From positions 217,821 to 281,820 of the forward strand of contig DAYL01000029.1 in assembly GCA_002508705.1 (NCBI GenBank): a DNA stretch of 64,000 nucleotides. Direction: 5' to 3'. Positions within the stretch are counted from its first letter, which is position 1, and the number at the start of each line of letters is the position of its first letter. Both the position numbers and the translations under genes were made by a program. Shown in pieces: positions 1 to 64,000 of the stretch. The notes beneath the pieces are model-generated. The model ran no database searches. It saw only the letters and a list, made by a program, of their open reading frames with translations, and was not told the origin of the DNA. This DNA is from Methanoculleus sp. UBA374 (lineage in GTDB: Archaea > Halobacteriota > Methanomicrobia > Methanomicrobiales > Methanoculleaceae).

Positions 1-1
1 A

Positions 2-541
2 CAGTATCAGACCCCGGCACCGGTGGCCGCCCGCCTCCTCCACCATGCCGCCATGCAGGGGGCGATCACGGGGCGTCGGGTCTGCGACCTCGGGTGCGGG
101 ACCGGAATCCTTGCCCTGGGCGCGGCCCTCCTCGACGCAGCCGCCGTGATCGGGCTTGATATCGATCCGGCCGCGATAAATGTGGCCCGGCGGAACGCCG
201 GGGAGTTCGGCGTTTCGGTGGAATTTCTCGTCGCCGACGTCCGAAACCCCGACCTCGATCGGCGGCGGCTTTCCTGCGACACCGTCGTGATGAACCCGCC
301 GTTCGGAGCGCAGAGGGCGCACGCCGACCGGCCGTTCATCGACCTCTCGCTTGAACTCGCGGTGGTGGTCTACGGCATCTTCAACGAGGGTTCGGCCCCG
401 TTTGTCGCCGCCTATACCGAGGGCCGGGCGACGGTTGAGGAGGTGATCCGGTGCGCGTTTCCGCTCAAGCGGACGTTTGCCCACCACCGCCGGGAGCGCA
501 TGGATATCCCGGTAGAAGTCATACGCTTAAGGCGGATCTGA
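2..541 (+). CDS. METTL5-like N6-adenine methyltransferase, 5' partial
   Basis: Class I SAM-dependent methyltransferase of the archaeal METTL5/COG2263 type; family members methylate adenine N6 in RNA (rRNA in eukaryotes). The frame is open to the left edge and begins with QYQTPAPVAARLL, the usual start of this family just after its first few residues, so only a short N-terminus is missing. Motif I reads DLGCGTG and the catalytic motif NPPFG is present, which marks an amino-group (N6-adenine) methylase. The TGA ends 5 nt before the GTG chosen for the MFS gene, so the two may be co-transcribed. The exact RNA substrate cannot be read from the sequence. Confidence 0.85.
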   Translation, partial: QYQTPAPVAARLLHHAAMQGAITGRRVCDLGCGTGILALGAALLDAAAVIGLDIDPAAINVARRNAGEFGVSVEFLVADVRNPDLDRRRLSCDTVVMNPPFGAQRAHADRPFIDLSLELAVVVYGIFNEGSAPFVAAYTEGRATVEEVIRCAFPLKRTFAHHRRERMDIPVEVIRLRRI

Positions 542-546
542 CGTCC

Positions 547-1737
547 GTGACCGCCGATATAAAACCGATCTGGAGGCTCTCTGCCGCCCACCTGGTGACC
601 GATCTCTATTCGCCGGTTCTCCCTGCAATCCTGCCGCTCCTCATCGTCGACCAGGGCTACTCGTTCTTCCTTGCCGGGCTGATCGTCACGGTCTACACCC
701 TCACGTCGTCGTTCGTGCAGCCGTTCGCCGGCTGGCTCTTCGATACCCGGGGGATCGCCGTCCCCATCAGCGTGAGCGTCCTCATCAGCGCGGTGTTCAT
801 CTCCGTGATAGGCCTCCTGGACAACTACTTCCTCGTCCTCGCCTCCGCCGCCGTCGCGGCGCTGGGAAACGCTTCTTTCCACCCGAGCGCGCTCGGGACC
901 GTCAGCCGGCTGACCCAGGATGCACACCGGGGCAGGATCACCTCATTCTTCGTCATCGGCGGAAACCTGGGCTACGCACTCGGTCCTATCTGTGCCGGCA
1001 TCGTTGTCGGGCTGATGGGCCTTCCGGGCCTTGCCGTCCTTGTCATCCCCGGCCTCGTGATGGCGGCGGTGCTCCGGTGGACCCTGTCCGCTCCCGGACA
1101 TACAGCGGTCCCGGCGGCGCAGGTCCGGACTGAACGGTCCGCGTACCGGGCGATCGTTCTTCTCGTCGCGGCCTCAAGCCTCCGTGCATGGGCCATATTC
1201 GGCTCGGTCGCGTTCCTTCCCACCATCCTCACCGAGCGCGGCATCGACCTTGTGACCGCGAACCTGATCGTATCGGGTATGCTTATCGCCGGGGTCGTCG
1301 GGCAACTCGTCGGGGGTGCGCTCTCCGACCGTTACGGCCGCAAAGAATTCACGATAGGCGGACTTGTTGCCGCCATCCCGCCCTTCGCCGTATTCCTGAC
1401 CACCGGTGGTATCGTCTCCATCGTTGCGCTGATTATCTTTGGGTTCATCCTCTGGTCGACCTTTGCCGTCACCGTCGCCATGGCCCACGAAATGGCCCCG
1501 GGGAACGCCGGGCTCGTCTCCGGCCTCATGCTCGGGCTCGCGGTCGGCGTGGGCGGGATAGGGGTTGCGGTCACCGGCGCCATCGCTGATATGACCTCGC
1601 TTTCCCTTGGCCTCATGACGATCCCGCTTGCGATTGTCCTTGCCGTTCCGCTCTTCCTCGCCACTTCCTACCCCTGGAAATCCCTCGGACGGAGCCGGCT
1701 CTCCTCCCGGGGGACGACCCCGCCCCAAACTCCTTAA
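547..1737 (+). CDS. MFS transporter, fosmidomycin-resistance-like
   Basis: Major facilitator superfamily permease of about 396 residues with roughly twelve hydrophobic segments. The N-terminus (HLVTDLYSPVLPAILPLL) and the loop after TM2 resemble the fosmidomycin-resistance (Fsr) drug exporter branch; GALSDRYGRK between the two halves is the MFS loop motif. I chose the GTG at 547 because the frame upstream overlaps the methyltransferase and encodes a Pro/Gly-rich stretch unlike an MFS start. The substrate is unknown; efflux of a small molecule at the cell membrane is inferred from the family. It lies directly downstream of the methyltransferase. Confidence 0.8.
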   Translation: MTADIKPIWRLSAAHLVTDLYSPVLPAILPLLIVDQGYSFFLAGLIVTVYTLTSSFVQPFAGWLFDTRGIAVPISVSVLISAVFISVIGLLDNYFLVLASAAVAALGNASFHPSALGTVSRLTQDAHRGRITSFFVIGGNLGYALGPICAGIVVGLMGLPGLAVLVIPGLVMAAVLRWTLSAPGHTAVPAAQVRTERSAYRAIVLLVAASSLRAWAIFGSVAFLPTILTERGIDLVTANLIVSGMLIAGVVGQLVGGALSDRYGRKEFTIGGLVAAIPPFAVFLTTGGIVSIVALIIFGFILWSTFAVTVAMAHEMAPGNAGLVSGLMLGLAVGVGGIGVAVTGAIADMTSLSLGLMTIPLAIVLAVPLFLATSYPWKSLGRSRLSSRGTTPPQTP

Positions 1738-1763
1738 GTACCGGGAGTGCCGATTCATCCCCG

Positions 1764-3410
1764 ATGGTCACCCGGCTTCAGCGTTACCGGCAGATCGCGG
1801 ATGTGCTGACCCGATACGGTTTTGAGATCCTCGTCGACGAGTTCGTCTCCCGGAGCGAACGACGCCGGGGGCTCCACCGGGCCCCGGAAGAGAAGCGATC
1901 GGTGTACGAACGTATCCGCCTTGCCATCGAGGAACTGGGGCCCACGTACATAAAGTTCGGCCAGATAATGAGCACACGCCGGGAGCTCCTCCCGCCGGAG
2001 CTTATCCAGGAACTGCAGAAGCTCCAGGATCGGGTGGCTCCGGTCCCGTTTGAGGAGATCCGACCGGTGATCACGCAGTACTGCCCGAACCTCGAGGAGT
2101 GTTTCGCCGTCGTCGAGGAGGAGCCGGTTGCAGCGGCTTCCCTCTCGCAGGTGCACCGCGCGGTGACGAAGGACAGCCGGGTCGTCGCCCTCAAGGTGCA
2201 GCGCCCCGGGATTCCCGACCTCATCGAGACCGATCTCGTGATCCTGCGGTCGCTTGTGGCCCGGGCGGAGTCGATCTTTCCTGACCTGCGGGTCTATAAC
2301 CTCCAGGGCATGGTCGACGAATTTTCGGTCCAGATCCGGCGCGAACTGGACTTTACCCAGGACGGAATGAACGCGGACCGACTCAGACGAAACATGAGTG
2401 GTCTCCCGTGCGTGAAGATCCCGCGCATCCACTGGAAGATCTCCGGGCCCCACCTGCTTGCCATGGACTACGTCGAAGGAGTCCGGATCGACGACGTGGA
2501 GGCTCTACGGAGATTTGGTCTCTTCCCGGAAGATATTGCCGAGATCGGGTTTGAGGCTTATGTCAAGCAGATCTTCGTCGACGGTTTCTTTCACGGGGAC
2601 CCCCACCCGGGAAACCTTCTGGTGACGGAGCGAGGGGAGGTCATCTTCCTCGACTTCGGGATCGTCGGCGTCCTCCGTCTGGAGAGAAGACGGGTCTTCG
2701 TCGATCTCCTCCTCGCCATGACCCGGACGGACGTCGACGGCGTGATTACAGCGTTGCAGAGGCTCGACGTCCGGATCAGCCCGGCGGTTCTCGATGCCCT
2801 CAAGGACGACCTCTACCTGGTGCTGCTTGATTATCGGGAGACGAAGATCGAGCAGGTGAACTTTGCGACAACGATTCAGGGCCTGACCGATGCCCTCCGC
2901 AGGTATCGCATCCGGGTGCCGTCCACCCTGATGCTCATGATGAAGGTGATCGTCATGGTGATGGCCATCGGCGTTCGGCTCGACCCCACGTTCAACTTTG
3001 ACCGGCGAATCCGACCGTACCTGACGGAGATCGCTGCACGGCAGCGGCTCTCTCCGGATAACATGACGGGTGCGATACGGTCCCTTGTGAGTGCGACGGA
3101 GAATCTGCTTGCCATCCCGGGGAACGTGAACGAGACTCTGAAGGCCTTTTCGGAGGGCACCATCACGGTCAAACTCGCGAACCGCGACCTCACCGCAATC
3201 GTCGGCGTCATCGACCGGACGAGCGACAAGATCGTCGTCGGACTGGTGGTCGCTGCAATCGTCGTGGGCTCGTCGGTGGTGCTCCGGGTGGCCGATCTCC
3301 CGGTTCCTGGATACGTCTCGATCCTCGCCACCCTGGGCTACGTGTTTGCGGTGCTTGTCGGATTCTATGCAGTCTATCGGGTTCTCAGGTACGGCCACGC
3401 TCTCCGGTGA
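1764..3410 (+). CDS. UbiB/ABC1/AarF-family atypical kinase
   Basis: 548-residue member of the ABC1/UbiB protein-kinase-like family. It shows the family KxGQ motif (IKFGQ, about residue 63), the Ala-rich nucleotide loop AAASLSQVH, the VALKVQRPG lysine, the catalytic HGDPHPGN (about residue 277) and a DFG metal-binding motif (about residue 297). Two hydrophobic segments close the protein, so it is probably anchored in the membrane by its C-terminus. Bacterial and mitochondrial relatives support quinone biosynthesis; methanogens of this order lack ubiquinone, so the role here is open, perhaps isoprenoid-lipid related. It stands 26 nt after the MFS gene. Confidence 0.88.
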   Translation: MVTRLQRYRQIADVLTRYGFEILVDEFVSRSERRRGLHRAPEEKRSVYERIRLAIEELGPTYIKFGQIMSTRRELLPPELIQELQKLQDRVAPVPFEEIRPVITQYCPNLEECFAVVEEEPVAAASLSQVHRAVTKDSRVVALKVQRPGIPDLIETDLVILRSLVARAESIFPDLRVYNLQGMVDEFSVQIRRELDFTQDGMNADRLRRNMSGLPCVKIPRIHWKISGPHLLAMDYVEGVRIDDVEALRRFGLFPEDIAEIGFEAYVKQIFVDGFFHGDPHPGNLLVTERGEVIFLDFGIVGVLRLERRRVFVDLLLAMTRTDVDGVITALQRLDVRISPAVLDALKDDLYLVLLDYRETKIEQVNFATTIQGLTDALRRYRIRVPSTLMLMMKVIVMVMAIGVRLDPTFNFDRRIRPYLTEIAARQRLSPDNMTGAIRSLVSATENLLAIPGNVNETLKAFSEGTITVKLANRDLTAIVGVIDRTSDKIVVGLVVAAIVVGSSVVLRVADLPVPGYVSILATLGYVFAVLVGFYAVYRVLRYGHALR

Positions 3411-3456
3411 AACCCGGGTTTTGACTGACAGCGGGCTGAGACGGACGTAAAAAAAG

Positions 3457-3741
3457 TTATTCGGACTTTTTCTTGAAGAACAACTTGCAGTGGCAGGCCC
3501 CCTGCTCTTCAATCTCTTTCTCGTGGTAGATACAGGGACAGACGATGAGCTGGTCTTTCTCGACGTCCCCGCTCCGGAGCCTGCAGGGGCAGTATGCCGC
3601 CCCGAGCCGTTCCTGGTTCCGTGCGAGCCCGCGGAGAACGGCCGAGAGTTGCTTCTCGTCGACGTTTAAGACAAAGCCTTTCTCCTTCGCGTACACCTTT
3701 GCCCTGGTCCGCTCCGCTTCGATTTTCTCTTCTGCTGTCAT
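3457..3741 (-). CDS. Ferredoxin:thioredoxin reductase catalytic-chain-like protein
   Basis: Small (94-residue) Fe-S protein with the CPC...CPC...CHC cysteine pattern of the catalytic chain of ferredoxin:thioredoxin reductase, which passes electrons from ferredoxin to a disulfide through a [4Fe-4S] cluster next to a redox-active cysteine pair. Spacings are CPC-X14-CPC-X12-CHC, unlike the plant-type X16/X8, as expected for an archaeal variant. The ATG at 3741 is preferred over one seven codons upstream because GGAG lies between the two. It is the last gene of a leftward run with purQ (17-nt gap), although no purine role is evident. Its partner could be a thioredoxin or another disulfide protein. 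Confidence 0.82.
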   Translation of the reverse strand: MTAEEKIEAERTRAKVYAKEKGFVLNVDEKQLSAVLRGLARNQERLGAAYCPCRLRSGDVEKDQLIVCPCIYHEKEIEEQGACHCKLFFKKKSE

Positions 3742-3758
3742 GATACAACTAACTCCTA

Positions 3759-4472
3759 TCATCCGGGTTTCCGGCGCCCGTACTCTTCGATATGGGCTAT
3801 CATCGATTTAAATATCTTTATCCCATCCTCCGAGCCGAGCGCCCGTTCGCTCGCTCGCTCGGGATGCGGCATCATCGCAAGCACGTTCCCCGCTTCCGAG
3901 AGGACGCCGGTGATGCTCTCCGCCGACCCGTTCGGGTTGCTCTCCGGCGTCGCGTTGCCGTGCTCGTCGCAGAACCGGAACGCGACCCGCTTTTCGCGGT
4001 TCAACCGCGCGATCACATCATCGGGGGCGACGTAGCGCCCCTCCGCATGAGCGATCGGCACCCGGATGACCTCGCCCTCGTGGTAGAGCGCGGTGAACGG
4101 CGATCCGGTGCTCTCGACGCGAAGGCAGACATGCCGCGAGATGAACTTGGGGTAAGCGTTCAGCGTGAAGGTGCCCGGGACCAGTCCGGCCTCCGAGCCG
4201 ATCTGCGCACCGTTGCAGATCCCGAGGACCAGTCTCCCCTCTTTCGCGTGCCTGATGATGTCGGTCATGATCGGGGTCCGTGCGGCGATGGCTCCGGCCC
4301 GGAGGTAATCCCCGTAGGAGAACCCGCCGGGCAGCACCACCGCATCGTATGGTCGTCTGAGTCCGTCCTTGTACCAGACGAGATCCGTCTCGACCCCGCA
4401 GACGTCCGCAAGGACGTGGTAGGTGTCCCGGTCGCAGTTGCTGCCGCCGAACTGTACCACAGCGAACCTCAT
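3759..4472 (-). CDS. purQ: Phosphoribosylformylglycinamidine synthase subunit PurQ
   Basis: Glutaminase subunit (237 residues) of the three-part FGAM synthase, step four of de novo purine synthesis; it supplies ammonia from glutamine to PurL. The class I amidotransferase nucleophile is in LGICNGAQ, the oxyanion region is PGGFSYGDYLRAGAIA, and the His/Glu of the triad are in MMPHPERA. It follows purS by 3 nt and precedes the ferredoxin:thioredoxin-reductase-like gene by 17 nt. PurL is not in this window. Confidence 0.97.
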   Translation of the reverse strand: MRFAVVQFGGSNCDRDTYHVLADVCGVETDLVWYKDGLRRPYDAVVLPGGFSYGDYLRAGAIAARTPIMTDIIRHAKEGRLVLGICNGAQIGSEAGLVPGTFTLNAYPKFISRHVCLRVESTGSPFTALYHEGEVIRVPIAHAEGRYVAPDDVIARLNREKRVAFRFCDEHGNATPESNPNGSAESITGVLSEAGNVLAMMPHPERASERALGSEDGIKIFKSMIAHIEEYGRRKPG

Positions 4473-4475
4473 GCC

Positions 4476-4718
4476 TTACTCAACCTCAATCGTGTAGTGG
4501 TGAATGACCGGGTTTGCAAGGAGCCGCTCGCACATCTGTCCTGCTGCTTCTCGCGCCGCCGCCGTGTCCGCCGCATCAAGCGTGATCCGGAAGAGCCGTG
4601 CCGTGTCCAGATCCTCGGTCGGAAACCCAAGGTTTGTGAGGGCGTGCTGGATGGCGCGCGCTTCGGGGTTCAACATTCCCTCTTTCAGTCCAATGGTGAC
4701 GGTAACGTTGTACTTCAT
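4476..4718 (-). CDS. purS: Phosphoribosylformylglycinamidine synthase subunit PurS
   Basis: 80-residue PurS, the small structural subunit that bridges PurQ and PurL in the archaeal and Gram-positive type of FGAM synthase. The sequence MKYNVTVTIGLKEGMLNPE and a C-terminal half of alternating strands and helices fit the family, as does the length. Its ATG overlaps the purC stop by 4 nt (ATGA), which points to coupled translation, and purQ follows after 3 nt. Confidence 0.96.
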   Translation of the reverse strand: MKYNVTVTIGLKEGMLNPEARAIQHALTNLGFPTEDLDTARLFRITLDAADTAAAREAAGQMCERLLANPVIHHYTIEVE

Positions 4719-5446
4719 GCGGATTCACCCCGGGGCGGGGAGAGAATGCGTTTCGCGACCCCGGCGTAGGTCTCCATAACGTCTCCCTTGTTGAAGCGGT
4801 AGACATCCTTATCGAGAGACGTTCCGGTCTGTTTATCCCAGAGCCGCATCGAGTCCATGCTGATCTCGTCGCCGACGAAGATCTCTTCGTTGTAACGGCC
4901 GAATTCGAGTTTGAAATCGACCAGGGTAATGCCGCGCGCGTCAAGGTACTCCCGGAGGATCTCGTTTATCGCGAGCACCTCGGCTTTGATCTGGTCGAGC
5001 TCCTCGGGCGCAACGAGTTTCAGAGCGTAGATCAGGTCGTCGTTCAACATCGGGTCGTGATGGGTGTCGCTCTTGTAATCGATGACGATCACCGGCGGGT
5101 CGAGCGGCTCCCCTTCCCTGAACGGGTAGTTGCGCACGATGGACCCGGCTGCGACGTTCCTGACGATCACCTCAAGCGGGATCATCGTGAGCGCCCGCAC
5201 TGCGAGGGTGGCGGGCTCGATGCTTTCGAGGTAGTGGGTCCGGACCCCGTTCTCTTCAAGGTACCTGAAGAGGAAGGAGGAGACCTCCGCGTTATATCTC
5301 CCCTTGCCGCCCAGGGTATCTTTTTTCTCGCCGTCAAAGGCCGTGATGTCGTCCCGGAACTTCATGATGTATACTCCCGGGTCGTCGGTACGATAGACGG
5401 ACTTCGCCTTCCCTGTGTAGAGGAGGTCAACCTGTTTCATGGGCAA
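4715..5446 (-). CDS. purC: SAICAR synthase PurC
   Basis: Phosphoribosylaminoimidazole-succinocarboxamide synthase (243 residues), which joins aspartate to CAIR with ATP in purine synthesis. Seen in the sequence: LLYTGKAKSVYRTD at the N-terminus (ATP site), FRDDITAFDG, RNVAAGS, and the family block ILREYLDARGITLVDFKLEFG followed by GDEISMDSMRLWD. Length is normal. It overlaps purS by 4 nt and lies 37 nt downstream of cofG, so F420 and purine genes may share a transcript. Confidence 0.97.
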   Translation of the reverse strand: MPMKQVDLLYTGKAKSVYRTDDPGVYIMKFRDDITAFDGEKKDTLGGKGRYNAEVSSFLFRYLEENGVRTHYLESIEPATLAVRALTMIPLEVIVRNVAAGSIVRNYPFREGEPLDPPVIVIDYKSDTHHDPMLNDDLIYALKLVAPEELDQIKAEVLAINEILREYLDARGITLVDFKLEFGRYNEEIFVGDEISMDSMRLWDKQTGTSLDKDVYRFNKGDVMETYAGVAKRILSPPRGESA

Positions 5447-5483
5447 AATCTCCTGATAGATGTTGTCGGGCTAAATGATGAGG

Positions 5484-6479
5484 TTATGCTCCCTCCCTCC
5501 GGCCTGGTGCCGCGATCCTCTCCGCGAGCCGCCGGATCAGGGGTTCGAGCACGGGGGAATACCACCCTTTCTCGATGTACTGCGGGTAGATACAGAGCCG
5601 TTCGGCGAGATCGGCGTCTCCGGCCACTCTCCGGAGTTCCTCGATCTGCGGCCAGGGGTGTTCGGGGTTGACGTAGTCGATGGTGAGCGGGGAGACCCCG
5701 CCGAGGTCGTCCACGCCGCACTCGACGAGGCGGGCGGCGTCGGCAAGGTTCGGGGGTATCTGCACAGCCACATCCGCCGGGAGGATCTCCCGGGCGAGGG
5801 TTATCGTCGCGCGTAAGTCGTCTGTTTCGGGAGCCGGAGCGCCCTCCATCGGCGTCCCCGGCTTAGGGCAGAAGTTCTGCACGATCACCTCCTGGATGTG
5901 GCCGAACCGCGAATGAAGGTCCCGGATGACCCGGAGCGACTCCTCCCGGTCCTCCGGCGTCTCTCCGATCCCGATTAATATCCCGGTCGTGAACGGAATG
6001 GAGAGTTTTCCGGCGTTCTCAATCATCTCGATCCTGACCGCCGGATCTTTTCCCGGCGAGTCCCGGTGCGCGGGGACGTCCGCGGTCGTCTCCAGCATCA
6101 GGCCCATGCTCGCGTTCACCTCGCGGAGCCGGTCAAGTTCCTCGTAGGAGAGGATGCCGGCGTTGGTGTGCGGCAGGAGCCCTCTTTCTACGGCCGCAAG
6201 AGAGAGGTCGTAGAGGTAGTCGAGGATATCTGCATAGCCGAGTTTCCCCAGTTTCGCCGCAAAGCCGGGCACCCTGCCGGGCCGCTCCCCGAAGGTGAAG
6301 AGCGCCTCCGTGCAGCCGAGGCCGGCACCCGCATCCATGGTCCTGATCGCCTCGTCGGGGGGCATGATGCACCCCTCCCGCACCGGAGTCCGGAAGCAGC
6401 AGTAACCGCAATGGTTGGCGCAGACTGTTGTTATGGGGAGGAATACGTTTTTTGAAAAGGTGATCACGCGGCGGCGCAT
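5484..6479 (-). CDS. cofG: FO synthase subunit CofG
   Basis: Radical-SAM subunit 1 of 7,8-didemethyl-8-hydroxy-5-deazariboflavin (FO) synthase; with CofH it makes the deazaflavin chromophore of coenzyme F420 from tyrosine and a ribityl-uracil. The CX3CX2C cluster motif is in VCANHCGYC near the N-terminus, followed by RTPVREGCIM. I set the start at the ATG at 6479 (MRRRVITFSK, 331 residues) because the frame upstream of it looks non-coding and the family begins here. It points away from cofC, with a 161-nt shared upstream region, and runs into purC. Confidence 0.94.
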   Translation of the reverse strand: MRRRVITFSKNVFLPITTVCANHCGYCCFRTPVREGCIMPPDEAIRTMDAGAGLGCTEALFTFGERPGRVPGFAAKLGKLGYADILDYLYDLSLAAVERGLLPHTNAGILSYEELDRLREVNASMGLMLETTADVPAHRDSPGKDPAVRIEMIENAGKLSIPFTTGILIGIGETPEDREESLRVIRDLHSRFGHIQEVIVQNFCPKPGTPMEGAPAPETDDLRATITLAREILPADVAVQIPPNLADAARLVECGVDDLGGVSPLTIDYVNPEHPWPQIEELRRVAGDADLAERLCIYPQYIEKGWYSPVLEPLIRRLAERIAAPGRREGA

Positions 6480-6557
6480 GGATATATGTCGTCTCCCCCC
6501 GACATGAACTTTAGGGAGCGATCTCTCGGGTGCGTCCGAAGCGATACTACAATAAAA

Positions 6558-6571
6558 TTGTCTAAAGACAA
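6558..6571. promoter_or_regulatory. Palindrome in the cofG/cofC divergent promoter region
   Basis: TTGTCT-AA-AGACAA, six-base arms around a 2-nt centre, sits in an AT-rich patch between the divergent cofG and cofC genes. Its place and symmetry suit a dimeric regulator that could control both F420 genes, but no second copy was found in the window, so this is only a candidate. Confidence 0.35.
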
Positions 6572-6640
6572 GTGATATGGGTTTTATGCGACGCATCCGT
6601 AACGATGCCTTTTTGAGAGTGTCCCGACAACCGATTCACA

Positions 6641-7288
6641 ATGTACTTTCACGCGCTCATTCCTTTTAAGCCTACGAACCCCAAGACACGCCTCTCCTGC
6701 ATCCTCACCCAGGAAGAGCGTGAGGCGTTCGCCCGGGCGATGCTTGGAGACGTGATCGCCTCCGTGCTGAAGTCGGGGTGCAGCGCCACCCTGCTCTGCA
6801 CCCACCCCTTCAAATACGAGAACGCGCTCATTGCCGTCCGGAAAGAGTCGTTGAACGATGCGATCAACTGGGCGCTCGGTCAGTTCCACTGTCCGGCGCT
6901 CATCATCATGGCCGACCTTCCCCTGGTGACGGCCGGGGATATCCAGCGGCTGATCCGCACCGAGAAGGATATGTCCATCGTGCCGGGCCGGGGCGGCGGG
7001 ACGAACGTCATATTCTTAAAGAAACCGCGATGCTTCCACGCCGACTTCTACGGCGCAAGTTTCCTCGATCACCTCCGTGTCGCCGGGGAGTGCGGCTTCT
7101 CCGTCGAAGTGATCGATTCGTTCCGGATGTCGACCGATATCGATGAGAAGGAGGACCTGGTCGAGATCCTCATCCATGGGAGGGGAAGAAAGAGCCGGGA
7201 GTTCCTGGAAGAGTCAGGGTTCTCTCTTGCCATCGACGAGAAGGGACGGGTCGGCGTGAAGCGCGACGCCCATAAAGAGGCACTCTGA
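6641..7288 (+). CDS. cofC: 2-phospho-L-lactate guanylyltransferase CofC
   Basis: 215-residue nucleotidyltransferase that activates 2-phospholactate with GTP to form the side-chain donor for F420. N-terminal ALIPFKPTNPKTRLS matches the family's nucleotide-binding start, and IIMADLPLVTAGDI carries the metal-binding aspartate; GRGGGTNVIFLK follows as in other CofC proteins. No clear ribosome binding site precedes the ATG. The gene converges on cofE and their last 75 nt overlap on opposite strands, so the two 3' ends are antisense to each other. Confidence 0.93.
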   Translation: MYFHALIPFKPTNPKTRLSCILTQEEREAFARAMLGDVIASVLKSGCSATLLCTHPFKYENALIAVRKESLNDAINWALGQFHCPALIIMADLPLVTAGDIQRLIRTEKDMSIVPGRGGGTNVIFLKKPRCFHADFYGASFLDHLRVAGECGFSVEVIDSFRMSTDIDEKEDLVEILIHGRGRKSREFLEESGFSLAIDEKGRVGVKRDAHKEAL

Positions 7289-8020
7289 AGCGTCGATGGC
7301 GGCGATCCCGGCGTAGTCGCCGACGGGAAGCCCGAGCCCCCGCACGATAACCGCGGGGATGCACTCGTTGGCCTCTCCCATCACGAGTTCGGCGGCTGAT
7401 GCGATGCAGTCCGCCACCGCCCGCTTTGTGACTTCGAGTTCACGGCCGAAGAGGTCTTTTTTCCCGCGTTCATCGAGCACGGAGGGGATGCCCGAACACC
7501 CGATGGCAACCCCGCTGCACCCGAGCCGCATCGCGTGCGTCCGGGAATCGACGATGAGGACGCCGACGTCCACTCCCGTCCGTGCGGCGATCGCTGCACG
7601 GATACGCGCGGCGGATGCATCCGGGTCGAGAGGAAGGAGGAGGACGGAGCCGGACGGAGCGTTTGAGGCGTCGATCCCGGCGTTCGGGAGGAGCGTGCCG
7701 TTCTTCATGCAGAGCAGGAACCCGGGGATGCCCCCGACGATCCGGTCGCTCTCGCCGAGCACCACCTCGGCAAGGCGGGGGTCCATCCGGTAATCTTCGG
7801 CGAGCTGGATGGCTTTTGCCGACGGCTTGATGTCTGTGAGCCTTCTGGCCCGCCCCTCGGCGGTGGCTACGGCGGACTCTGCAACGACCACGATGTCCCC
7901 CCTCTGGAGGCCCCGGGACTCCGAGCATTCGGCGGCCGCAAGGATATGGGCCGTCATATCGTCCCCCGAACAGACCAGGGGGGTCGCAAGGCCGTATACA
8001 TGGAATGATGGTGCCGTCAT
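7214..8020 (-). CDS. cofE: Coenzyme F420:L-glutamate ligase CofE
   Basis: GTP-dependent ligase (268 residues) that adds glutamates to F420-0, giving F420-1 and F420-2. VYGLATPLVCSGDDMT at the N-terminus and RGDIVVVAESAVATAEGR match the family, as do LIVDSRTHAMRLG and the later AIGCSGI. Its ATG overlaps the stop of the dihydropteroate-synthase-like gene by 4 nt (ATGA), so it is translated as the last member of the glyA-folD-DHPS-cofE run. The C-terminal 25 codons lie antisense to the end of cofC. Confidence 0.93.
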   Translation of the reverse strand: MTAPSFHVYGLATPLVCSGDDMTAHILAAAECSESRGLQRGDIVVVAESAVATAEGRARRLTDIKPSAKAIQLAEDYRMDPRLAEVVLGESDRIVGGIPGFLLCMKNGTLLPNAGIDASNAPSGSVLLLPLDPDASAARIRAAIAARTGVDVGVLIVDSRTHAMRLGCSGVAIGCSGIPSVLDERGKKDLFGRELEVTKRAVADCIASAAELVMGEANECIPAVIVRGLGLPVGDYAGIAAIDASECLFMGVALHADPSLLVDGKREP

Positions 8021-8832
8021 GTCTGCTTCATCTTTTCATAGACCCGTAGGAGGTCGGCGGTCTCCCGCACGTCGTGGCTCCGCACGATGGCCGCTCCCTT
8101 GTCCACCAGCATCGTCGTGAGCGCGAGCGTGGCCGCGAGCCGCTCTTCGGGAACCCGGGCAAGCAGGTTTCCGATGAACGATTTTCGGGAGATTGCGGCG
8201 AGCACCGGGCGGTCGAAGGCCGAAAACGCCTTGAAATTCCGGCAGAGTTCCCAGTCGTCCTCACTCGTCCGCTCCGGGGTCCATCCTCCGACTGCCGGGT
8301 CGAGGACGTACTCGTCGATTCCAAGGCTCTCGCACCGTGTCACGACGGTTTCGAGTGCCGAGAGCGTTGCGGCAAGCCCGACGGCATCGCCGGGCTTCTT
8401 GAAACTCGCCATCGCGAATACCGGCAGCCCGGAGTCGGCGACCAGCCTCGCGTAGCGCTCGTCGGCAAGGCCGGAGATGTCGTTTATCGCATGGATGTCA
8501 TGGCGGAGGCAGACCTCGAGCACCTCCGGATACCGGGTGTCCACCGAGAGGGTAATCCCGGTCCCGTCGAGTTCCGAGAGCGCTGCATCCACCCGTTTCT
8601 CTTCTTCGGCGACGGTGATGGGGCGCGAGCCCGGGGCCGTGCTCCGCGCTCCGAGGTCGATCATATCGGCGCCCGCTTCAAGCATGGCGAGGCCCCGGTC
8701 GTATATTCCCCCTATCGGGGTGTAGGAGCCCCGGTAGAACGATTCGGGGCTGCAGTTGATGATGCCCATCAGGCGAACCGGCGCGTCGCCGCCGATCCGG
8801 AGATGGTTTACCGTACAGTGGTGTTGCAGCAT
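8017..8832 (-). CDS. Dihydropteroate synthase-like protein
   Basis: 271-residue TIM-barrel protein of the dihydropteroate synthase family. [10 protein letters not shown] corresponds to the pterin-binding start of Fol[16 protein letters not shown] to the second conserved block, and [16 protein letters not shown] and [11 protein letters not shown] to the remaining pterin/p-aminobenzoate loops. Methanogens make tetrahydromethanopterin rather than folate, so the substrate may be the arylamine of that pathway or a true folate intermediate; the sequence does not decide. The start overlaps folD by 25 nt and the stop overlaps cofE by 4 nt, so it sits in a one-carbon/F420 operon. Confidence 0.85.
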
Positions 8833-9659
8833 GTCCTTAGCCTGGCCGCACGGAAGGTGTTCTCCATCAGCGTCGCGATTGTCATGGGACCGACGCCTCC
8901 GGGAACGGGGGTTATCGCTCCCGCCCGCTCGCGCACCGCCTCAAAGTCGACGTCGCCGCAGAGTTTGCCCTGCTCGTCGTGGTTGATACCGACGTCGACG
9001 ACCGTCGCACCCTCCTTGACCATATCGGGTTTGACAAATTTTGCTTTCCCAACCGCGCTGACGAGGATATCGGCTCTTCGCATCTCGTCTTCGAGGTTCT
9101 CCGTTTTTGAGTGGCAGACGGTGACGGTTGCATCGGCGTTCAGGAGCAGGGCGGCCATGGGCCTTCCCACGTCGATGCTCCGGCCGACGACCACCGCGCG
9201 CTGTCCTCCGGTCGGGATTTCGTACTCAGCGAGGAGTGTCATGATCCCCAGCGGAGTGCAGGGGGCAAAGACCGGGGTTCCGGCGAGAAGCCGCCCGAGG
9301 TTGTAGGGGTGGAACCCGTCCACATCCTTTTCGGGTGCGATCGCATCGATGATGCGGGTGGTGTCCACTTCTCTTGGGAGCGGCAGCTGGACCAGGATGC
9401 CGTCGATGTCGGGGTCGTTGTTGAGGCGTGCGACCGCCTCGAGCACCCGCTCGGTAGAGGCATCCTTCTGGAGTTCGATGCCGACCGACCCGATCCCGAC
9501 GCGCTCGCACGTCCGGTGCTTCATGCGGACGTACATCTGCGATGCGGGGTCTTCGCCCACGATGACGGTTGCGAGGCGCGGGTAGAGTTCGGACTCCTCT
9601 ATCTCCTCCTTGAGGATTTCGAGCCTCTTCTCCGAGGTTGCTTTGCCGTCGAGTATCAT
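8808..9659 (-). CDS. folD: Bifunctional methylene-tetrahydrofolate dehydrogenase/cyclohydrolase FolD
   Basis: 283-residue FolD, interconverting methylene-, methenyl- and formyl-tetrahydrofolate. Seen: [14 protein letters not shown] with the active-site lysine (K in MKHRTCE, equivalent to YxxxK), [26 protein letters not shown], and the Rossmann part [18 protein letters not shown]. Its ATG overlaps the glyA stop by 4 nt. A folate enzyme next to GlyA in a methanogen suggests that folate-type one-carbon units are used for biosynthesis alongside methanopterin. Confidence 0.96.
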
Positions 9660-10927
9660 GCTACTTCTGGGTTGAGGGGATACTTACTCGCGAGGGCAAT
9701 AACCTCTTCCCTCACTTCGTTGATTGCCTTCTTCGAGGTCCTGTCCCGGGCGATATCCTTGACGACCCGGGCGATCCAGTGGCCGATCTGCTTCATCTCC
9801 TCTTCTTTCATGCCGCGGGAGGTGACGGCCGGTGTGCCGATCCGTAGCCCGCTCGTCACGAAGGGACTGAGGTGTTCGCGGGGGATGGTATTCTTGTTCA
9901 CGGTGATGCCTGCCTCGCCGAGCGCGGTCTCGGCCGCAAGGCCGGTGAGGTGCTCGCCGTTTGTGGAGATGCTGGTCAGGTCGAGCAGGATCAGGTGGTT
10001 GTCGGTGCCGCCGGAGACGAGGTCGAGCCCTTCTTCGATGAGGACATCGGCGAGCGTGCGTGCGTTCTTGACAATCTGTCCGCAGTAGTCCTTGTATGCG
10101 GGGGTCAGCGCCTCCTTGAAGCAGACTGCCTTTGCGGCGATGATGTGCATCAACGGACCACCCTGCATGCCGGGGAAGACGGACTTATCGATGGCGGCGG
10201 CATCTTCCTTGCTGCACATGATGGCGCCGCCCCGGGGGCCGCGGAGGGTCTTGTGCGTCGTTGTCGTCACGATGTCGACGACCCCGACCGGGGAGTTATG
10301 ATACCCGGTTGCGCAGAGCCCGGCAATGTGGGCGATGTCCGCCATGCACCGGGCGCCGACCGTATCGGCGACTTCCTGAAACGCTTTGAAATCGATCTCG
10401 CGCGGGTAGGCGCTTGCACCGCAGACGATGATCTGCGGCTTTACGATCCGCGCCATCTCCTCGATTGCTGCGTAGTCGAGCGTCTCCGTCTCGGGGTCGA
10501 CGCCGTATTGGAAGATGGAGTACCAGCGCCCGGTGATGTTAACCGGCGAACCGTGGGAGAGGTGGCCGCCCTGAGTGAGGCTCTGGCTCAGTATCCTGTC
10601 TTTATAGTTGAGATAGGCAAAGTAGACCGCCTGGTTTGCCTGACTTCCCGAGTGCGGCTGGACGTTCGCGTGCTCCGCTCCGAAGAGGCTGCACAGTCTG
10701 TCGCGCGCCAGGTTCTCGACGATGTCGTGGAACTCGCATCCTCCATAGTAGCGCTTGCCCGGATACCCCTCGGCGTATTTATTGGTCATTATTGAACCCA
10801 TCGCCTCGAGAACCGCCTTGCTCACGACGTTTTCGGAGGCGATCAATTCCAATCCGTTGATCTGCCGCAGGCGCTCTTTCTCGATGAGGCCTGCGACTTC
10901 AGGATCGAAGTTTTCCAGACTTGACAT
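9656..10927 (-). CDS. glyA: Serine hydroxymethyltransferase GlyA
   Basis: PLP-dependent SHMT (423 residues), converting serine and a tetrahydropterin to glycine and the methylene-pterin. The PLP lysine lies in [33 protein letters not shown] and DIAHIAGL are other family blocks. Length is normal. It heads the leftward run glyA-folD-DHPS-cofE. No Shine-Dalgarno is visible within 15 nt of the ATG (upstream is T-rich), so the mRNA may be leaderless or have a short leader. Confidence 0.97.
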
Positions 10928-11254
10928 GCAGAAAAAGGGTTGCTCCGGTGAGGTAATAGTCTTTCTTCAGGATCGAGAACGGAGTTCATCCTCGTCGTGT
11001 TACCGGCGCGATACGGTCCGTCTCCCGAACGTACTCTCCCCTTATGCGTCCATTTCCCGCTCAAAGCCGCGGAGGGAAAAAGCCTCGACGGCACCTGCCC
11101 GTAATCCGCGCGTCGAGGCGGCAATGCAGCGGTTGCGTCGCCGCGGTTCACGGTATCCGTCGCATCCCCGATAACATGTAATAATTCTTCATTTCGAGGG
11201 ATCTATAGTAATATTATTACGTAACTATTATCAAGGATTAGTTTGAGGGAGATA
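10928..11254. other. Divergent intergenic region, glyA / smc operon
   Basis: About 330 nt without a credible gene between two divergent transcription units. The right end is AT-rich, with a TATA-like and partly palindromic stretch around 11201-11225 (GTAATATTATTAC), fitting a promoter for the coiled-coil/smc/scpA run. The left two-thirds is GC-rich and carries short inverted repeats but no structure I can name. Confidence 0.5.
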
Positions 11255-11896
11255 ATGGCGCAGAAAGATGCGAGAATACGGTTTCTCGAGCGCGAACTCG
11301 CAGAGCGCGAGAAGGAGATGGAGACGATGAAGGAATACGATCAGCCGAGGGCGTCGGGGGCGAGCGAGGAGCGTCTGGAGGCGGGGGAAGAGCGCTTGCG
11401 CGACCTGGAGCGGAAGGTGCGGGAACTTGAGGCCCTGGTAAAAGGCCTGACGGAAGAGGTACTGGATGTGAAGTCCGTGGCTATGAAACTCTCCCGCGAT
11501 GCGGACGAGCGCCGGAAGACGCCGGTGGTTGCCAATGAAAGAAAGACGGCAGCCACGCTTCAGGCGGAGCCCCGGGTCAGTGCCGAACCCGCGCCACCGT
11601 CGCGTGCCGCGGAACCCCGCGCTCCCGCGCGCCCGGTGGAAAAGCGGCCGGCCCGCTCCATTCCGGACGACGGGGACATGGAACTCATCATGCAGAACGA
11701 CGGGACACTGAAACCGGAGACGAGAAGGCCCTCGGAGTATATCGTCGCCAGTACCCGATCCGGGAACGCTCCGGTGAAGGGCCGGGGAAAGGGCGGCAGG
11801 CCATCCGAACGGACACTTTTCGTCGAACAGAAGAGACGTCCGGTTGACGACGTCATCCAGGCTGACGAGGATGACACGGTCGACCTCGACCGGTAG
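11255..11896 (+). CDS. Coiled-coil protein upstream of smc
   Basis: I do not recognise a named family. About 213 residues: residues 1-75 are heptad-rich (EREKEMETM..., LRDLERKVRELEALVKGL), typical of a parallel coiled coil, followed by a Pro/Ala/Arg-rich linker and a basic patch (KGRGKGGRPSERT) with an acidic tail (ADEDDTVDLDR). The ATG at 11255 follows GAGGGAG closely; a TTG four codons upstream is the alternative. The stop lies 18 nt before the smc start, so it probably belongs to the smc-scpA transcript and may help condensin loading or chromosome segregation; that is inference from context. Confidence 0.75.
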   Translation: MAQKDARIRFLERELAEREKEMETMKEYDQPRASGASEERLEAGEERLRDLERKVRELEALVKGLTEEVLDVKSVAMKLSRDADERRKTPVVANERKTAATLQAEPRVSAEPAPPSRAAEPRAPARPVEKRPARSIPDDGDMELIMQNDGTLKPETRRPSEYIVASTRSGNAPVKGRGKGGRPSERTLFVEQKRRPVDDVIQADEDDTVDLDR

Positions 11897-11914
11897 GTGA
11901 AGGGAGTCTGATCC

Positions 11915-14900
11915 TTGTACATCACGCAGCTTGAGATCGACAACTTCAAGTCTTTCGCCAGAAAGACGAAAATTCCTTTTTTCGAAGGATTCACCGTCGT
12001 CTCAGGTCCGAACGGGTCAGGAAAGAGCAACATCATCGACAGTATTCTCTTTGTCCTGGCGCTCTCCGGCGCGCGGGGGCTGAGAGCCGAGAAACTGACC
12101 GATTTAATCAACGTCAACACCGGGAAGAACACCGCTGAGGTGACGATCACGTTCTCGGACGGCACGACGATACGCCGCCGGATCAAGCGGACGCCTACGG
12201 GATACTACAGTTACAACTACTTAAACAACCGTCTCTGCAAACAGAGCGACGTCATCGAGTTTCTTGCGAAGATCGGGATCAAGCCGGAGGGCTACAACGT
12301 CGTGATGCAGGGTGATATCACCCACATCATGGAGATGAGCGATGGAGAGCGGCGGAAGATCATCGACGAGATCGCAGGTGTTGCCGAGTTCGATCATAAG
12401 CGCGAACAGGCGTTCTCGGAGCTTGAGGTGGTGCGGGAGCGGATCGAGCGTGAGGAGATCCTCCTTTCCGAACTGGTGACGCGGCTGGATGCGCTCCAGC
12501 ACGAGCGTGAACAGGCGGAAGAGTACCGGCGGCGGCAGGGGGAGCTGGAACACCTCGAGCGGTGCCGCGGAGCGGCGCTCGTTCGCCAGAAGGAGCAGGA
12601 GATCGGGGCCCTTCGCAGCCTGGTGGCGGATCAGCAGGCGGCGTTCGGCCGTACTTCCAGCGAGGCGGAGGCTGTCGGGGCAAGCCTTGACGAGGCGCGT
12701 GGGCGCCAGCAGGCCGTTGAAGAAGAGATCAACCGCAAGAGCGGTCCCGAGTATCTTGAACTTGTCGGACGCCTTGAGGAGGCGCGGGGCGGGATCAAGG
12801 TCGGTGAAAAGACTCTCGAGCAACTGAAGACCGGGCGGGACGAGAACCTTGAGGCGGTCCAGCGGGTCTACATGGACAGCAGGCGCGCCGAGGCAAAAGT
12901 CGAGGAGTGTGCCGGACAGATCCGCAATCTCTCGATAGACCGGGCGAACCTTGCGATGGAACTCTCGACGCAGCGCGAAGAGATGAAGGCGGTCGAGGCT
13001 CGTATCGCAAGCGAGAGCAAGGAAGTCGAGGGGGTAAAGGACCAGCTCTTCGCCCGGCTGCAGGATCTTGAGAGTAGAAAGGAACTCCGGGCGAAGATCC
13101 TCCACGAACAGGACATCTTCATCGAGAAGAGCCGGATGCGCACGTCGGAGCGGGAGCGCCTGGAGGCACGTCTCCGCCAGGTCGAGGAGGAACTCGCAAA
13201 CAAGCAGGCGCAGGTCGCGGACTATTCTTCCTGTATGGCGGATTGCGAGGGGGAGAAGCGCCGGATCGAGCGCGACCTTTCCGAGGCCGAGAGTACGCTC
13301 TTCGCGCGGCGTTCGGCCCTTGACCGGCTGAAAAAGGAGATCCGGGAGAACGAGCAGAGCCTGATGCGCTACGAAGCGCAGCAGCAGGCGCAGGGCGATG
13401 CCGGCGGGAGGGCGATGGACGTTGTCCTCGGCATGGATGGCGTCCACGGCACCGTTGCACAGCTCGGGCGGGCACCGCCGGAGTATGCGACCGCGCTCGA
13501 TGTAGCGGCCATGGGCCGGCTCCGCTGGGTGATCGTCGATACCGATGCGGTTGCGGCCGATGCCATCCGCTACTTGAAGGAGAACCGCCTCGGGCGGGTC
13601 ACATTCCTGCCGCTCAACAAACTCCGTCCCCCGATCCTCTCGCCGCTTGAGGCGGACCCGGGCATTGTCGGCTATGCGGTCGACCTTCTGGAGTTCGACC
13701 CGGCGCTCGACCGCGCGTTCCGGGTCGTCTTCGGCGCGACGGTGGTGGTGGACACCCTTGAGCGGGCGCGCCGGATGATGGGCCGGTACAAGATGGTCAC
13801 CCTGGACGGGGACTTTGTCGAGAAGAGCGGCGCCATGACCGGCGGCACGCAGACGAAGAAAATCCGGGGGTTCGGCGTGGCGGTCGACGACGAGATCACC
13901 CGGGTCCGTGCCGCGCTTGTCGGTCTTGAGGCGGAGGCGGGAGAGGTCGAGGCCTCCATCGGTCGCCTTACTGTGGCTGCAGAGGCGAAACGAGCGGAAC
14001 GGAGCGCAATCGACGAACAACTTGCACGTTACCGCATGCTTGTGGAGGAGTTCCGGAAGCGTACCGACGTGCTCGCCGGGGAGAGTCAGACCCTCGGGGA
14101 GACGTTGCGGGAGATGCTCGAGAGTGCAAAGACGGGCAGTGAGGAACTTGCGCGGCTTGAAACGGATCTCGAGCGAGCCTCCGGAGAGATTGCACAGGTC
14201 TCGGCGGAGGTCGACGCCCTCAAGAAGAAACTCGACGATACCGAGGTCCCCGGCCTCACCGAGCAGTATGAGGGCTGCCGAAAGTCGGTTGAGGACCTCG
14301 AGCGCCGGCTCCGGAACAAAGACGCCGATATCACCGACGCCAAACGCGAGCGGCAGCACTTTGCAAACCGTATTGAAGAACTCGCCGCGGAACGGGCCCG
14401 TCTTGAGGGAAAGAATCGGGAGATCGACGCTGAGATCACCGCCACGACCGAGCAGATCGAGAACCAGCGTCGCCTGATCGTTCAGCTGGAAGCGCGCCGC
14501 AAGGAGTTTTCCGACGAGCTTGCCGGTCTGCAGGCGGAGCGGGACCGCATCCTCGACGAGATCCGGGTGCTGGACCAGCACGCCTTCGAACTCTCGGGTG
14601 CGATGGAACGTACCCGGATGCAGATCGATGCCCTTACGGAGCGTGAGCGGTCGTTGCTTGTGGAACTTGAGGCGCTCCGGGAGCAGGCCGGCGATGTGGA
14701 GACCGACCTCGACCTTGCCGCCATCGATGCGGGTATTGCTGAGGCCGAGCGTGCGCTCAAAAAGATCGGCGCGGTGAATATGCTCGCGATCGAGGAGTAT
14801 GACCGGGTCAGTGCGCGCGTCGAGGAACGGACCGCGAAAAAGGAGGTGCTCTCGCGGGAGCGGGCGACGCTTCTTGAACGGATTGAGAAATACGAGAAGA

Positions 14901-15358
14901 TGAAGTACGATGCTTTCATGACGGCGTTTTCCGCGATTGATGCGAACTTCCAGAGGATCTTCGCGCGGCTGACTGATGGAAGCGGGAGACTGGTCCTTGA
15001 TAACGAGGAAGACCCGTTTGCCGGCGGCATGACGTTTGCGGTTCAGCCGCGGGATAAAAAGGTCCACCTTCTCTCCGCGCTCTCCGGGGGCGAGAAGTCG
15101 CTTACCACGCTCGCGTTCATCTTCTCTATCCAGCAGTACATGCCCGCGCCGTTTTATGCGCTGGACGAGGTGGATATGTTCCTCGACGGGAACAATGTCG
15201 GCAAGATCGCCGCCATGATCAGCGATCTTACGGGGAACGCACAGTCGATCATTGTCTCGCTCCGTAAACCGATGATCGAGCGCGCCGACCGTATTGTGGG
15301 CGTGACGATCCGCCAGGATAAGAGTACCTACGTGACCGGTGTGCAGAACAATGGATGA
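11915..15358 (+). CDS. smc: Chromosome segregation ATPase SMC
   Basis: Full-length condensin SMC (1147 residues, TTG start; MYITQLEIDNFKSFARKT is the usual archaeal beginning). Walker A GPNGSGKSN lies near residue 32, two long coiled-coil arms flank a hinge at roughly residues 500-690 (VLGMDGVHGTVAQL...EKSGAMTGGT), and the C-terminal head holds the signature LSGGEKS (about residue 1057) and Walker B FYALDEVDMFLD. It forms a ring with ScpA that organises and segregates the chromosome. The stop overlaps the scpA start by 8 nt, indicating coupled translation. Confidence 0.97.
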   Translation: MYITQLEIDNFKSFARKTKIPFFEGFTVVSGPNGSGKSNIIDSILFVLALSGARGLRAEKLTDLINVNTGKNTAEVTITFSDGTTIRRRIKRTPTGYYSYNYLNNRLCKQSDVIEFLAKIGIKPEGYNVVMQGDITHIMEMSDGERRKIIDEIAGVAEFDHKREQAFSELEVVRERIEREEILLSELVTRLDALQHEREQAEEYRRRQGELEHLERCRGAALVRQKEQEIGALRSLVADQQAAFGRTSSEAEAVGASLDEARGRQQAVEEEINRKSGPEYLELVGRLEEARGGIKVGEKTLEQLKTGRDENLEAVQRVYMDSRRAEAKVEECAGQIRNLSIDRANLAMELSTQREEMKAVEARIASESKEVEGVKDQLFARLQDLESRKELRAKILHEQDIFIEKSRMRTSERERLEARLRQVEEELANKQAQVADYSSCMADCEGEKRRIERDLSEAESTLFARRSALDRLKKEIRENEQSLMRYEAQQQAQGDAGGRAMDVVLGMDGVHGTVAQLGRAPPEYATALDVAAMGRLRWVIVDTDAVAADAIRYLKENRLGRVTFLPLNKLRPPILSPLEADPGIVGYAVDLLEFDPALDRAFRVVFGATVVVDTLERARRMMGRYKMVTLDGDFVEKSGAMTGGTQTKKIRGFGVAVDDEITRVRAALVGLEAEAGEVEASIGRLTVAAEAKRAERSAIDEQLARYRMLVEEFRKRTDVLAGESQTLGETLREMLESAKTGSEELARLETDLERASGEIAQVSAEVDALKKKLDDTEVPGLTEQYEGCRKSVEDLERRLRNKDADITDAKRERQHFANRIEELAAERARLEGKNREIDAEITATTEQIENQRRLIVQLEARRKEFSDELAGLQAERDRILDEIRVLDQHAFELSGAMERTRMQIDALTERERSLLVELEALREQAGDVETDLDLAAIDAGIAEAERALKKIGAVNMLAIEEYDRVSARVEERTAKKEVLSRERATLLERIEKYEKMKYDAFMTAFSAIDANFQRIFARLTDGSGRLVLDNEEDPFAGGMTFAVQPRDKKVHLLSALSGGEKSLTTLAFIFSIQQYMPAPFYALDEVDMFLDGNNVGKIAAMISDLTGNAQSIIVSLRKPMIERADRIVGVTIRQDKSTYVTGVQNNG

Positions 15359-16094
15359 GGAACCGGTCGAGATCCTGGTGGGCATGGCCGAGCGGGGGGA
15401 GGTCGATCCCTGGAATATCGATATCGTGGATGTGACGGATCGGTTCCTCGCTGAACTCGACCATCGTAAGGAACTTGACCTGCGGGTTTCGGGGCGGACG
15501 CTCTTTTATGCTGCGTGTCTGTTGCGCTTGAAGTCGGATTATCTTGACGGGTGGGATGATGACGAGGATGAGGGATCGTTACAGGAAGAGGATGATGATT
15601 CTCTTTCCTACCCGGACTTTGATTTTGAGCCCGGCGACGAGAGGGAACCGATGGGACGTCTGGAGCGGGAGATCCAGCGGCGTCTGGACCGGAAAAGCCT
15701 GCGCAAGCGTCCGCCGGTCACGCTCTATGAACTCATCAAGCAGTTGAAAACGGCGGAAAAGGAGCAGCGTCGGAAGCAACGGAGGCGAACTCCGGCGCTC
15801 CGGGAACCGGATCTCAACCTCAACGCCGGGGATGTTGTGGCGGTAGCGCATGATGAGGGTTACCAGAAGGCAGTCCCGGCTGTGATGAAAGAGTTCGAGC
15901 GGGCTATGCGGGAGGGGAGTGTCCTGACGCTCGACGGCCTGTCCGGTGCAATGGGGTGGACCCAGCGCGAGGTTTACATCCCGCTCCTGTTCCTGATGCT
16001 TGAGGGAAAACTCGCTCTCTGGCAGGATGAGTTCTTTGGTGAGATCTACGTCGGCGACCACATTCCCGAGCATGGCACCGAAGCGTCCCCCTGA
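15351..16094 (+). CDS. scpA: Segregation and condensation protein ScpA
   Basis: Kleisin subunit (247 residues) that bridges the SMC heads. The N-terminal block PVEILVGMAERGEVDPWNIDIVDVTDRF is characteristic, with LFYAACLLRLKSDYL after it; the C-terminal winged-helix part (TLDGLSGAMGWTQREVYIPLLFLMLEGKLALWQDE) binds the SMC head. The middle is acidic (DDDEDEGSLQEEDDD), which is common in archaeal kleisins. ATG at 15351 lies inside the end of smc. No scpB is seen in the window. Confidence 0.94.
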   Translation: MDEEPVEILVGMAERGEVDPWNIDIVDVTDRFLAELDHRKELDLRVSGRTLFYAACLLRLKSDYLDGWDDDEDEGSLQEEDDDSLSYPDFDFEPGDEREPMGRLEREIQRRLDRKSLRKRPPVTLYELIKQLKTAEKEQRRKQRRRTPALREPDLNLNAGDVVAVAHDEGYQKAVPAVMKEFERAMREGSVLTLDGLSGAMGWTQREVYIPLLFLMLEGKLALWQDEFFGEIYVGDHIPEHGTEASP

Positions 16095-16547
16095 CTGGCT
16101 GGTTTGTGTGCGGGTGCCGTAAGGAATTCCTTCGGCAGGGGCCCGGGTGTCTGCGCGCGCGGGCACCATCTGTTTTTCAGTTATATGTTATTGCCCCGTT
16201 CGGTGGCGGTCCGGGGTGAGCGTGCAACTGAAACCTGCTTTCTGTGTGGATCTGGGGTAAATCTATAAATACCACCGAGGATAACATGTTATAGTCAAGT
16301 CGGAAGGAAATTCCGAGCCTGATTCTGCATTCCTGTGCAGAATGTCCGGGGCTTCCGACGTTCATGGGGGTCCGAGCCGGATGCTCGGATCCGACGGAGC
16401 AGGGAAACAATAATATATCATTGATGACAACATTGTAAGGCTGTGTTGTCAGGACGTCGGATCGTGCAGCCCTTTCCGGGTGGTCTGGTCCTTCTGTCCC
16501 TTCAACCGTTGTGACGACTCAAGTTCTGGCTTGGGTCTGATGCGGGT

Positions 16548-16562
16548 GACAATGTTTATATC
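16548..16562 (+). promoter_or_regulatory. rRNA promoter P1 (TATA box)
   Basis: ACAATG followed by TTTATAT (16555-16561), the archaeal TATA box with an upstream element that is repeated in P2 to P4. A start is expected about 25 nt downstream. Confidence 0.6.
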
Positions 16563-16679
16563 TCTGGAAGCCCAACATAATTCCTCGCACGGCATGCCGG
16601 TCCCCGGTGAAAACCGGTGGGTCTGATGGTGCCAGATCGGGGGTGTTTGAGGGATTTCCGGTTCGTCCCCCAGCGGGGA

Positions 16680-16694
16680 CACAATGTTTATATG
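16680..16694 (+). promoter_or_regulatory. rRNA promoter P2 (TATA box)
   Basis: ACACAATGTTTATAT, with TTTATAT at 16687-16693; it matches P1 over at least 12 bases. The downstream sequence (GCGATAAAGCGC) has the place expected of an initiator. Confidence 0.6.
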
Positions 16695-16779
16695 CGATAA
16701 AGCGCAAATGTTGTGGTCCTCAAGATCGGGGCGAATCGGGAACCCCACAGGGGTTCCGGAGCGGATCTCTGTGCGAAAC

Positions 16780-16792
16780 AAATGTTTATATG
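16780..16792 (+). promoter_or_regulatory. rRNA promoter P3 (TATA box)
   Basis: AAATGTTTATAT with TTTATAT at 16785-16791. A second AT-rich box (ATAAATATTTAA, 16802-16813) follows at once, so two start sites may exist here. Confidence 0.55.
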
Positions 16793-16911
16793 TGGGAACG
16801 CATAAATATTTAATCTCGCACGGGTGAGGCGAACCGGTTCAAGCCGGGTTTCCCTGCCTCCCGGATGGATAATGACGGTTCGAGTCATCAAACTTGAATC
16901 TGATGCAGGGA

Positions 16912-16955
16912 GACAATGTTTAAATACTCGTAAGACAAACATTGTTTCCCTGTTG
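16912..16955 (+). promoter_or_regulatory. rRNA promoter P4 inside an inverted repeat
   Basis: GACAATG followed by TTTAAATA (16919-16926). The promoter is the left arm of an inverted repeat: GGGAGACAATGTTT pairs with AAACATTGTTTCCC at about 16938-16951 with one mismatch. This could be a protein-binding palindrome over the promoter, or a hairpin in transcripts starting from P1-P3. Confidence 0.5.
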
Positions 16956-16999
16956 ATGGAGAATCAACGCGACCGCGCATGACACGGGTTGATTCTGAC

Positions 17000-17051
17000 G
17001 TTGGCATTGGCAATGCGGAAATTTGTTCAGTAACCGCTAATTCCTCCCAAG
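17000..17051 (+). other. 16S processing helix, left strand
   Basis: This stretch is largely complementary to 18552-18599 just after 16S (GTTGRCATYGGCAAT, TTTGTYCAGYAACCGC and CCCAAG are shared after reverse complementing). The pair would close the precursor 16S loop; in archaea such helices contain the bulge-helix-bulge cut by the tRNA-splicing endonuclease. Confidence 0.65.
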
Positions 17052-17074
17052 TTTAGTAGTGTGCATACTTCCAA

Positions 17075-18541
<1,467 letters not shown>

Positions 18542-18551
18542 AATGAAATTA

Positions 18552-18599
18552 CTTGGGTTTTGCGGTTGCTGGACAAAACGTAAAATTGCCGATGTCAAC
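18552..18599 (+). other. 16S processing helix, right strand
   Basis: Complementary to 17000-17051; together they enclose the 16S rRNA in the precursor. It ends 10 nt before the tRNA-Ala. Confidence 0.65.
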
Positions 18600-18609
18600 G
18601 GAGAGATTC

Positions 18610-18682
18610 GGGCTCATAGCTCAGTTGGAAGAGCGCCGCCTTTGCGAGGCGGAGGCCGGGGGTTCAAATCCCCCTGAGTCCA
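18610..18682 (+). tRNA. tRNA-Ala (TGC anticodon)
   Basis: 73-nt cloverleaf in the 16S-23S spacer, the common archaeal position. The acceptor stem GGGCTCA/TGAGTCC contains the G3:U70 wobble pair that identifies tRNA-Ala, the anticodon loop is TTTGCGA (anticodon TGC), and the T arm holds GGTTCAAATCC. The discriminator is A and CCA is not encoded. Confidence 0.97.
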
Positions 18683-18779
18683 CTCGGCAGGGCCAAGCAG
18701 TCCTGCCCGACAATGCACCCGGAGATGAGAGTCCCCGGGGAAGGGCTGAAGGTCTTTGACCTGAAGAGGCTGTGTATAG

Positions 18780-18814
18780 GTGCGTACTCTGGACGTTAAA
18801 TGAGTTCAGCGGAA
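18780..18814 (+). other. 23S processing helix, left strand
   Basis: GTGCGTACTC and TGAGTTCAGCGGAA in this stretch are exact complements of segments in 21728-21763 after 23S, separated by short unpaired parts. That is the layout of a bulge-helix-bulge cleavage site bringing the 23S ends together. Confidence 0.75.
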
Positions 18815-21727
<2,913 letters not shown>

Positions 21728-21728
<1 letters not shown>

Positions 21729-21763
21729 CTTCCGCTGAACTCAGACGAAATCCGGAGTACGCA
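21728..21763 (+). other. 23S processing helix, right strand
   Basis: TTCCGCTGAACTCA and GAGTACGCAC pair with the strand at 18780-18814. The intervening bases on each side do not pair, giving the internal bulges expected for endonuclease cutting. Confidence 0.75.
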
Positions 21764-21844
21764 CCTGAGCCTCTCGTGCTCAGTCCCGTTGAGGGTGTAA
21801 CCCTTAAATAGGATGAGGACGTAGGAAAGGAGGCAACACAGCTT

Positions 21845-21916
21845 GCCAAGGTGGCGGAGCGGCCACGCGGTTGACTGCAGATCAACTACACCCCGGTTCA
21901 AGTCCGGGCCTTGGCT
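21845..21916 (+). tRNA. tRNA-Cys (GCA anticodon)
   Basis: 72-nt cloverleaf between 23S and 5S. Acceptor GCCAAGG/CCTTGGC, anticodon stem GTTGA/TCAAC with anticodon GCA, T arm CCCGGTTCAAGTCCGGG, and discriminator U73, the main identity base of tRNA-Cys. CCA is not encoded. It is most likely co-transcribed with the rRNAs. Confidence 0.97.
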
Positions 21917-22000
21917 TCCATTCGGGCGCGTAGCGGCCGATGGGGAAGAAAACCCGTCAGGGTTTTCGACTCGATTGACGCATCATACCCGGATGTAACT

Positions 22001-22127
22001 GGTAATAGCGGCCATAGCAGAGGGGAAACACCTGGACCCATTCCGAACCCAGAAGTTAAGCCCTCTCACGTACTCTGTGGTACTGAGGTGCGCGAGCCCT
22101 CGGGAAGCATGGTTCGCTGCTATTACC
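22001..22127 (+). rRNA. 5S ribosomal RNA
   Basis: 5S rRNA of about 125 nt. Ends GGTAATAGC and GCTATTACC pair to form helix I; the internal CCCATTCCGAACCCAGAAGTTAAGCC is the conserved 5S core. It is the last RNA of the operon. Confidence 0.95.
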
Positions 22128-22165
22128 TTCCTTTTACAGTAAAGTGCTGTTTTTCTTACTGTTAT
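22128..22165 (+). terminator. Pyrimidine-rich terminator of the rRNA operon
   Basis: Directly after 5S comes TTCCTTTTACAG and then CTGTTTTTCTTACTG. T-runs of this kind end transcription in archaea without needing a hairpin. Confidence 0.5.
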
Positions 22166-22846
22166 TACTGTTATGCGACGAGCGTTCATTCTTCTGCATG
22201 TTTCTTTTCGGTAACGCACGTTTTTGTGATTCATCCATCGTTTAAGGTTTTAAAGGCTGCCGGAGGAGTTCGCTCCTTCCCGGCAGCCCGCCGGGGAGCC
22301 GGTTCCACGAAGAATGGCAGTGGTATGAGGCAAGAACGGGAGGTCGTCCAGCCTGTTCTCCAACATGGCAGCGCCCGGGGCATCCGGGTTTGACAATCGT
22401 CCGGTGCGTTTCCTTTCCTTTCCACGGGTACCCCGGGTTTTAATGAAGAATGGCTTTTTCAGGGCTTGATTGCGACCTGCATCGGCATGTCGTCGACGTT
22501 TGGGAGGAATCTTCTGGTGTTCCTGTTTATCCTCCAGTTGATCCATGATGCACCGCTATTTGCGATGGCACCATACTGATCATATAAATCATAAGTATTT
22601 AACTTTATCTATCTGTTAATTCATTCTGTTTACATGAGTCGACTTGAGTGAGGCCGTGGTCACGATCGGTTTTCTTTTATGTCCTGCACCCCGGGTGGGA
22701 AGTGCTTTGCTCCGATGCCCGCCGGTCGCCTAGGGTTGGTTCGGTACGCTTCCGGATACGGCAGGCGCGCAAAGCCGCCCGGAGTCGGGCCCCCGCGCCG
22801 GGATCGCACGATGGTCCGGCTCCTCCATCATCGATTGTTCCGGGCT
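22166..22846. other. Gene-poor spacer after the rRNA operon
   Basis: About 680 nt without a gene I can support. A 98-codon leftward open frame (22250-22546) is Arg/Pro-rich with no ribosome site or recognisable motif and was not called. An AT-rich block at 22575-22640 (CATATAAATCATAAGTATTTAA) looks like a promoter region, but nothing clear starts after it. Confidence 0.4.
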
Positions 22847-23302
22847 TTACTCGGCCGTGGCAACCGGTATTGCGCTTCGTTTCTCCTCCTCATACCTGCT
22901 GCCGAGGCTTGAGAGTTCGTTGCTGTCCATCTTCTGCTGCATCTGCGGGAAGATCCGCTCTTCCTCCTCATTGATGTGGTGCTTCACATTCTCCTGGATC
23001 ACTATCAGTTTTGCCACCCAGTTCGCTTCCTCTGATATAGCCGCCCTATCGAGCTGGTTTAGTAGCATCTTGACCGCATTGTGCTCCTCGATTGCTTCAA
23101 GCGTCGTATCCCGCATATCTGCCTCTTTTTCGAGTCTCGGATAGAGGGCTTTCTCTTCTCCGACGAGGTGGGGTACGAGGTTCTGTTTCAAGGCGTCATA
23201 CTTTCTCCCCCGGTCGCTCACGCCCTTGCTTGAGAGTTCTGAGAGTTGCGAGAGTACCATCCGGTGTTCCTGTTTCAGGGTGTCAATAATATTCTGCGCC
23301 AT
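22847..23302 (-). CDS. Hemerythrin-like HHE domain protein
   Basis: Four-helix-bundle protein of about 151 residues with HHE cation-binding spacing: the histidines and acids in KQEHRM, PHLVGEEKALYP, IEEHNAVK and KHHINEEEERIFP form the likely di-iron site. Relatives bind oxygen or nitric oxide or sense iron and redox state; in a strict anaerobe oxygen protection is a fair guess. ATG 23302 is chosen because GGAGG lies 10 nt before it; the frame runs 8 codons further upstream. It stands alone. Confidence 0.88.
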   Translation of the reverse strand: MAQNIIDTLKQEHRMVLSQLSELSSKGVSDRGRKYDALKQNLVPHLVGEEKALYPRLEKEADMRDTTLEAIEEHNAVKMLLNQLDRAAISEEANWVAKLIVIQENVKHHINEEEERIFPQMQQKMDSNELSSLGSRYEEEKRSAIPVATAE

Positions 23303-23868
23303 TCGATCGCTTCCTCCTTCCTGCACGGAGGACCTGCATGGACAGGTTTGGTATATATGGGTTATGTCGGATTCCAGGTTCCAGGCAGTAACTCTCGTTT
23401 TCCGGACTCCGCCTTGAAGAGCCGGAGGAGATCACCCGGCGGTCGCAGGTTGGAGCCCGGTCCCGACGCGTGAGAAGAAGAGCGTTGTCCCTCTTCCCGA
23501 AGTTACGGTGAGGTGATCCCGAAATACCTCAGCCGGGAGGGGGACACCTTTCGAAGATCCCTCACTCGAAACTCTTCGAGTTTCTCGAACGACTGCCGTT
23601 TCGGCAGTCGTTCCCCGCGTGGCGATACCCAGAGGGGAGCCGTATCAGAGGTTTGACGCCAGAGATCATTCAATTTTTCGCGGGGAGGCGACAGAATGCT
23701 CTGAACTATAGGAATCGTCAGCCGCTGGAAACTTTTAGGATGACTTCGGTATCATCTTGACCCGCTCCTTCCGTGGCGGAGTCACGAGGTCCTGCAAATT
23801 CGTTCAGTAAAGGCCCGATGAACGTTGCTTGATAAGCCATAAATGGGACAGGCGCATACGATTATCAC
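23303..23868. other. Intergenic region carrying repeat copy A
   Basis: 566 nt between the divergent hemerythrin and permease genes. Its middle is the structured repeat described separately (23508-23757). The remaining parts hold promoters at most; no open frame is credible. Confidence 0.5.
23508..23757 (+). repeat. Structured non-coding repeat, copy A
   Basis: About 250 nt that align along most of their length with 33994-34284 and, more weakly, with 58838-59041, all in the same orientation. Shared blocks are CCTCAGCCGGGAGGGGGA, GATCCCTCACTCGAA, TTCCCCGCGTGGCGATACCC, AGCCGTRTCAG and, at the end, ACTTTT-GG-TGACTTCG. It contains two hairpins, GAAACTC-TTC-GAGTTTC and GACTGCCG-TTT-CGGCAGTC. No open frame is conserved between copies, so this is DNA or RNA with structure, not a gene for protein. 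The 3' end lies about 110 nt before the amino acid permease. Confidence 0.75.
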
Positions 23869-25188
23869 ATGGTGGAAGAGGCATCGGACGCCTTGAGTCC
23901 CGGTACGCACCTCCGACGCGAGCTCGGGTTGCCGGCAGTCACTCTCTCGGGCGTAGGGATCATCCTTGGAGCCGGGATCTATGCCCTGCTCGGGGAGGCG
24001 GCCGGCATGGCCGGCAACGCCGTCTGGCTGACGTTCGCTATCGCCGCTGCCATCGCTGCTTTCAGTGCCCTGAGTTATGCCGAGCTTTCATCGATGTATC
24101 CCCGCGCAAGTGCTGAATTCGAGTATGTCTCGCATGCCTTCGGGAGAAAGCTTGCGTTTGTCGTCGGGTGGCTGATCATCCTCTCCGGCATCCTGGGTGC
24201 CGCAACCGTATCGCTCGGGTTTGCCGGCTACTTCTCGGACCTCGTCGGCTTGCCTCTCCTCCTCTCCGCGATCCTGATCATCCTCATCCTTGCCGGGATA
24301 CTCTTCTCCGGCATCAAGGAGACCGCCCGGGTCGCCATCATCCTGACGCTCATTGAGGTTGGGGGTATCGTCATGGTCATCCTGATCGGCCTCCCGCACC
24401 TCGGAGAGGTGAACTATCTTGAGATGCCTCAGGGGATCCCCGGTCTCCTGCGGGCGTCGGCACTTGTCTTCTTTGCCTATATGGGATTTGAGGAGATGGT
24501 AAAACTCTCGGAGGAGACCAAAAATCCGGAGCGGACTATCCCCATTGCCCTGATCATCGCGCTTGGCATCTCCGTTCTCCTTTATATCCTGGTCTCGCTC
24601 GCCGCCGTCTCGGTCGTCGGCTGGGAGCAACTCGCCGCCTCCCGGGCACCATTCGCCGACGTTGCATCCATCTCTCTCGGTCCCGTCGCGTTCACCGTTA
24701 TCTCCGTTATCGCTCTCTTTGCCACCGCGAATACCGCTCTCCTGATGATGATGGCATCGTCCCGGATCATCTACGGCATGGCCTCCGAGTTCTCGCTTCC
24801 TGCGGTCTTCGCCCGGGTGCATTCCCTGACCCGGACCCCGTGGACGGCCATCATTGCCGTTGCCCTCGCCACCATGGTCTTCCTCTTTGCCGGCGAGATT
24901 GACTTTGTCGCGAACGTCGCCAACTTCACGCTCTTTGTGACGTTCGTCGTCATCAACGCATCCGTGATCCTGCTCCGCTACCGTGCGCCGGATGTTGAGC
25001 GGCCGTTCCGGATACCGGGAGCCATCGGGTTCTTGCCGATCATCCCGGTTGTCGGGATCATCGCATGTCTCTTCCTCCTCACCCAGCTGGATCGCCTAGT
25101 ACTGCTGGTCGGCGGGACCCTGATCGTTCTCGGTATCGGGATTGCACTGGCAGGGGAGCGGCGGTTCCGTGGCGCGGCGGCACGATAG
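23869..25188 (+). CDS. APC-family amino acid permease
   Basis: 439-residue secondary transporter of the amino acid-polyamine-organocation superfamily with twelve predicted membrane helices. The unwound TM1 substrate motif GVGIILGAGIYALLGEAAG and the TM6 segment FFAYMGFEEMVKLSEETKNPERTIP are typical. The substrate is not determinable, but a cationic or neutral amino acid is usual. It is a single gene, 45 codons' distance from a lone pstS, transcribed in the same direction. No Shine-Dalgarno stands out before the ATG. Confidence 0.9.
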   Translation: MVEEASDALSPGTHLRRELGLPAVTLSGVGIILGAGIYALLGEAAGMAGNAVWLTFAIAAAIAAFSALSYAELSSMYPRASAEFEYVSHAFGRKLAFVVGWLIILSGILGAATVSLGFAGYFSDLVGLPLLLSAILIILILAGILFSGIKETARVAIILTLIEVGGIVMVILIGLPHLGEVNYLEMPQGIPGLLRASALVFFAYMGFEEMVKLSEETKNPERTIPIALIIALGISVLLYILVSLAAVSVVGWEQLAASRAPFADVASISLGPVAFTVISVIALFATANTALLMMMASSRIIYGMASEFSLPAVFARVHSLTRTPWTAIIAVALATMVFLFAGEIDFVANVANFTLFVTFVVINASVILLRYRAPDVERPFRIPGAIGFLPIIPVVGIIACLFLLTQLDRLVLLVGGTLIVLGIGIALAGERRFRGAAAR

Positions 25189-25193
25189 CCCAA

Positions 25194-25252
25194 TATATTA
25201 TATAGAAGTGCTATACTCCGATAGAGTTCCTTTCGAGAATCTCTATACTCCT
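25194..25252 (+). promoter_or_regulatory. pstS promoter with paired CTATACTCC repeats
   Basis: A TATA-like stretch (TATATTATATA, 25194-25204) is followed by two direct copies of CTATACTCC at 25211-25219 and 25243-25251, 32 bp apart, about three helical turns. The layout suits a regulator such as a phosphate-responsive one, acting just downstream of the promoter. Confidence 0.4.
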
Positions 25253-25271
25253 CGTCTCCTACCGGGTATAC

Positions 25272-26150
25272 ATGACAGGCCAACCGTCTGTACGGCGCAG
25301 CGGTGCGCTCCTGGTGGTTCTTGCGCTCCTTGCTGTCTCTGTAACGCTTATTGCCGGCTGTACGGCAGGTACCGAAAACGAAACGCCGGGAGGGGACGAG
25401 ATTTCCGGAACTCTCTCGGTCACCGGCTCGACGACCGTTCTCCCGATTGCTCAACGGGCCGCCGAGACATTCATGGCCGACCACTCCGGTGCTGATATCC
25501 AGGTCAGCGGCGGTGGGTCCAGTGTCGGCATCCAGGCTGTCGGTGAAGGCACCGCAGGCATCGGCATGGCTTCCCGGGACCTGAAAGATGCTGAGAAGGA
25601 GAAATACCCGGACCTTGTCAAGCACACCGTTGCCATCGACGGTATTGCAGTCATCGTCAATCCGGGGAACGCCGTTAACAACCTGACCCTCGATCAGATC
25701 CGGGGCATCTACAACGGCACCTACACGAACTGGAACCAGGTCGGCGGATCGAACCAGCAGATCGTCGTCGTCGGCCGTGACAGCGCTTCTGGAACCCGGG
25801 AATACTTCCAGGAGTTCGTGATGCAGAAGGAAGACTTCGTCAGCGGTCAGCTCGAGAAGAACTCGAACGGTGCCGTGACGCAGACCATCGCCCAGACCCC
25901 GGGTGCCATCGGCTACGTCGGGCTCGGTTACCTCGATAACACCGTGAAAGGCATTTCCGTCGGGACAGAGGGGGCCGCAGTTGCACCCACGATCGAGACC
26001 GTGAAGGCCGGGACATACCCGATATCGCGCGAAGTCTTCATGTTCACGAAGGGCGAGGCAACCGATCTTGCAAAGGGGTATATCGACTTCATCCTCAGCC
26101 CTGACGGTCAGGCGATCGTCGAAGAAGAGGGCTTTGTCCGGATCGACTGA
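25272..26150 (+). CDS. pstS: Phosphate ABC transporter substrate-binding lipoprotein PstS
   Basis: 292-residue binding protein. It starts with a signal peptide ending in a lipobox (LIAGC), a Thr/Glu-rich linker, then the phosphate-binding fold: VTGSTTVLPIAQRAAE, GGGSSVGIQAVGEGTAGIGMASR and RDSASGTREYFQEFV provide the ligand loops. It captures phosphate outside the membrane for a PstCAB importer. No pstC, pstA, pstB or phoU gene lies next to it here; the neighbours are a permease of another family and a convergent unrelated gene. Confidence 0.93.
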   Translation: MTGQPSVRRSGALLVVLALLAVSVTLIAGCTAGTENETPGGDEISGTLSVTGSTTVLPIAQRAAETFMADHSGADIQVSGGGSSVGIQAVGEGTAGIGMASRDLKDAEKEKYPDLVKHTVAIDGIAVIVNPGNAVNNLTLDQIRGIYNGTYTNWNQVGGSNQQIVVVGRDSASGTREYFQEFVMQKEDFVSGQLEKNSNGAVTQTIAQTPGAIGYVGLGYLDNTVKGISVGTEGAAVAPTIETVKAGTYPISREVFMFTKGEATDLAKGYIDFILSPDGQAIVEEEGFVRID

Positions 26151-26363
26151 GCCTCTCTTAAAACCCTCTTTTCTCAGGCGACGCTTTAGGATCAATATTC
26201 CCGGGTCATTTCAATGGGCGGGATACGGCCCCGGCTACTGAGATCAATAAATTCGGGCGGCGGTGAAGTAACTGCAAACTCAAGAGTTGCCTCCGATGAG
26301 GGAGGGGTTTTCGTCACCGCCGTGGGACATACCCTTCGGGCTGGTGGCCGCCTAACTCCCTCT

Positions 26364-27926
26364 CTACTCACCGGCCCGATAACGCTCGATCGGCCCGACC
26401 GCTTCCAGTCTTCCATCGTTCAGGACGGAGACGGCACCGTGGCCGCAGGCGACCAGGCACCGGCGCCCATACGGGGCGAATATTTCATTTTGCTTTTGAA
26501 TCAACTCAAGCAACGCCTTGCGTTCCCGGCGTGCACACTCGCTGTCGACGTTAACCGACGTCACCAGAAAATCAGCGAGCGAATTGTAGCGTTTCCGGTC
26601 CTCATCGAGACTCCCAAAGTTGATCAATGTATCGGCGGTGAAGATGATCCCGTGATCGGGGCAGAAGAGATAGATCTGACCGTGCATATGTCCGCCCAGT
26701 GACTCAAGGACCTCGAACTCAAGGTCATGGACCGTGAATCGGGCAAGGATGGGAAAGATCGACCGCATGCCGATCGGCTCCTCCGGGAAGAGTTCGGGGT
26801 TCTCCGGCGGAGCGAAGTGCGAGAAGAGGTTGATGACGGTCGTGTAGACCTCTTCGAGGATCGAGGTCTCGTTGCGCGAGCCGTAGGCCCGGTTCGCCCG
26901 GCGGATGATCTCCAGGGACCCGGTGTGCGTATACGCCGTTGCGTCAAAGAGCCCCCCCGCCCCGCAGTGGTCTGCGTCGGCATGAGTGATGTAGACCCGT
27001 TTGATCTTCTTGATGTCCCCCAGGCCGTAATGCCGGAACATCCGCACGGCGTCCTCGTGGTAGATCCCGTATCCGGTGTCTACCATGACGGTCTCGTCCG
27101 GGGCCCGGAGCAGGAAGATGTTCCCGCCGCCCGGCATCTGAAAGCAGAAGACCTCGACGTTGTCGCTGACCGGGATACGCTGAACGTCCGCGTAAAACTG
27201 GTCTCCGGTAGTGTTTTTAAGCGTTCTTCCCGTAAGCAGGATGCTCTCAAAGACCTCTCGCGGGTCCTGCCCGCGGCTGTTGAGTTCCTGGACGATGTGG
27301 TTGACATCCTGCAGGAAGGAGAGCAGGAACCCGTCCTCGGCCGTACCGATCAGCCCCCGCACTGCCTGGGTGAACCTGACGTAGAAGACGGTGTCGTCGA
27401 GTCTCTCGCCGGTCGTGTCGTACTCGAGGATCTCGAGGCGGTACCGTGACTTCAATCGGTCGAGCAGGTTCTCCACGATCACGGTCTCTTCGACGTTTAA
27501 ACTGATGGTGACACGCCCTGAGTCGCATCTTCGGTGCTCCTGCTCCGGTTCTACGAACCCTCCCAGGTCGCACCGCCGGTCGTCAAAGTCGATATAGGCG
27601 ATGTTCGCCCCCGCCCCGGTGATGTAGGTGAGGAGGTCGAAGAGCGACCCGGGCTCGTGGGGGAGGTATACGGAGAACTTGAGGAACCCGAGCATAGGGA
27701 GCGTTTCCTGGAGGTAGCCGATCGCGTGGAGATCTTCCTTCATCCGGCAGTAGGTCTCCGGTGTGGCGGTCACCTCGAAGAAGACCGTGGCGGGGTCGAT
27801 CCTGCGGTCGTACTGGATGCGGACGATGTTGCCCGCGTAAGATTTGACAATCTCGGCTGCGCGGTGCAGCGCTCCCGGTTTGTCCGGCATTCTGGCGATG
27901 AAGGAGTATTTGTTCACCCGATTCAC
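26364..27926 (-). CDS. ACT-ACT-metallo-beta-lactamase fusion protein
   Basis: 520 residues in three parts. Residues 1-70 (FIARMPDKPGALHRAAEIV) and about 80-180 (VYLPHEPGSLFDLLTYITGAGANIAYIDFDD) look like two ACT regulatory domains, which bind amino acids or similar ligands. From about 265 a metallo-beta-lactamase fold follows: MVDTGYG, the metal motif THADADHCG (HxDxDH, a variant of HxHxDH), GHMHGQIY and ADTLINFG. A ligand-gated hydrolase or an Fe-dependent sensor/flavoprotein relative is possible. It stands alone between convergent pstS and a flavodoxin gene on the same strand 55 nt upstream. Confidence 0.8.
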   Translation of the reverse strand: MNRVNKYSFIARMPDKPGALHRAAEIVKSYAGNIVRIQYDRRIDPATVFFEVTATPETYCRMKEDLHAIGYLQETLPMLGFLKFSVYLPHEPGSLFDLLTYITGAGANIAYIDFDDRRCDLGGFVEPEQEHRRCDSGRVTISLNVEETVIVENLLDRLKSRYRLEILEYDTTGERLDDTVFYVRFTQAVRGLIGTAEDGFLLSFLQDVNHIVQELNSRGQDPREVFESILLTGRTLKNTTGDQFYADVQRIPVSDNVEVFCFQMPGGGNIFLLRAPDETVMVDTGYGIYHEDAVRMFRHYGLGDIKKIKRVYITHADADHCGAGGLFDATAYTHTGSLEIIRRANRAYGSRNETSILEEVYTTVINLFSHFAPPENPELFPEEPIGMRSIFPILARFTVHDLEFEVLESLGGHMHGQIYLFCPDHGIIFTADTLINFGSLDEDRKRYNSLADFLVTSVNVDSECARRERKALLELIQKQNEIFAPYGRRCLVACGHGAVSVLNDGRLEAVGPIERYRAGE

Positions 27927-27981
27927 CTAATTTGATTTCGTACACGTGAGCTGTCGCCCTATATGCGCTTTTTTGGTCGGG

Positions 27982-28488
27982 TCACGGCCCGGTGACCTTC
28001 GAGCGCACCTCCCGCGCCCAGGCACGAACGGCGTCCCAGTCCCGGAAGTCTCCCGTCTTTGCCCGGGAAAGTTTGATGATGGTGCGGTCCGGGAAGGAGA
28101 GGCTCCCGTCCTCCAGTCTCCCCGGAAAGAGCCCGATGTCCACCGGGTTTAAGAGCATCCTGACCTGGTCCATTGATGCTTCAGCCTTCCGGAGGGTGTC
28201 GGGGTCCCCGTCTGCAATCGTCAGCCCCACCGCAAAGTAAGCGACCGGTATGGTGCGCAGGCGCTTCTGGTGCTGTTCAATGAAGACCTGCGGCTCCGGG
28301 AGCCATTTTCCCATGTATATCGGACTCCCGATGATGACCGCCCGGTACGGGGAGAGGTCACGGACTTCGTCGACCGGCCTGACATCAACCGCTTCGCCGG
28401 CCTTCCGGAGTTCGTCGCCGATCGCCTCCGCTACCTCTGCGGTCGAGCCGTAGCGGGTGGCATAGGCAACAAGAAATCTATCCGCCAT
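27982..28488 (-). CDS. Flavodoxin-domain protein
   Basis: 168 residues of flavodoxin fold. VAYATRYGSTAEVAEAI is the FMN phosphate loop and IIGSPIYMGKWLP the second flavin loop. It resembles the HemG/menaquinone-dependent protoporphyrinogen oxidase branch, but in methanogens these proteins are generally uncharacterised electron carriers. It is divergent from the TPR gene and 55 nt upstream of the ACT-MBL gene, with which it may be co-transcribed. Confidence 0.85.
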   Translation of the reverse strand: MADRFLVAYATRYGSTAEVAEAIGDELRKAGEAVDVRPVDEVRDLSPYRAVIIGSPIYMGKWLPEPQVFIEQHQKRLRTIPVAYFAVGLTIADGDPDTLRKAEASMDQVRMLLNPVDIGLFPGRLEDGSLSFPDRTIIKLSRAKTGDFRDWDAVRAWAREVRSKVTGP

Positions 28489-28575
28489 GATACAGTTATC
28501 TCTCGTTCAACCGGTCTTATTCGTTGCGGGAGGTACGGGTTAGGTTCTTATGGATTGATCCCCATTTAAGGTCCG

Positions 28576-29217
28576 ATGACGACGAGAGAAGAGGGTGCCG
28601 GAACATGGTATCACAGAGGGCAGGCTTTCTGCAACTCCGGGAACTACAACAAGGCGGTCGTCTGCTACGATAAAGCCCTTGAACTTTCCCCCGACGACCC
28701 GGTTCTCTGGAGGCGGAAAGGCTTCGCTCTCATTAAGTCCTGCAACTACGCTTCGGCGGCAGCCTGTTTTGACCGGGCGCTTGAGATCGACCCGGAGAAT
28801 GCGGGCGCCTGGCAGAGGAAAGGATACGTTCTCGCTCAACTCGGCGATCACAGCGGCGCCGTCGCCTGCTACGACGAAGCGCTCAGGCTGGACCCGCACC
28901 ATGTCCTCGCCTGGCAAAGTCGGGGCTGGGTGCTTGAAGCCATGTGCAGGTACGATGAAGCGGCAGCCTGCTACGAGGCGGTCCTTGAGATCGACCCGGA
29001 TCGCAGGTCTGCAGCCTGGCACCGAGAGCGTATGCGCGAGAGGGGGAACCTCACGGCGCTTGCATCCGAGATCCGGGAGGCGGAGCGGCTCGTCGAGGTC
29101 CCGGCCTGCGTCCGGGACGTGGTGACCGAACAGGACTTTGATAACGTCGATCTGGCCCGGGCGGTGCTTCGGGAACTCGCCCGGAGGGGGAAGAGGCCGG
29201 TTGCTCCCCGTCCGTGA
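28576..29217 (+). CDS. Tetratricopeptide repeat protein
   Basis: 213 residues with four TPR units of 34 residues, e.g. WYHRGQAFCNSGNYNKAVVCYDKALEL, then repeats beginning WRRKGF, WQRKGY and WQSRGW. These units stack into a superhelix for protein-protein contacts. The C-terminal 65 residues are charged and lack repeats. No signal peptide is seen, so it is cytoplasmic. The partner is unknown. It is divergent from the flavodoxin gene. Confidence 0.85.
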   Translation: MTTREEGAGTWYHRGQAFCNSGNYNKAVVCYDKALELSPDDPVLWRRKGFALIKSCNYASAAACFDRALEIDPENAGAWQRKGYVLAQLGDHSGAVACYDEALRLDPHHVLAWQSRGWVLEAMCRYDEAAACYEAVLEIDPDRRSAAWHRERMRERGNLTALASEIREAERLVEVPACVRDVVTEQDFDNVDLARAVLRELARRGKRPVAPRP

Positions 29218-29287
29218 ATTTCCGGAGTCTATCCCGCCGGCGCGGGCGTGATCGGGTACGGTTCCCGGCCTCCGCCGTCCGTCTCGA

Positions 29288-29479
29288 TTGCCGCCGGGAT
29301 TCTTCCCGGTCGTGTTCGAGACGTTTGAGGACCTCGTTAATCCGGAGTATCTGTTCATGGATCTTCCCGGCGATTACTCTCTCTTCCATAAGGTCTGTTT
29401 CGGCCTGGATCACCTGCAGGGGGTCGCGGATGCGACCGATGAAGACCGCGAACGTATCTCTGGCAGACTTTATCGGGAC
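29288..29479 (-). pseudogene. Histidine-kinase-like fragment
   Basis: A leftward frame in this otherwise empty stretch encodes about 64 residues (FAVFIGRIRDPLQVIQAETD, then EQILRINEVLKRLEHDREES) that look like the dimerisation helices of histidine-kinase/PAS proteins of methanogens, where NPLQV replaces the usual phospho-acceptor region. The frame has a possible ATG at 29638 but the parts on both sides are Arg/Pro-rich and do not look coding, and it runs antisense into the TPR gene. I read it as a gene remnant; a short functional protein is the alternative. Confidence 0.35.
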
Positions 29480-29669
29480 TTCGACGGCGAAATGCACGGG
29501 ATGTCGTCGATCTAACGATGCCGGACGTAACATGTGCGGGTCGGAGAGCCCGGAGGGGGATCGATCGCGTCTCCGGCCGGGATCACGGATCTTTAATTCC
29601 TTTTTTGTCCTCTTCCAAAGACCGGTGTTTTTCTTCATCGAATCGCCGCGTGTTCCCGGACATCCTCCT

Positions 29670-30080
29670 CTATCGTGGCTCCGAAGAGGCATCGCCTTCC
29701 CTGTCGCCGGGTATTCCGCCATCTGCTCTCTCTTCTGGAATCCCTAACGCTTCGATGAGTTCCTCCTCGGAGACCCCGAGTTTTGCTGCCGCAACAGCAA
29801 AGGTGGTCTGTCCCTCGCCCGGTTCACCAAGCGCTGTCTGGAGTTCCTCTTCGGTGACTCCGAGTGCGGCAGCAGCGGATGTCAGGTTCATCTGAGGCTG
29901 CCCGCGCTGTTCTGGAAACGTTCCGTTCGGCTGGAACGAGGTGTTCATCTGCGGTGCTCCCGTACCTTCCGGTTGGACTCCTGGAGGTTGCGCTCCGTCG
30001 TCCGTACTCGTACACCCGCATACGGTTACAAGAGCGACGAGAGCGGCGATTGCAAATATACCTGCCATCGGTAGTTTCAT
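29670..30080 (-). CDS. Small lipoprotein with tandem LGV-EEEL repeats
   Basis: 136 residues, no named family. A signal peptide ends in a lipobox-like VTVCGC, so the protein is probably lipid-anchored outside. The linker is Pro/Gly/Asn-rich. Two similar units follow: AAAALGVTEEELQTALGE and AAAKLGVSEEELIEALGI, a helical motif. Its ATG overlaps the stop of the next small gene by 4 nt and GGGGGAGGG precedes it, so both are translated from the MacB-type ABC operon. A shared PNGTFPEQ/PDGTFPAEQ block shows the two small proteins are relatives. Confidence 0.75.
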   Translation of the reverse strand: MKLPMAGIFAIAALVALVTVCGCTSTDDGAQPPGVQPEGTGAPQMNTSFQPNGTFPEQRGQPQMNLTSAAAALGVTEEELQTALGEPGEGQTTFAVAAAKLGVSEEELIEALGIPEERADGGIPGDREGDASSEPR

Positions 30081-30349
30081 CGTCCCTCCCCCTCACCGCT
30101 CCCTGCGCCCTCTTCCCGGATGGCCGGGGGGTCACAGCCGATGCCCGGTCCGGCCTGAGGTTCCTGCTCTGCAGGGAATGTCCCGTCCGGTCGACACGCA
30201 TCATTCGTCTGCGGTGTTTCCGTCCCTTCCGGTGGCAGCCCTGCAGGCTGCCGTTCTTCGCTCGCGTTCTTAAACCCGCACGCGGCTGCAAGGGCGTGAA
30301 CGGTGCGAGTGATGATTTCGAAAATGTTTGTCGGTTCTTTCGTAGTCAT
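30077..30349 (-). CDS. Small Cys-containing protein of the ABC operon
   Basis: 90 residues, unrecognised. The N-terminus MTTKEPTNIFEIITRTVHALAAAC could hold a weak lipobox (LAAAC) although the hydrophobic core is short. The rest is Pro/Glu/Gly-rich and shares the block PPEGTETPQTN...PDGTFPAEQ with its neighbour. ATG 30349 is preceded by GGAG at 8 nt. It lies 43 nt downstream of the ABC permease and overlaps the next small gene by 4 nt. Confidence 0.65.
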   Translation of the reverse strand: MTTKEPTNIFEIITRTVHALAAACGFKNASEERQPAGLPPEGTETPQTNDACRPDGTFPAEQEPQAGPGIGCDPPAIREEGAGSGEGEGR

Positions 30350-30392
30350 ACTCTGATCTCCATTTACAATGATTTTTTCTCTGGTCCTTACG

Positions 30393-31610
30393 CTATTCGG
30401 CCCGCAACGCCTCGATCGGGTCGAGATTCGATGCCCGCCACGCAGGGTAGACGCCTGTCGCGATGCATATCGCGGCGCCGATGGCCATGGCCATCGGGAC
30501 GTAGACGATACTCCCCGGTGCGAAGAAGTAGTCGGCGGTGCCGACCATGCCGAGCACGACGATGTAGCCGATGATGATGCTTGCAACGGCACCGATGACC
30601 GCCCCGACGAGCCCGAGGATTCCCGCCTCGTAAACGAACATCCGCAGGATTTCGGCTCGCTGCGTCCCGATGGAGCGGAGAATTCCGATCTCACGCACCC
30701 GTTCGTTCACCGACATCATCATCACGTTGAAGATCGAGACCGCGGCAACGAGGAGCGAGATCCCCGCAATCGCCATCACGAATGTCGTCATCGTGGAGAC
30801 CGTCGAGGTGATGCTCTCCATCATGCGGCTGCTGTCCTGGACGGTGACGGTATCCTCTTTCCTGTTGAGCTCGTCTTCGATCGCCGTCTTGACCGTGTCG
30901 ATATTGGTCAGATCGTTCACGACGACATTGATCTGATCGTACTCGCCCTCGCCGCCGTACATCCCGACGAAGAGTTTATCGCTGCCGATGATTGCCATGT
31001 CCGTGTTGAGGTCCATGGACATTCCACGCTCCTCGAGGATACCGACGACCCGGACGGTTGTTGTGGCCCCTTCGTCGGGGTCGCCGATGTCGATCTTGCT
31101 CCCTACCTTGAGGTCGAGCCGTTCGGCGAGCGTCGGCCCGACCACCACCGAGGTCGTGCTCTTGGGGTACTCTCCCGTCTCGACGGTGAGAATCTCACGC
31201 ATGACCTCCGGGTCGAGGCCGTAGATCGTCGCCCGCCCGGTATCCGACCCGACCTCGATCTCGTCGGACTCGGATCTGATGGTGTACGCGGTACCGTACT
31301 TCGCGACGATGCGCTGGATATCCCGGAACTCGTCCTCGGTGATCGCGTCTTCGTCGTCGGAATTTCCACCGCCGGGTCCTCCCATCATACCGCCTCCACC
31401 TCCGCCTCCGCGGTATGCGGTAACGGTGAGTTTGTTTGCCATATCGGAGAGTTCTTCCGTGACCGAGAGCGTCATGTTTGCCCCCATCATCCCGATCGAG
31501 GCGATGGCGACGACACCGATCACGATGCCGAGGGCGGCGAGGACCGATCGGAGGAAATGAAGCCGGACGCTTCTTGCCGAGAGCGCAAAGATGATATCCT
31601 TTCTGATCAT
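30393..31610 (-). CDS. MacB/FtsX-type ABC transporter permease
   Basis: 405 residues with one N-terminal membrane helix (LRSVLAALGIVIGVVAIASI), a large outside domain, and three C-terminal helices with FNVMMMSVNERVREIGILRSIG, the hallmark of FtsX/MacB permeases. These act as mechanotransmitters for lipoprotein or peptide handling rather than as ordinary pores. The outer domain carries an odd Gly/Met insert (GGGGGGGMMGGPGGG, about residues 72-86). Its start overlaps the ATPase stop by 4 nt. Confidence 0.92.
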   Translation of the reverse strand: MIRKDIIFALSARSVRLHFLRSVLAALGIVIGVVAIASIGMMGANMTLSVTEELSDMANKLTVTAYRGGGGGGGMMGGPGGGNSDDEDAITEDEFRDIQRIVAKYGTAYTIRSESDEIEVGSDTGRATIYGLDPEVMREILTVETGEYPKSTTSVVVGPTLAERLDLKVGSKIDIGDPDEGATTTVRVVGILEERGMSMDLNTDMAIIGSDKLFVGMYGGEGEYDQINVVVNDLTNIDTVKTAIEDELNRKEDTVTVQDSSRMMESITSTVSTMTTFVMAIAGISLLVAAVSIFNVMMMSVNERVREIGILRSIGTQRAEILRMFVYEAGILGLVGAVIGAVASIIIGYIVVLGMVGTADYFFAPGSIVYVPMAMAIGAAICIATGVYPAWRASNLDPIEALRAE

Positions 31611-32278
31611 GCCACTCTCCCGTCCCGTATCGTGATCGTCCGGTCCGCGTATGTGGCGGTCTCCGGGTTATGGGTCACCATGACGAGCGTCCGGCCCCGG
31701 TTATGGAGGTCTGCAAGGATCTCCATGATCTGGAGGCTCGTCTGCGAGTCCAGGTTTCCGGTCGGTTCGTCGCAGAGGAGGATCGCCGGGTCGTTGACGA
31801 GCGCTCTTGCGATGGCGATCCGCTGCTGCTGGCCCCCCGACAGTTCGCTGGGCTTATGGGTCGAGAGGGATTCGTCGATCCCTACGAGGGAGAGGAGATC
31901 TCTCACCCGTCCGGTATCGTCGTTTTTGCGGTGTTTCATGATGTAGGGGTACTCGACGTTCTCGTAGGCGGAGAGAAGGGGAATGAGGTTGAACTTCTGG
32001 AAGATGTAGCCGATGGAAGAGAGCCGGAGGCTGGTCAATTCCCGGTCGTCCATCTCCCGTGTGTTCTTTCCGGAGAGGAGGAGGTTGCCCGACGTTGGAC
32101 GGTCCAGGCACCCGATCTGGTTGAGAAGGGTCGATTTGCCCGACCCCGACGGCCCCATGATGGCCACGAACTCCCCCTCGTCGATGGTGAGGGATATCCC
32201 CTTCAGTGCCGTGACGTCGCCTGCCGGGAGAGGGTAGATCTTCGTGACGTTATCGAGTTCGATAACCGGACTGCTCAT
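31607..32278 (-). CDS. MacB/LolD-type ABC transporter ATP-binding protein
   Basis: 223-residue ATPase with Walker A GPSGSGKST, Q-loop region, signature LSGGQQQR, Walker B ILLCDEPTGNLD and the switch histidine in VTHNPE. LIDEGEFVAIMGPSG and GCLDRPTSG are typical of the LolD/MacB/FtsE branch. It powers the downstream permease and lies 19 nt after the COG1361-type protein gene, so ATPase, permease and an outside binding protein form one operon. Confidence 0.95.
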   Translation of the reverse strand: MSSPVIELDNVTKIYPLPAGDVTALKGISLTIDEGEFVAIMGPSGSGKSTLLNQIGCLDRPTSGNLLLSGKNTREMDDRELTSLRLSSIGYIFQKFNLIPLLSAYENVEYPYIMKHRKNDDTGRVRDLLSLVGIDESLSTHKPSELSGGQQQRIAIARALVNDPAILLCDEPTGNLDSQTSLQIMEILADLHNRGRTLVMVTHNPETATYADRTITIRDGRVA

Positions 32279-32297
32279 GGATCTTCATCCCCGGATG

Positions 32298-33539
32298 TTA
32301 CTTCCGGACCCGCGTAAGGATCTTTCCGAGGTAACCCTTCCGCCATGCGACGGCGACAGCCACGCACCCGATGAGCGCGAGGAGGATCTCGACGACCGGG
32401 ATCTGCGCAAATCCGCCGCCGAACGATCCGAACATGCCCATCCCTCCTCTTCCGTTGCCCGTGCCGCCGCCGGGTCCGGCCGGGATCTCACCGCCCGCGC
32501 CCGTCTGCGATGCCCGTCCTGCGGAGGAGACGGTCACGGTCTCGGTGAAGATGTTGCCGTCTTCATCCCGGTACTGAACGACGAGCGGGATGGAGGATGC
32601 GTCCTGTGCATTGCACGTGACTTCGAAACTTGAGAAATCGTCCGGCTCCAGGCCGCCGACCACATAGACCGGGTAGGGATCGGTCGGGATCGCCGGGTCC
32701 TCGACGGTGACCTTGACTGAATATGCGTCTTTCAGTCCGGCGTTGGTCACGTCTCCGGTCAACGTGACCGTGCCGCCGCTTTGGACGACCTCAATGTTGT
32801 TGACCACGATATCCGGTTCGACCGTTCTCTGGCCTATTTCTACGGGTATGGTCAGGGTGGCGTGATGCTCGTTGATCCCGTTCCGGTAGGAGACGTCGAA
32901 GGTGAGTTCGGTAGACTGCGACGCTGTAATCTCGAACGAAGCGTTCTTTTCCTCATCCGGCGCCAGAGCCCCGAGGAAGACGGCTGTCTTGGGGGTCCTG
33001 ACGCCTTCGCCGGTCGCAGTGACGGTTACGCCGTTCACGCTGCCTTCGCGGGGGTTTCCGACGGACAGGACCACGGTGTCTTTGCTGTTTGCCGGATAGG
33101 TCTCCGGAGCGTCGATGACGGAGACCCGGAGATCTGTGCTCTCGACCGTCACCGGAATAGAGTAGCGGACGCTCCCGCTGTTCTGGAGGTCCAGATAGAA
33201 GACCGGGTAGTAGATGCCGTCCGCAGTATCGGCTCTCACGGTGAACGTGAACGACATGGTGTTCCCGGGACCGATGACGCCCACTGCATCGTAGGTCTTG
33301 TCGTTGACGACCGAGATCCCATAGGGTAGCAGTTCAGCCCTGTTGACGGCAACGCCTGTCTCTCCTGTGTTTTTGACTTCAACCGTCACCGTGCCCGTAT
33401 CCCCGTGCATGAGCGTGTCGGGACTGACGTTTACCCCGGTGACTGCGATCTGTGCTTCCGCCGACGTTGTCTCGGCCGCCGCAGCGGCGCCCACGAGTGC
33501 CGACAGAAGGAGGAGGAGAATGCATAGGTTTCGCCTCAT
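32298..33539 (-). CDS. Secreted COG1361-type protein with CARDB-like domains
   Basis: 413 residues: signal peptide (LCILLLLLSALVGAAAAAE), three or four beta-sandwich units resembling CARDB/alpha-sandwich domains (e.g. TVEVKNTGETGVAVN, VLSVGNPREGSVNGVTVTATG, LTGDVTNAGLKDAYSVKV), a Gly-rich stretch (GGGTGNGRGGMGMFG) and a C-terminal membrane helix (VEILLALIGCVAVAVAW) with a basic end. It is anchored outside and heads the ABC operon. COG1361 proteins beside MacB-like pairs are common in methanogens; the substrate is unknown. ATG is preceded by GGAG at 9 nt. Confidence 0.87.
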   Translation of the reverse strand: MRRNLCILLLLLSALVGAAAAAETTSAEAQIAVTGVNVSPDTLMHGDTGTVTVEVKNTGETGVAVNRAELLPYGISVVNDKTYDAVGVIGPGNTMSFTFTVRADTADGIYYPVFYLDLQNSGSVRYSIPVTVESTDLRVSVIDAPETYPANSKDTVVLSVGNPREGSVNGVTVTATGEGVRTPKTAVFLGALAPDEEKNASFEITASQSTELTFDVSYRNGINEHHATLTIPVEIGQRTVEPDIVVNNIEVVQSGGTVTLTGDVTNAGLKDAYSVKVTVEDPAIPTDPYPVYVVGGLEPDDFSSFEVTCNAQDASSIPLVVQYRDEDGNIFTETVTVSSAGRASQTGAGGEIPAGPGGGTGNGRGGMGMFGSFGGGFAQIPVVEILLALIGCVAVAVAWRKGYLGKILTRVRK

Positions 33540-34336
33540 TATCTCTGTCTCCGGCGCGTTGTGGTATCTGCATGAATCTCACGGCATAGATGCTGTTCCG
33601 GCATTGTTCCGGTGGTTTTCATGTTTTCACTCTCTTGGTTAACTGCTTCGTTGTCGTGCCCGGGTATCTGCGGGGCTTTCGACAATGTAATGTATATTTT
33701 ACATATTGTTATTTATTGGTTACTAATTGGAGAAAATCGAGACATAATGGATCGTAAACTCGACATTCTCGCAAAAACGTTCGGGTTTCATCTCTCTTGG
33801 GATGCAAGAACTGTTGGAGGTGATCCCGCACGGGAGGTGGCGGAGCGTGAAATGCGCTGTACCCCAGGATGCGGCACAGCGGTGATCCCGTGCGGGGCGG
33901 CGGAGTTATACCGTCACGTTCGGTATAGTGTACATTTTGTTATTAAAACGTTACTGTCTCCCGGGTTTTTCCATGGGTCGGAGTCTGTCTCGACGAGGTC
34001 GTCCCAAAACACCTCAGCCGGGAGGGGGAAACCCAATCGCACCTAGCGGTGCTCATGCACCCGCCGTTCCGCCGGGCGCACCTCCCGATCCCTCACTCGA
34101 AGACCTCCGGTCTTCTCAAACTCCTGCCGTACCGGCAGTCGTTCCCCGCGTGGCGATACCCGGAGGGAAGCCGTGTCAGCAATTTGACACCAAAAATTGC
34201 TCAATTCCTCCCGAGGATGTGTCAAAATACTCTGAACGATATGAATCTTCAGCGCTAGATACTTTTGGGGTGACTTCGACACTTCCCGGTGAGACATGAG
34301 CAGACGCCGGGAATCTGGAGGGATCGTTTCGACGGA
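33540..34336. other. Intergenic region with promoter, short repeats and repeat copy B
   Basis: About 800 nt without a credible gene. Near the left side lies an AT-rich partly palindromic block (ATGTAATGTATATTTTACATATTG, split by position 33687-33711), probably the promoter of the ABC operon. At 33819-33848 and 33881-33908 two direct copies of a GGTGATCCCG-(C/T)-CGGG-GGCGGAG unit occur. The right part is repeat copy B. A rightward 144-codon frame in this stretch overlaps these repeats and was not called. Confidence 0.5.
33994..34284 (+). repeat. Structured non-coding repeat, copy B
   Basis: About 290 nt aligning with copy A (23508-23757), with about 50 nt extra after the first block. The central hairpin here is GAAGACC-TCC-GGTCTTC where copy A has GAAACTC-TTC-GAGTTTC: both arms differ but pairing is kept. 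The second hairpin is CTGCCG-TAC-CGGCAG. It ends some 50 nt from the 3' end of the HTH gene. Confidence 0.75.
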
Positions 34337-34546
34337 TCAGGTTCTCCCTGCCGCATCGCTGTAGATGAAGATATCCTCGATGGCGACGCCGAAGAACCGG
34401 GCGATCTTGAAGGCGAGCTCGAGCGACGGATCGTACTTCCCTTTCTCGATGGCGAGGATGGTCTGTCGGGTGACGCCGAGTTCGTTTGCGAGCCCTTCCT
34501 GGGTGAGGTCGTGCATCGCCCGGTAGACCTTAATCCTGTTCTTCAT
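34337..34546 (-). CDS. HTH (XRE-type) transcriptional regulator
   Basis: 69-residue DNA-binding protein made almost only of a Cro/C1-type helix-turn-helix (DLTQEGLANELGVTRQTILAIEKGKYDPS). It starts inside the end of the DUF2178 membrane gene (17-nt overlap); I chose the MKNRIKV start because family members begin so. YozG-like regulators of this type are paired with DUF2178 proteins in many archaea. The palindrome over the start of the operon (35004-35024) is its likely operator, giving autoregulation. Confidence 0.9.
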   Translation of the reverse strand: MKNRIKVYRAMHDLTQEGLANELGVTRQTILAIEKGKYDPSLELAFKIARFFGVAIEDIFIYSDAAGRT

Positions 34547-35006
34547 CGGTATCCCAGTCTCCGTACTTGCGCGCGTAGTATTCCCTGAATCCGACATACA
34601 GGAAGATCATCAGGCAGAGCAGCGCCATCTGGAGGGTAGCAAAATTGCCGATGACCGGGAACTCGAACATGTCGGGAGGGGCCGTGCCGGGAGAGCCCGG
34701 CGGGTGGGGAGGACGCAGTCCGAGCGGCCTCGAAAACGCAACGACCGCGCTTCCGAGGTTGACCGCAAAGAAGATCACCCAGAAGATTTCCAGGGTCCGG
34801 AGCGCTGCTTTCTCTGTGATCAGCGCCGTCCGTTCGTCCTCGATCCTCTCTTCGACCGTCCTCCGCGCTCCGTAGATCAGGAGGACGCCGAGGACGAACG
34901 CAACCTGGATCAGGAGCGGCTGCTCACTCTCCACCGAGAGCCAGAAGATGGCAACCTCGGCGAGCGCAACGATGCCGGTCAGAAGGTAGAACGAGTTTTG
35001 TTTCAT
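34530..35006 (-). CDS. DUF2178-type membrane protein
   Basis: 158 residues with four hydrophobic segments (LLTGIVALAEVAIFWL, IQVAFVLGVLLIYG, EIFWVIFFAVNLGSAVVAF, TLQMALLCLMIFLYVGF). DERTALITEKAALRTL between TM2 and TM3 is the conserved part of the DUF2178 family. Between TM3 and TM4 is a Pro-rich outer loop. Function is unknown; the link with a small HTH partner is constant and suggests a sensor/regulator pair. Its ATG is the last three bases of the palindromic operator. Confidence 0.85.
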   Translation of the reverse strand: MKQNSFYLLTGIVALAEVAIFWLSVESEQPLLIQVAFVLGVLLIYGARRTVEERIEDERTALITEKAALRTLEIFWVIFFAVNLGSAVVAFSRPLGLRPPHPPGSPGTAPPDMFEFPVIGNFATLQMALLCLMIFLYVGFREYYARKYGDWDTDEEQD

Positions 35007-35024
35007 AGACAGCCGTTGTCTATG
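35004..35024. promoter_or_regulatory. Perfect palindrome over the DUF2178 start codon (operator)
   Basis: CATAGACA-GCCGT-TGTCTATG, perfect 8-bp arms around a 5-nt centre. The left CAT is the start codon of the leftward DUF2178 gene. Binding here would block promoter clearance or initiation, as expected for an operator of the HTH protein encoded in the same operon. Confidence 0.65.
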
Positions 35025-35153
35025 ATCTTGTGCATTTCGTTATTAAGGTTTAACTTTCCATCCCCGATCTCTCGACCATGGACTTCTCGCTCCCCCCTCT
35101 TCATCCTACAGGTTAAATGGGCGCACTCCCTTATCCTATAACCAGGAAACTCC

Positions 35154-36011
35154 ATGATTACCTCGTCTGTACGTCCCGGTTCGATTCTCGAAGAGACCCT
35201 TGAAGAGATCCAGACAATCCTTGGGAGCGATTTTGACTCCATCACCGTGGAGAGGGTCGTGATCGGGATCTTCTTTACCGGCGTGAAACTCAGCGACGGC
35301 TCCGGTGGCCTCTGCTTTACCCCGATAAAAGAGATCCCGGAAGCGGTCTGCTGCCCCAGCTCAGCCCGTGCCATGCCGTATCCGGGCCGGTTCACGGGGC
35401 GAAGCGCCGGGGAGTTTCTCCGCGACCTCCCCCGTGCGCCGCCGCTCAAAAAAGCGGTCGGTATTGCAATCTTGAACGCACTTTCCGAATCCTGCTGGAA
35501 GCGCCGGCCCGAAAGAGGGTATATCCGGGAGAGCGGGCGGGACGTGCTCGATACCGTGCCGCTGCCTGAAGACGGGTATGTCGTGGTGGTGGGGGCGCTC
35601 GTGCCGATCATCCGGCGGCTCAAAGCGCGAGGAAAGCCTTTTGGGATCCTCGAACTCGACCTGCGCACATTGAAGCCCGACGAACTGCCCTATGCCGTCC
35701 CTCAGGATAAAGCGGATGCGGAGACCCGCAGGGCCGACATGCTCGTCATCACCGGCACCACCCTCATCAACAACACGCTCGAGCCCCTGCTTTCCCTCGC
35801 CCGGCCCGGTGCTTCCATCGTCGTCGTCGGGCCGACCGCCAGCATGCTCCCGGATGCATTCTTCCGGCGCGGCGTGACGATACTCGGGGGGGATAGCGTC
35901 ACCAGCCCCAACGACCTGCTCGATATGATCGCAGAGGGCGGTTCCGGGTATCATTTCTTCGGTAAGTCCGCGGAGAAGACGATCGTCCGCCGTTGTCCCG
36001 TGATCCGTTAG
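35154..36011 (+). CDS. DUF364/DUF4213 Rossmann-like (heavy-metal chelation) protein
   Basis: 285 residues of the family annotated as putative heavy-metal chelation domain. The N-terminal enolase-like part (VIGIFFTGVKLSDGSGGLCFTP) and the C-terminal Rossmann-like part (ADMLVITGTTLINNTLEPLLSLARPGASIVVVGPTASMLPDAFF) are both present. Two cysteines (VCCPSS) sit after the first domain. It lies upstream of the FecCD-type uptake genes on the same strand, which fits a role in handling a metal chelate, but the family's biochemistry is not settled. Confidence 0.82.
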   Translation: MITSSVRPGSILEETLEEIQTILGSDFDSITVERVVIGIFFTGVKLSDGSGGLCFTPIKEIPEAVCCPSSARAMPYPGRFTGRSAGEFLRDLPRAPPLKKAVGIAILNALSESCWKRRPERGYIRESGRDVLDTVPLPEDGYVVVVGALVPIIRRLKARGKPFGILELDLRTLKPDELPYAVPQDKADAETRRADMLVITGTTLINNTLEPLLSLARPGASIVVVGPTASMLPDAFFRRGVTILGGDSVTSPNDLLDMIAEGGSGYHFFGKSAEKTIVRRCPVIR

Positions 36012-36173
36012 CAGGGGGGTCCGGCCATCCGATCGCGACTCGATCCGCCGCCTTCCGTCGAGGGGCAGTGAAAAAATGGCTCGCAGTTCTGTGCCGCATT
36101 CCCGAAGTCCCGTTCCGGAAAGGTGAAAAGCGGCGGCCGAACTTTTATCCGGCCACGTCTTTTGTTAGCGTTA

Positions 36174-36215
36174 GTTAATTAACATTGTGGGTATTATTTA
36201 AGATAATTAATTAAC
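36174..36215 (+). promoter_or_regulatory. Double palindromic operator and TATA box before fecCD
   Basis: GTTAATTAAC (36174-36183) and ATTAATTAAC (36206-36215) lie 32 bp apart, three helical turns, with a TATA-like box (TTATTTAAG, 36194-36202) between them. Dimeric repressors of metal uptake (DtxR, Fur or NikR types) bind such sites over the promoter. No regulator gene is adjacent. Confidence 0.5.
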
Positions 36216-36240
36216 TTTGAAAAAGAACCAGTACCTATCC

Positions 36241-37428
36241 ATGGTTGATGCAGTACCGACGAGATCGCCTCTTACAGGACCAGACGGCGCTACATCGGCG
36301 GATCAGTTGCACACGGCTGATGCGGTATCAGCCCCGTCCGTGTCGGATCGGGACCTCCCCAACTACCTGCTTCGGTTCGTTCTTCTGGTAATTGCCGTCG
36401 CTCTCTGCGTCATCCTCTCTTTTGTCGTCGGCAGATTCTCGATCGGCATCTCCGACGTTATTCTTATTCTCCTCTCGTCGGTCTTTCAATTCGTCATATC
36501 GCTGAATATCCCGATTCTCTGCGATATTGTTCAAATTCTCCTCTCGCCGATCGTTCCCGCGACGGAGGCCTGGGACGATGCGATGTACAGCGTTGTCTTC
36601 AATATCCGCCTGCCGAGAATTCTTGCGGCACTTCTCGTCGGGGCCGCCCTGTCGACGGCCGGCGCCGCATACCAGGGAATGTTCCAGAACCCTCTTGTCT
36701 CTCCCGATATTCTCGGGGCATCCGCCGGTGCCAGTTTCGGCGCAGCTCTTGCCATCTACTTTTATCTCGGGACCGGGGCGATTACGATCTTCGCATTCGC
36801 CGGCGGTCTTGTCGCGGTCGGCGCTGCGTATGCGGTCAGCCGCCTGACGAGGGGAAACACCACCCTCAGCATGGTCCTTGCCGGTATCCTTGTCGGCAGT
36901 CTCTTCACCGCATCTACCTCCTACATCAAACTCATCGCCGACACCAATGATCAACTACCGGCCATCACCTACTGGCTGATGGGCAGCCTTGCCGGCGCGA
37001 CCATGGAGGACGTATATTTTGCGGGCGTGGTAATTCTTCTCGGCCTCGTCCCCCTGTTCCTGCTCCGCTGGAGGATGAACGTCCTCACCCTCGGCGAAGA
37101 CGAGGCAAAGAGCATGGGAATCAACACCGACCTGCTCCGGCTGATCGTGATCATCTGCGCAACGTTCGTTACAGCAGTCGCCGTTTCCATCTCCGGCATC
37201 ATCGGCTGGGTCGGCCTCGTGATTCCGCACTTCTGCCGGATGCTCCTCGGCTACGACTACCGGAGGGTCATTCCTGCGGCAATCATTATGGGCGGCGGGT
37301 TTCTGCTGCTGGTGGATGATTTCGCCCGGACGATTGCGACCACCGAGGTGCCGCTCGGCATTCTCACCGCGTTTGTCGGAGCGCCGATCTTTGCCTATCT
37401 CTTGATGATGGGAGGGAGACGATTATGA
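36241..37428 (+). CDS. FecCD-family ABC transporter permease
   Basis: About 395 residues with some ten membrane helices; LPRILAALLVGAALSTAGAAYQGMFQNPLVSPDILGASAGASFG is the diagnostic block (given here by position, about residues 125-170) and GLVIPHFCRMLLGYDYRRVIP the coupling-helix region. It is the membrane part of an importer for iron chelates, corrinoids or haem. ATG 36241 is my choice; a TTG at 36217 in frame is the alternative and neither has a clear ribosome site. Its stop overlaps the ATPase start by 4 nt. A first hydrophobic stretch is followed by an unusually long loop near residues 80-110. Confidence 0.93.
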   Translation: MVDAVPTRSPLTGPDGATSADQLHTADAVSAPSVSDRDLPNYLLRFVLLVIAVALCVILSFVVGRFSIGISDVILILLSSVFQFVISLNIPILCDIVQILLSPIVPATEAWDDAMYSVVFNIRLPRILAALLVGAALSTAGAAYQGMFQNPLVSPDILGASAGASFGAALAIYFYLGTGAITIFAFAGGLVAVGAAYAVSRLTRGNTTLSMVLAGILVGSLFTASTSYIKLIADTNDQLPAITYWLMGSLAGATMEDVYFAGVVILLGLVPLFLLRWRMNVLTLGEDEAKSMGINTDLLRLIVIICATFVTAVAVSISGIIGWVGLVIPHFCRMLLGYDYRRVIPAAIIMGGGFLLLVDDFARTIATTEVPLGILTAFVGAPIFAYLLMMGGRRL

Positions 37429-38228
37429 GCCTGGAAATTTCTCACCTGAGTTTTGCCTACAGCAGACGTACCCGCCTGGTGCTGGATGATGTCTCGTTCT
37501 CGGTGAAGAAGGGGGACCTCCTTGCCGTGCTCGGACCGAACGGTGTCGGGAAGAGCACGATGTTCCGGTGTATTCTCGGATTCTTGCGAAACTATAAGGG
37601 GAGCATTCGGCTGAACGGTAAGGACATCAGGACTCTCGACCATAAAGAGATTGCAAAGCATATCGCCTATATTCCTCAGTCAACGTATCCGGTATTCAAT
37701 TACACGGTGCTTGATGTGATCCTGATGGGGACTACCAATCAGCTGAATCTGCTTTCGGTGCCCGGTCAGAAACAGATCGACGAAGCCTATGCGGCGATGG
37801 ATAATCTCGGTATTACCCATCTCCGGAATGCGGGATACGGGGAGATCAGCGGCGGGGAGCGGCAGCTTGCTCTGATCGCCCGGGCGCTTGTGCAGAAGGC
37901 AAGGATTCTGATCATGGACGAGCCGACGGCAAACCTCGACTACGGCAACCAGTTCCGGGTGATGTGCCGGATATCGGGCCTCGCCCAGGAAGGCTACATC
38001 ATTATTCTCTCGACCCACAACCCGGACCATGCATTTTTGTACGCGAACCGGACGTTGATGATCTACGGCGGGAAGGTGATCGCCGACGGAACGCCGGAGG
38101 ATGTTCTGGATGCAAAACTGATCCGGGATGTCTACGGCATGGACGTACATATTGAGGAATGCCAGTGCGGTTCACGCCACCACCGGCTCTGCATTCCCAT
38201 CATCGGCGCTACCGAGAAATACGGGTAG
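37425..38228 (+). CDS. FecE/BtuD-type ABC transporter ATP-binding protein
   Basis: 267-residue ATPase: Walker A GPNGVGKST, signature ISGGERQL, Walker B ILIMDEPTANLD, switch STHNPDH. IPQSTYPVFNYTVLDVILMG is the Q-loop region typical of iron-siderophore and B12 importers. The C-terminus is Cys/His-rich (ECQCGSRHHRLCIP), which is unusual for FecE and may bind a metal. It overlaps the permease gene by 4 nt. Confidence 0.94.
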   Translation: MSLEISHLSFAYSRRTRLVLDDVSFSVKKGDLLAVLGPNGVGKSTMFRCILGFLRNYKGSIRLNGKDIRTLDHKEIAKHIAYIPQSTYPVFNYTVLDVILMGTTNQLNLLSVPGQKQIDEAYAAMDNLGITHLRNAGYGEISGGERQLALIARALVQKARILIMDEPTANLDYGNQFRVMCRISGLAQEGYIIILSTHNPDHAFLYANRTLMIYGGKVIADGTPEDVLDAKLIRDVYGMDVHIEECQCGSRHHRLCIPIIGATEKYG

Positions 38229-38338
38229 TCCTTTGTTAATATATTATCATTTACTTATACGACATTATAACATATCGTCTTTAATACTGTCGCACCCTGA
38301 TCATAGTATATATCATTCCCGTTTCGGGAGGTGCGTGT

Positions 38339-39580
38339 GTGAAGACAGTTGCGAAAATACTCATGGTCCTCGTTCTCCTCTCCGGCACCGCCGTCGCATT
38401 CTGCAGCGCCGCTGCCGAAGAAGAGGATACCCGGACCTTTGTCGACGATGTCGGCCGGGAGATCACCCTGCCGGTTACGATAGACGCGGTTTCGCCGTCC
38501 GGCCCTCTGGCCCAGATCGTGCTCTACTCGCTCGATCAGGACCTCTTCGTGAGCGTCTCCAGTGAGTTCACCGGCGCCCAGGCAAAGTACATCGATCCCC
38601 GGCTTCTGACGCTTCCTGTCACCGGTCAGTTCTACGGCTCCAAGGCTTCGACCATGAATCCGGAGTCGATCATGGAGCTGAACAAGCAGCTCAACATCGA
38701 TGTGGTTCTGGATATCGGGGAGGCCAAGCAGACCATGAAGGCGGATCTCGATGATATGCAGGCAAAAACCGGGGTTGTATTTGCATTTGTCACCCAGAAC
38801 AAACTCGAAGATATTCCCGCTTCGTATGTGAAACTCGGCGAACTTCTCTCCCGCCCGGAACGCGGTCAGGAGCTTTCCGACTATGTCTCCGCGCTTCTTG
38901 CCGAGTTTGATTCCGGTATGAAGGAGATCGGCGATGATAAGAAGTCCCTGATCTATGTAACCGCCGTTGACGGCAATTCCGTGTCCATGATAGGAGAAGG
39001 GTCGTATCATGCCGAGGTTATCGATTATGTCGGCAACAACCTCGCCAAACCTGCGACGACGAGCTCCGGGACGGGCGACGGCTACACGATGGAGGACATC
39101 CTTCAGATGAATCCCGACTACGTTATCGTGGGGTACGTCGACGGGCACGCCTACTACAACAAGATCATGTCCGACCCGATGTGGCAGTCTCTCTCCGCGG
39201 TCAGGAACGGAAACGTCTATGAGGCGCCTTACGGTCCGTACAGCTGGATGGGGGGGCCGCCGTCGATTCAGCGGCTGCTGTCGATGATCTGGCTCGGCAA
39301 CCTGATGTATCCGGATGTGTTCGACTACGATATCGACGATCGCGTCAAAGAGTTCTACTCGCTGTTCTTCAGATACGATCTGACGGATGCGGAACTGAAC
39401 GACCTGATGGTTTATGCAAAACCCGCGCCGGCATCCGCGCCGACAGGGGCGGCCGCAGCGGCACAGACCTCCGCGGCAGCGCAGGCAACCGCGACGACGG
39501 AGGCTCCGGCCCCGCTGTTCGGCGTTCTTGCCGGTCTCGCCGCAGCGGCGGTTGTTGCCGGGAGGGGACGCAACCGGTGA
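38339..39580 (+). CDS. FecB/BtuF-type substrate-binding protein with C-terminal sorting tail
   Basis: 413 residues, GTG start behind a strong GGAGGTG. Signal peptide (ILMVLVLLSGTAVAFCSAAA), then the periplasmic-binding fold of cluster A-II: TFVDDVGREITLP, YGSKASTMNPESIMELN, ILQMNPDYVIVGYV. The end is an Ala/Pro/Thr linker, a hydrophobic stretch (LFGVLAGLAAAAVVAG) and basic residues, like archaeal CTERM sorting tails. It should deliver a metal chelate, corrinoid or haem to the permease encoded upstream. A TATA-like box lies about 30 nt upstream (38304-38313), so the gene may also have its own promoter. Confidence 0.9.
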   Translation: MKTVAKILMVLVLLSGTAVAFCSAAAEEEDTRTFVDDVGREITLPVTIDAVSPSGPLAQIVLYSLDQDLFVSVSSEFTGAQAKYIDPRLLTLPVTGQFYGSKASTMNPESIMELNKQLNIDVVLDIGEAKQTMKADLDDMQAKTGVVFAFVTQNKLEDIPASYVKLGELLSRPERGQELSDYVSALLAEFDSGMKEIGDDKKSLIYVTAVDGNSVSMIGEGSYHAEVIDYVGNNLAKPATTSSGTGDGYTMEDILQMNPDYVIVGYVDGHAYYNKIMSDPMWQSLSAVRNGNVYEAPYGPYSWMGGPPSIQRLLSMIWLGNLMYPDVFDYDIDDRVKEFYSLFFRYDLTDAELNDLMVYAKPAPASAPTGAAAAAQTSAAAQATATTEAPAPLFGVLAGLAAAAVVAGRGRNR

Positions 39581-39591
39581 GGGACAGCGGC

Positions 39592-40416
39592 ATGGCGGTT
39601 GACTACATCTCGCTCTGGAATGAGCAGCAGGAGGCGGCGAACCGCCAGAAACAGCTCTGGAACGACGGCAGAAATTTCTGGGAAGATCCAGAGAACATCG
39701 GTCGGTTTGTGGACCGGCTGATGAACGGGGACCGGTCGCGCATCGAGGGCCAGATTGCGGCGATGCAGATCCCGGCAGGGTCTACGGTGCTCGACATCGG
39801 GGCCGGTCCCGGGACGCTTGCCGTCCCCCTTGCTCTTGCGGGCTGCAGGGTTACGGTCGTGGAGCCGTCCGCCGGGATGCGGGCCGCGATGAAGGATTAC
39901 CGGGAGATGACCGGCGCCCCGGAGATCCGCGAGATCCCTTCCCGGTGGGAGGATGCGGACCCTCTGGAGGTGGGGGTGCACGATGTCGTCGTCGCTTCGT
40001 TCTCCCTTGCGCTGGACGATATCGGCCCTTCCCTTCTGAAGATAGACTCGGCGGCGAAGCGGTCGGTGCATCTGTTCTGGTTTCTGACGCCGCCTGCATG
40101 GACCAGAGCGAACTTCTGTCTCTGGCCGAAGCTTCACGGAAGCGAGTTTACTGCCGGACCGACGGCGGATCTCCTCTGGAACTGCCTGTGTCAACTCGGG
40201 ATTTACCCGGATGTAACGGTCGAGCATGTGGACAAAGGGCAGCGCTACCCGACGGAGGAGGAGATTGTTGCCGACTACTGCCGGCGTCTTTATGCCCGCG
40301 ACGACCGCCAGCGGGAGATCGTTGCCGCATTCGTGCACGAGAGAGTCGTGCGGACAGAGACAGGGTTCTGTATTCCGGGAGTTTCGAAGACGGCCCATAT
40401 CCGGTGGGAGAAGTAA
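39592..40416 (+). CDS. Class I SAM methyltransferase A of a tandem pair
   Basis: About 274 residues. Motif I VLDIGAGPGTLAVPLA, acidic loop VTVVEPSAGM, and a long C-terminal half rich in Trp (LFWFLTPPAW, LLWNCLCQLGIY, TAHIRWEK). I prefer ATG 39592, behind GGTGAGGGA; a GTG at 39577 overlapping the binding-protein gene by 4 nt is the alternative. Either way it is coupled to the uptake operon, so the methyl acceptor may be the imported ligand, a tetrapyrrole or a metallophore; this is inference. A paralogue follows. Confidence 0.85.
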   Translation: MAVDYISLWNEQQEAANRQKQLWNDGRNFWEDPENIGRFVDRLMNGDRSRIEGQIAAMQIPAGSTVLDIGAGPGTLAVPLALAGCRVTVVEPSAGMRAAMKDYREMTGAPEIREIPSRWEDADPLEVGVHDVVVASFSLALDDIGPSLLKIDSAAKRSVHLFWFLTPPAWTRANFCLWPKLHGSEFTAGPTADLLWNCLCQLGIYPDVTVEHVDKGQRYPTEEEIVADYCRRLYARDDRQREIVAAFVHERVVRTETGFCIPGVSKTAHIRWEK

Positions 40417-40513
40417 CTATTCCCCGACCTCTGTTTTAGTAAACATATTTTGAGTGATCTTTCTGGAATAATAAGCAAGTTTGATTAATTTTTGGAACTT
40501 TCTCTTAGGTAGT

Positions 40514-41371
40514 ATGTGTTGCGAAAATCCCGGCACGCCAGGTGCCGCAATCGACTACGTCCGCCTGTGGGACGAACAGCATGCCCGTTCTCTTGCACAA
40601 AAAGAGAGAATGGGCGAAGGCCGCGGGAAGTTCTGGTCGGATCAGGATGTGGTCGACCGGTTTGTCCGTAAGGTCATCTCGGGAGACCGGTCCCGTATTG
40701 AGAATCAGATTGCCGAGATGCGGATCGCGCCGGGTTCGTCGGTTCTGGATATCGGCGCGGGTCCCGGGACCCTTGCAGTCCCTCTTGCACTTATGGGCTG
40801 CAGGGTTACGGTTGTAGAGCCGTCGGCTCCTATGGGTGCGGCGATGGATAATTACCGCCGGCTGGTGAATGCTCCCCCGATCCGTGAAATCCGCAGTTGC
40901 TGGGAGGACGTCGATCCGGCGGATGCGGGGGTGCACGACGTTGTTGTTGCCTCCCGGTCCCTTGTCATGGGCGACATCCGCGACAGTCTCTTGAAGATGG
41001 ATGCGGCGGCGGAGCACGCGGTGCACCTGTACTGGTTCTTTTCTCCTCCGTTTGCTTCGGGAGGAAACGCTGAACTCTGGCCGCTACTGCACGGGGAGCC
41101 GTACTGCGGCGAAGCGGACGCCGATATTTTATGGAATGCTCTCTGTCAACTGGGTATTTACGCGAACGTGCATGTTGAGACGCGGGACAGAACCCAGCGC
41201 TATGCCGGACTCGAAGAACTGAGAGAGGACTATTACAATCATCTCTCCGTAAAGGAGGACTGGCAGCGAGAGATTGTCGATGCGTTTCTCCTTGAGCGGG
41301 CGGTTCCGGACGGTTCCGAGTATGTTGTCCCGGGCCGTTCGCGAACGGCCCATATCTGGTGGGAGAAGTAG
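40514..41371 (+). CDS. Class I SAM methyltransferase B of a tandem pair
   Basis: 285 residues, clearly homologous to the gene before it through the whole length (YxxLWxEQ, ISGDRSRIENQIAEM, VLDIGAGPGTLAVPLA, VEPSAPM, HIWWEK). ATG 40514 lies about 30 nt after a TATA-like TTTGATTAATTTTT, so it may be a leaderless mRNA of its own; a start 11 codons upstream is less likely. Tandem duplication followed by divergence suggests two related methylation steps. Confidence 0.84.
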   Translation: MCCENPGTPGAAIDYVRLWDEQHARSLAQKERMGEGRGKFWSDQDVVDRFVRKVISGDRSRIENQIAEMRIAPGSSVLDIGAGPGTLAVPLALMGCRVTVVEPSAPMGAAMDNYRRLVNAPPIREIRSCWEDVDPADAGVHDVVVASRSLVMGDIRDSLLKMDAAAEHAVHLYWFFSPPFASGGNAELWPLLHGEPYCGEADADILWNALCQLGIYANVHVETRDRTQRYAGLEELREDYYNHLSVKEDWQREIVDAFLLERAVPDGSEYVVPGRSRTAHIWWEK

Positions 41372-42340
41372 GTGATCTGTTCTTCCGTGAACGGGGCCCG
41401 GTGCTCGTTCCTCTCTTTTCCGGGAGGGGTGACGGAGCGTCCCCGTCGGACGCGGCGTCGTCCCGGGTGCACCGTTCATCACCGCCGGTCTCAAAACGGA
41501 GAGACCGGTCTTACCCTTTCGGTGTCTCATCATGGGAAGGCGGAAGAAGGGGCGGTACGAGGCGAGGTCCTCCGGTTTCACGCGGGAGGCACCGGGGCCG
41601 GGCGTGCATCCTGGGAGAAACAGCAAGGGGCGGGGCGAGGACGGCACCCCCGCTCGCCCCTTCCCGGGGTATGGCACGTTGCCCCGGGGTGGCTCCGTTT
41701 GATCCAGGAATTGCAGGTGCCCGGAGATGTTACCTTGGCGAAGAGGTTTTTTGGATCTCATTATCTGTGATGCACCACTGAGAGGTGACATCATACTAGT
41801 AGTTTAAGTTAAAGCATTTAACTTTAACTGTTTGTATATTTATTGTGATTTACATGCGGGGCGGGATCGGGTAGATTCGAGAGCCCCGATCCGACCGCTG
41901 CATCGCTAGGTGCGGCGGGTGCCCCCCTCTCCCGGCTGCCTCCCTCCGGATAAGGCGCGGTTCGGTTCAGGCCGATCTTTCCTCTACTGCGGCGGGGTCC
42001 TGTCGATTCGAAGAGAAAAAACGATCCGGGGCGTTTTCCCGCGGTGCAGGCATCCGGTTCCGGACTCTCCGGGAGATCCCGGGCCTCCGCTCCGGTAGTT
42101 GCGGCCCGGGGATTTTGTCGGGTTCGAGGAGGTACGACACTATCTCGGACTTTAACCATACGCCTGGCGGACAGTACCCCAGGATGGACGTGAGGGTATT
42201 TCGGCTGCACCCTGTTGTCAATATAATTTATTTAACTTGATCAATAAGTAAACAAAATAATATTGATTTATATACGTTGGATGCACACCCATGCATATCT
42301 CCAGGGCTTCTCTTACCCCGGGGAATACAGAGGTGATTTG
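41372..42340. other. Gene-free region before the first pilin pair
   Basis: Nearly 1 kb with no supported gene. GC-rich first part with two strong inverted repeats: CCGGTCTC...GAGACCGG near 41487-41514 and GGGGCGGGGCGAGG...CTCGCCCC near 41629-41666. A perfect AAGTTAAA-GCA-TTTAACTT palindrome lies at 41806-41824. The last 120 nt are AT-rich with a TATA-like box near 42265, serving the pilin genes. Confidence 0.45.
41806..41824. promoter_or_regulatory. Perfect palindrome AAGTTAAA-GCA-TTTAACTT
   Basis: Eight-base arms with a 3-nt centre in an AT-rich patch without a close gene start. A similar half (TATTTAACTT) occurs near 42230 upstream of the pilin gene. Possible regulator site; purpose unknown. 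Confidence 0.3.
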
Positions 42341-43285
42341 ATGAAAAATGGAACAACCATTAAACGAAGGGATGATGCGGTTTCACCGGTCATCGGCGTC
42401 ATGCTGATGCTGGTGGTAACTATCATTATCGCGGCCGTGGTGAGCGGGTTTGCGGGCGGTCTGGTGACCTCGCAGGAGCCCGCCCCGTCGGCGAGCTTTG
42501 ATGTCAGCCTGACGGATGATAGTATCGACCTCACAGTACGGTCGATCTCCGAGGAGGTCTCCTCCAAAGACATCGCGATTGTTCTTTCGAAAACTGGGCA
42601 GATGCGAAAACTGGTGCCGGGAACATCAACAGTACCGTTCGGATTTAACATCGTAGAACGGCCTGTAAAGGGCGAGGACGGTACAATCAACGGAACAGGT
42701 TTCCACGACAACGAAAACGTTACGATCGCTAGTAATAACTCCAAAATATCAGGAAATTATGCAGCAAATGCAAGCAATTCGATACAGTGGTTTGGAAATT
42801 ATACCCTGAAAACCGGCTCAAGAATGAGCGCCTCTACTCATGCATTTGTAGATGTTCTTGGGGTACCGCTTCCTGCCGGTTTCAGTAAACTTTCATACAC
42901 AAAAAGCGAGTTTCTCGATCTAACCGATGACCAGTGGAAGGAAGTATTTGGCGAGACCGTGACTGCAGGTGGGGGAGATAAAAACAATACTGCTGTCCTT
43001 TCAATCAAATCGGGGCAGAAGATTACAGATAAGAGTCTTGGTGAGTTCCTAGCAGGAAAAGGGTTTGCAACCGAGAAGAATGGCGTATATGAAGCAGCGC
43101 AGCAATTCTGGGTAGAAGCCACTGATACTAAATGGAAGTTCGGACAGACGATCGTGTACAACAGCGACGGCGATGGTAATGGAGGTATCACCGTATCTCC
43201 CGGTGACCGCGTCACCGTGACGATTGTCCATACCCCGTCGGGCCAGAGCATGTTTACGAAAACCGTTACGGTGAAGGAGGCATAA
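42341..43285 (+). CDS. Archaeal type IV pilin, long type (pair 1)
   Basis: 314-residue pilin. The N-terminus RRDDAVSPVIGVMLMLVVTIIIAAVVSGFAGG is the archaeal pilin signal and assembly helix (named by position, residues 6-38). ATG 42341 follows GAGGTGA closely. The body is a beta-rich outer domain ending in GDRVTVTIVHTPSGQSMFTKTVTVKE, which matches the ends of the three other long pilins in the window. It should be processed by a prepilin peptidase and assembled into a surface filament. The short partner starts 2 nt downstream. Confidence 0.9.
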   Translation: MKNGTTIKRRDDAVSPVIGVMLMLVVTIIIAAVVSGFAGGLVTSQEPAPSASFDVSLTDDSIDLTVRSISEEVSSKDIAIVLSKTGQMRKLVPGTSTVPFGFNIVERPVKGEDGTINGTGFHDNENVTIASNNSKISGNYAANASNSIQWFGNYTLKTGSRMSASTHAFVDVLGVPLPAGFSKLSYTKSEFLDLTDDQWKEVFGETVTAGGGDKNNTAVLSIKSGQKITDKSLGEFLAGKGFATEKNGVYEAAQQFWVEATDTKWKFGQTIVYNSDGDGNGGITVSPGDRVTVTIVHTPSGQSMFTKTVTVKEA

Positions 43286-43287
43286 CG

Positions 43288-43776
43288 ATGAATGCGAGAG
43301 AAGAATCACGGGATGCAGCGGTATCGCCGGTCATCGGCATCATGCTGATGCTCGTCGTAACCATCATCATCGCCGCGGTAGTCTCCTCCTTTGCGGGAGG
43401 GCTGGGTACGACAAAAGATACCACACCGACGGTCACCTTCAATGCAGACCTGAGTGTGGCGGACGGTCTTACCATAACGTGTCTCGGCGCCACTCCCGGC
43501 AAGAACGTGAATTTCGACGTCTGTGTCGGCGACAGCAACTACTACAGAGTTGGAATGGGCAGCACGTCTACATTTACCCCTGGAACAAGTCTTCTCTATC
43601 CTGCAAAGAAACTTACGCAGGGATTTACCGATGCGTTTGGGGAATTTGACGGGTATGAAGGAACCGGGATGTATGTGCCGAATCCGAGCTTTATCGGAAA
43701 GACCTACGCTATCCAGTTGATTGATGGGGATTCCGGCACCACCATCGGGAAGGCATACGCCGTTCTCACGGCATAA
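43288..43776 (+). CDS. Archaeal type IV pilin, short type (pair 1)
   Basis: 162 residues: SRDAAVSPVIGIMLMLVVTIIIAAV signal/helix, then a small beta domain with FNADLSVADGLTITCLGATPG, which corresponds to FSISDGMTISHAGGD in the other short pilins, and an end IGKTYAIQLIDGDSGTTIGKAYAVL. GGAGG stands 7 nt before the ATG. It is the most divergent of the four short pilins, so pair 1 is not a recent copy of the array at 52-57 kb. A T-run at about 43797 may terminate transcription. Confidence 0.88.
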   Translation: MNAREESRDAAVSPVIGIMLMLVVTIIIAAVVSSFAGGLGTTKDTTPTVTFNADLSVADGLTITCLGATPGKNVNFDVCVGDSNYYRVGMGSTSTFTPGTSLLYPAKKLTQGFTDAFGEFDGYEGTGMYVPNPSFIGKTYAIQLIDGDSGTTIGKAYAVLTA

Positions 43777-44069
43777 CTACTCAACTACCAACCCAACCTT
43801 TTTTTGGGATGCACGCCCCCGCCTCTCAAGCAGCGACCACGGCATACGTTCGCTGTCCTAGCGTTCCCCTGAGACTGCCAGGGAAGCGCCCTTGTCGGGA
43901 GAGAACTGCAGAGCCGTGCAACAGAGGATCACCCTCAGATCAGCCGGAAATACCCTGATAACCGGAACAGGTTGAATTTTCCGGCGACCTCCCATGCCGC
44001 CCTTCATTTGTGAACTTTCTCATTGTCAACGCACATTAAATAATTTTACTTTACAAATCCTTTTTGTTA

Positions 44070-45248
44070 ATGAAAATTGTATACGTTGATGTAATCGAAG
44101 ATCCATACCATTCTACCATGGTAAGAGAGAAACGACGCTACAGTTGCAGGCCACCGTTCCGCAGGATGATGATGATCGCCTTCCTGTACAGCTTCCTCAT
44201 CACGTCTACTGTGTCCGCAATGGAGTATGTTCTCAACGCCGCCTCCATCGAACAGTTCAAAGGCGGCATCCGCTACGATGGAGAGGACGAACTCATCATC
44301 GAGATCGAGGATGACGTCACTATCTCCAGCAACTGCAATGTCGGCATCGAATCTACGGCTCCGGTAACGATCAGAAGTCCGGCGGGCAGAACGCTCACCA
44401 TCATCGTGGACAGCGATGAAGAGTTCCTCTACGGGATCAAGGCCCCTTCCATCACAATCGAGAGCGGACGCATCGATATAACCGTCCACGGCGAGAACAG
44501 CAGCGGCAGAAGCAATGCCTTCGGAATCTGTGCGGAGTCGGGCAACGTCACGATCTCCGGCGGATCGGTATTCACGACCGTCGAGACCGCAAGCCACAAG
44601 AACAAAGGGATCTACGCCCTACGCTTCATCAACATCTCCGGCGGCCTCGTAAACACCTACCAGCGCGGCGGCAGCAACACCTTTGGCCTCGACGGCGGCA
44701 ATGTGGAGACCGAAAGCACAGACGACGGCGTCATCATCTCCGGCGGACAGGTTGTCGTAAACTCGAGCGGGGCCGCGGCCAGAAACTACGGCATCGACTC
44801 CAAGTTCGGGACCGTGAAGATCTCCGGCGACGCCGTCGTTTTCATTCGCGAAGATGAGAGCGGCAGAGCGGACAACTTTGCATACAACAAAAACGTCACG
44901 ACGATCTCCGGCGGAAACGCGGTGGTGTTCGCATCCGTTGGAGGGCATTACATCCTCCGCGAAGACGCGATCCTCACGCAGAATGCAACGCTGCTCCCCG
45001 GCGGGACGTTCGAGATCCCGGCCGGCCGGACACTTGGGCTCTCCGGAGAAGCGTATCTGGCGCAGCCTGAAGGTGCGCCGCTCCTCTTCGGCGAAGGCTA
45101 CGGTGCGTTCGAGTATGCCGGGTCCGTCCCTGATGGGAACGGGACGGTGATCTACGCGGGCGAAGAGCCGACACAGCAGGCTTCCGCTCCGATGGCCGGA
45201 TTGCTTGCCGGCCTGGGCGCTGCGGTCCTTCTTAGAAGGAAACAATAA
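44070..45248 (+). CDS. Secreted beta-helix-like protein with ISGG repeats and C-terminal sorting tail
   Basis: About 392 residues. The N-terminus is long and basic before a hydrophobic segment (MMMIAFLYSFLITSTVSA). The body repeats a strand-turn unit with ISGG (GNVTISGGSVFTTV, INISGGLVNTY, VIISGGQVVVNS, TTISGGNAVVF), like the parallel beta-helix of Cthe_2159-type carbohydrate-binding proteins. It ends with SAPMAGLLAGLGAAVLLRRKQ-type tail (linker, hydrophobic, basic) close to that of the binding protein at 38.3-39.6 kb. ATG 44070 lies about 30 nt after an AT-rich TATA-like block; starts at 44118 or near 44166 are possible. Confidence 0.72.
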   Translation: MKIVYVDVIEDPYHSTMVREKRRYSCRPPFRRMMMIAFLYSFLITSTVSAMEYVLNAASIEQFKGGIRYDGEDELIIEIEDDVTISSNCNVGIESTAPVTIRSPAGRTLTIIVDSDEEFLYGIKAPSITIESGRIDITVHGENSSGRSNAFGICAESGNVTISGGSVFTTVETASHKNKGIYALRFINISGGLVNTYQRGGSNTFGLDGGNVETESTDDGVIISGGQVVVNSSGAAARNYGIDSKFGTVKISGDAVVFIREDESGRADNFAYNKNVTTISGGNAVVFASVGGHYILREDAILTQNATLLPGGTFEIPAGRTLGLSGEAYLAQPEGAPLLFGEGYGAFEYAGSVPDGNGTVIYAGEEPTQQASAPMAGLLAGLGAAVLLRRKQ

Positions 45249-45328
45249 CACCTTTTTTCAAACCTATATAGATGTCTGGAGGTCCGAAGCCCTTCCGGAG
45301 AATATGAAGTGTTCAGGATCGGATACGG

Positions 45329-45544
45329 ATGGTGGATGAATGTGAAGCCTTTGAGAAGATAGAAGCGCAGGTCAGGGCGCTGACGAGATATACCACCGTC
45401 CGGAGCATCCCGAAGGGGTTCTCGTTCGAACGGAAGTATCTCCTCTCCTGCGGTGATGCGAGACGGTACCTGCTCAGGATCGCCTCGCTCTCCGACCCGG
45501 AGGTCCTGCCGCATAAGCAGGCGGAGTTCGAGGCCATCAGGCGG
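45329..45544 (+). pseudogene. Aminoglycoside phosphotransferase-like gene, N-terminal fragment
   Basis: 72 codons encoding the N-lobe start of an APH-family kinase (TVRSIPKGFSFERKYLL, RYLLRIASLSDPEVLPHKQAEFEAIRRF). It breaks off exactly where a 105-bp IS21-like inverted-repeat remnant begins. The C-terminal part of what looks like the same gene lies 4.2 kb away at 49719-50459. The intact enzyme would phosphorylate a small hydroxylated compound. Confidence 0.75.
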
Positions 45545-45649
45545 TTTCAACGTCGGTTTACTTTCCCCCACTCGTGTCGGAATGCTGTTTCGATGAAATC
45601 GGGGAATCTTACACCGACGCAAGTGGGGAATCTTATCCCGACGTTGACA
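45545..45649. mobile_element. IS21-like terminal repeat remnant
   Basis: A 105-bp imperfect palindrome. The outer 12 bases read T(T)TCAACGTCGG and, reversed, TGTCAACGTCGG. Inside are repeats of a CCCCACT-CG-(T)GTCGG unit and of GGGGAATCTTA-CCGACG. Short outer repeats with internal GTGGGGAAT/CCGACG copies are typical of the two ends of IS21-family elements, here joined without the istA and istB genes between. No target duplication is visible. It may be a deletion product or a non-autonomous element. Confidence 0.55.
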
Positions 45650-45851
45650 TCCGTTGAAGTCGTTGTACGAGTATCCATTACAATGGGAGTTCATACGTTA
45701 GGGGTTGCACACCACCAGGTCGCAGTGCAAGTGAGCACGACCGGCCCTCTTCGCATTAAGATAGATATATAATTATTAAACCCATTCACATCATTTAATA
45801 GACAGAATGTTCGGTTCACCCGCTTAGATAGCCGGATCAGGTCGAGACGAA

Positions 45852-46841
45852 ATGAACTCTGACGATATTGAAACGCTGTTTCAGGCCTTTGTTACGAAAA
45901 ATGAGGCGTTATTTCATCAAGCAGCTCAGAGCATAATTGAGCATGAAGAACAATTGAACCACCACCTCGTAGCGGCGAAACTAAGGACAATTATCAATAA
46001 TCAGTCGGTACACCAAACTACCCTCCCATATCGCACGCTGCCCATCCCCCGCGATAATGAAAAAGGATTCCAGTTACTGGAAGTTAAGCGACCATTTAGT
46101 GATTGGTCGGATCTGATTGTTTCCACAGAGTTAGAAGAAAAACTTCGGGAGATCCCGCTTGAGATTAAGAATCGAGATTTATTATCCAACTATGGATTAA
46201 AACCCAGAAGCAAACTGTTATTTTATGGACCTCCGGGAACGGGGAAAACACTCTGTGCAAAAGTTCTATGCTCAGCCATTGGCTACCCGCTGATAGTCGT
46301 AAAATTTGAATCGGTTGTTTCTTCATTTTTGGGTGAGACCGCCGCCAACATAAGAAAAATTTTCGATTATATAGATAAAGGGAAGTGGGTTGTACTTTTT
46401 GATGAGTTTGATATTATCGGCAAAAAACGTGACGACCCAAGTGAGCATGGAGAGATTAAACGCGTAGTCAATAATTTCATGTTAATGCTTGAAGATTATC
46501 AAGGCGACAGTGTACTCATTGCCGCTACAAATCATCCCCAATTATTAGATAAGGGGATCTGGCGGCGGTTTGACGATATTATCCAGTTTGAATTGCCGGA
46601 TAAACAGTTAAGGGCACGCTTATACGAGAAGAAACTGAGTGTAATCCCTGTCGATCCTGTAGTAGCATATGATATATTTGCAGACAACAGCAAGGGTTTC
46701 TCGGGTGCTGATATTGAACAAGTGACCATTCGAGCAATGAAAAAAGCACTGCTGAGTAAAAGGAAAAGGGTTTCAAAGGAAGACATTGAAGAAGCAATAC
46801 TAAGGCAGAAAGAAATTGTTTCAGTTCAAGAGAAGGTATAG
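45852..46841 (+). CDS. AAA+ ATPase, IetA-like
   Basis: 329-residue AAA+ ATPase. Walker A GPPGTGKT (from about residue 126), Walker B VVLFDEFDI (about 180-188), sensor-1 AATNHP and arginine finger WRRFDD are all present. The N-terminal 110 residues are helical and specific. The gene is clearly AT-richer than its surroundings and uses A/T-ending codons, which suggests acquisition. It precedes the protease gene by 3 nt. A small AAA+ ATPase followed by a subtilisin-like protease is the make-up of the IetA/IetS system first described on Agrobacterium plasmids and later listed among antiphage modules; the assignment is by architecture. Confidence 0.88.
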   Translation: MNSDDIETLFQAFVTKNEALFHQAAQSIIEHEEQLNHHLVAAKLRTIINNQSVHQTTLPYRTLPIPRDNEKGFQLLEVKRPFSDWSDLIVSTELEEKLREIPLEIKNRDLLSNYGLKPRSKLLFYGPPGTGKTLCAKVLCSAIGYPLIVVKFESVVSSFLGETAANIRKIFDYIDKGKWVVLFDEFDIIGKKRDDPSEHGEIKRVVNNFMLMLEDYQGDSVLIAATNHPQLLDKGIWRRFDDIIQFELPDKQLRARLYEKKLSVIPVDPVVAYDIFADNSKGFSGADIEQVTIRAMKKALLSKRKRVSKEDIEEAILRQKEIVSVQEKV

Positions 46842-46844
46842 TTC

Positions 46845-49238
46845 ATGCCAGAACATCTTCGGTTACCATTGCATGAGGGGGAGCGTACGCTGGCGAGAAG
46901 GAGAGGAGGGGGACCTCCCCGTCCTGATCGTGAGGAAAAAGAGGGTTTTGCTGAAGTTCAGGTTTATAATTTAAATGAGATGCAGAACGAGCATCAGAAG
47001 AGGAAGGCACAGTTCTCAGAGTATTTTGATCCTAACCTGATATTTAGAATTGAGCTCCGATCTGAGATCAGTGAGGAGGAACTGAGCGAGTTCCTGAATC
47101 GTTGTGATATCCAGTACATCTCCCCCTCTCCTGCAAAAGATGGTGGTCTCCGTTACAGAGTGTCTCTGGCGGAGAAGGGAGATTTGGAAAAAATAACCGA
47201 AAAACTTGCTCGATATGGTCAAGAATCTAAGAACAAGACTTTTTTTAACGTTGTAGAGTCGTTTGAACCGATTCCCCCAGAGGATAAGATAGGCGAGAGG
47301 TTGGCCGAGAGGCCGCTGCTCGATGACGAGGTTGCGTATCTCGATGTCGAACTCTGGAGGATGGAAACCCCCCGGCTAAAGGATGTTCTCAAGGGAATTG
47401 AGAAGTTACTCAATGAAAAAGGCGGGGAGGTCACCGATCATATCATCACACAAAGTTTCTGCCTCATGCGGGTGAAGATAGGCGAGGAAATGCTCGATGA
47501 GTTGCTGTCCTTCCCCGAGGTGAGCTGCGTCGATCGACCGCCCCGCCCCACCTCCTTTCGTCCAGGCGAACTCCGCGTATCGTTGAGTGAGGTCGATACC
47601 GGCTCTCCTCCCGACCCGGGAGATCCGGCGATCGTTGTCCTTGACAGCGGTATATTATCGGGCCATCCTCTCCTCAAAAATGGTGTTGGAGATGCCATAA
47701 GTCTGTTTTCAGGATATGACGGGACAGATGACGTGGGTCATGGCACCATGGTTGCAGGTGTCGCGCTGTATGGTGATATCAAAGAATGCGCCGACATGAG
47801 GTGTTTTCACCCGCCTGTGTGGATACTGTCAGCGAAGGTGATGCATGGGGTAAAAGACCCGGAGACTGGAGTTATAGTTGCAAGCTATGATGAGGAGCAT
47901 CTTCTCGAAAATCAAATTCTCCAGGCGCTCTGGTCATTCACAGGACGATACGATAACGTGCGTGTAGTGAACATCTCGTTTGGCGATCCCGCGTTGTGTA
48001 TATCCGGGGTAAAGCAGCAATCGATGCTGGCATCGTTTATCGACGAGCTGGCTCATGAGCACGGTCTTATGTTCGTTATTGCAACCGGGAATAACGATGA
48101 GATGGATTTCCCGGACAAATACCCTCATTACCTCTACGAAGATGGCGAGAGGTGCAGGATTGTAGATCCGGCATCGTCTGTATACGCCCTGACCGTCGGA
48201 TCTATAACACAGGATTACGTCTCAGATAAGGCCGAGGCGATTCTTACTCCGCACCAAGGCTATCCATCTCCGTTCACGCGAGCAGGACCCGGTTTGAACG
48301 GGATGATCAAGCCAGAACTCGTTGAAGCGGGAGGAATGCGGCCGTACAACGTGCAAACACCTTATCACATGGAGGATGCACAGACAGGTATCTTTGTGGT
48401 GAACCCACGGTGGATGGAAGAGAGTAGTCTGCTCACTACGGAATGTGGGACCAGCCTTTCTGCTCCGAAAGTCGCCAACTACCTGGCCCGGTTGTGCAAG
48501 AGATATCCCGGCTATACCTCAAACACGATCAAGGCGTTCTTACTCGCTTCTGCCCGTATCCCCGGTGATCGGCCGGAATCTCTGGACATTAATGTGCAGG
48601 GGGTTTCGACAAGAGAAGCTGAACCGATCTACAACATCTATGGCTTTGGTCAACCAGATCTCGCTTATGCTGAAGATTCCAATTCGAATAACGTGCTCCT
48701 TTTTGCAGAAAATACGATAAAAGCCAGGGGTGTTCATTATTACTACTTTTACCTCCCCGGTACGTTCGTCGATATGCAAGGAGAGCGCGAGATCTCTGTA
48801 ACACTCGTATACAACCCGCCTGTCAGGAGAACACGTATGGAGTATATGGGGACACGGATGGAATTTTCTTTGTATAAGAATACGGATATCGAGGTTATCG
48901 CCGATCGCTCTTCCGAGGATGTGTTCTCAGAGCCGGCGAATGACGAAGAGCCGGAAGGTAACGGGGATAGCGGTAAGATTCCAGAAATAGTGCTGTACCC
49001 TAAAACGACTCTCCGCTCAAAAAGCATCCACCAAAAGGGCACACGAGTCTATACGAGCGCACCGGGGATTGACGTAACAAAACCCCTGGTTCTTGAGGTC
49101 TTGTGTCGGGGAAAATGGGTAGACGACGAGGAGTTCAGGCAAAGCTACTCAGTAGTGGTCACTCTTCGCCACTCCGCGCGCATCGATCTGTATAATCAGG
49201 TAAGGGAGAGAGTTGCACCAAGGGTCCGGATACGATAA
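46845..49238 (+). CDS. Subtilisin-like S8 protease, IetS-like
   Basis: 797-residue protease of the S8 family without a signal peptide, so it acts inside the cell. The triad is intact: Asp267 in IVVLDSGI, His299 in GHGTMVAG, Ser537 in GTSLSAP. Residues 1-255 form an N-terminal region that may inhibit or recognise substrate; about 190 beta-rich residues follow the catalytic domain. It is translated right after the ATPase (AAGGT before the ATG). In IetAS the protease is thought to be the effector held or activated by the ATPase. Codon use is closer to the host than that of the ATPase gene. Confidence 0.88.
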   Translation: MPEHLRLPLHEGERTLARRRGGGPPRPDREEKEGFAEVQVYNLNEMQNEHQKRKAQFSEYFDPNLIFRIELRSEISEEELSEFLNRCDIQYISPSPAKDGGLRYRVSLAEKGDLEKITEKLARYGQESKNKTFFNVVESFEPIPPEDKIGERLAERPLLDDEVAYLDVELWRMETPRLKDVLKGIEKLLNEKGGEVTDHIITQSFCLMRVKIGEEMLDELLSFPEVSCVDRPPRPTSFRPGELRVSLSEVDTGSPPDPGDPAIVVLDSGILSGHPLLKNGVGDAISLFSGYDGTDDVGHGTMVAGVALYGDIKECADMRCFHPPVWILSAKVMHGVKDPETGVIVASYDEEHLLENQILQALWSFTGRYDNVRVVNISFGDPALCISGVKQQSMLASFIDELAHEHGLMFVIATGNNDEMDFPDKYPHYLYEDGERCRIVDPASSVYALTVGSITQDYVSDKAEAILTPHQGYPSPFTRAGPGLNGMIKPELVEAGGMRPYNVQTPYHMEDAQTGIFVVNPRWMEESSLLTTECGTSLSAPKVANYLARLCKRYPGYTSNTIKAFLLASARIPGDRPESLDINVQGVSTREAEPIYNIYGFGQPDLAYAEDSNSNNVLLFAENTIKARGVHYYYFYLPGTFVDMQGEREISVTLVYNPPVRRTRMEYMGTRMEFSLYKNTDIEVIADRSSEDVFSEPANDEEPEGNGDSGKIPEIVLYPKTTLRSKSIHQKGTRVYTSAPGIDVTKPLVLEVLCRGKWVDDEEFRQSYSVVVTLRHSARIDLYNQVRERVAPRVRIR

Positions 49239-49718
49239 GGTTGATCTCGATGAAGCGGCGGGAGGCAGACCGTTATCGCCTCTCGCTGGTACAATTTTAT
49301 TCAGAAAGCCGGCGTCACCATCATAGACTCTTCACGCGGTAGTGCTCCAGCATATAACTGATAATCAATCTCGGCTGATTCGACTGAAGATTCTCATTAT
49401 CGGGCTTCGATAAAACCCTATTCCGGTTTTCGCTCTTCCTTGACGCGGTTGGTGCCGGATCCGGCCTGTCCTTGAGTTCGACCAACTCTTTCAAGCATAT
49501 CCTTATGCCGTGGACCGTGGCGGCTTGCGGGGAGAGGAAGGCCCCCCTGTCTCGCGCAAACGTCTCTCCCCCTCATCAACCCCACCGCACCCGCGCTTTC
49601 AGCACTCCTCCCCCGCCCCTCTAGGGGCGGGAGCAGTCTATCCTCTGGAAAACCGTGCCCTGATTGCATGCAGGCGGGAACACCAGGATAGAATCTCAGA
49701 TGACCAGTTGTTTCGTAG
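49239..49718. other. Right flank of the inserted module
   Basis: 480 nt between the protease gene and the C-terminal APH fragment. It holds a leftward frame of about 80 codons (49321 to about 49570) without a start codon, encoding VHGIRICLKELVELKD and LSKPDNENLQSNQPRLIISYMLEHY; it looks like the C-terminal end of a lost protein that I do not recognise. A perfect CCCGCCCC-TCTA-GGGGCGGG hairpin lies at 49612-49631, of the sort seen at ends of IS200/IS605 elements or as a terminator. Confidence 0.45.
49612..49631. other. GC hairpin at the island's right flank
   Basis: Perfect 8-bp arms CCCGCCCC/GGGGCGGG with a TCTA loop. It could be the subterminal hairpin of an IS200/IS605-type element or a transcription-end hairpin; there is no T-run next to it. 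Confidence 0.5.
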
Positions 49719-50459
49719 GGCACTACCCTCGTCCCCGGCGCACATGCGTTCGGCACTTCCGACGATGGGAGCCTGTGCTTCATGCTGCTGGATTTCATGG
49801 AGGGGACCGGCGGGGAGACTGCACTGGACGGGCTGGCAGCGCAGGACCAGTACCGGCTCGGCGTGCTGGCCGGGAAGGAGCTGAAGAGGCTGCACGCGAT
49901 GCCGGCCCCGGCAGGTTTACCGGACTGGTCCGAAGCCGTCAGCGCAAAATATGCCCGCAAGGCTGCCGCGTTCGATGCACAGGGCCTCAACCTTCCGGGA
50001 ATCGACCGGACGCACCTCTCCCGGTATATTCGGGAGAACATCTCCTGCATCCATGGCGCCGGCAGGACGTTCCTCCACGGCGATTACCATCCGGCAAACC
50101 TGATCGTTCGCGACGGGCGGCTGAACGGGATCATCGATTTTAATCGGTATGACTGGGGCGATCCCGTCCATGACTTTCTGAAGACGGCTTTCTTCACCCG
50201 CGCTGTCAGTATTCCGTTCTCCGTGGGCCAGATCGACGGATATCACGAAGGGTCGGTCCCCTCCCGGTTCTGGAAGAAGTATGCGGTGTATTGCGCCCTG
50301 ACGATCGTTCCCGACCTCCTCTGGGCGCACGATTACGCCCTTAAATGCGGTTCGCTGGACGAGATCGGGCGATCTGAAACGAGAATACGGAGGGTCTATG
50401 CCGACCACGAGGGCTTTGCGACGGATGTTCCCTGTTGGTACCGGGACTACGATGGATGA
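49719..50459 (+). pseudogene. Aminoglycoside phosphotransferase-like gene, C-terminal fragment
   Basis: The frame is open after a TAG at 49716 and encodes FGTSDDGSLCFMLLDFMEGTGG, the hinge of APH kinases, then the catalytic HGDYHPANLIV and metal-binding IIDFNRYDWGDPVHDF. An ATG at 49782 could start a 225-residue protein lacking the N-lobe and its ATP lysine, so activity is unlikely. With 45329-45544 it makes up one gene split by the 4.2-kb insert; a few codons of the hinge are missing and the two halves are not in one simple frame at the break. Confidence 0.8.
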
Positions 50460-50738
50460 GAGGACGTTCCGGCTGGAGAGGCGGGCCGGCGTGACTTTGG
50501 TCTTTTTGCTTCTGCTTTTTTCCGTGCAACGCCGGAAAGTTCAGGGTGTCGGTGCGGGTCGCCGGCCCGGGAACGCTATGGTCGCACGCTGCCCCCCATC
50601 TTTTTATGTGAGGGCCATGTGTGATACCCCTCAATGGTTTTCTTAATTTTAGATCTGAAACGCCGACATTCATATGATAAAGCGCCGGCGGCTGCAGGTT
50701 TGCCCGGGCGGTTGTAGAAAAACCCCACCCGAGATCGC
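50460..50738. other. Intergenic region between convergent APH fragment and thioredoxin-CcdA gene
   Basis: 280 nt with no supported gene. The middle is AT-rich; no clear hairpin or T-run is seen. Confidence 0.4.
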
Positions 50739-51935
50739 CTACATCTGCCACCATATGACGAACACTCCTATGAGTATGAGAGCCGCGCCGAGGATCAGTT
50801 TCAGGTTTCTCCTGTGGTTCTCCCTGAACTCGTTCACCACGGCAGGCGAAAGTCCGGAGTAGACGGCCACCGTGATCAGCAGCAACGGCAGGACAAAGAA
50901 TGCATTGTACAGCACCAGGAACGGCACGCCTTCGTAAAACGTCATCTCCGAAGAGAGAAGACTTAGTATCGCAAGGTATATCCCCCCGGTACACGGAAGT
51001 TCGAAGACCCCTACGGCGATACCCAGCAGGAAGGCCGCAGGTATGGATGCTTTCTTCATCAACGTATCCATGAGCCCCTTTGAAGACCGCGGAATAGAGA
51101 GCGAAACGGGAAATTTGTCGGAGAATGCATTCAGGATGCTTATCGAACCGGCAATAACGGCTACGATTCCGGCAAACATCGAGAAGTAATAGGTCAGTCC
51201 GGCGGCCTCGATAAACCTCATTATGCCGAGCCCTGCCAGGATGTAAAAGAGGAAGACGGCGGACACGTAGGCCAGTCCCGAAAAAAGCATCTCTCTTCTG
51301 GAACGTGAAGCCGTAAACGATACCAGAAGAAAAACCAGAACGGCAAATGCACAGGGGTTGATCCCGTCGATGAGTCCTGCAGCCGCGACAAGGAAGGCGT
51401 TTATCCCCGGATCGGGACCCGGCGGCGTGGAACCGTTGCCGGGGTAGGGCTCCGATATCCACCTCTTCTCGTACTCCCTGTCGGGAATGAGCCCTGAATC
51501 CAGCGACCGGAAGACCTCTTCCGTATGCTCGTTTATCGGGGACGATCCCTCGAGAACGACGCTCTCGCCTGCGAAGAGAACGGGGTATGACGCGTAGTGC
51601 ATGTTGTAGCGGATTCCAAATTCGTAAAAGAGTGTCAGGTTCTCCGATGAGTTGTATACGTCGTAATAGTGTACCTCGACACCGGGGTATTGCCGGGAGA
51701 CCTCCTCGATAAACGGCAACACCTTATGGCACGTACCGCAGTACCTGCTGTAAAATACGTTCACCGTAGCGTTTGCAGTTGCGATCCGCTGTTGCGCGAA
51801 CTCTTCCGGTGAGAGGTTCCGGCTATAATCCTGCGAAACGTCGGCACCTCCGGCAGAAGCATGAACAGCCGGGACAAGCAGGAGCAGAACTAAAACGCAG
51901 AAGACACCGCATCTCTTCCTCAGCATTCGAACCAT
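50739..51935 (-). CDS. Thioredoxin-like/CcdA fusion membrane protein
   Basis: 398 residues: signal peptide (CVLVLLLLVPAVHASAGG), a thioredoxin-like domain outside the membrane with CGTC (VFYSRYCGTCHKVLPF, about residue 66), then a CcdA-type membrane domain of six helices with the two conserved cysteines in GINPCAFAV and ELPCTGGIY. CcdA carries electrons across the membrane to reduce outside disulfides; fusion to a thioredoxin domain would make the relay self-contained. It is likely used for secreted cysteine proteins, such as the Cys-containing pilins encoded just downstream in the same direction (218 nt away). Confidence 0.9.
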   Translation of the reverse strand: MVRMLRKRCGVFCVLVLLLLVPAVHASAGGADVSQDYSRNLSPEEFAQQRIATANATVNVFYSRYCGTCHKVLPFIEEVSRQYPGVEVHYYDVYNSSENLTLFYEFGIRYNMHYASYPVLFAGESVVLEGSSPINEHTEEVFRSLDSGLIPDREYEKRWISEPYPGNGSTPPGPDPGINAFLVAAAGLIDGINPCAFAVLVFLLVSFTASRSRREMLFSGLAYVSAVFLFYILAGLGIMRFIEAAGLTYYFSMFAGIVAVIAGSISILNAFSDKFPVSLSIPRSSKGLMDTLMKKASIPAAFLLGIAVGVFELPCTGGIYLAILSLLSSEMTFYEGVPFLVLYNAFFVLPLLLITVAVYSGLSPAVVNEFRENHRRNLKLILGAALILIGVFVIWWQM

Positions 51936-52153
51936 GTTGAACCACTGCTAGAATCACTTGTTACTCTGGAGGATTTCAAATGTTTTTCGACCAACAATAC
52001 TCTTGCCGTGGGAGCCGACCCGGGACATCGCACGCTCAACCGGGTCCACACAGGTGCCCGGATTCAGATGCATCATCTCTCCGATCCTCCCCTTGCGGGC
52101 AAAAGATCGCAAAAGGGGTGACGAGCGTCACCCTTCCAACCGGAGATGTGTGT

Positions 52154-52819
52154 TTACGCCGTGATCTTCACCTCGGTCGTCGAGATGACGTTCCCGGCCC
52201 TGTCGCCTACCTGAAGGGTGAAGACCTTGCCGACGTTGTCGGGGTTCCGGAAACAGAGGTACCATAAGGCCTTGCAGCTGCTGGTGCATCCTGGCTGAGG
52301 ATACGTCGTGGGATAGTTTTCCCAATCCCACCAGCCACAGCCGGATCCACCTTGCCTACAATGGGTATCTCCCGTAATTAACGCCGAGGCTGTCCCGGGT
52401 TGGAAAAGACTGCAGGTAGAGTTGTACGGGGTGACGTAGAGCGTATCCCCAGGATTGAAGGAAGATTTGCCGCCGATGCTGCTGGTCGAAAACACCGCCC
52501 GCCCGTCCTTATCGGTGATAAGGTCCAGGTTCAACTGCTGTGTGGTGACTTTTTGTGCATTCGGCCCGAAGCCCGGCCCGTTCCAGGTGGTGAAGACGAG
52601 GTCGTTGAGGGGAATTGCCTCCCCTCCCGCGTGACTGATCGTCATGCCGTCGGATACGCTGAACGTGGCCGTAATCTTTGCCTGCGGCGTCTTGGACTGG
52701 CTTTCGGTGAGACTCCCCGCAAAGCCGGAGACGATTGTCGCTATGATGATGGTGACGACCAGCATCAGCATGATGCCGACCACCGGTGAAACCGCATCAT
52801 TGTTCCATTTACTCATCAT
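52154..52819 (-). CDS. Archaeal type IV pilin, short type (pair 4)
   Basis: 221 residues. Start WNNDAVSPVVGIMLMLVVTIIIATIV; body with TATFSVSDGMTISHAGGEAIPL, shared with the other short pilins, then a region with six or more cysteines (THCRQGGSGCGWWDW, GCTSSCKALWYLC) and the family end VGKVFTLQVGDRAGNVIS. ATG 52819 is placed after AAGGTG; the frame starts two codons earlier. The extra cysteines suggest disulfides. The long partner lies 9 nt upstream. Confidence 0.88.
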   Translation of the reverse strand: MMSKWNNDAVSPVVGIMLMLVVTIIIATIVSGFAGSLTESQSKTPQAKITATFSVSDGMTISHAGGEAIPLNDLVFTTWNGPGFGPNAQKVTTQQLNLDLITDKDGRAVFSTSSIGGKSSFNPGDTLYVTPYNSTCSLFQPGTASALITGDTHCRQGGSGCGWWDWENYPTTYPQPGCTSSCKALWYLCFRNPDNVGKVFTLQVGDRAGNVISTTEVKITA

Positions 52820-52828
52820 GACCACACC

Positions 52829-53854
52829 TTACGATTCCTTCACCACGACATCCTTATCAAAGATCGTCTTCCCGCTCGGGATATGAACAACCCTGACGTT
52901 CACGATGTCCCCCGCCCGCAGGTTCTCCCACCCGCAGCCGAGCACGGCCTGCATGCCGTCGGCCTGCCCGCCTTCCGCAATAATCTCCGCAGGCGTTGTC
53001 TTGTCGCCCGTGTACACTTGGTACACAGCATTATCCCCATCGGACTGATACTGATACATAAGAACGTGATTCCACGGCCGCGTATTGCTTAGCTGACCGT
53101 AGCCCCCTACGTAATACTCAGTTGTCATGCCATCCTGCTCTGGCAAGCCCGCGGGGATGGGCCAATTATTTCTACATCCTCCAGCGGTATCAGCTATCAT
53201 GACGGTGCCCTGTTCCAGGCTGTAGTTTCCGAAATGAGTCACTGCAAAATACTGCCAGTCAAGCATATGATCTTTGCCCCCCAGGGTACCCTGCCGCGGT
53301 ATAGCTCCCCCCCAACCCCATTCGCTTTCCGTGAGGTTGCCCACTCCCGGCCCGACCCCGTACGGTGCGACGCTCCGGGTGGTCCGCTTGGTGTATGAAT
53401 TGGGGATTCCCGGAAGAATTTCGGCGCCCCCGTGGTAAACCGAGCCAATCGGATATTGGTCTGGATTGACGATGAGGCCGCGGCCGGGCTCCTGCTCTGA
53501 TGACATGGTCATGACATACGTATTCGTCTTCACAGTCGTATCCCACGATGTGACGATCTTGAGGTCTTTTGTCGGGATCGGCTCGCTCACACCGAGAATT
53601 TTTGCAGAAAACCCGCTCCCACGGAACGTACCCGAGTTGATGATTGACACGTCCATGCTGAGGGAAGGAACTTTCTGGCTCCCCTCCCCCCCGACAAGCC
53701 CTCCGGCAAACCCGCTCACAACCGCTGCTATGATGACGGTCACGACGAGCATCAGCATTACGCCGATCACCGGGGATACGGCATCATCGCATCCCCCGGG
53801 AAGAACGGTATCCCCCAAGGGGGGATATGATCCGATTTTTCCTTTAGATTCCAT
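52829..53854 (-). CDS. Archaeal type IV pilin, long type (pair 4)
   Basis: 341 residues, the largest pilin here. The N-terminal leader before DDAVSPVIGVMLMLVV is long (22 residues, with GSYPPLGDTVLPGGC), followed by the assembly helix and a beta-rich domain with PTKDLKIVTSW and the conserved end GDIVNVRVVHIPSGKTIFDKDVVVKE. AAGGA precedes the ATG. It lies 29 nt after the short pilin of pair 3 and 9 nt before its own short partner. Confidence 0.9.
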   Translation of the reverse strand: MESKGKIGSYPPLGDTVLPGGCDDAVSPVIGVMLMLVVTVIIAAVVSGFAGGLVGGEGSQKVPSLSMDVSIINSGTFRGSGFSAKILGVSEPIPTKDLKIVTSWDTTVKTNTYVMTMSSEQEPGRGLIVNPDQYPIGSVYHGGAEILPGIPNSYTKRTTRSVAPYGVGPGVGNLTESEWGWGGAIPRQGTLGGKDHMLDWQYFAVTHFGNYSLEQGTVMIADTAGGCRNNWPIPAGLPEQDGMTTEYYVGGYGQLSNTRPWNHVLMYQYQSDGDNAVYQVYTGDKTTPAEIIAEGGQADGMQAVLGCGWENLRAGDIVNVRVVHIPSGKTIFDKDVVVKES

Positions 53855-53883
53855 GTTATCCTTCCTTTTTCCGAAATGAACGG

Positions 53884-54501
53884 TTATGCGGCAATCAACA
53901 CATTGGACTTTGAGATCAGGTGTCCTGCCGTGTCGCTCACTTCAAGGATGAAACTCTTCCCTATGCTGTCCTGGTTCCTGATGCAGAGCGCCCATGCCGC
54001 GGTTTGCGTGCCCGTATAGGTGTAACCGTCGGAGTCCACGTAGTCCACAAAGTTGGTGGGGGCGACGCCGGGTTGAAGAACGGTGCAGGTGCAGCCCTCG
54101 GGCTCGATCGTGACCGAATCGCCCGGGTTGAACGAGACCATATAGAACGCTCCAAAGGTTGTCTTCATCGGACCCGTGCCTCTCTCTGTACTCACCATTA
54201 TCCGTGACATGTTCAGGGTCTCGGTTGTGTGTTCGAGGTTTGCCCCGAACGTCGGGCCGTCGCGTATCGTAAAGACCAGGTCTTTCGTCGCGAGGGAGTC
54301 CCCGCCCGCGTGGCTGATGGTCATGCCGTCCGATATGCTGAACGTGCCCGTGATCTTCGCCTGCGGCGATTTGGACTGGCCGGTTGCCATGCCTCCTGCA
54401 AACGCGGAGACGATTGCTGCTATGATGATGGTGATGACCAGCATCAGCATGATACCGACGACCGGCGAAACGGCATCGTCGCGGAGTTGTTTCACAGTCA
54501 T
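53884..54501 (-). CDS. Archaeal type IV pilin, short type (pair 3)
   Basis: 205 residues, MTVKQLRDDAVSPVVGIMLMLVITIII start; body with TGTFSISDGMTISHAGGDSLATKDLVF, then GCTCTVLQPG, AWALCIRNQDSIGKSF and a C-terminal strand. The ATG at 54501 follows GGTGACGGAGG and overlaps the stop of its long partner by 4 nt; the frame upstream of it is antisense shadow of the long pilin's end. Two clusters of cysteines could form one disulfide. Confidence 0.88.
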   Translation of the reverse strand: MTVKQLRDDAVSPVVGIMLMLVITIIIAAIVSAFAGGMATGQSKSPQAKITGTFSISDGMTISHAGGDSLATKDLVFTIRDGPTFGANLEHTTETLNMSRIMVSTERGTGPMKTTFGAFYMVSFNPGDSVTIEPEGCTCTVLQPGVAPTNFVDYVDSDGYTYTGTQTAAWALCIRNQDSIGKSFILEVSDTAGHLISKSNVLIAA

Positions 54502-55280
54502 CCCTCCGTCACCGCGACGTCCCTGGTCCAGATCGTCTTTCCGCTGGGGACGTGGATCACCTTCACGGTGACAATATCCCCGGAGCGGAGCTGCTCCCAT
54601 CCATGCCCCAGCACGGCCTGCGCGGGATCGGTATACCGGCGGGGATCTTCGCCCACAACCTCACCGTCATAAGGGTAGGCATAGCGGTTAACGACACCGT
54701 ACCCGTAGGAGTATCCGTTCCCGGTTCCGTCCTGCTTGCTTCCGTACGGCTTTGCGCTCAGGCTCACTCCCGGCGTCAGGGTATAATTGCCGAACTGGCG
54801 TTCGACCGTGAGATACGGTCTTTCCGAACTCTCACTGCTGGCGGTCGCAATCCCGAACCCGTACGGTGCAAAGCTTCGGGCCACACTCGAGCCCGGCGGC
54901 TCCACCACATTGACGTTCGCCACGCCGCCGGCGGAGGCGTTGCCGCCGGTGATGTAGGTCCCGTTCGAAACTTCGCTCAGTTCCTCGTTTGCAGTTCCGC
55001 GGTTGTTCTTCATCTTCGTCCTCCAGGACGTGACGATCCGGAGGTCCTTTGTCGGGATCGCCTCGCTTACCCCGGTAACCGTTGCAGAGAAACCGCTCCC
55101 GGCCCACGTCCCTGTGTTCGTGATCTTCACATCCATCGTGAGGGACGGGGCATTCTTGCTGCCGTCCCCGACAAGCCCTCCGGCAAACCCGCTCACAACC
55201 GCCGCGATGATGATGGTCACGACGAGCATCAGCATCACGCCGATCACCGGTGACACAGCTGTATCGTTCCGGAATTTCAT
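54498..55280 (-). CDS. Archaeal type IV pilin, long type (pair 3)
   Basis: 260 residues. FRNDTAVSPVIGVMLMLVVTIII signal/helix, then TMDVKITNTGTWAGSGFSATVTGVSEAIPTKDLRIVTSW, which parallels the same stretch of pairs 2 and 4 (given by position, about residues 44-82), and the end GDIVTVKVIHVPSGKTIWTRDVAVTEG. The middle, exposed part differs from the paralogues. It follows the short pilin of pair 2 by 53 nt. Confidence 0.9.
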   Translation of the reverse strand: MKFRNDTAVSPVIGVMLMLVVTIIIAAVVSGFAGGLVGDGSKNAPSLTMDVKITNTGTWAGSGFSATVTGVSEAIPTKDLRIVTSWRTKMKNNRGTANEELSEVSNGTYITGGNASAGGVANVNVVEPPGSSVARSFAPYGFGIATASSESSERPYLTVERQFGNYTLTPGVSLSAKPYGSKQDGTGNGYSYGYGVVNRYAYPYDGEVVGEDPRRYTDPAQAVLGHGWEQLRSGDIVTVKVIHVPSGKTIWTRDVAVTEG

Positions 55281-55333
55281 CTTTTTTTCACCCGTACCTT
55301 CCAGAGTATGATCCTCTCACATTTCCACCGGGA

Positions 55334-55945
55334 TCAGGAGGCGATCGTGACCTCGCACCGGGAGATGAGGTTCCCCCTCCTGTCGCCGACATCGAGGTAG
55401 AAGGTTCTGCCGATGTTCTCGTTGTTCTTGAAGCAAAGATTCCAGGATTCTTCTTCCCCGGAATACGTGTATCCGTCCGTTCCGAGGTGTGAAGAATAAT
55501 CATCGGGCGCAAGAAGAGGCTGGAGTTTCTTACACGTGATATTCTCCGGACGGATGTAGAGTGTATCCCCGGATACAAACGATGTGGAGTTCGTAGCGCC
55601 GCCGCCATAGTCCAGCAACCGGCCCTTGCCGTCCTCGATCAGCGCTTTATCTATCGTCTGCGCCGTGATCTGCTCGAGGTTCGGACCGAAGACCGGGCTG
55701 TTCCTGACGGTGAAGACAAGGTCGTTCGTGGCAAGAGCATCCCCGCCCATATGCGTAATCTCCATACCGGAGGATATGCTGAACGTTGCCTGGATGGTCG
55801 CCTGCGGGATCTTTTGCTGACTGTTCACCGTACTGCCTGCAAACGACGAAACAACCGCCGCGATGATGATGGTCACAACGAGCATCAGCATCACGCCGAC
55901 GACGGGTGAAACCGCACTGTCCGTAGGTTTTTCAAATCGAATCAT
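55334..55945 (-). CDS. Archaeal type IV pilin, short type (pair 2)
   Basis: 203 residues. EKPTDSAVSPVVGVMLMLVV start, then QATFSISSGMEITHMGGDALATNDLVF, ITCKKLQPLLAP, ESWNLCFKNNENIGRTFYLDVGDRRGNLISRCEV. It is 5 nt downstream of its long partner. Conserved cysteines are at the same places as in the other short pilins. Confidence 0.88.
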   Translation of the reverse strand: MIRFEKPTDSAVSPVVGVMLMLVVTIIIAAVVSSFAGSTVNSQQKIPQATIQATFSISSGMEITHMGGDALATNDLVFTVRNSPVFGPNLEQITAQTIDKALIEDGKGRLLDYGGGATNSTSFVSGDTLYIRPENITCKKLQPLLAPDDYSSHLGTDGYTYSGEEESWNLCFKNNENIGRTFYLDVGDRRGNLISRCEVTIAS

Positions 55946-55950
55946 ACTTT

Positions 55951-56757
55951 TTATCCCTCCGTTACCGCGACGTTCTTATCGAGAATCACTTTACCCGTCG
56001 GGATATGAACGACCTTTACGTTCACGGTATCCCCGACCCTCAGATTCTCCCATCCTTTTCCGAGCACCGCCTGGGCTGCGTCCAGCGCGTCGCTCGTAAA
56101 CACGGCGCCATAGATGTACTTGTAGGGAGCGTCTTCTTTGACCCCATACCCGCCATCATCTTCTCCGACCTGTTCTTGCGACGCAGGAATCATCGCATAA
56201 GAACTACCATAGGGCAACGCTACCAGGCCGGTCCCCTGCATAAGCGTATAGTTGCCGAACTGCTGATCCGGATGAGTAAACGGGTTGTTGAGACTCTGGG
56301 CATCGGTCGTGCCGTTCACCCCGGGACCGTATCCATACGGCGCATTGCTGTCGATGGACTGGGGGTCTTCAGACACCCGTATCGAGCTGTTCACATTGTT
56401 CCCCAGAGGCTGTGACGTACTGCCTCCGGCCGTACCGCCGTTAGGCTTCCAGGAAGTCACAATCTTCAGGTCCTTTGTGTGAATAGGAGCACTCACGCTC
56501 GTCACCGTCGCGGTGAACCCGCTCCCGCTCCAGCTCCCCGTATTTGCGATCTTAATGTCCATAGTCAGCGTCGGGGCCTTTTGATCGGTCCCGTCAATCA
56601 GGCTGCCGGAAAACGCTGAAACAACCGCTGCAATGATAATAGTCACAACAAGCATCAGCATAACGCCGACCACCGGCGAAACGGCATCCTCACGATCCAT
56701 TCCTGAGCGCGCTATGATCCTTCGGCTCATTCTCGTAACATCTTTCAGTAAATGCAT
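55951..56757 (-). CDS. Archaeal type IV pilin, long type (pair 2)
   Basis: 268 residues. I chose ATG 56757 (MHLLKDVTRM), which follows GGAGAGATCA; ATGs at 56727 and 56700 are possible and would shorten the leader. The signal/helix is DREDAVSPVVGVMLMLVVTIII; IANTGSWSGSGFTATVTSV and HTKDLKIVTSW follow, and the end is GDTVNVKVVHIPTGKVILDKNVAVTEG. It heads the array of three pairs running leftward. Confidence 0.9.
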   Translation of the reverse strand: MHLLKDVTRMSRRIIARSGMDREDAVSPVVGVMLMLVVTIIIAAVVSAFSGSLIDGTDQKAPTLTMDIKIANTGSWSGSGFTATVTSVSAPIHTKDLKIVTSWKPNGGTAGGSTSQPLGNNVNSSIRVSEDPQSIDSNAPYGYGPGVNGTTDAQSLNNPFTHPDQQFGNYTLMQGTGLVALPYGSSYAMIPASQEQVGEDDGGYGVKEDAPYKYIYGAVFTSDALDAAQAVLGKGWENLRVGDTVNVKVVHIPTGKVILDKNVAVTEG

Positions 56758-56884
56758 ACTTGATCTCTCCGGCCAACTGGCCACAATACGATGATGGATT
56801 AACTCCGCAGGGCTAAACCACCAAACTTTTCTACGTCTAATTCCTCCCCTTTTTGGGGTTATCATCGTCCTATTCGTCGTCTTT
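56758..56884. promoter_or_regulatory. Upstream region of the pilin array
   Basis: About 125 nt between the first intact pilin of the array and the pilin remnant. It should contain the array promoter; an A/T-rich patch (TTTTCTACGTCTAATTCC, seen on the plus strand near 56827) is the best TATA candidate. Confidence 0.35.
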
Positions 56885-57103
56885 CAACTGGTGACAAGTT
56901 TCAGGTCTTTCGTCGGTTTGGGCCGCTCATCGAGAGGAACTCGGTACTGAACGGCTCCCACGTATGATCCGGTGTTTGCGATGCTCACTCACCGTCATCG
57001 GAATCGTAGGCACCTTCTTAACGTTTGAGGAGAGGGATCTGGCGAACAGCGAGACGAAGGGTGCGATAATGATAGTTACCTCACGCTGCAGTGCCAACGA
57101 CAC
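56885..57103 (-). pseudogene. Pilin remnant between the array and the recombinase gene
   Basis: Read leftward this stretch encodes EVTIIIAPFVSLFARSLSSNVKKVPTIPMTV and then, after a frameshift, IANTGSYVGAVQYRVP and PTKDLKLVTS (both by position). These parallel VVTIIIAAVVSAFSGSL..., TMDIKIANTGSWSGSGF and HTKDLKIVTSW of the long pilin next to it. The signal motif AVSPV is missing, the end is cut, and the frame is shifted near 56983. It is a broken fifth long pilin. Confidence 0.7.
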
Positions 57104-57106
57104 AAA

Positions 57107-58198
57107 TCACTTTCCGTTGGCCAGGATCGTCTCAATCTGTGCGAGTCGCTCCATGATCTCTTCCTGCTGCCTGACCAGCATCCGGAGAACCTCTTCCTGG
57201 GGAGGCACCCCGACATCCTCCGGAATATCGGTATAGATTGACAGATACGGCTCGACGATCTTGTACGCTTCCCGCATCTGCTTCCTGTTGTAGCGGCGGT
57301 AGTGTACGGAGAGCCCTTCGTCATGGCCGATGAATTCATTTGCCAGATTAATCGAGATATGGAGTTTCATGGTGGACTCGGTCCATTTTCTGATGGAATG
57401 ATACGTAATTTTGCTGCGGTTCCCGGCGCTGCACCTGGCATGAACTCCCGCCCGCTTTGCCGCCCGGACAAACCGGTTGGCTGCGGTTCCATAAACGATC
57501 GGAAAAACCCGCCGGTCTTCATACGTTTTCCGGAACCGGATGTTGGTCCGCTTCCGCGACAGGGAGTATAGTTCGTCGCGGACCAGAAGATACCGCCGGA
57601 GATGATCGCCGGCCTCCCGGGAGAAGTAGTAGGTGTGGGCTTTTCCGGATTTCATCCTCTCGCGGGGGATGCGAATCTCCCCGGGATCGCCGAGGACAAT
57701 ATCCTCAGGAACCACGCCGAGAAGCTCGGAGATCCGCATTCCCGAACTTGCGAGAATGACGATCAGTGTTCTGGTAAGGAGGTCGGCATGTTCTGCAATC
57801 TCCCGTATCGTTTCCCGGCTGAGTTCCGCTTCTTCGGTGACAATAACGGTTCGGGGCTGAAGATTTCTGAGAATTTTTTCATCGTTGGGACTCAGGCGGA
57901 TATCGTTGTACAACAGCCATGCTCTCGTATAGTGGAGTTTGAGCCGGATGGTGTTTGGAGAGTTGTGTTTCTCCCGGGTAAGAAAAGCGAGGTAGGAGAC
58001 AAGATCGCCGAACACCTCTCCGGGAGATCGTTTGAGATAATCGGACTGGATCTTGAGAAGGTCGGTATCCGAAGCGTCCGGGGCGGCTGTGATGAAGCGG
58101 AGATAGTCGCGGAGACTTTTTCTGACGGCACTCTGCGTGGCTCTGGATCGATGAAGCAGGGAGAAGGCAAGATGAGTCGTGTGGTTCGTCCGGGTCAT
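57107..58198 (-). CDS. Tyrosine recombinase/integrase
   Basis: 363-residue XerC/D-like recombinase. N-terminal SAM-like core-binding domain (about residues 15-125), catalytic domain with Arg in SSGMRISELLG, Lys in SGKAHTYYF, the HxxR box in YHSIRKW, the GH of FIGHDEG and the nucleophile Tyr in HYRRYN. The C-terminal tail (VRQQEEIMERLAQIETIL) is a coiled coil as in many archaeal integrases. No tRNA target or phage genes are near. It ends 4 nt from the pilin remnant and faces the array, so recombination at pilin genes is conceivable. Confidence 0.92.
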   Translation of the reverse strand: MTRTNHTTHLAFSLLHRSRATQSAVRKSLRDYLRFITAAPDASDTDLLKIQSDYLKRSPGEVFGDLVSYLAFLTREKHNSPNTIRLKLHYTRAWLLYNDIRLSPNDEKILRNLQPRTVIVTEEAELSRETIREIAEHADLLTRTLIVILASSGMRISELLGVVPEDIVLGDPGEIRIPRERMKSGKAHTYYFSREAGDHLRRYLLVRDELYSLSRKRTNIRFRKTYEDRRVFPIVYGTAANRFVRAAKRAGVHARCSAGNRSKITYHSIRKWTESTMKLHISINLANEFIGHDEGLSVHYRRYNRKQMREAYKIVEPYLSIYTDIPEDVGVPPQEEVLRMLVRQQEEIMERLAQIETILANGK

Positions 58199-58317
58199 GT
58201 CTATCTTTTGTGTTTTGCTGCGTATGATGCCAGGAGTTCTTCTTCGACCACCCTATCCCTTGCTTCAGGATACCCTCCTCAATACTCTAAGAGACGAATT
58301 GTTTCCCTATCTCTTGA

Positions 58318-58565
58318 ATTTCAAAAAAATGTTCTCTGCACCGGAGTCCCGGTTATCTGCAACGTTTACGGCTATCGGCCGTCCTAGGCAGGCAAAAAAC
58401 CCATTTAATACATTCGCAGTGAAAAGCACCTCGAGTTCGAAAGGATATAGTGGACAATAACTGCTATCACCGCCGCTATCAGGATTGGGGAATATTCTGT
58501 TTTTCAATAAATCCTTATGTCCATGATATTCCAGATGTGCAAGGGGAAAGAGATAGGTGCAGAAG
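58318..58565 (-). pseudogene. Relic of a duplicated Yip1 3' end and TolB 5' end
   Basis: This stretch aligns with about 60800-61060: TAATACATTC-CARTGAAA-AG, GGAKATAGTGGACAA, CTGCAACG-TTAC-G-TATCGGC are shared. On the minus strand ELEVLFTANVLNGFF corresponds to EPEIYFIENVLNGIF, the end of the Yip1-like protein. Only the end of that gene and the start of the next remain. Confidence 0.6.
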
Positions 58566-58837
58566 GAAAATCCCGCATGGGGCAGGTACTGCTCTGTCCT
58601 TCATCCCGGTATTTTTTCCAGCGATAAAGTAGCGGTCATTTTTCCCTGGTTCTTATTCACAGTCAGCACGATGGGATCGTTCATTTCACTGTACATAATG
58701 TGATGCACCTCGGTCTATTTATCTCTTGTTAATCTAAATAACATAATATTTGGAAAATATTAACTAAAATACGTTTATTTGTGCCCGGGATCTTCGATTC
58801 TCTTCTCACGCCCCTCGCCGGGGGCTAATCGGATGTG

Positions 58838-59041
58838 GGGTGTCCCAAAACACTGCTACCCGGGAGGCGGACATCCCTTCGAAGAACGTCGTTCTTCTCC
58901 CGCGCCTGCTCGAAATTCTTCGTAATTCTCAAGATCCGGTTCTGACGAACCGTTGCATCCTGCGGCCTGTCACTCTCCGAAATTCTTCGAGTTTCTTGAA
59001 CCCTTTTCTCTTCGGGAAAGTCCCAATGAAAAGCCGTTTCA
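58838..59041 (+). repeat. Structured non-coding repeat, copy C (divergent)
   Basis: Shorter and less like copies A and B. It starts GGTGTCCCAAAACACTG...CCCGGGAGGCGGACATCC as copy B does, and has the hairpin GAAGAACG-T-CGTTCTTC at the place of the changed hairpin of copies A and B, so a third sequence keeps the same fold. The right end AAAGCCGT agrees with AGCCGT of the others. It abuts the Ig-like pseudogene and appears to have cut off its end. Confidence 0.55.
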
Positions 59042-59042
59042 C

Positions 59043-59640
59043 CCTCCTTGTCTCAGATGGTAGATATTTTGGATGTAAGTGCTCCGAACAGGATGCACCG
59101 ACGGTTGTCGTATTCAGCCAGATGAGGGTTATTTCCGGGGGTTTCGGGGACGGTTGGGGCTTTCTGATGGTCCACGTCCAGTGAAGCGTTCCCCGGCCGT
59201 TTGAGTTCTGGGCAACAACGGTAATGACATGCACGCCATACCTGTGCGCCGAAAATGGTACCGAACAGGAGGTCAGGGTCTGATCATTGGAGTCGTAGAT
59301 TACACCCCCGTTGTGGTAGAAGATGATGTGGGCGGATTGATCCACCTCGATCTCAAACACTCTGGTCGCATCCGGCGAATCGTCGGAGATTGCCTGTTCG
59401 TGCGGAGCGATGCGTGTCACCACCGGCGGCGTCGAGACCATGTTCTAGGTCCAGTAGTTCTCCCCGGAGCCTTTGGCGTTCGCTGCGGTCACCCGGACCA
59501 TGTGCTCTCCCAACGGAGCGCTCGGGAAGGTATAGGACACTTCCCGGACGTCTGGAATCGTGATATGTATCAGACTGCCGTTGAGGGTTACTATTGATGG
59601 CCTGCCGACGGACTCCACGTCACGCCCTCCGGTCGTATTC
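59043..59640 (-). pseudogene. Ig-like surface protein, duplicated and broken copy
   Basis: Read leftward: a unit SYTFPSAPLGEHMVRVTAANAKGSGENYWT, then a TAG where the intact paralogue (61583-63472) has TGG, then STPPVVTRIAP and a further Ig-like unit (FEIEVDQSAHIIFYHNGG, VITVVAQNSNGRGTLHWTWTI). The nonsense change is at about 59445. The right end overlaps the stop of the TolB-like gene and the left end runs into repeat copy C. It is a truncated tandem copy. Confidence 0.75.
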
Positions 59641-60813
59641 AAGGATGATCGATACCGTACAGGCCACGATTGCAACGCCGAGGGCGACGAGCGCAATTAA
59701 AGCCGGTTCATAGCCTGCCGGCTTCTCCAGGTCCATCAGGTACCCGCCTTCAATATTGAAGAGGATTATCCCTTTTCCATCTTCAGCCCAGGTGAACGGA
59801 AGCTCATTGAGATAACCTTCGGTGTACTCTGCAAAGATCTCCTCATGGCCCGTTCCATCCGGGTTGATCAGGTGCAGTCTGCTGTATTCTCCCTTTTTCA
59901 CGTGTCCGGTTTCGTATTCCTGACCGAGCCCGTCACGGGTCAGGTAAGCAATTTTATCCCCTGTTGGGCTCCATTGGAGAAAGAATGTGTTTCTATCATC
60001 GGTCACCTGGCGCTCTTGGCTCCCATCGGCAGTAATGGTGAAGATATTCCCGGCTGAGATATAGGCTATGTTCGTACCCGCAGGGTCCCACTGGCATAAT
60101 CCATCCAGACCCACAGGGTTCCACAGGTACAATCTATCCAGGATACTCTGCTTTGTTTCAACATTCTCTTTTATTTTGATGATATCCGAATCTGCAGAAT
60201 CGACGATATAGATCGAAGACCTCTCGTTACCCCCTTCTTTGGCCAATATTGCGATTCTTTTGTTGTCGGGGTTCCAGTCATAGTACGAGAGATCGGCAAT
60301 ACCGGTCATCAGGTCCTTTTTCCAGCTTCCATCGGTATCTGCAACGGAGAGTGAATAATTATTAGATGAGATGCTGTGAAGATAACCGAGTTGCTCCCCG
60401 TCCGGGCTGAAACGTGGAATGTTATGATGATCCCACTCCCACCGACTGCCGGTGTAACCGAGTGGTATCTGTACAGCTCCACCGGTTTCGGTGGTATAAA
60501 TCCATAGATTGGGATCGGAGTACGGTCTATACGCAACCTTCGTCCCGGTACTATCCATCACAGGAAATGAAGGTATAGTGATACCACTGCAGGGAATCGA
60601 TACCTTCTGGTTGCTATAATAATCGAGTACAATAGGGGTACTTGACAAATACAGGACTTTTGTATCCTTGAGATCGCCGATATTATAGGTCGGGAGTTGT
60701 TCGCAAACCTTCGTCATCGAGTACGCAGAATAATCAGGAGTAAACCCATACTGATTTAAAAAGCTAAAAAAAACGGCCAGTAATAGCAGCAGTAACAATA
60801 GTTTCTTCATCAT
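59620..60813 (-). CDS. Membrane-anchored TolB-like beta-propeller protein
   Basis: About 397 residues. Start ATG 60813 (MMKKLLLLLLLLAVFFSFL), a signal-anchor, after AGGGGTG. The middle has repeated propeller blades with the TolB/DPP-IV signature (PRFSPDGEQLGYLHS, YYDWNPDNKRIAIL, CQWDPAGTNIAYI, LQWSPTGDKIAYL, FTWAEDGKGIILF). A second membrane helix near the C-terminus (ALIALVALGVAIVACTVSII) anchors the end. Function is unknown, perhaps protein contacts on the outer face. It runs 74 nt after the Yip1-like gene. Confidence 0.83.
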   Translation of the reverse strand: MMKKLLLLLLLLAVFFSFLNQYGFTPDYSAYSMTKVCEQLPTYNIGDLKDTKVLYLSSTPIVLDYYSNQKVSIPCSGITIPSFPVMDSTGTKVAYRPYSDPNLWIYTTETGGAVQIPLGYTGSRWEWDHHNIPRFSPDGEQLGYLHSISSNNYSLSVADTDGSWKKDLMTGIADLSYYDWNPDNKRIAILAKEGGNERSSIYIVDSADSDIIKIKENVETKQSILDRLYLWNPVGLDGLCQWDPAGTNIAYISAGNIFTITADGSQERQVTDDRNTFFLQWSPTGDKIAYLTRDGLGQEYETGHVKKGEYSRLHLINPDGTGHEEIFAEYTEGYLNELPFTWAEDGKGIILFNIEGGYLMDLEKPAGYEPALIALVALGVAIVACTVSIILEYDRRA

Positions 60814-60886
60814 ATTCTGCACCCCTGCTTCTTTTACTGGGCTCCTGGGTACCTGCAACGGTTACAGTTATCGGCAGTCATACGCA

Positions 60887-61558
60887 TCAAAAAATCCCGT
60901 TTAATACATTCTCAATGAAATAGATCTCAGGCTCGAACAGGAGATAGTGGACAACAATTGCAATGACTACTGCAGCTATAATCTGGAGACGATTCGCTTT
61001 CACTACCTCCTGGAGTCCGAGATACTCAAGATACCCCAGAGGCAGTAAATACAAATAGTAGAGTATTATGCCTGAATTTCTTAGCAGGGCATACCCGGAG
61101 AACAGATCTAATATTAACATTATCAGGATGAAGGGGCATGCTATTGCGCAACTGTAGAAAATGACGCTGAGCGTCCGGGTCAGGGGGGGCTTCACCTGCA
61201 TAATCCAGAGCAGACCGAGAAGCACCACGGCTTCCGTCGCAAATAAGAGAAAAAATTCAATCGTTGTCGTCAGGCCGCTTAAAACCCCGGAACGAATGAT
61301 GGGAAACGCCGATAATGATTTAAAACCATACCATAGCACATCCAGGTAAATACCCCTTATGCTGGTGCTCAAAAAACCCGCAATAAAGACAAATATGGCG
61401 AAGAACGCAATGCCATGCATTGTTTTGCCGCTGTTGACGATCTCGAACGCCTGCGACGGGTGCCGGTAGAAGAGGTAGATCAGATGCAGGTAATCAGGCG
61501 ACTCATCTTTTCCCGGTGCAGTGAATCCTTTTGCTGTAGCATCTGTTTCTTCTTTCAT
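60887..61558 (-). CDS. Yip1-family membrane protein
   Basis: 223 residues with five hydrophobic segments (AFFAIFVFIAGFL, LTTTIEFFLLFATEAVVLLGLL, VIFYSCAIACPFILIMLIL, YYLYLLPLGYLEYLGL, IIAAVVIAIVVHYLLF). The start HLIYLFYRHPSQAFEIV and the arrangement fit archaeal Yip1-domain proteins; function is unknown. It lies between the Ig-like protein gene (24-nt gap) and the TolB-like gene, so the three form a unit. A relic of its end is at 58.4 kb. Confidence 0.78.
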   Translation of the reverse strand: MKEETDATAKGFTAPGKDESPDYLHLIYLFYRHPSQAFEIVNSGKTMHGIAFFAIFVFIAGFLSTSIRGIYLDVLWYGFKSLSAFPIIRSGVLSGLTTTIEFFLLFATEAVVLLGLLWIMQVKPPLTRTLSVIFYSCAIACPFILIMLILDLFSGYALLRNSGIILYYLYLLPLGYLEYLGLQEVVKANRLQIIAAVVIAIVVHYLLFEPEIYFIENVLNGIF

Positions 61559-61582
61559 AAGTGTTCCCTGACCATAATTTTA

Positions 61583-63472
61583 TCAGAGTACAACAGGGCT
61601 CTCCCCTGCTGTTATCTGAATATCTTTACTTATTTCAAGACTCTCAACGTAAGTTTCTACTAATTTCATCATAACGTTAAATCTCACGCAACATTCAGGT
61701 TGTACCCACACCACCCACCTGAATTGATTTTCAACGTAAGGCGATTTACCGCCATCTGGGGATTTTCCATTGGATTCCATTGTGGCTTCATACCCAAAAG
61801 AATAATTTATCGATTCTATTTCGGATAGGTAATTCTTTGGAGACATTAACTCTGCTAAATTTGTCAAAGCCCCAACGTAAGGCAGAAAACCGACTAATCC
61901 TACTAAAACCTCAAGGTCTGCACGTTCTCTATAATAATTTTCAAGATTTCCCCCTTTTAATGGAGATATTCCCACACAATATTTGTCAATCGATGAAAAT
62001 AATACGAAATGTTCATTGCCAGAGATTTCATTAATTGATAACTCTATCTCGGCGAAACCACTTAGATAGATGTCGAGCTTACGAGCTTCTGCATTTATTA
62101 CAATAGGAGGCAACTGTGAGTCATTATCTATAACCAGGCCGACATTTGACAATGCAAAGAGGTAGATCCAGCTTCCATCCGGCAATTGTGCTTTCTGGCA
62201 CCGCATTTCCGAATTGCTGTAGAAATTCAAATATTTCTCGATGGTAAGCGGAACATTGCCCGCTCGAAGCGAACGCAATCCGGAATACTGCTGACATTCA
62301 CAATAGATTATATCTTGACTGGGGTATTCCGAGACATTCCATCTCCAGAAATTTTCAACGCTGACCCCGTCCTTTTCCGCGACAACCCGAATGGTGTGGT
62401 TGCCGAGGGGCACGGTTTTGAATTCATGCAAGATCGTTGATACTTCGGATTCCGGTCGTTCTATCGGCCGGTCGTCGAAGTACATCGTGAGACGAGCAGG
62501 GGTGTTCAGGCTGGCTCTAAACAATCTGGAGGAGGTGTCATAATTATTGACGTACTGCGTTGCGGGCTCTTCAAGCGTGATCACGAGTGGCAGGATATTC
62601 CACGACCACGTGAACGAGTCACTCCCGTTTGAATTAGACGCAGTTACGACCACGTTATGGATGCCGGCGGAATACCCGGAAAAATCACATTCCCACATGG
62701 CATTGGTTACGGCATTAAATCTGGGCTTTTCCTGCCCGTCAACGGAAAATATTATCGTCGTCGGTTGATCGACGGTTACTCCGAAGGTCCTTCTACCCGG
62801 GGAACCGGCAATATTGGCAATGGTGTGCTCGGCAGGAGAGGTATCGGTGATGACGGGAGCAGACGTCACCGGCGCCTGCGTAATGATCGAGTAGATGATG
62901 CTTTCGGTTGTTCCGTTGGTGTTTTCGACGATGATACGGATAATGTTGACAAAGGGGTCGGGGTTAACAATGGTCGTTGTGCGGTCGAAAATCCACGACA
63001 TTACCGTTGAATAGGTTTCCTGCGCAAACGCGAGGACGCCGTTCACATACACCCGGATCTTGGATGCGATGTCGGTGTTGATCTCAAAGGTGCGCTGGAA
63101 GAAATTCTCCGCCGTATCAATCAGGCAGTCGGACCCGGGCAGAAGGGAAGTAATAACCGGCGGCGTCGAAAGCACGTTCCAGGTCCAGTAGTTCTCCCCG
63201 GAGCCTCTGGCGTTCGTTGCGGTCACCCGTACCATGTGCTGCCCGAGCGCTCCGCTCGGGAAGGTGTAGGCCACCTGTTGGACGCTGGGAGCACTTGTAT
63301 GCACTAAGTTGCCGTTGAGATACACCCGCATCGTCGCCGACTGGGTGCATGATGCCGTGAACGTTCGTGCCGCCCCGACGGGGTCGCCGATGCCGGGGCC
63401 TGCCGGTTCGACCAGCCTCACCACCGGGGGATTGCCGCCGCCACCGCTACCGCCACCGCAGTTACTCCCCAT
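61583..63472 (-). CDS. Large Ig-like repeat protein
   Basis: 629 residues, no named family. The N-terminus is Gly-rich with one Cys (GSNCGGGSGGGGNPPVV) and lacks a clear signal peptide. Four to five beta-sandwich units of 85-95 residues follow, each with HxVxVxAxNxxGSxxxxWxWN at the end (MVRVTATNARGSGENYWTWNV, NVVVTASNSNGSDSFTWSWNI, TIRVVAEKDGVSVENFWRWNV). The last 230 residues are different, with a hydrophobic GLVGFLPYVGALTNLAEL. A surface or adhesion role is a guess. It is 3 nt from the stop of the gene upstream. Confidence 0.75.
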   Translation of the reverse strand: MGSNCGGGSGGGGNPPVVRLVEPAGPGIGDPVGAARTFTASCTQSATMRVYLNGNLVHTSAPSVQQVAYTFPSGALGQHMVRVTATNARGSGENYWTWNVLSTPPVITSLLPGSDCLIDTAENFFQRTFEINTDIASKIRVYVNGVLAFAQETYSTVMSWIFDRTTTIVNPDPFVNIIRIIVENTNGTTESIIYSIITQAPVTSAPVITDTSPAEHTIANIAGSPGRRTFGVTVDQPTTIIFSVDGQEKPRFNAVTNAMWECDFSGYSAGIHNVVVTASNSNGSDSFTWSWNILPLVITLEEPATQYVNNYDTSSRLFRASLNTPARLTMYFDDRPIERPESEVSTILHEFKTVPLGNHTIRVVAEKDGVSVENFWRWNVSEYPSQDIIYCECQQYSGLRSLRAGNVPLTIEKYLNFYSNSEMRCQKAQLPDGSWIYLFALSNVGLVIDNDSQLPPIVINAEARKLDIYLSGFAEIELSINEISGNEHFVLFSSIDKYCVGISPLKGGNLENYYRERADLEVLVGLVGFLPYVGALTNLAELMSPKNYLSEIESINYSFGYEATMESNGKSPDGGKSPYVENQFRWVVWVQPECCVRFNVMMKLVETYVESLEISKDIQITAGESPVVL

Positions 63473-63475
63473 GCT

Positions 63476-64000
63476 TCAGGCCTCCTGGAGCCCTTCATCG
63501 GTCAGATACTTCTCCCGGAGCAGGACCTGCGGGGTGATCCAGCCGTCGCAGAAGATGACGTTTCCATCCCGCCACAACGGCTCGTCGACCTCGTGCTTTG
63601 TGTTGATCCAGAGCCGGTTGTTGTAGCCGGAGAACGCGCCGCCAGCCGGGCCCAGGGGAGTCCCGGAGGGTCGCGTCCTGATGGTTGAAAAGACCGCTCG
63701 AAAATCGTGGTTTGCGGATAACTTCTTCTCCCGTGTCTTGAGATCCAGGTACACCGATGGCTGGTAGCAGACCACGGTGCGGTCTTTGGGCCTGTCCCGG
63801 AACTTCAGCGCCTCGTTGTGGCAGGTGCCGATCACCGCCAGGTCATACTTTTCATCCCGGAGGGCCTGCATGAACTCCGCGTAGTAATACTGATACCAGG
63901 TGAGATCGGGATAGATATCCCAGTACTCGGCGGGGAACTCCCCGACCGCAATGACTTTTTTACTGCTCTTCGGCAGTTTCATTCGCGGCGTAATGGACTC
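63476..64000 (-). CDS. Uncharacterised protein, probably 5' partial
   Basis: The frame is open to the right edge. From an ATG at 63982 it encodes 168 residues (KVIAVGEFPAEYWDIYPDLTWYQYYYAEF..., ending LLREKYLTDEGLQEA); the preceding six codons are also open, so the true start may lie outside the window. TCHNEALKFRDRPKDRTVVCYQP and an aromatic-rich start are visible; I do not recognise the family. It is 3 nt upstream of the Ig-like gene and probably in its operon. Confidence 0.55.
   Translation of the reverse strand, partial: ESITPRMKLPKSSKKVIAVGEFPAEYWDIYPDLTWYQYYYAEFMQALRDEKYDLAVIGTCHNEALKFRDRPKDRTVVCYQPSVYLDLKTREKKLSANHDFRAVFSTIRTRPSGTPLGPAGGAFSGYNNRLWINTKHEVDEPLWRDGNVIFCDGWITPQVLLREKYLTDEGLQEA

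Follow-up and report, generated by a model that had tools for sequence, protein, structure and literature searches.

What is a tandem ATPase and subtilase gene pair, lodged inside another gene, doing in a methanogen? The pair lies in a 64,000-nt stretch of DNA from Methanoculleus sp. UBA374 (hereafter the window), with both genes on the + strand. The first, ietA (45852..46841), encodes a classic AAA ATPase of 329 amino acids, and the second, ietS (46845..49238), an S8 subtilase of 797 amino acids that lacks a signal peptide, as assigned from the ORF list and from Pfam and PADLOC matches; 3 nt (46842-46844) separate the two genes, neither of which has internal stops. IetA matches PF00004 (1.7e-30) and the lid family PF17862 (3.7e-07), and IetS matches PF00082 (5.7e-32). 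After N-terminal helices at residues 3-49, IetA carries GPPGTGKT at residue 126, LFDE at 182, NHPQ at 227 and RRF at 238, which provide Walker A and B, Asn227 and Arg238/Arg239, together with an aromatic pore-loop FLG at 159-161. In IetS the motifs DSG (267), GHGT (298, with His299), GN (415) and GTS (535, with Ser537) complete the catalytic triad Asp267-His299-Ser537, and Asn416 presumably occupies the oxyanion position by analogy. A hydrophobic N-terminus is absent from both proteins, the maximum 15-residue Kyte-Doolittle mean near the N-terminus being 0.41 for IetA and -0.77 for IetS. The third-position GC of ietA (40%) is the lowest among the 38 window ORFs of at least 200 amino acids, and overall GC is 41.1% in ietA and 50.6% in ietS, compared with a mean of 57.9% for those 38 ORFs and 56.9% for the window. 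The ORFs lie exactly where the sequence-only reading of this DNA had placed two genes 3 nt apart, and its description of the first as AT-rich with a full set of ATPase motifs, and of the second as a signal-less S8 protease with an intact triad, is borne out.

The same reading proposed that the pair has the make-up of IetAS, and a test set beforehand, matches to both family profiles in the expected order, upheld this. IetA matches PADLOC model PDLC02196 over residues 5-323 (1.7e-89), and residues 19-797 of IetS match positions 19-786 of the 795-position model PDLC02198 (1.4e-103), the next-best PADLOC models for IetS scoring 1.7e-52 and weaker. At the level of sequence profiles the pair is therefore confirmed as a genuine member of IetAS, a module known from bacteria and for which both PADLOC and NCBIfam have anti-phage models. 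The top NCBIfam matches are NF042959 for IetA (4.1e-69; 233.5 bits, below the equivalog cut-off of 510) and NF042956 for IetS (116.6 bits, below the cut-off of 900). That both proteins fall so far under these cut-offs shows that they belong to a divergent branch, with no close orthologue among the named proteins. IetA also reaches neither the PAN (124.8 of 500 bits) nor the FtsH (106.6 of 600 bits) family cut-off. The archaeal module is genuine, but it extends the reach of the system less than the sequence-only reading had hoped, since archaeal copies are already deposited, from Methanocalculus, Methanofollis, Methanospirillum, Methanophagales, Aenigmarchaeota and others. As a PADLOC profile detects the pair at once and such copies exist, it is filed under the known family.

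The two genes are one inherited unit. At least 80 loci were kept from the genome collection, comprising 62 IetS loci and 18 loci of other S8 proteases, which were split by bit score (at least 93 versus at most 77; L079 gave no match). For 57 of the 62 IetS genes, ietA is the gene immediately upstream and has the same orientation; of the five exceptions, four begin at a contig end and the fifth, L037, is what is left of a decayed copy. No ietA precedes any of the 18 other S8 genes, one of which (L065) begins at a contig end. L065, although counted with the other S8 proteases, could be an IetS cut short. Across 43 loci the pairwise distances in the IetA tree correlate with those in the IetS tree (r 0.942, compared with a highest value of 0.328 in 2000 shuffles), and the two trees have 23 of 40 splits in common. 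Purifying selection acts on both genes: dN/dS is 0.077 for ietA and 0.178 for ietS relative to Methanoculleus sp. FWC-SCC3 (L001), and 0.097 and 0.118, respectively, relative to L002. The values of 0.077 and 0.178 argue against a chance pair of ORFs.

The comparison with L002 also revealed a step in divergence within the unit. DNA identity is 88.5-94% through the end of ietA and 73.5-84.5% along ietS, with a fall from 93.5% to 76% where ietS begins, and synonymous divergence rises from 0.29 in ietA to 0.93 in ietS. This suggests either a swapped ietS allele or a chimaeric assembly, L002 being one small metagenome contig of 3.8 kb. Upstream of the pair a block of 71 nt (45752..45822), with an AT-rich, TATA-like core, is identical in the window, L001 and L002, although identity over all the shared DNA is only 93.8% with L001 and 84.0% with L002; it is a probable promoter or leader. 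The leader region 45760-45870 folds no better than shuffled sequences (z 0.97), and no Rfam family reached the gathering threshold within 45200-50500.

The catalytic apparatus is conserved across the family. The triad is kept in all 46 rows of the IetS alignment, and the aromatic-Leu-Gly pore loop of IetA in 43 of 44 rows. The N-terminal tail of IetS contains a conserved HLxLP motif (residues 4-8; 46854..46868, + strand), in which His4 is present in 30 of the 31 rows, from the alignment of 46, that have a residue there; His4, Leu5 and Leu7 are invariant in a 26-row alignment. An AlphaFold2 model predicts two beta-alpha-beta-beta-alpha-beta units in the N-terminal region (residues 65-141 and 164-230; 47037..47534, + strand), which are followed by the catalytic subtilase domain (residues 256-611; 47610..48677, + strand) and a predicted C-terminal beta domain (residues 616-776; 48690..49172, + strand) that aligns with those of KP-43, SubHal and Tk-SP. 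The modelled N-terminal region appears propeptide-like in the order of its elements only; the pro-forms 3afg and 3whi are among the top Foldseek rows for the IetS model. For residues 1-248 no fold was listed by VIA-align, whose rows mainly cover residues 249-620; this is an absence only. A self-inhibitory propeptide in this region finds no support in sequence, none of 26 IetS family members having a Pfam I9 match, and the idea of a propeptide repeat was set aside, the two units being unlike by profile (hhalign probability 0.8%). By structure comparison the IetA model is most like proteasomal ATPases and PAN, and the modelled catalytic domain of IetS resembles ordinary open subtilases and not a chamber.

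The proposal that the module is an insert in another gene is confirmed by comparison with a relative, G005, in which an APH-family (PF01636) phosphotransferase frame is open across 371 codons without stops. In the window this gene is split into a 5' fragment (45329..45542, + strand), located by alignment to G005, and a 3' fragment (49728..50459, + strand), located by Pfam and the same alignment; the 5' frame continues into the insert as an ORF at 45329-45772. Window positions 42248-45542 (80.7% identity) and 49728-50373 (89.3%) align to neighbouring stretches of G005 with ∼20 nt between them. These alignments, with the uninterrupted APH gene, define an insert of ∼4.2 kb at 45543-49727. No clean target-site duplication was found at the insert, and the ∼20 nt of G005 have no counterpart beside it. 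The left border (45543..45660) is an imperfect inverted repeat that forms a long hairpin (-47.3 kcal/mol, z -4.0); its first 76 nt recur at the APH site of G023 (94.7% identity), and short matches occur in 6 of the 40 genomes of the family. The right border (49338..49727) is a MITE-like repeat of ∼390 bp with imperfect terminal inverted repeats (49338-49366 and 49699-49727, 72% complementary), of which full-length or nearly full-length copies are found in G023, G007 and G031; 35 of the 40 genomes contain some match, many to a short internal segment. Between the borders, a core block at 45693..49270 has 93.8% DNA identity to L001 (BLASTN), and most of it is also present in L002 (84.0%). This core is probably the unit that travels. 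L001 has other genes around the core, and the L002 contig nearly ends at it. At the APH site of G023 the left border is followed by another gene pair (281 and 87 amino acids, without a Pfam match and with weak PADLOC matches at most), 82 nt of the right repeat in inverted orientation and then the remainder of the APH gene, indicating that this spot took different cargo in different lineages.

The module is rare and sporadic. Full-length IetS is present in one of 40 genomes of the Methanoculleus sp. FWC-SCC3 family, with fragments in two more, and in 6 of 199 genomes of the order. Any match at all was found in 23 of these 199 genomes; the remainder comprise the fragments in G021 and G025 and other partial matches, mostly to the catalytic domain. 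A housekeeping pair conserved in synteny in all close relatives, the finding that the sequence-only reading had named as fatal to its proposal, is excluded by these counts, and the family cut-offs described above likewise rule out a housekeeping protease pair. Of 7998 candidates scored in a protein search with IetS, 286 are relatives at E values up to 1e-3; the best 120 of these are 38-95% identical, and those with names derive from methanogens, other archaea and bacteria. The 80 loci kept for comparison are a lower bound, and more relatives exist. In an IetS tree built by a quick method from 46 of 47 chosen loci, the window protein groups with L001, L002 and L003, all from methanogens (support 100). 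The 12 archaeal rows require five changes of domain label, at least four of them forced by well-supported branches. Archaeal and bacterial IetS therefore interleave, indicating that the module has been exchanged repeatedly between the domains; the placement of L032, L123 and L025 is unsure because of their long branches. Plasmid records matching IetS at 1e-5 number 399, of which 41 match over at least 80% of the protein, and the best plasmid-borne relatives (among the best 25 of the 399) are 29-31% identical over 83-87% of IetS. A virus-borne module was considered and rejected because no close viral copy was found: a scan of IMG/VR with two short patterns of this branch gave one weak relative among 44 matching stretches, and a phage collection gave seven weak records of 50,697.

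The sequence-only reading had also called for a survey of relatives for mobile or defence context, and the answer is mixed: some archaeal loci lie beside defence genes, but the window pair does not. No defence island surrounds it, the other 46 window ORFs (of 50) giving eight PADLOC families; these matches are mostly of a generic ATPase type, the best named one besides mad3 being LmuB (1.1e-28). At L001 the neighbours include a DUF1828 candidate (PDC-M24B, 3.7e-23), a Type IIG restriction-modification enzyme (3.4e-237), an HKD-Snf2 helicase (7.4e-43) and an EVE domain. A Type III methylase (1.3e-106) and a Type II methylase (3e-291) are directly upstream of IetAS in L009 and L015, respectively, and a HamB-like helicase (4.6e-46) lies ∼4 kb from the pair in L010. 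The neighbours in G046 look metabolic in our own reading of the ORF starts. Judged by its gene content, the IetAS of G183 is nested in a BREX operon, between pglX and pglZ. There, one strand carries brxC (PDB 9zdx, 1.7e-12), pglX (8e-164), ietA, ietS, a dGTPase-like gene (1.4e-73), two genes without a PADLOC match, pglZ (1.2e-33) and brxL (PDB 8emc, 1.6e-165); brxA and brxB were not identified in this operon. In tblastn searches of the 62 IetS loci and eight more, PglX and PglZ of G183 recovered only L145 itself and, weakly, L018 (7.8e-12 and 3.5e-13), so that the nesting is one clear case. The words 'IetAS', 'subtilisin' and 'subtilase' are absent from the main text of a BREX survey (PMC12839542). 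Ten large neighbour ORFs chosen for PADLOC searches gave three convincing defence matches, one that was only generic and six without a match at 1e-15. Overall, 160 PADLOC families were matched among 95 ORFs (of 96) around ten archaeal IetAS loci and 8 among 50 control ORFs (of 56), an enrichment that is suggestive only, because one protein can match many families, and families rather than proteins were counted, and because the controls came from three genomes of one family.

What the pair might do is best approached through its homologues. SgiT/SgiA of SGI1 (PMC5006074) and T133/A132 of the mycoplasma system TA132/133 (PMC8562856) each combine a toxic protease with an ATPase that neutralises it, as experiments on these bacterial pairs have shown. 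From these systems we infer that in this archaeon, too, the protease would be toxic and the ATPase would neutralise it; we further infer an antiviral trigger, and that the pore-loop motor IetA would act directly on IetS. In a review table (PMC10286901), ietAS is one of the systems tied to functional proteins of phages, such as DNA polymerase, SSB, helicase and terminase. Among openly licensed papers, the literature settles the toxin side of IetAS better than its trigger; judged by their titles, none of those that mention IetAS deals with archaeal defence, and no functional test of an archaeal pair came to light among them. The main text of an archaeal immunity survey (PMC12988326) contains no word starting with 'Iet'. 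The reading we favour, and hold to be probable by analogy, is that IetS is a latent cytoplasmic subtilisin-like protease, co-encoded with IetA, a presumably hexameric AAA motor that would keep it in check. While IetA is present and working, IetS would be restrained; should IetA disappear, run low or be drawn away, as might happen when a virus replicates or the element is lost, IetS would be set free to cleave proteins of the cell, and perhaps of the virus, and growth would stop. The module came as a cassette into the APH-family gene of this methanogen and is kept by selection. Family membership, the tight linkage and co-inheritance of the genes, the conserved active residues, purifying selection, the patchy spread and the defence neighbours of some relatives speak for this reading; the lack of other defence systems in the window, the metabolic-looking neighbours in G046, the neighbour ORFs without defence matches and the scores below the NCBIfam cut-offs speak against it.

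Three other explanations were weighed against this latent protease released on infection or module loss. The pair may be a toxin-antitoxin cassette that stabilizes the inserted element or its neighbourhood, and by itself does nothing against viruses. A reference cited in PMC5006074 presents the founding homologue, in its title, in terms of stability and incompatibility of pTiC58, and SgiAT is linked to maintenance of a genomic island (PMC5006074); the 399 plasmid records, including the 41 that match at least 80% of IetS, and the position of the window pair, alone among mobile repeats, point the same way. However, SgiAT under its own promoter caused no post-segregational killing (PMC5006074), the larger ORFs of the insert include no obvious replication or transfer gene, and some relatives lie inside or beside defence operons, and we consider addiction alone unlikely. 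Less probable still is a two-component ATP-dependent protease resembling PAN and the proteasome, in which IetA would unfold specific, perhaps viral, substrates and feed them to IetS without restraining it. The conserved pore loop and motor residues of IetA and its structural likeness to proteasomal ATPases and PAN are consistent with such a machine, although the tested homologue ATPases suppress the toxicity of their proteases (PMC8562856, PMC5006074) and the IetS catalytic domain resembles an open subtilase and not a chamber.

That the pair is a silent relic of a past insertion is very improbable: it sits in a broken gene among repeats, and a copy in G021 has decayed, but the window ORFs are intact, the dN/dS values relative to L001 and L002 are low and the 71-nt upstream block is unchanged. 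A further reading we offer as speculative and doubtful as a whole. Methanogen IetAS might be a plug-in protease cassette that retains ietA with its leader but exchanges ietS alleles at the gene junction, and that is slotted into cargo-exchange sites, such as the APH site, or between the pglX and pglZ genes of BREX operons, where it would provide a second, proteolytic layer of protection, triggered by failure of the first.

The locus is of interest chiefly for the way the module moves and for the surroundings of its relatives. With its good support, its intermixing with bacterial branches, its retained active residues and, in some genomes, its defence neighbours, the archaeal branch joins the plasmid-stability and defence readings of IetAS, and its members could serve structural studies as distant homologues. 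Three points merit specialist attention: the relative nested in BREX, the site of cargo exchange and the possible swap of ietS alleles, the first raising the question of whether IetAS responds to BREX failure. Tk-SP, KP-43 and SubHal are extracellular subtilases. The catalytic and C-terminal beta domains of Thermococcus Tk-SP (3afg), KP-43 and SubHal (1wmd, 5fax) match those of IetS in structure, whereas IetS lacks a signal peptide, begins with a long N-terminal region and is inherited together with an ATPase. The nearest solved relatives of IetA are PAN, proteasomal ATPases and CDC48, with CDC48/p97 closest in sequence and the 26S Rpt subunits and PAN in fold; in contrast to PAN and FtsH, whose family cut-offs it falls far below, IetA is accessory. 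SgiAT of SGI1 and the mycoplasma TA132/133 have the same two-gene design, but those systems were tested as toxin and antitoxin, while the archaeal pair is known here from sequence. With IetAS of Agrobacterium pTiC58 the pair has in common the gene order, the combination of AAA ATPase and S8 protease and near-full-length profile matches, and it differs in being archaeal and in scoring under the NCBIfam equivalog cut-offs.

The APH-family gene (PF01636) that is interrupted in the window by the insert at 45543-49727, which carries the IetAS module, is a site with exchanged cargo, as seen by comparison with the genome of a relative, G023. At the G023 site (L093, 3574-5322) the left border is as in the window, where it comprises a hairpin-forming inverted repeat (45543-45660), while the cargo is a gene pair (281 and 87 aa) unlike that of the window. 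This pair displayed no match in Pfam and, at most, weak matches in PADLOC. A piece of the right repeat is also present in G023, in inverted orientation. The right repeat itself (window 49338-49727) is a MITE-like element of ∼390 bp, full-length or nearly full-length copies of which occur in several related genomes; its most frequently matched part is 49580-49637. In a further relative, G021, two pieces of a decayed IetAS copy (L094, 11046-11638) can be aligned, one from the leader and one covering 105 codons of ietS, the remainder of the gene pair giving no alignment.

Upstream of ietA, 71 nt (window 45752-45822) are without any difference among the window, the Methanoculleus sp. FWC-SCC3 locus and a 3.8-kb metagenome contig, L002, whose identities to the window over the whole shared block are 93.8% and 84.0%, respectively. 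The 71-nt block is more strongly constrained than the coding sequence. Identity between L002 (270-3785) and the window (45693-49208) is 93.5% ahead of the ietA/ietS junction and drops to 76% there, reflecting either an ietS allele swap or a chimaeric metagenome contig.

The insert is flanked by several genes sharing similar starts (42263-43776 and 52154-54600), and the one scanned (42263-43285) matches Pilin_N (1.6e-16), the N-terminal domain of archaeal type IV pilins. ARAGORN predicted a 99-nt tRNA-Ser (44952-45050), which may be a false call, inside an opposite-strand ORF (44064-45248). A phage-integrase family recombinase (PF00589, 4.3e-12) is located ∼8 kb downstream of the insert (57107-58198).

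In the database annotation, most IetS relatives among the matches listed (P0001-P0120) carry PF27210 and PF27160, two more recent Pfam domains, neither of which was reported by the Pfam version searched here; they may represent segments of the IetS family that have been curated only lately. In another relative, G183, IetAS is nested within a BREX operon encoded throughout on a single strand (L150, 710-19286), with pglX on one side of the module and pglZ further along, in the order brxC, pglX, ietA, ietS, a dGTPase-like gene, two genes without hits, pglZ and brxL.
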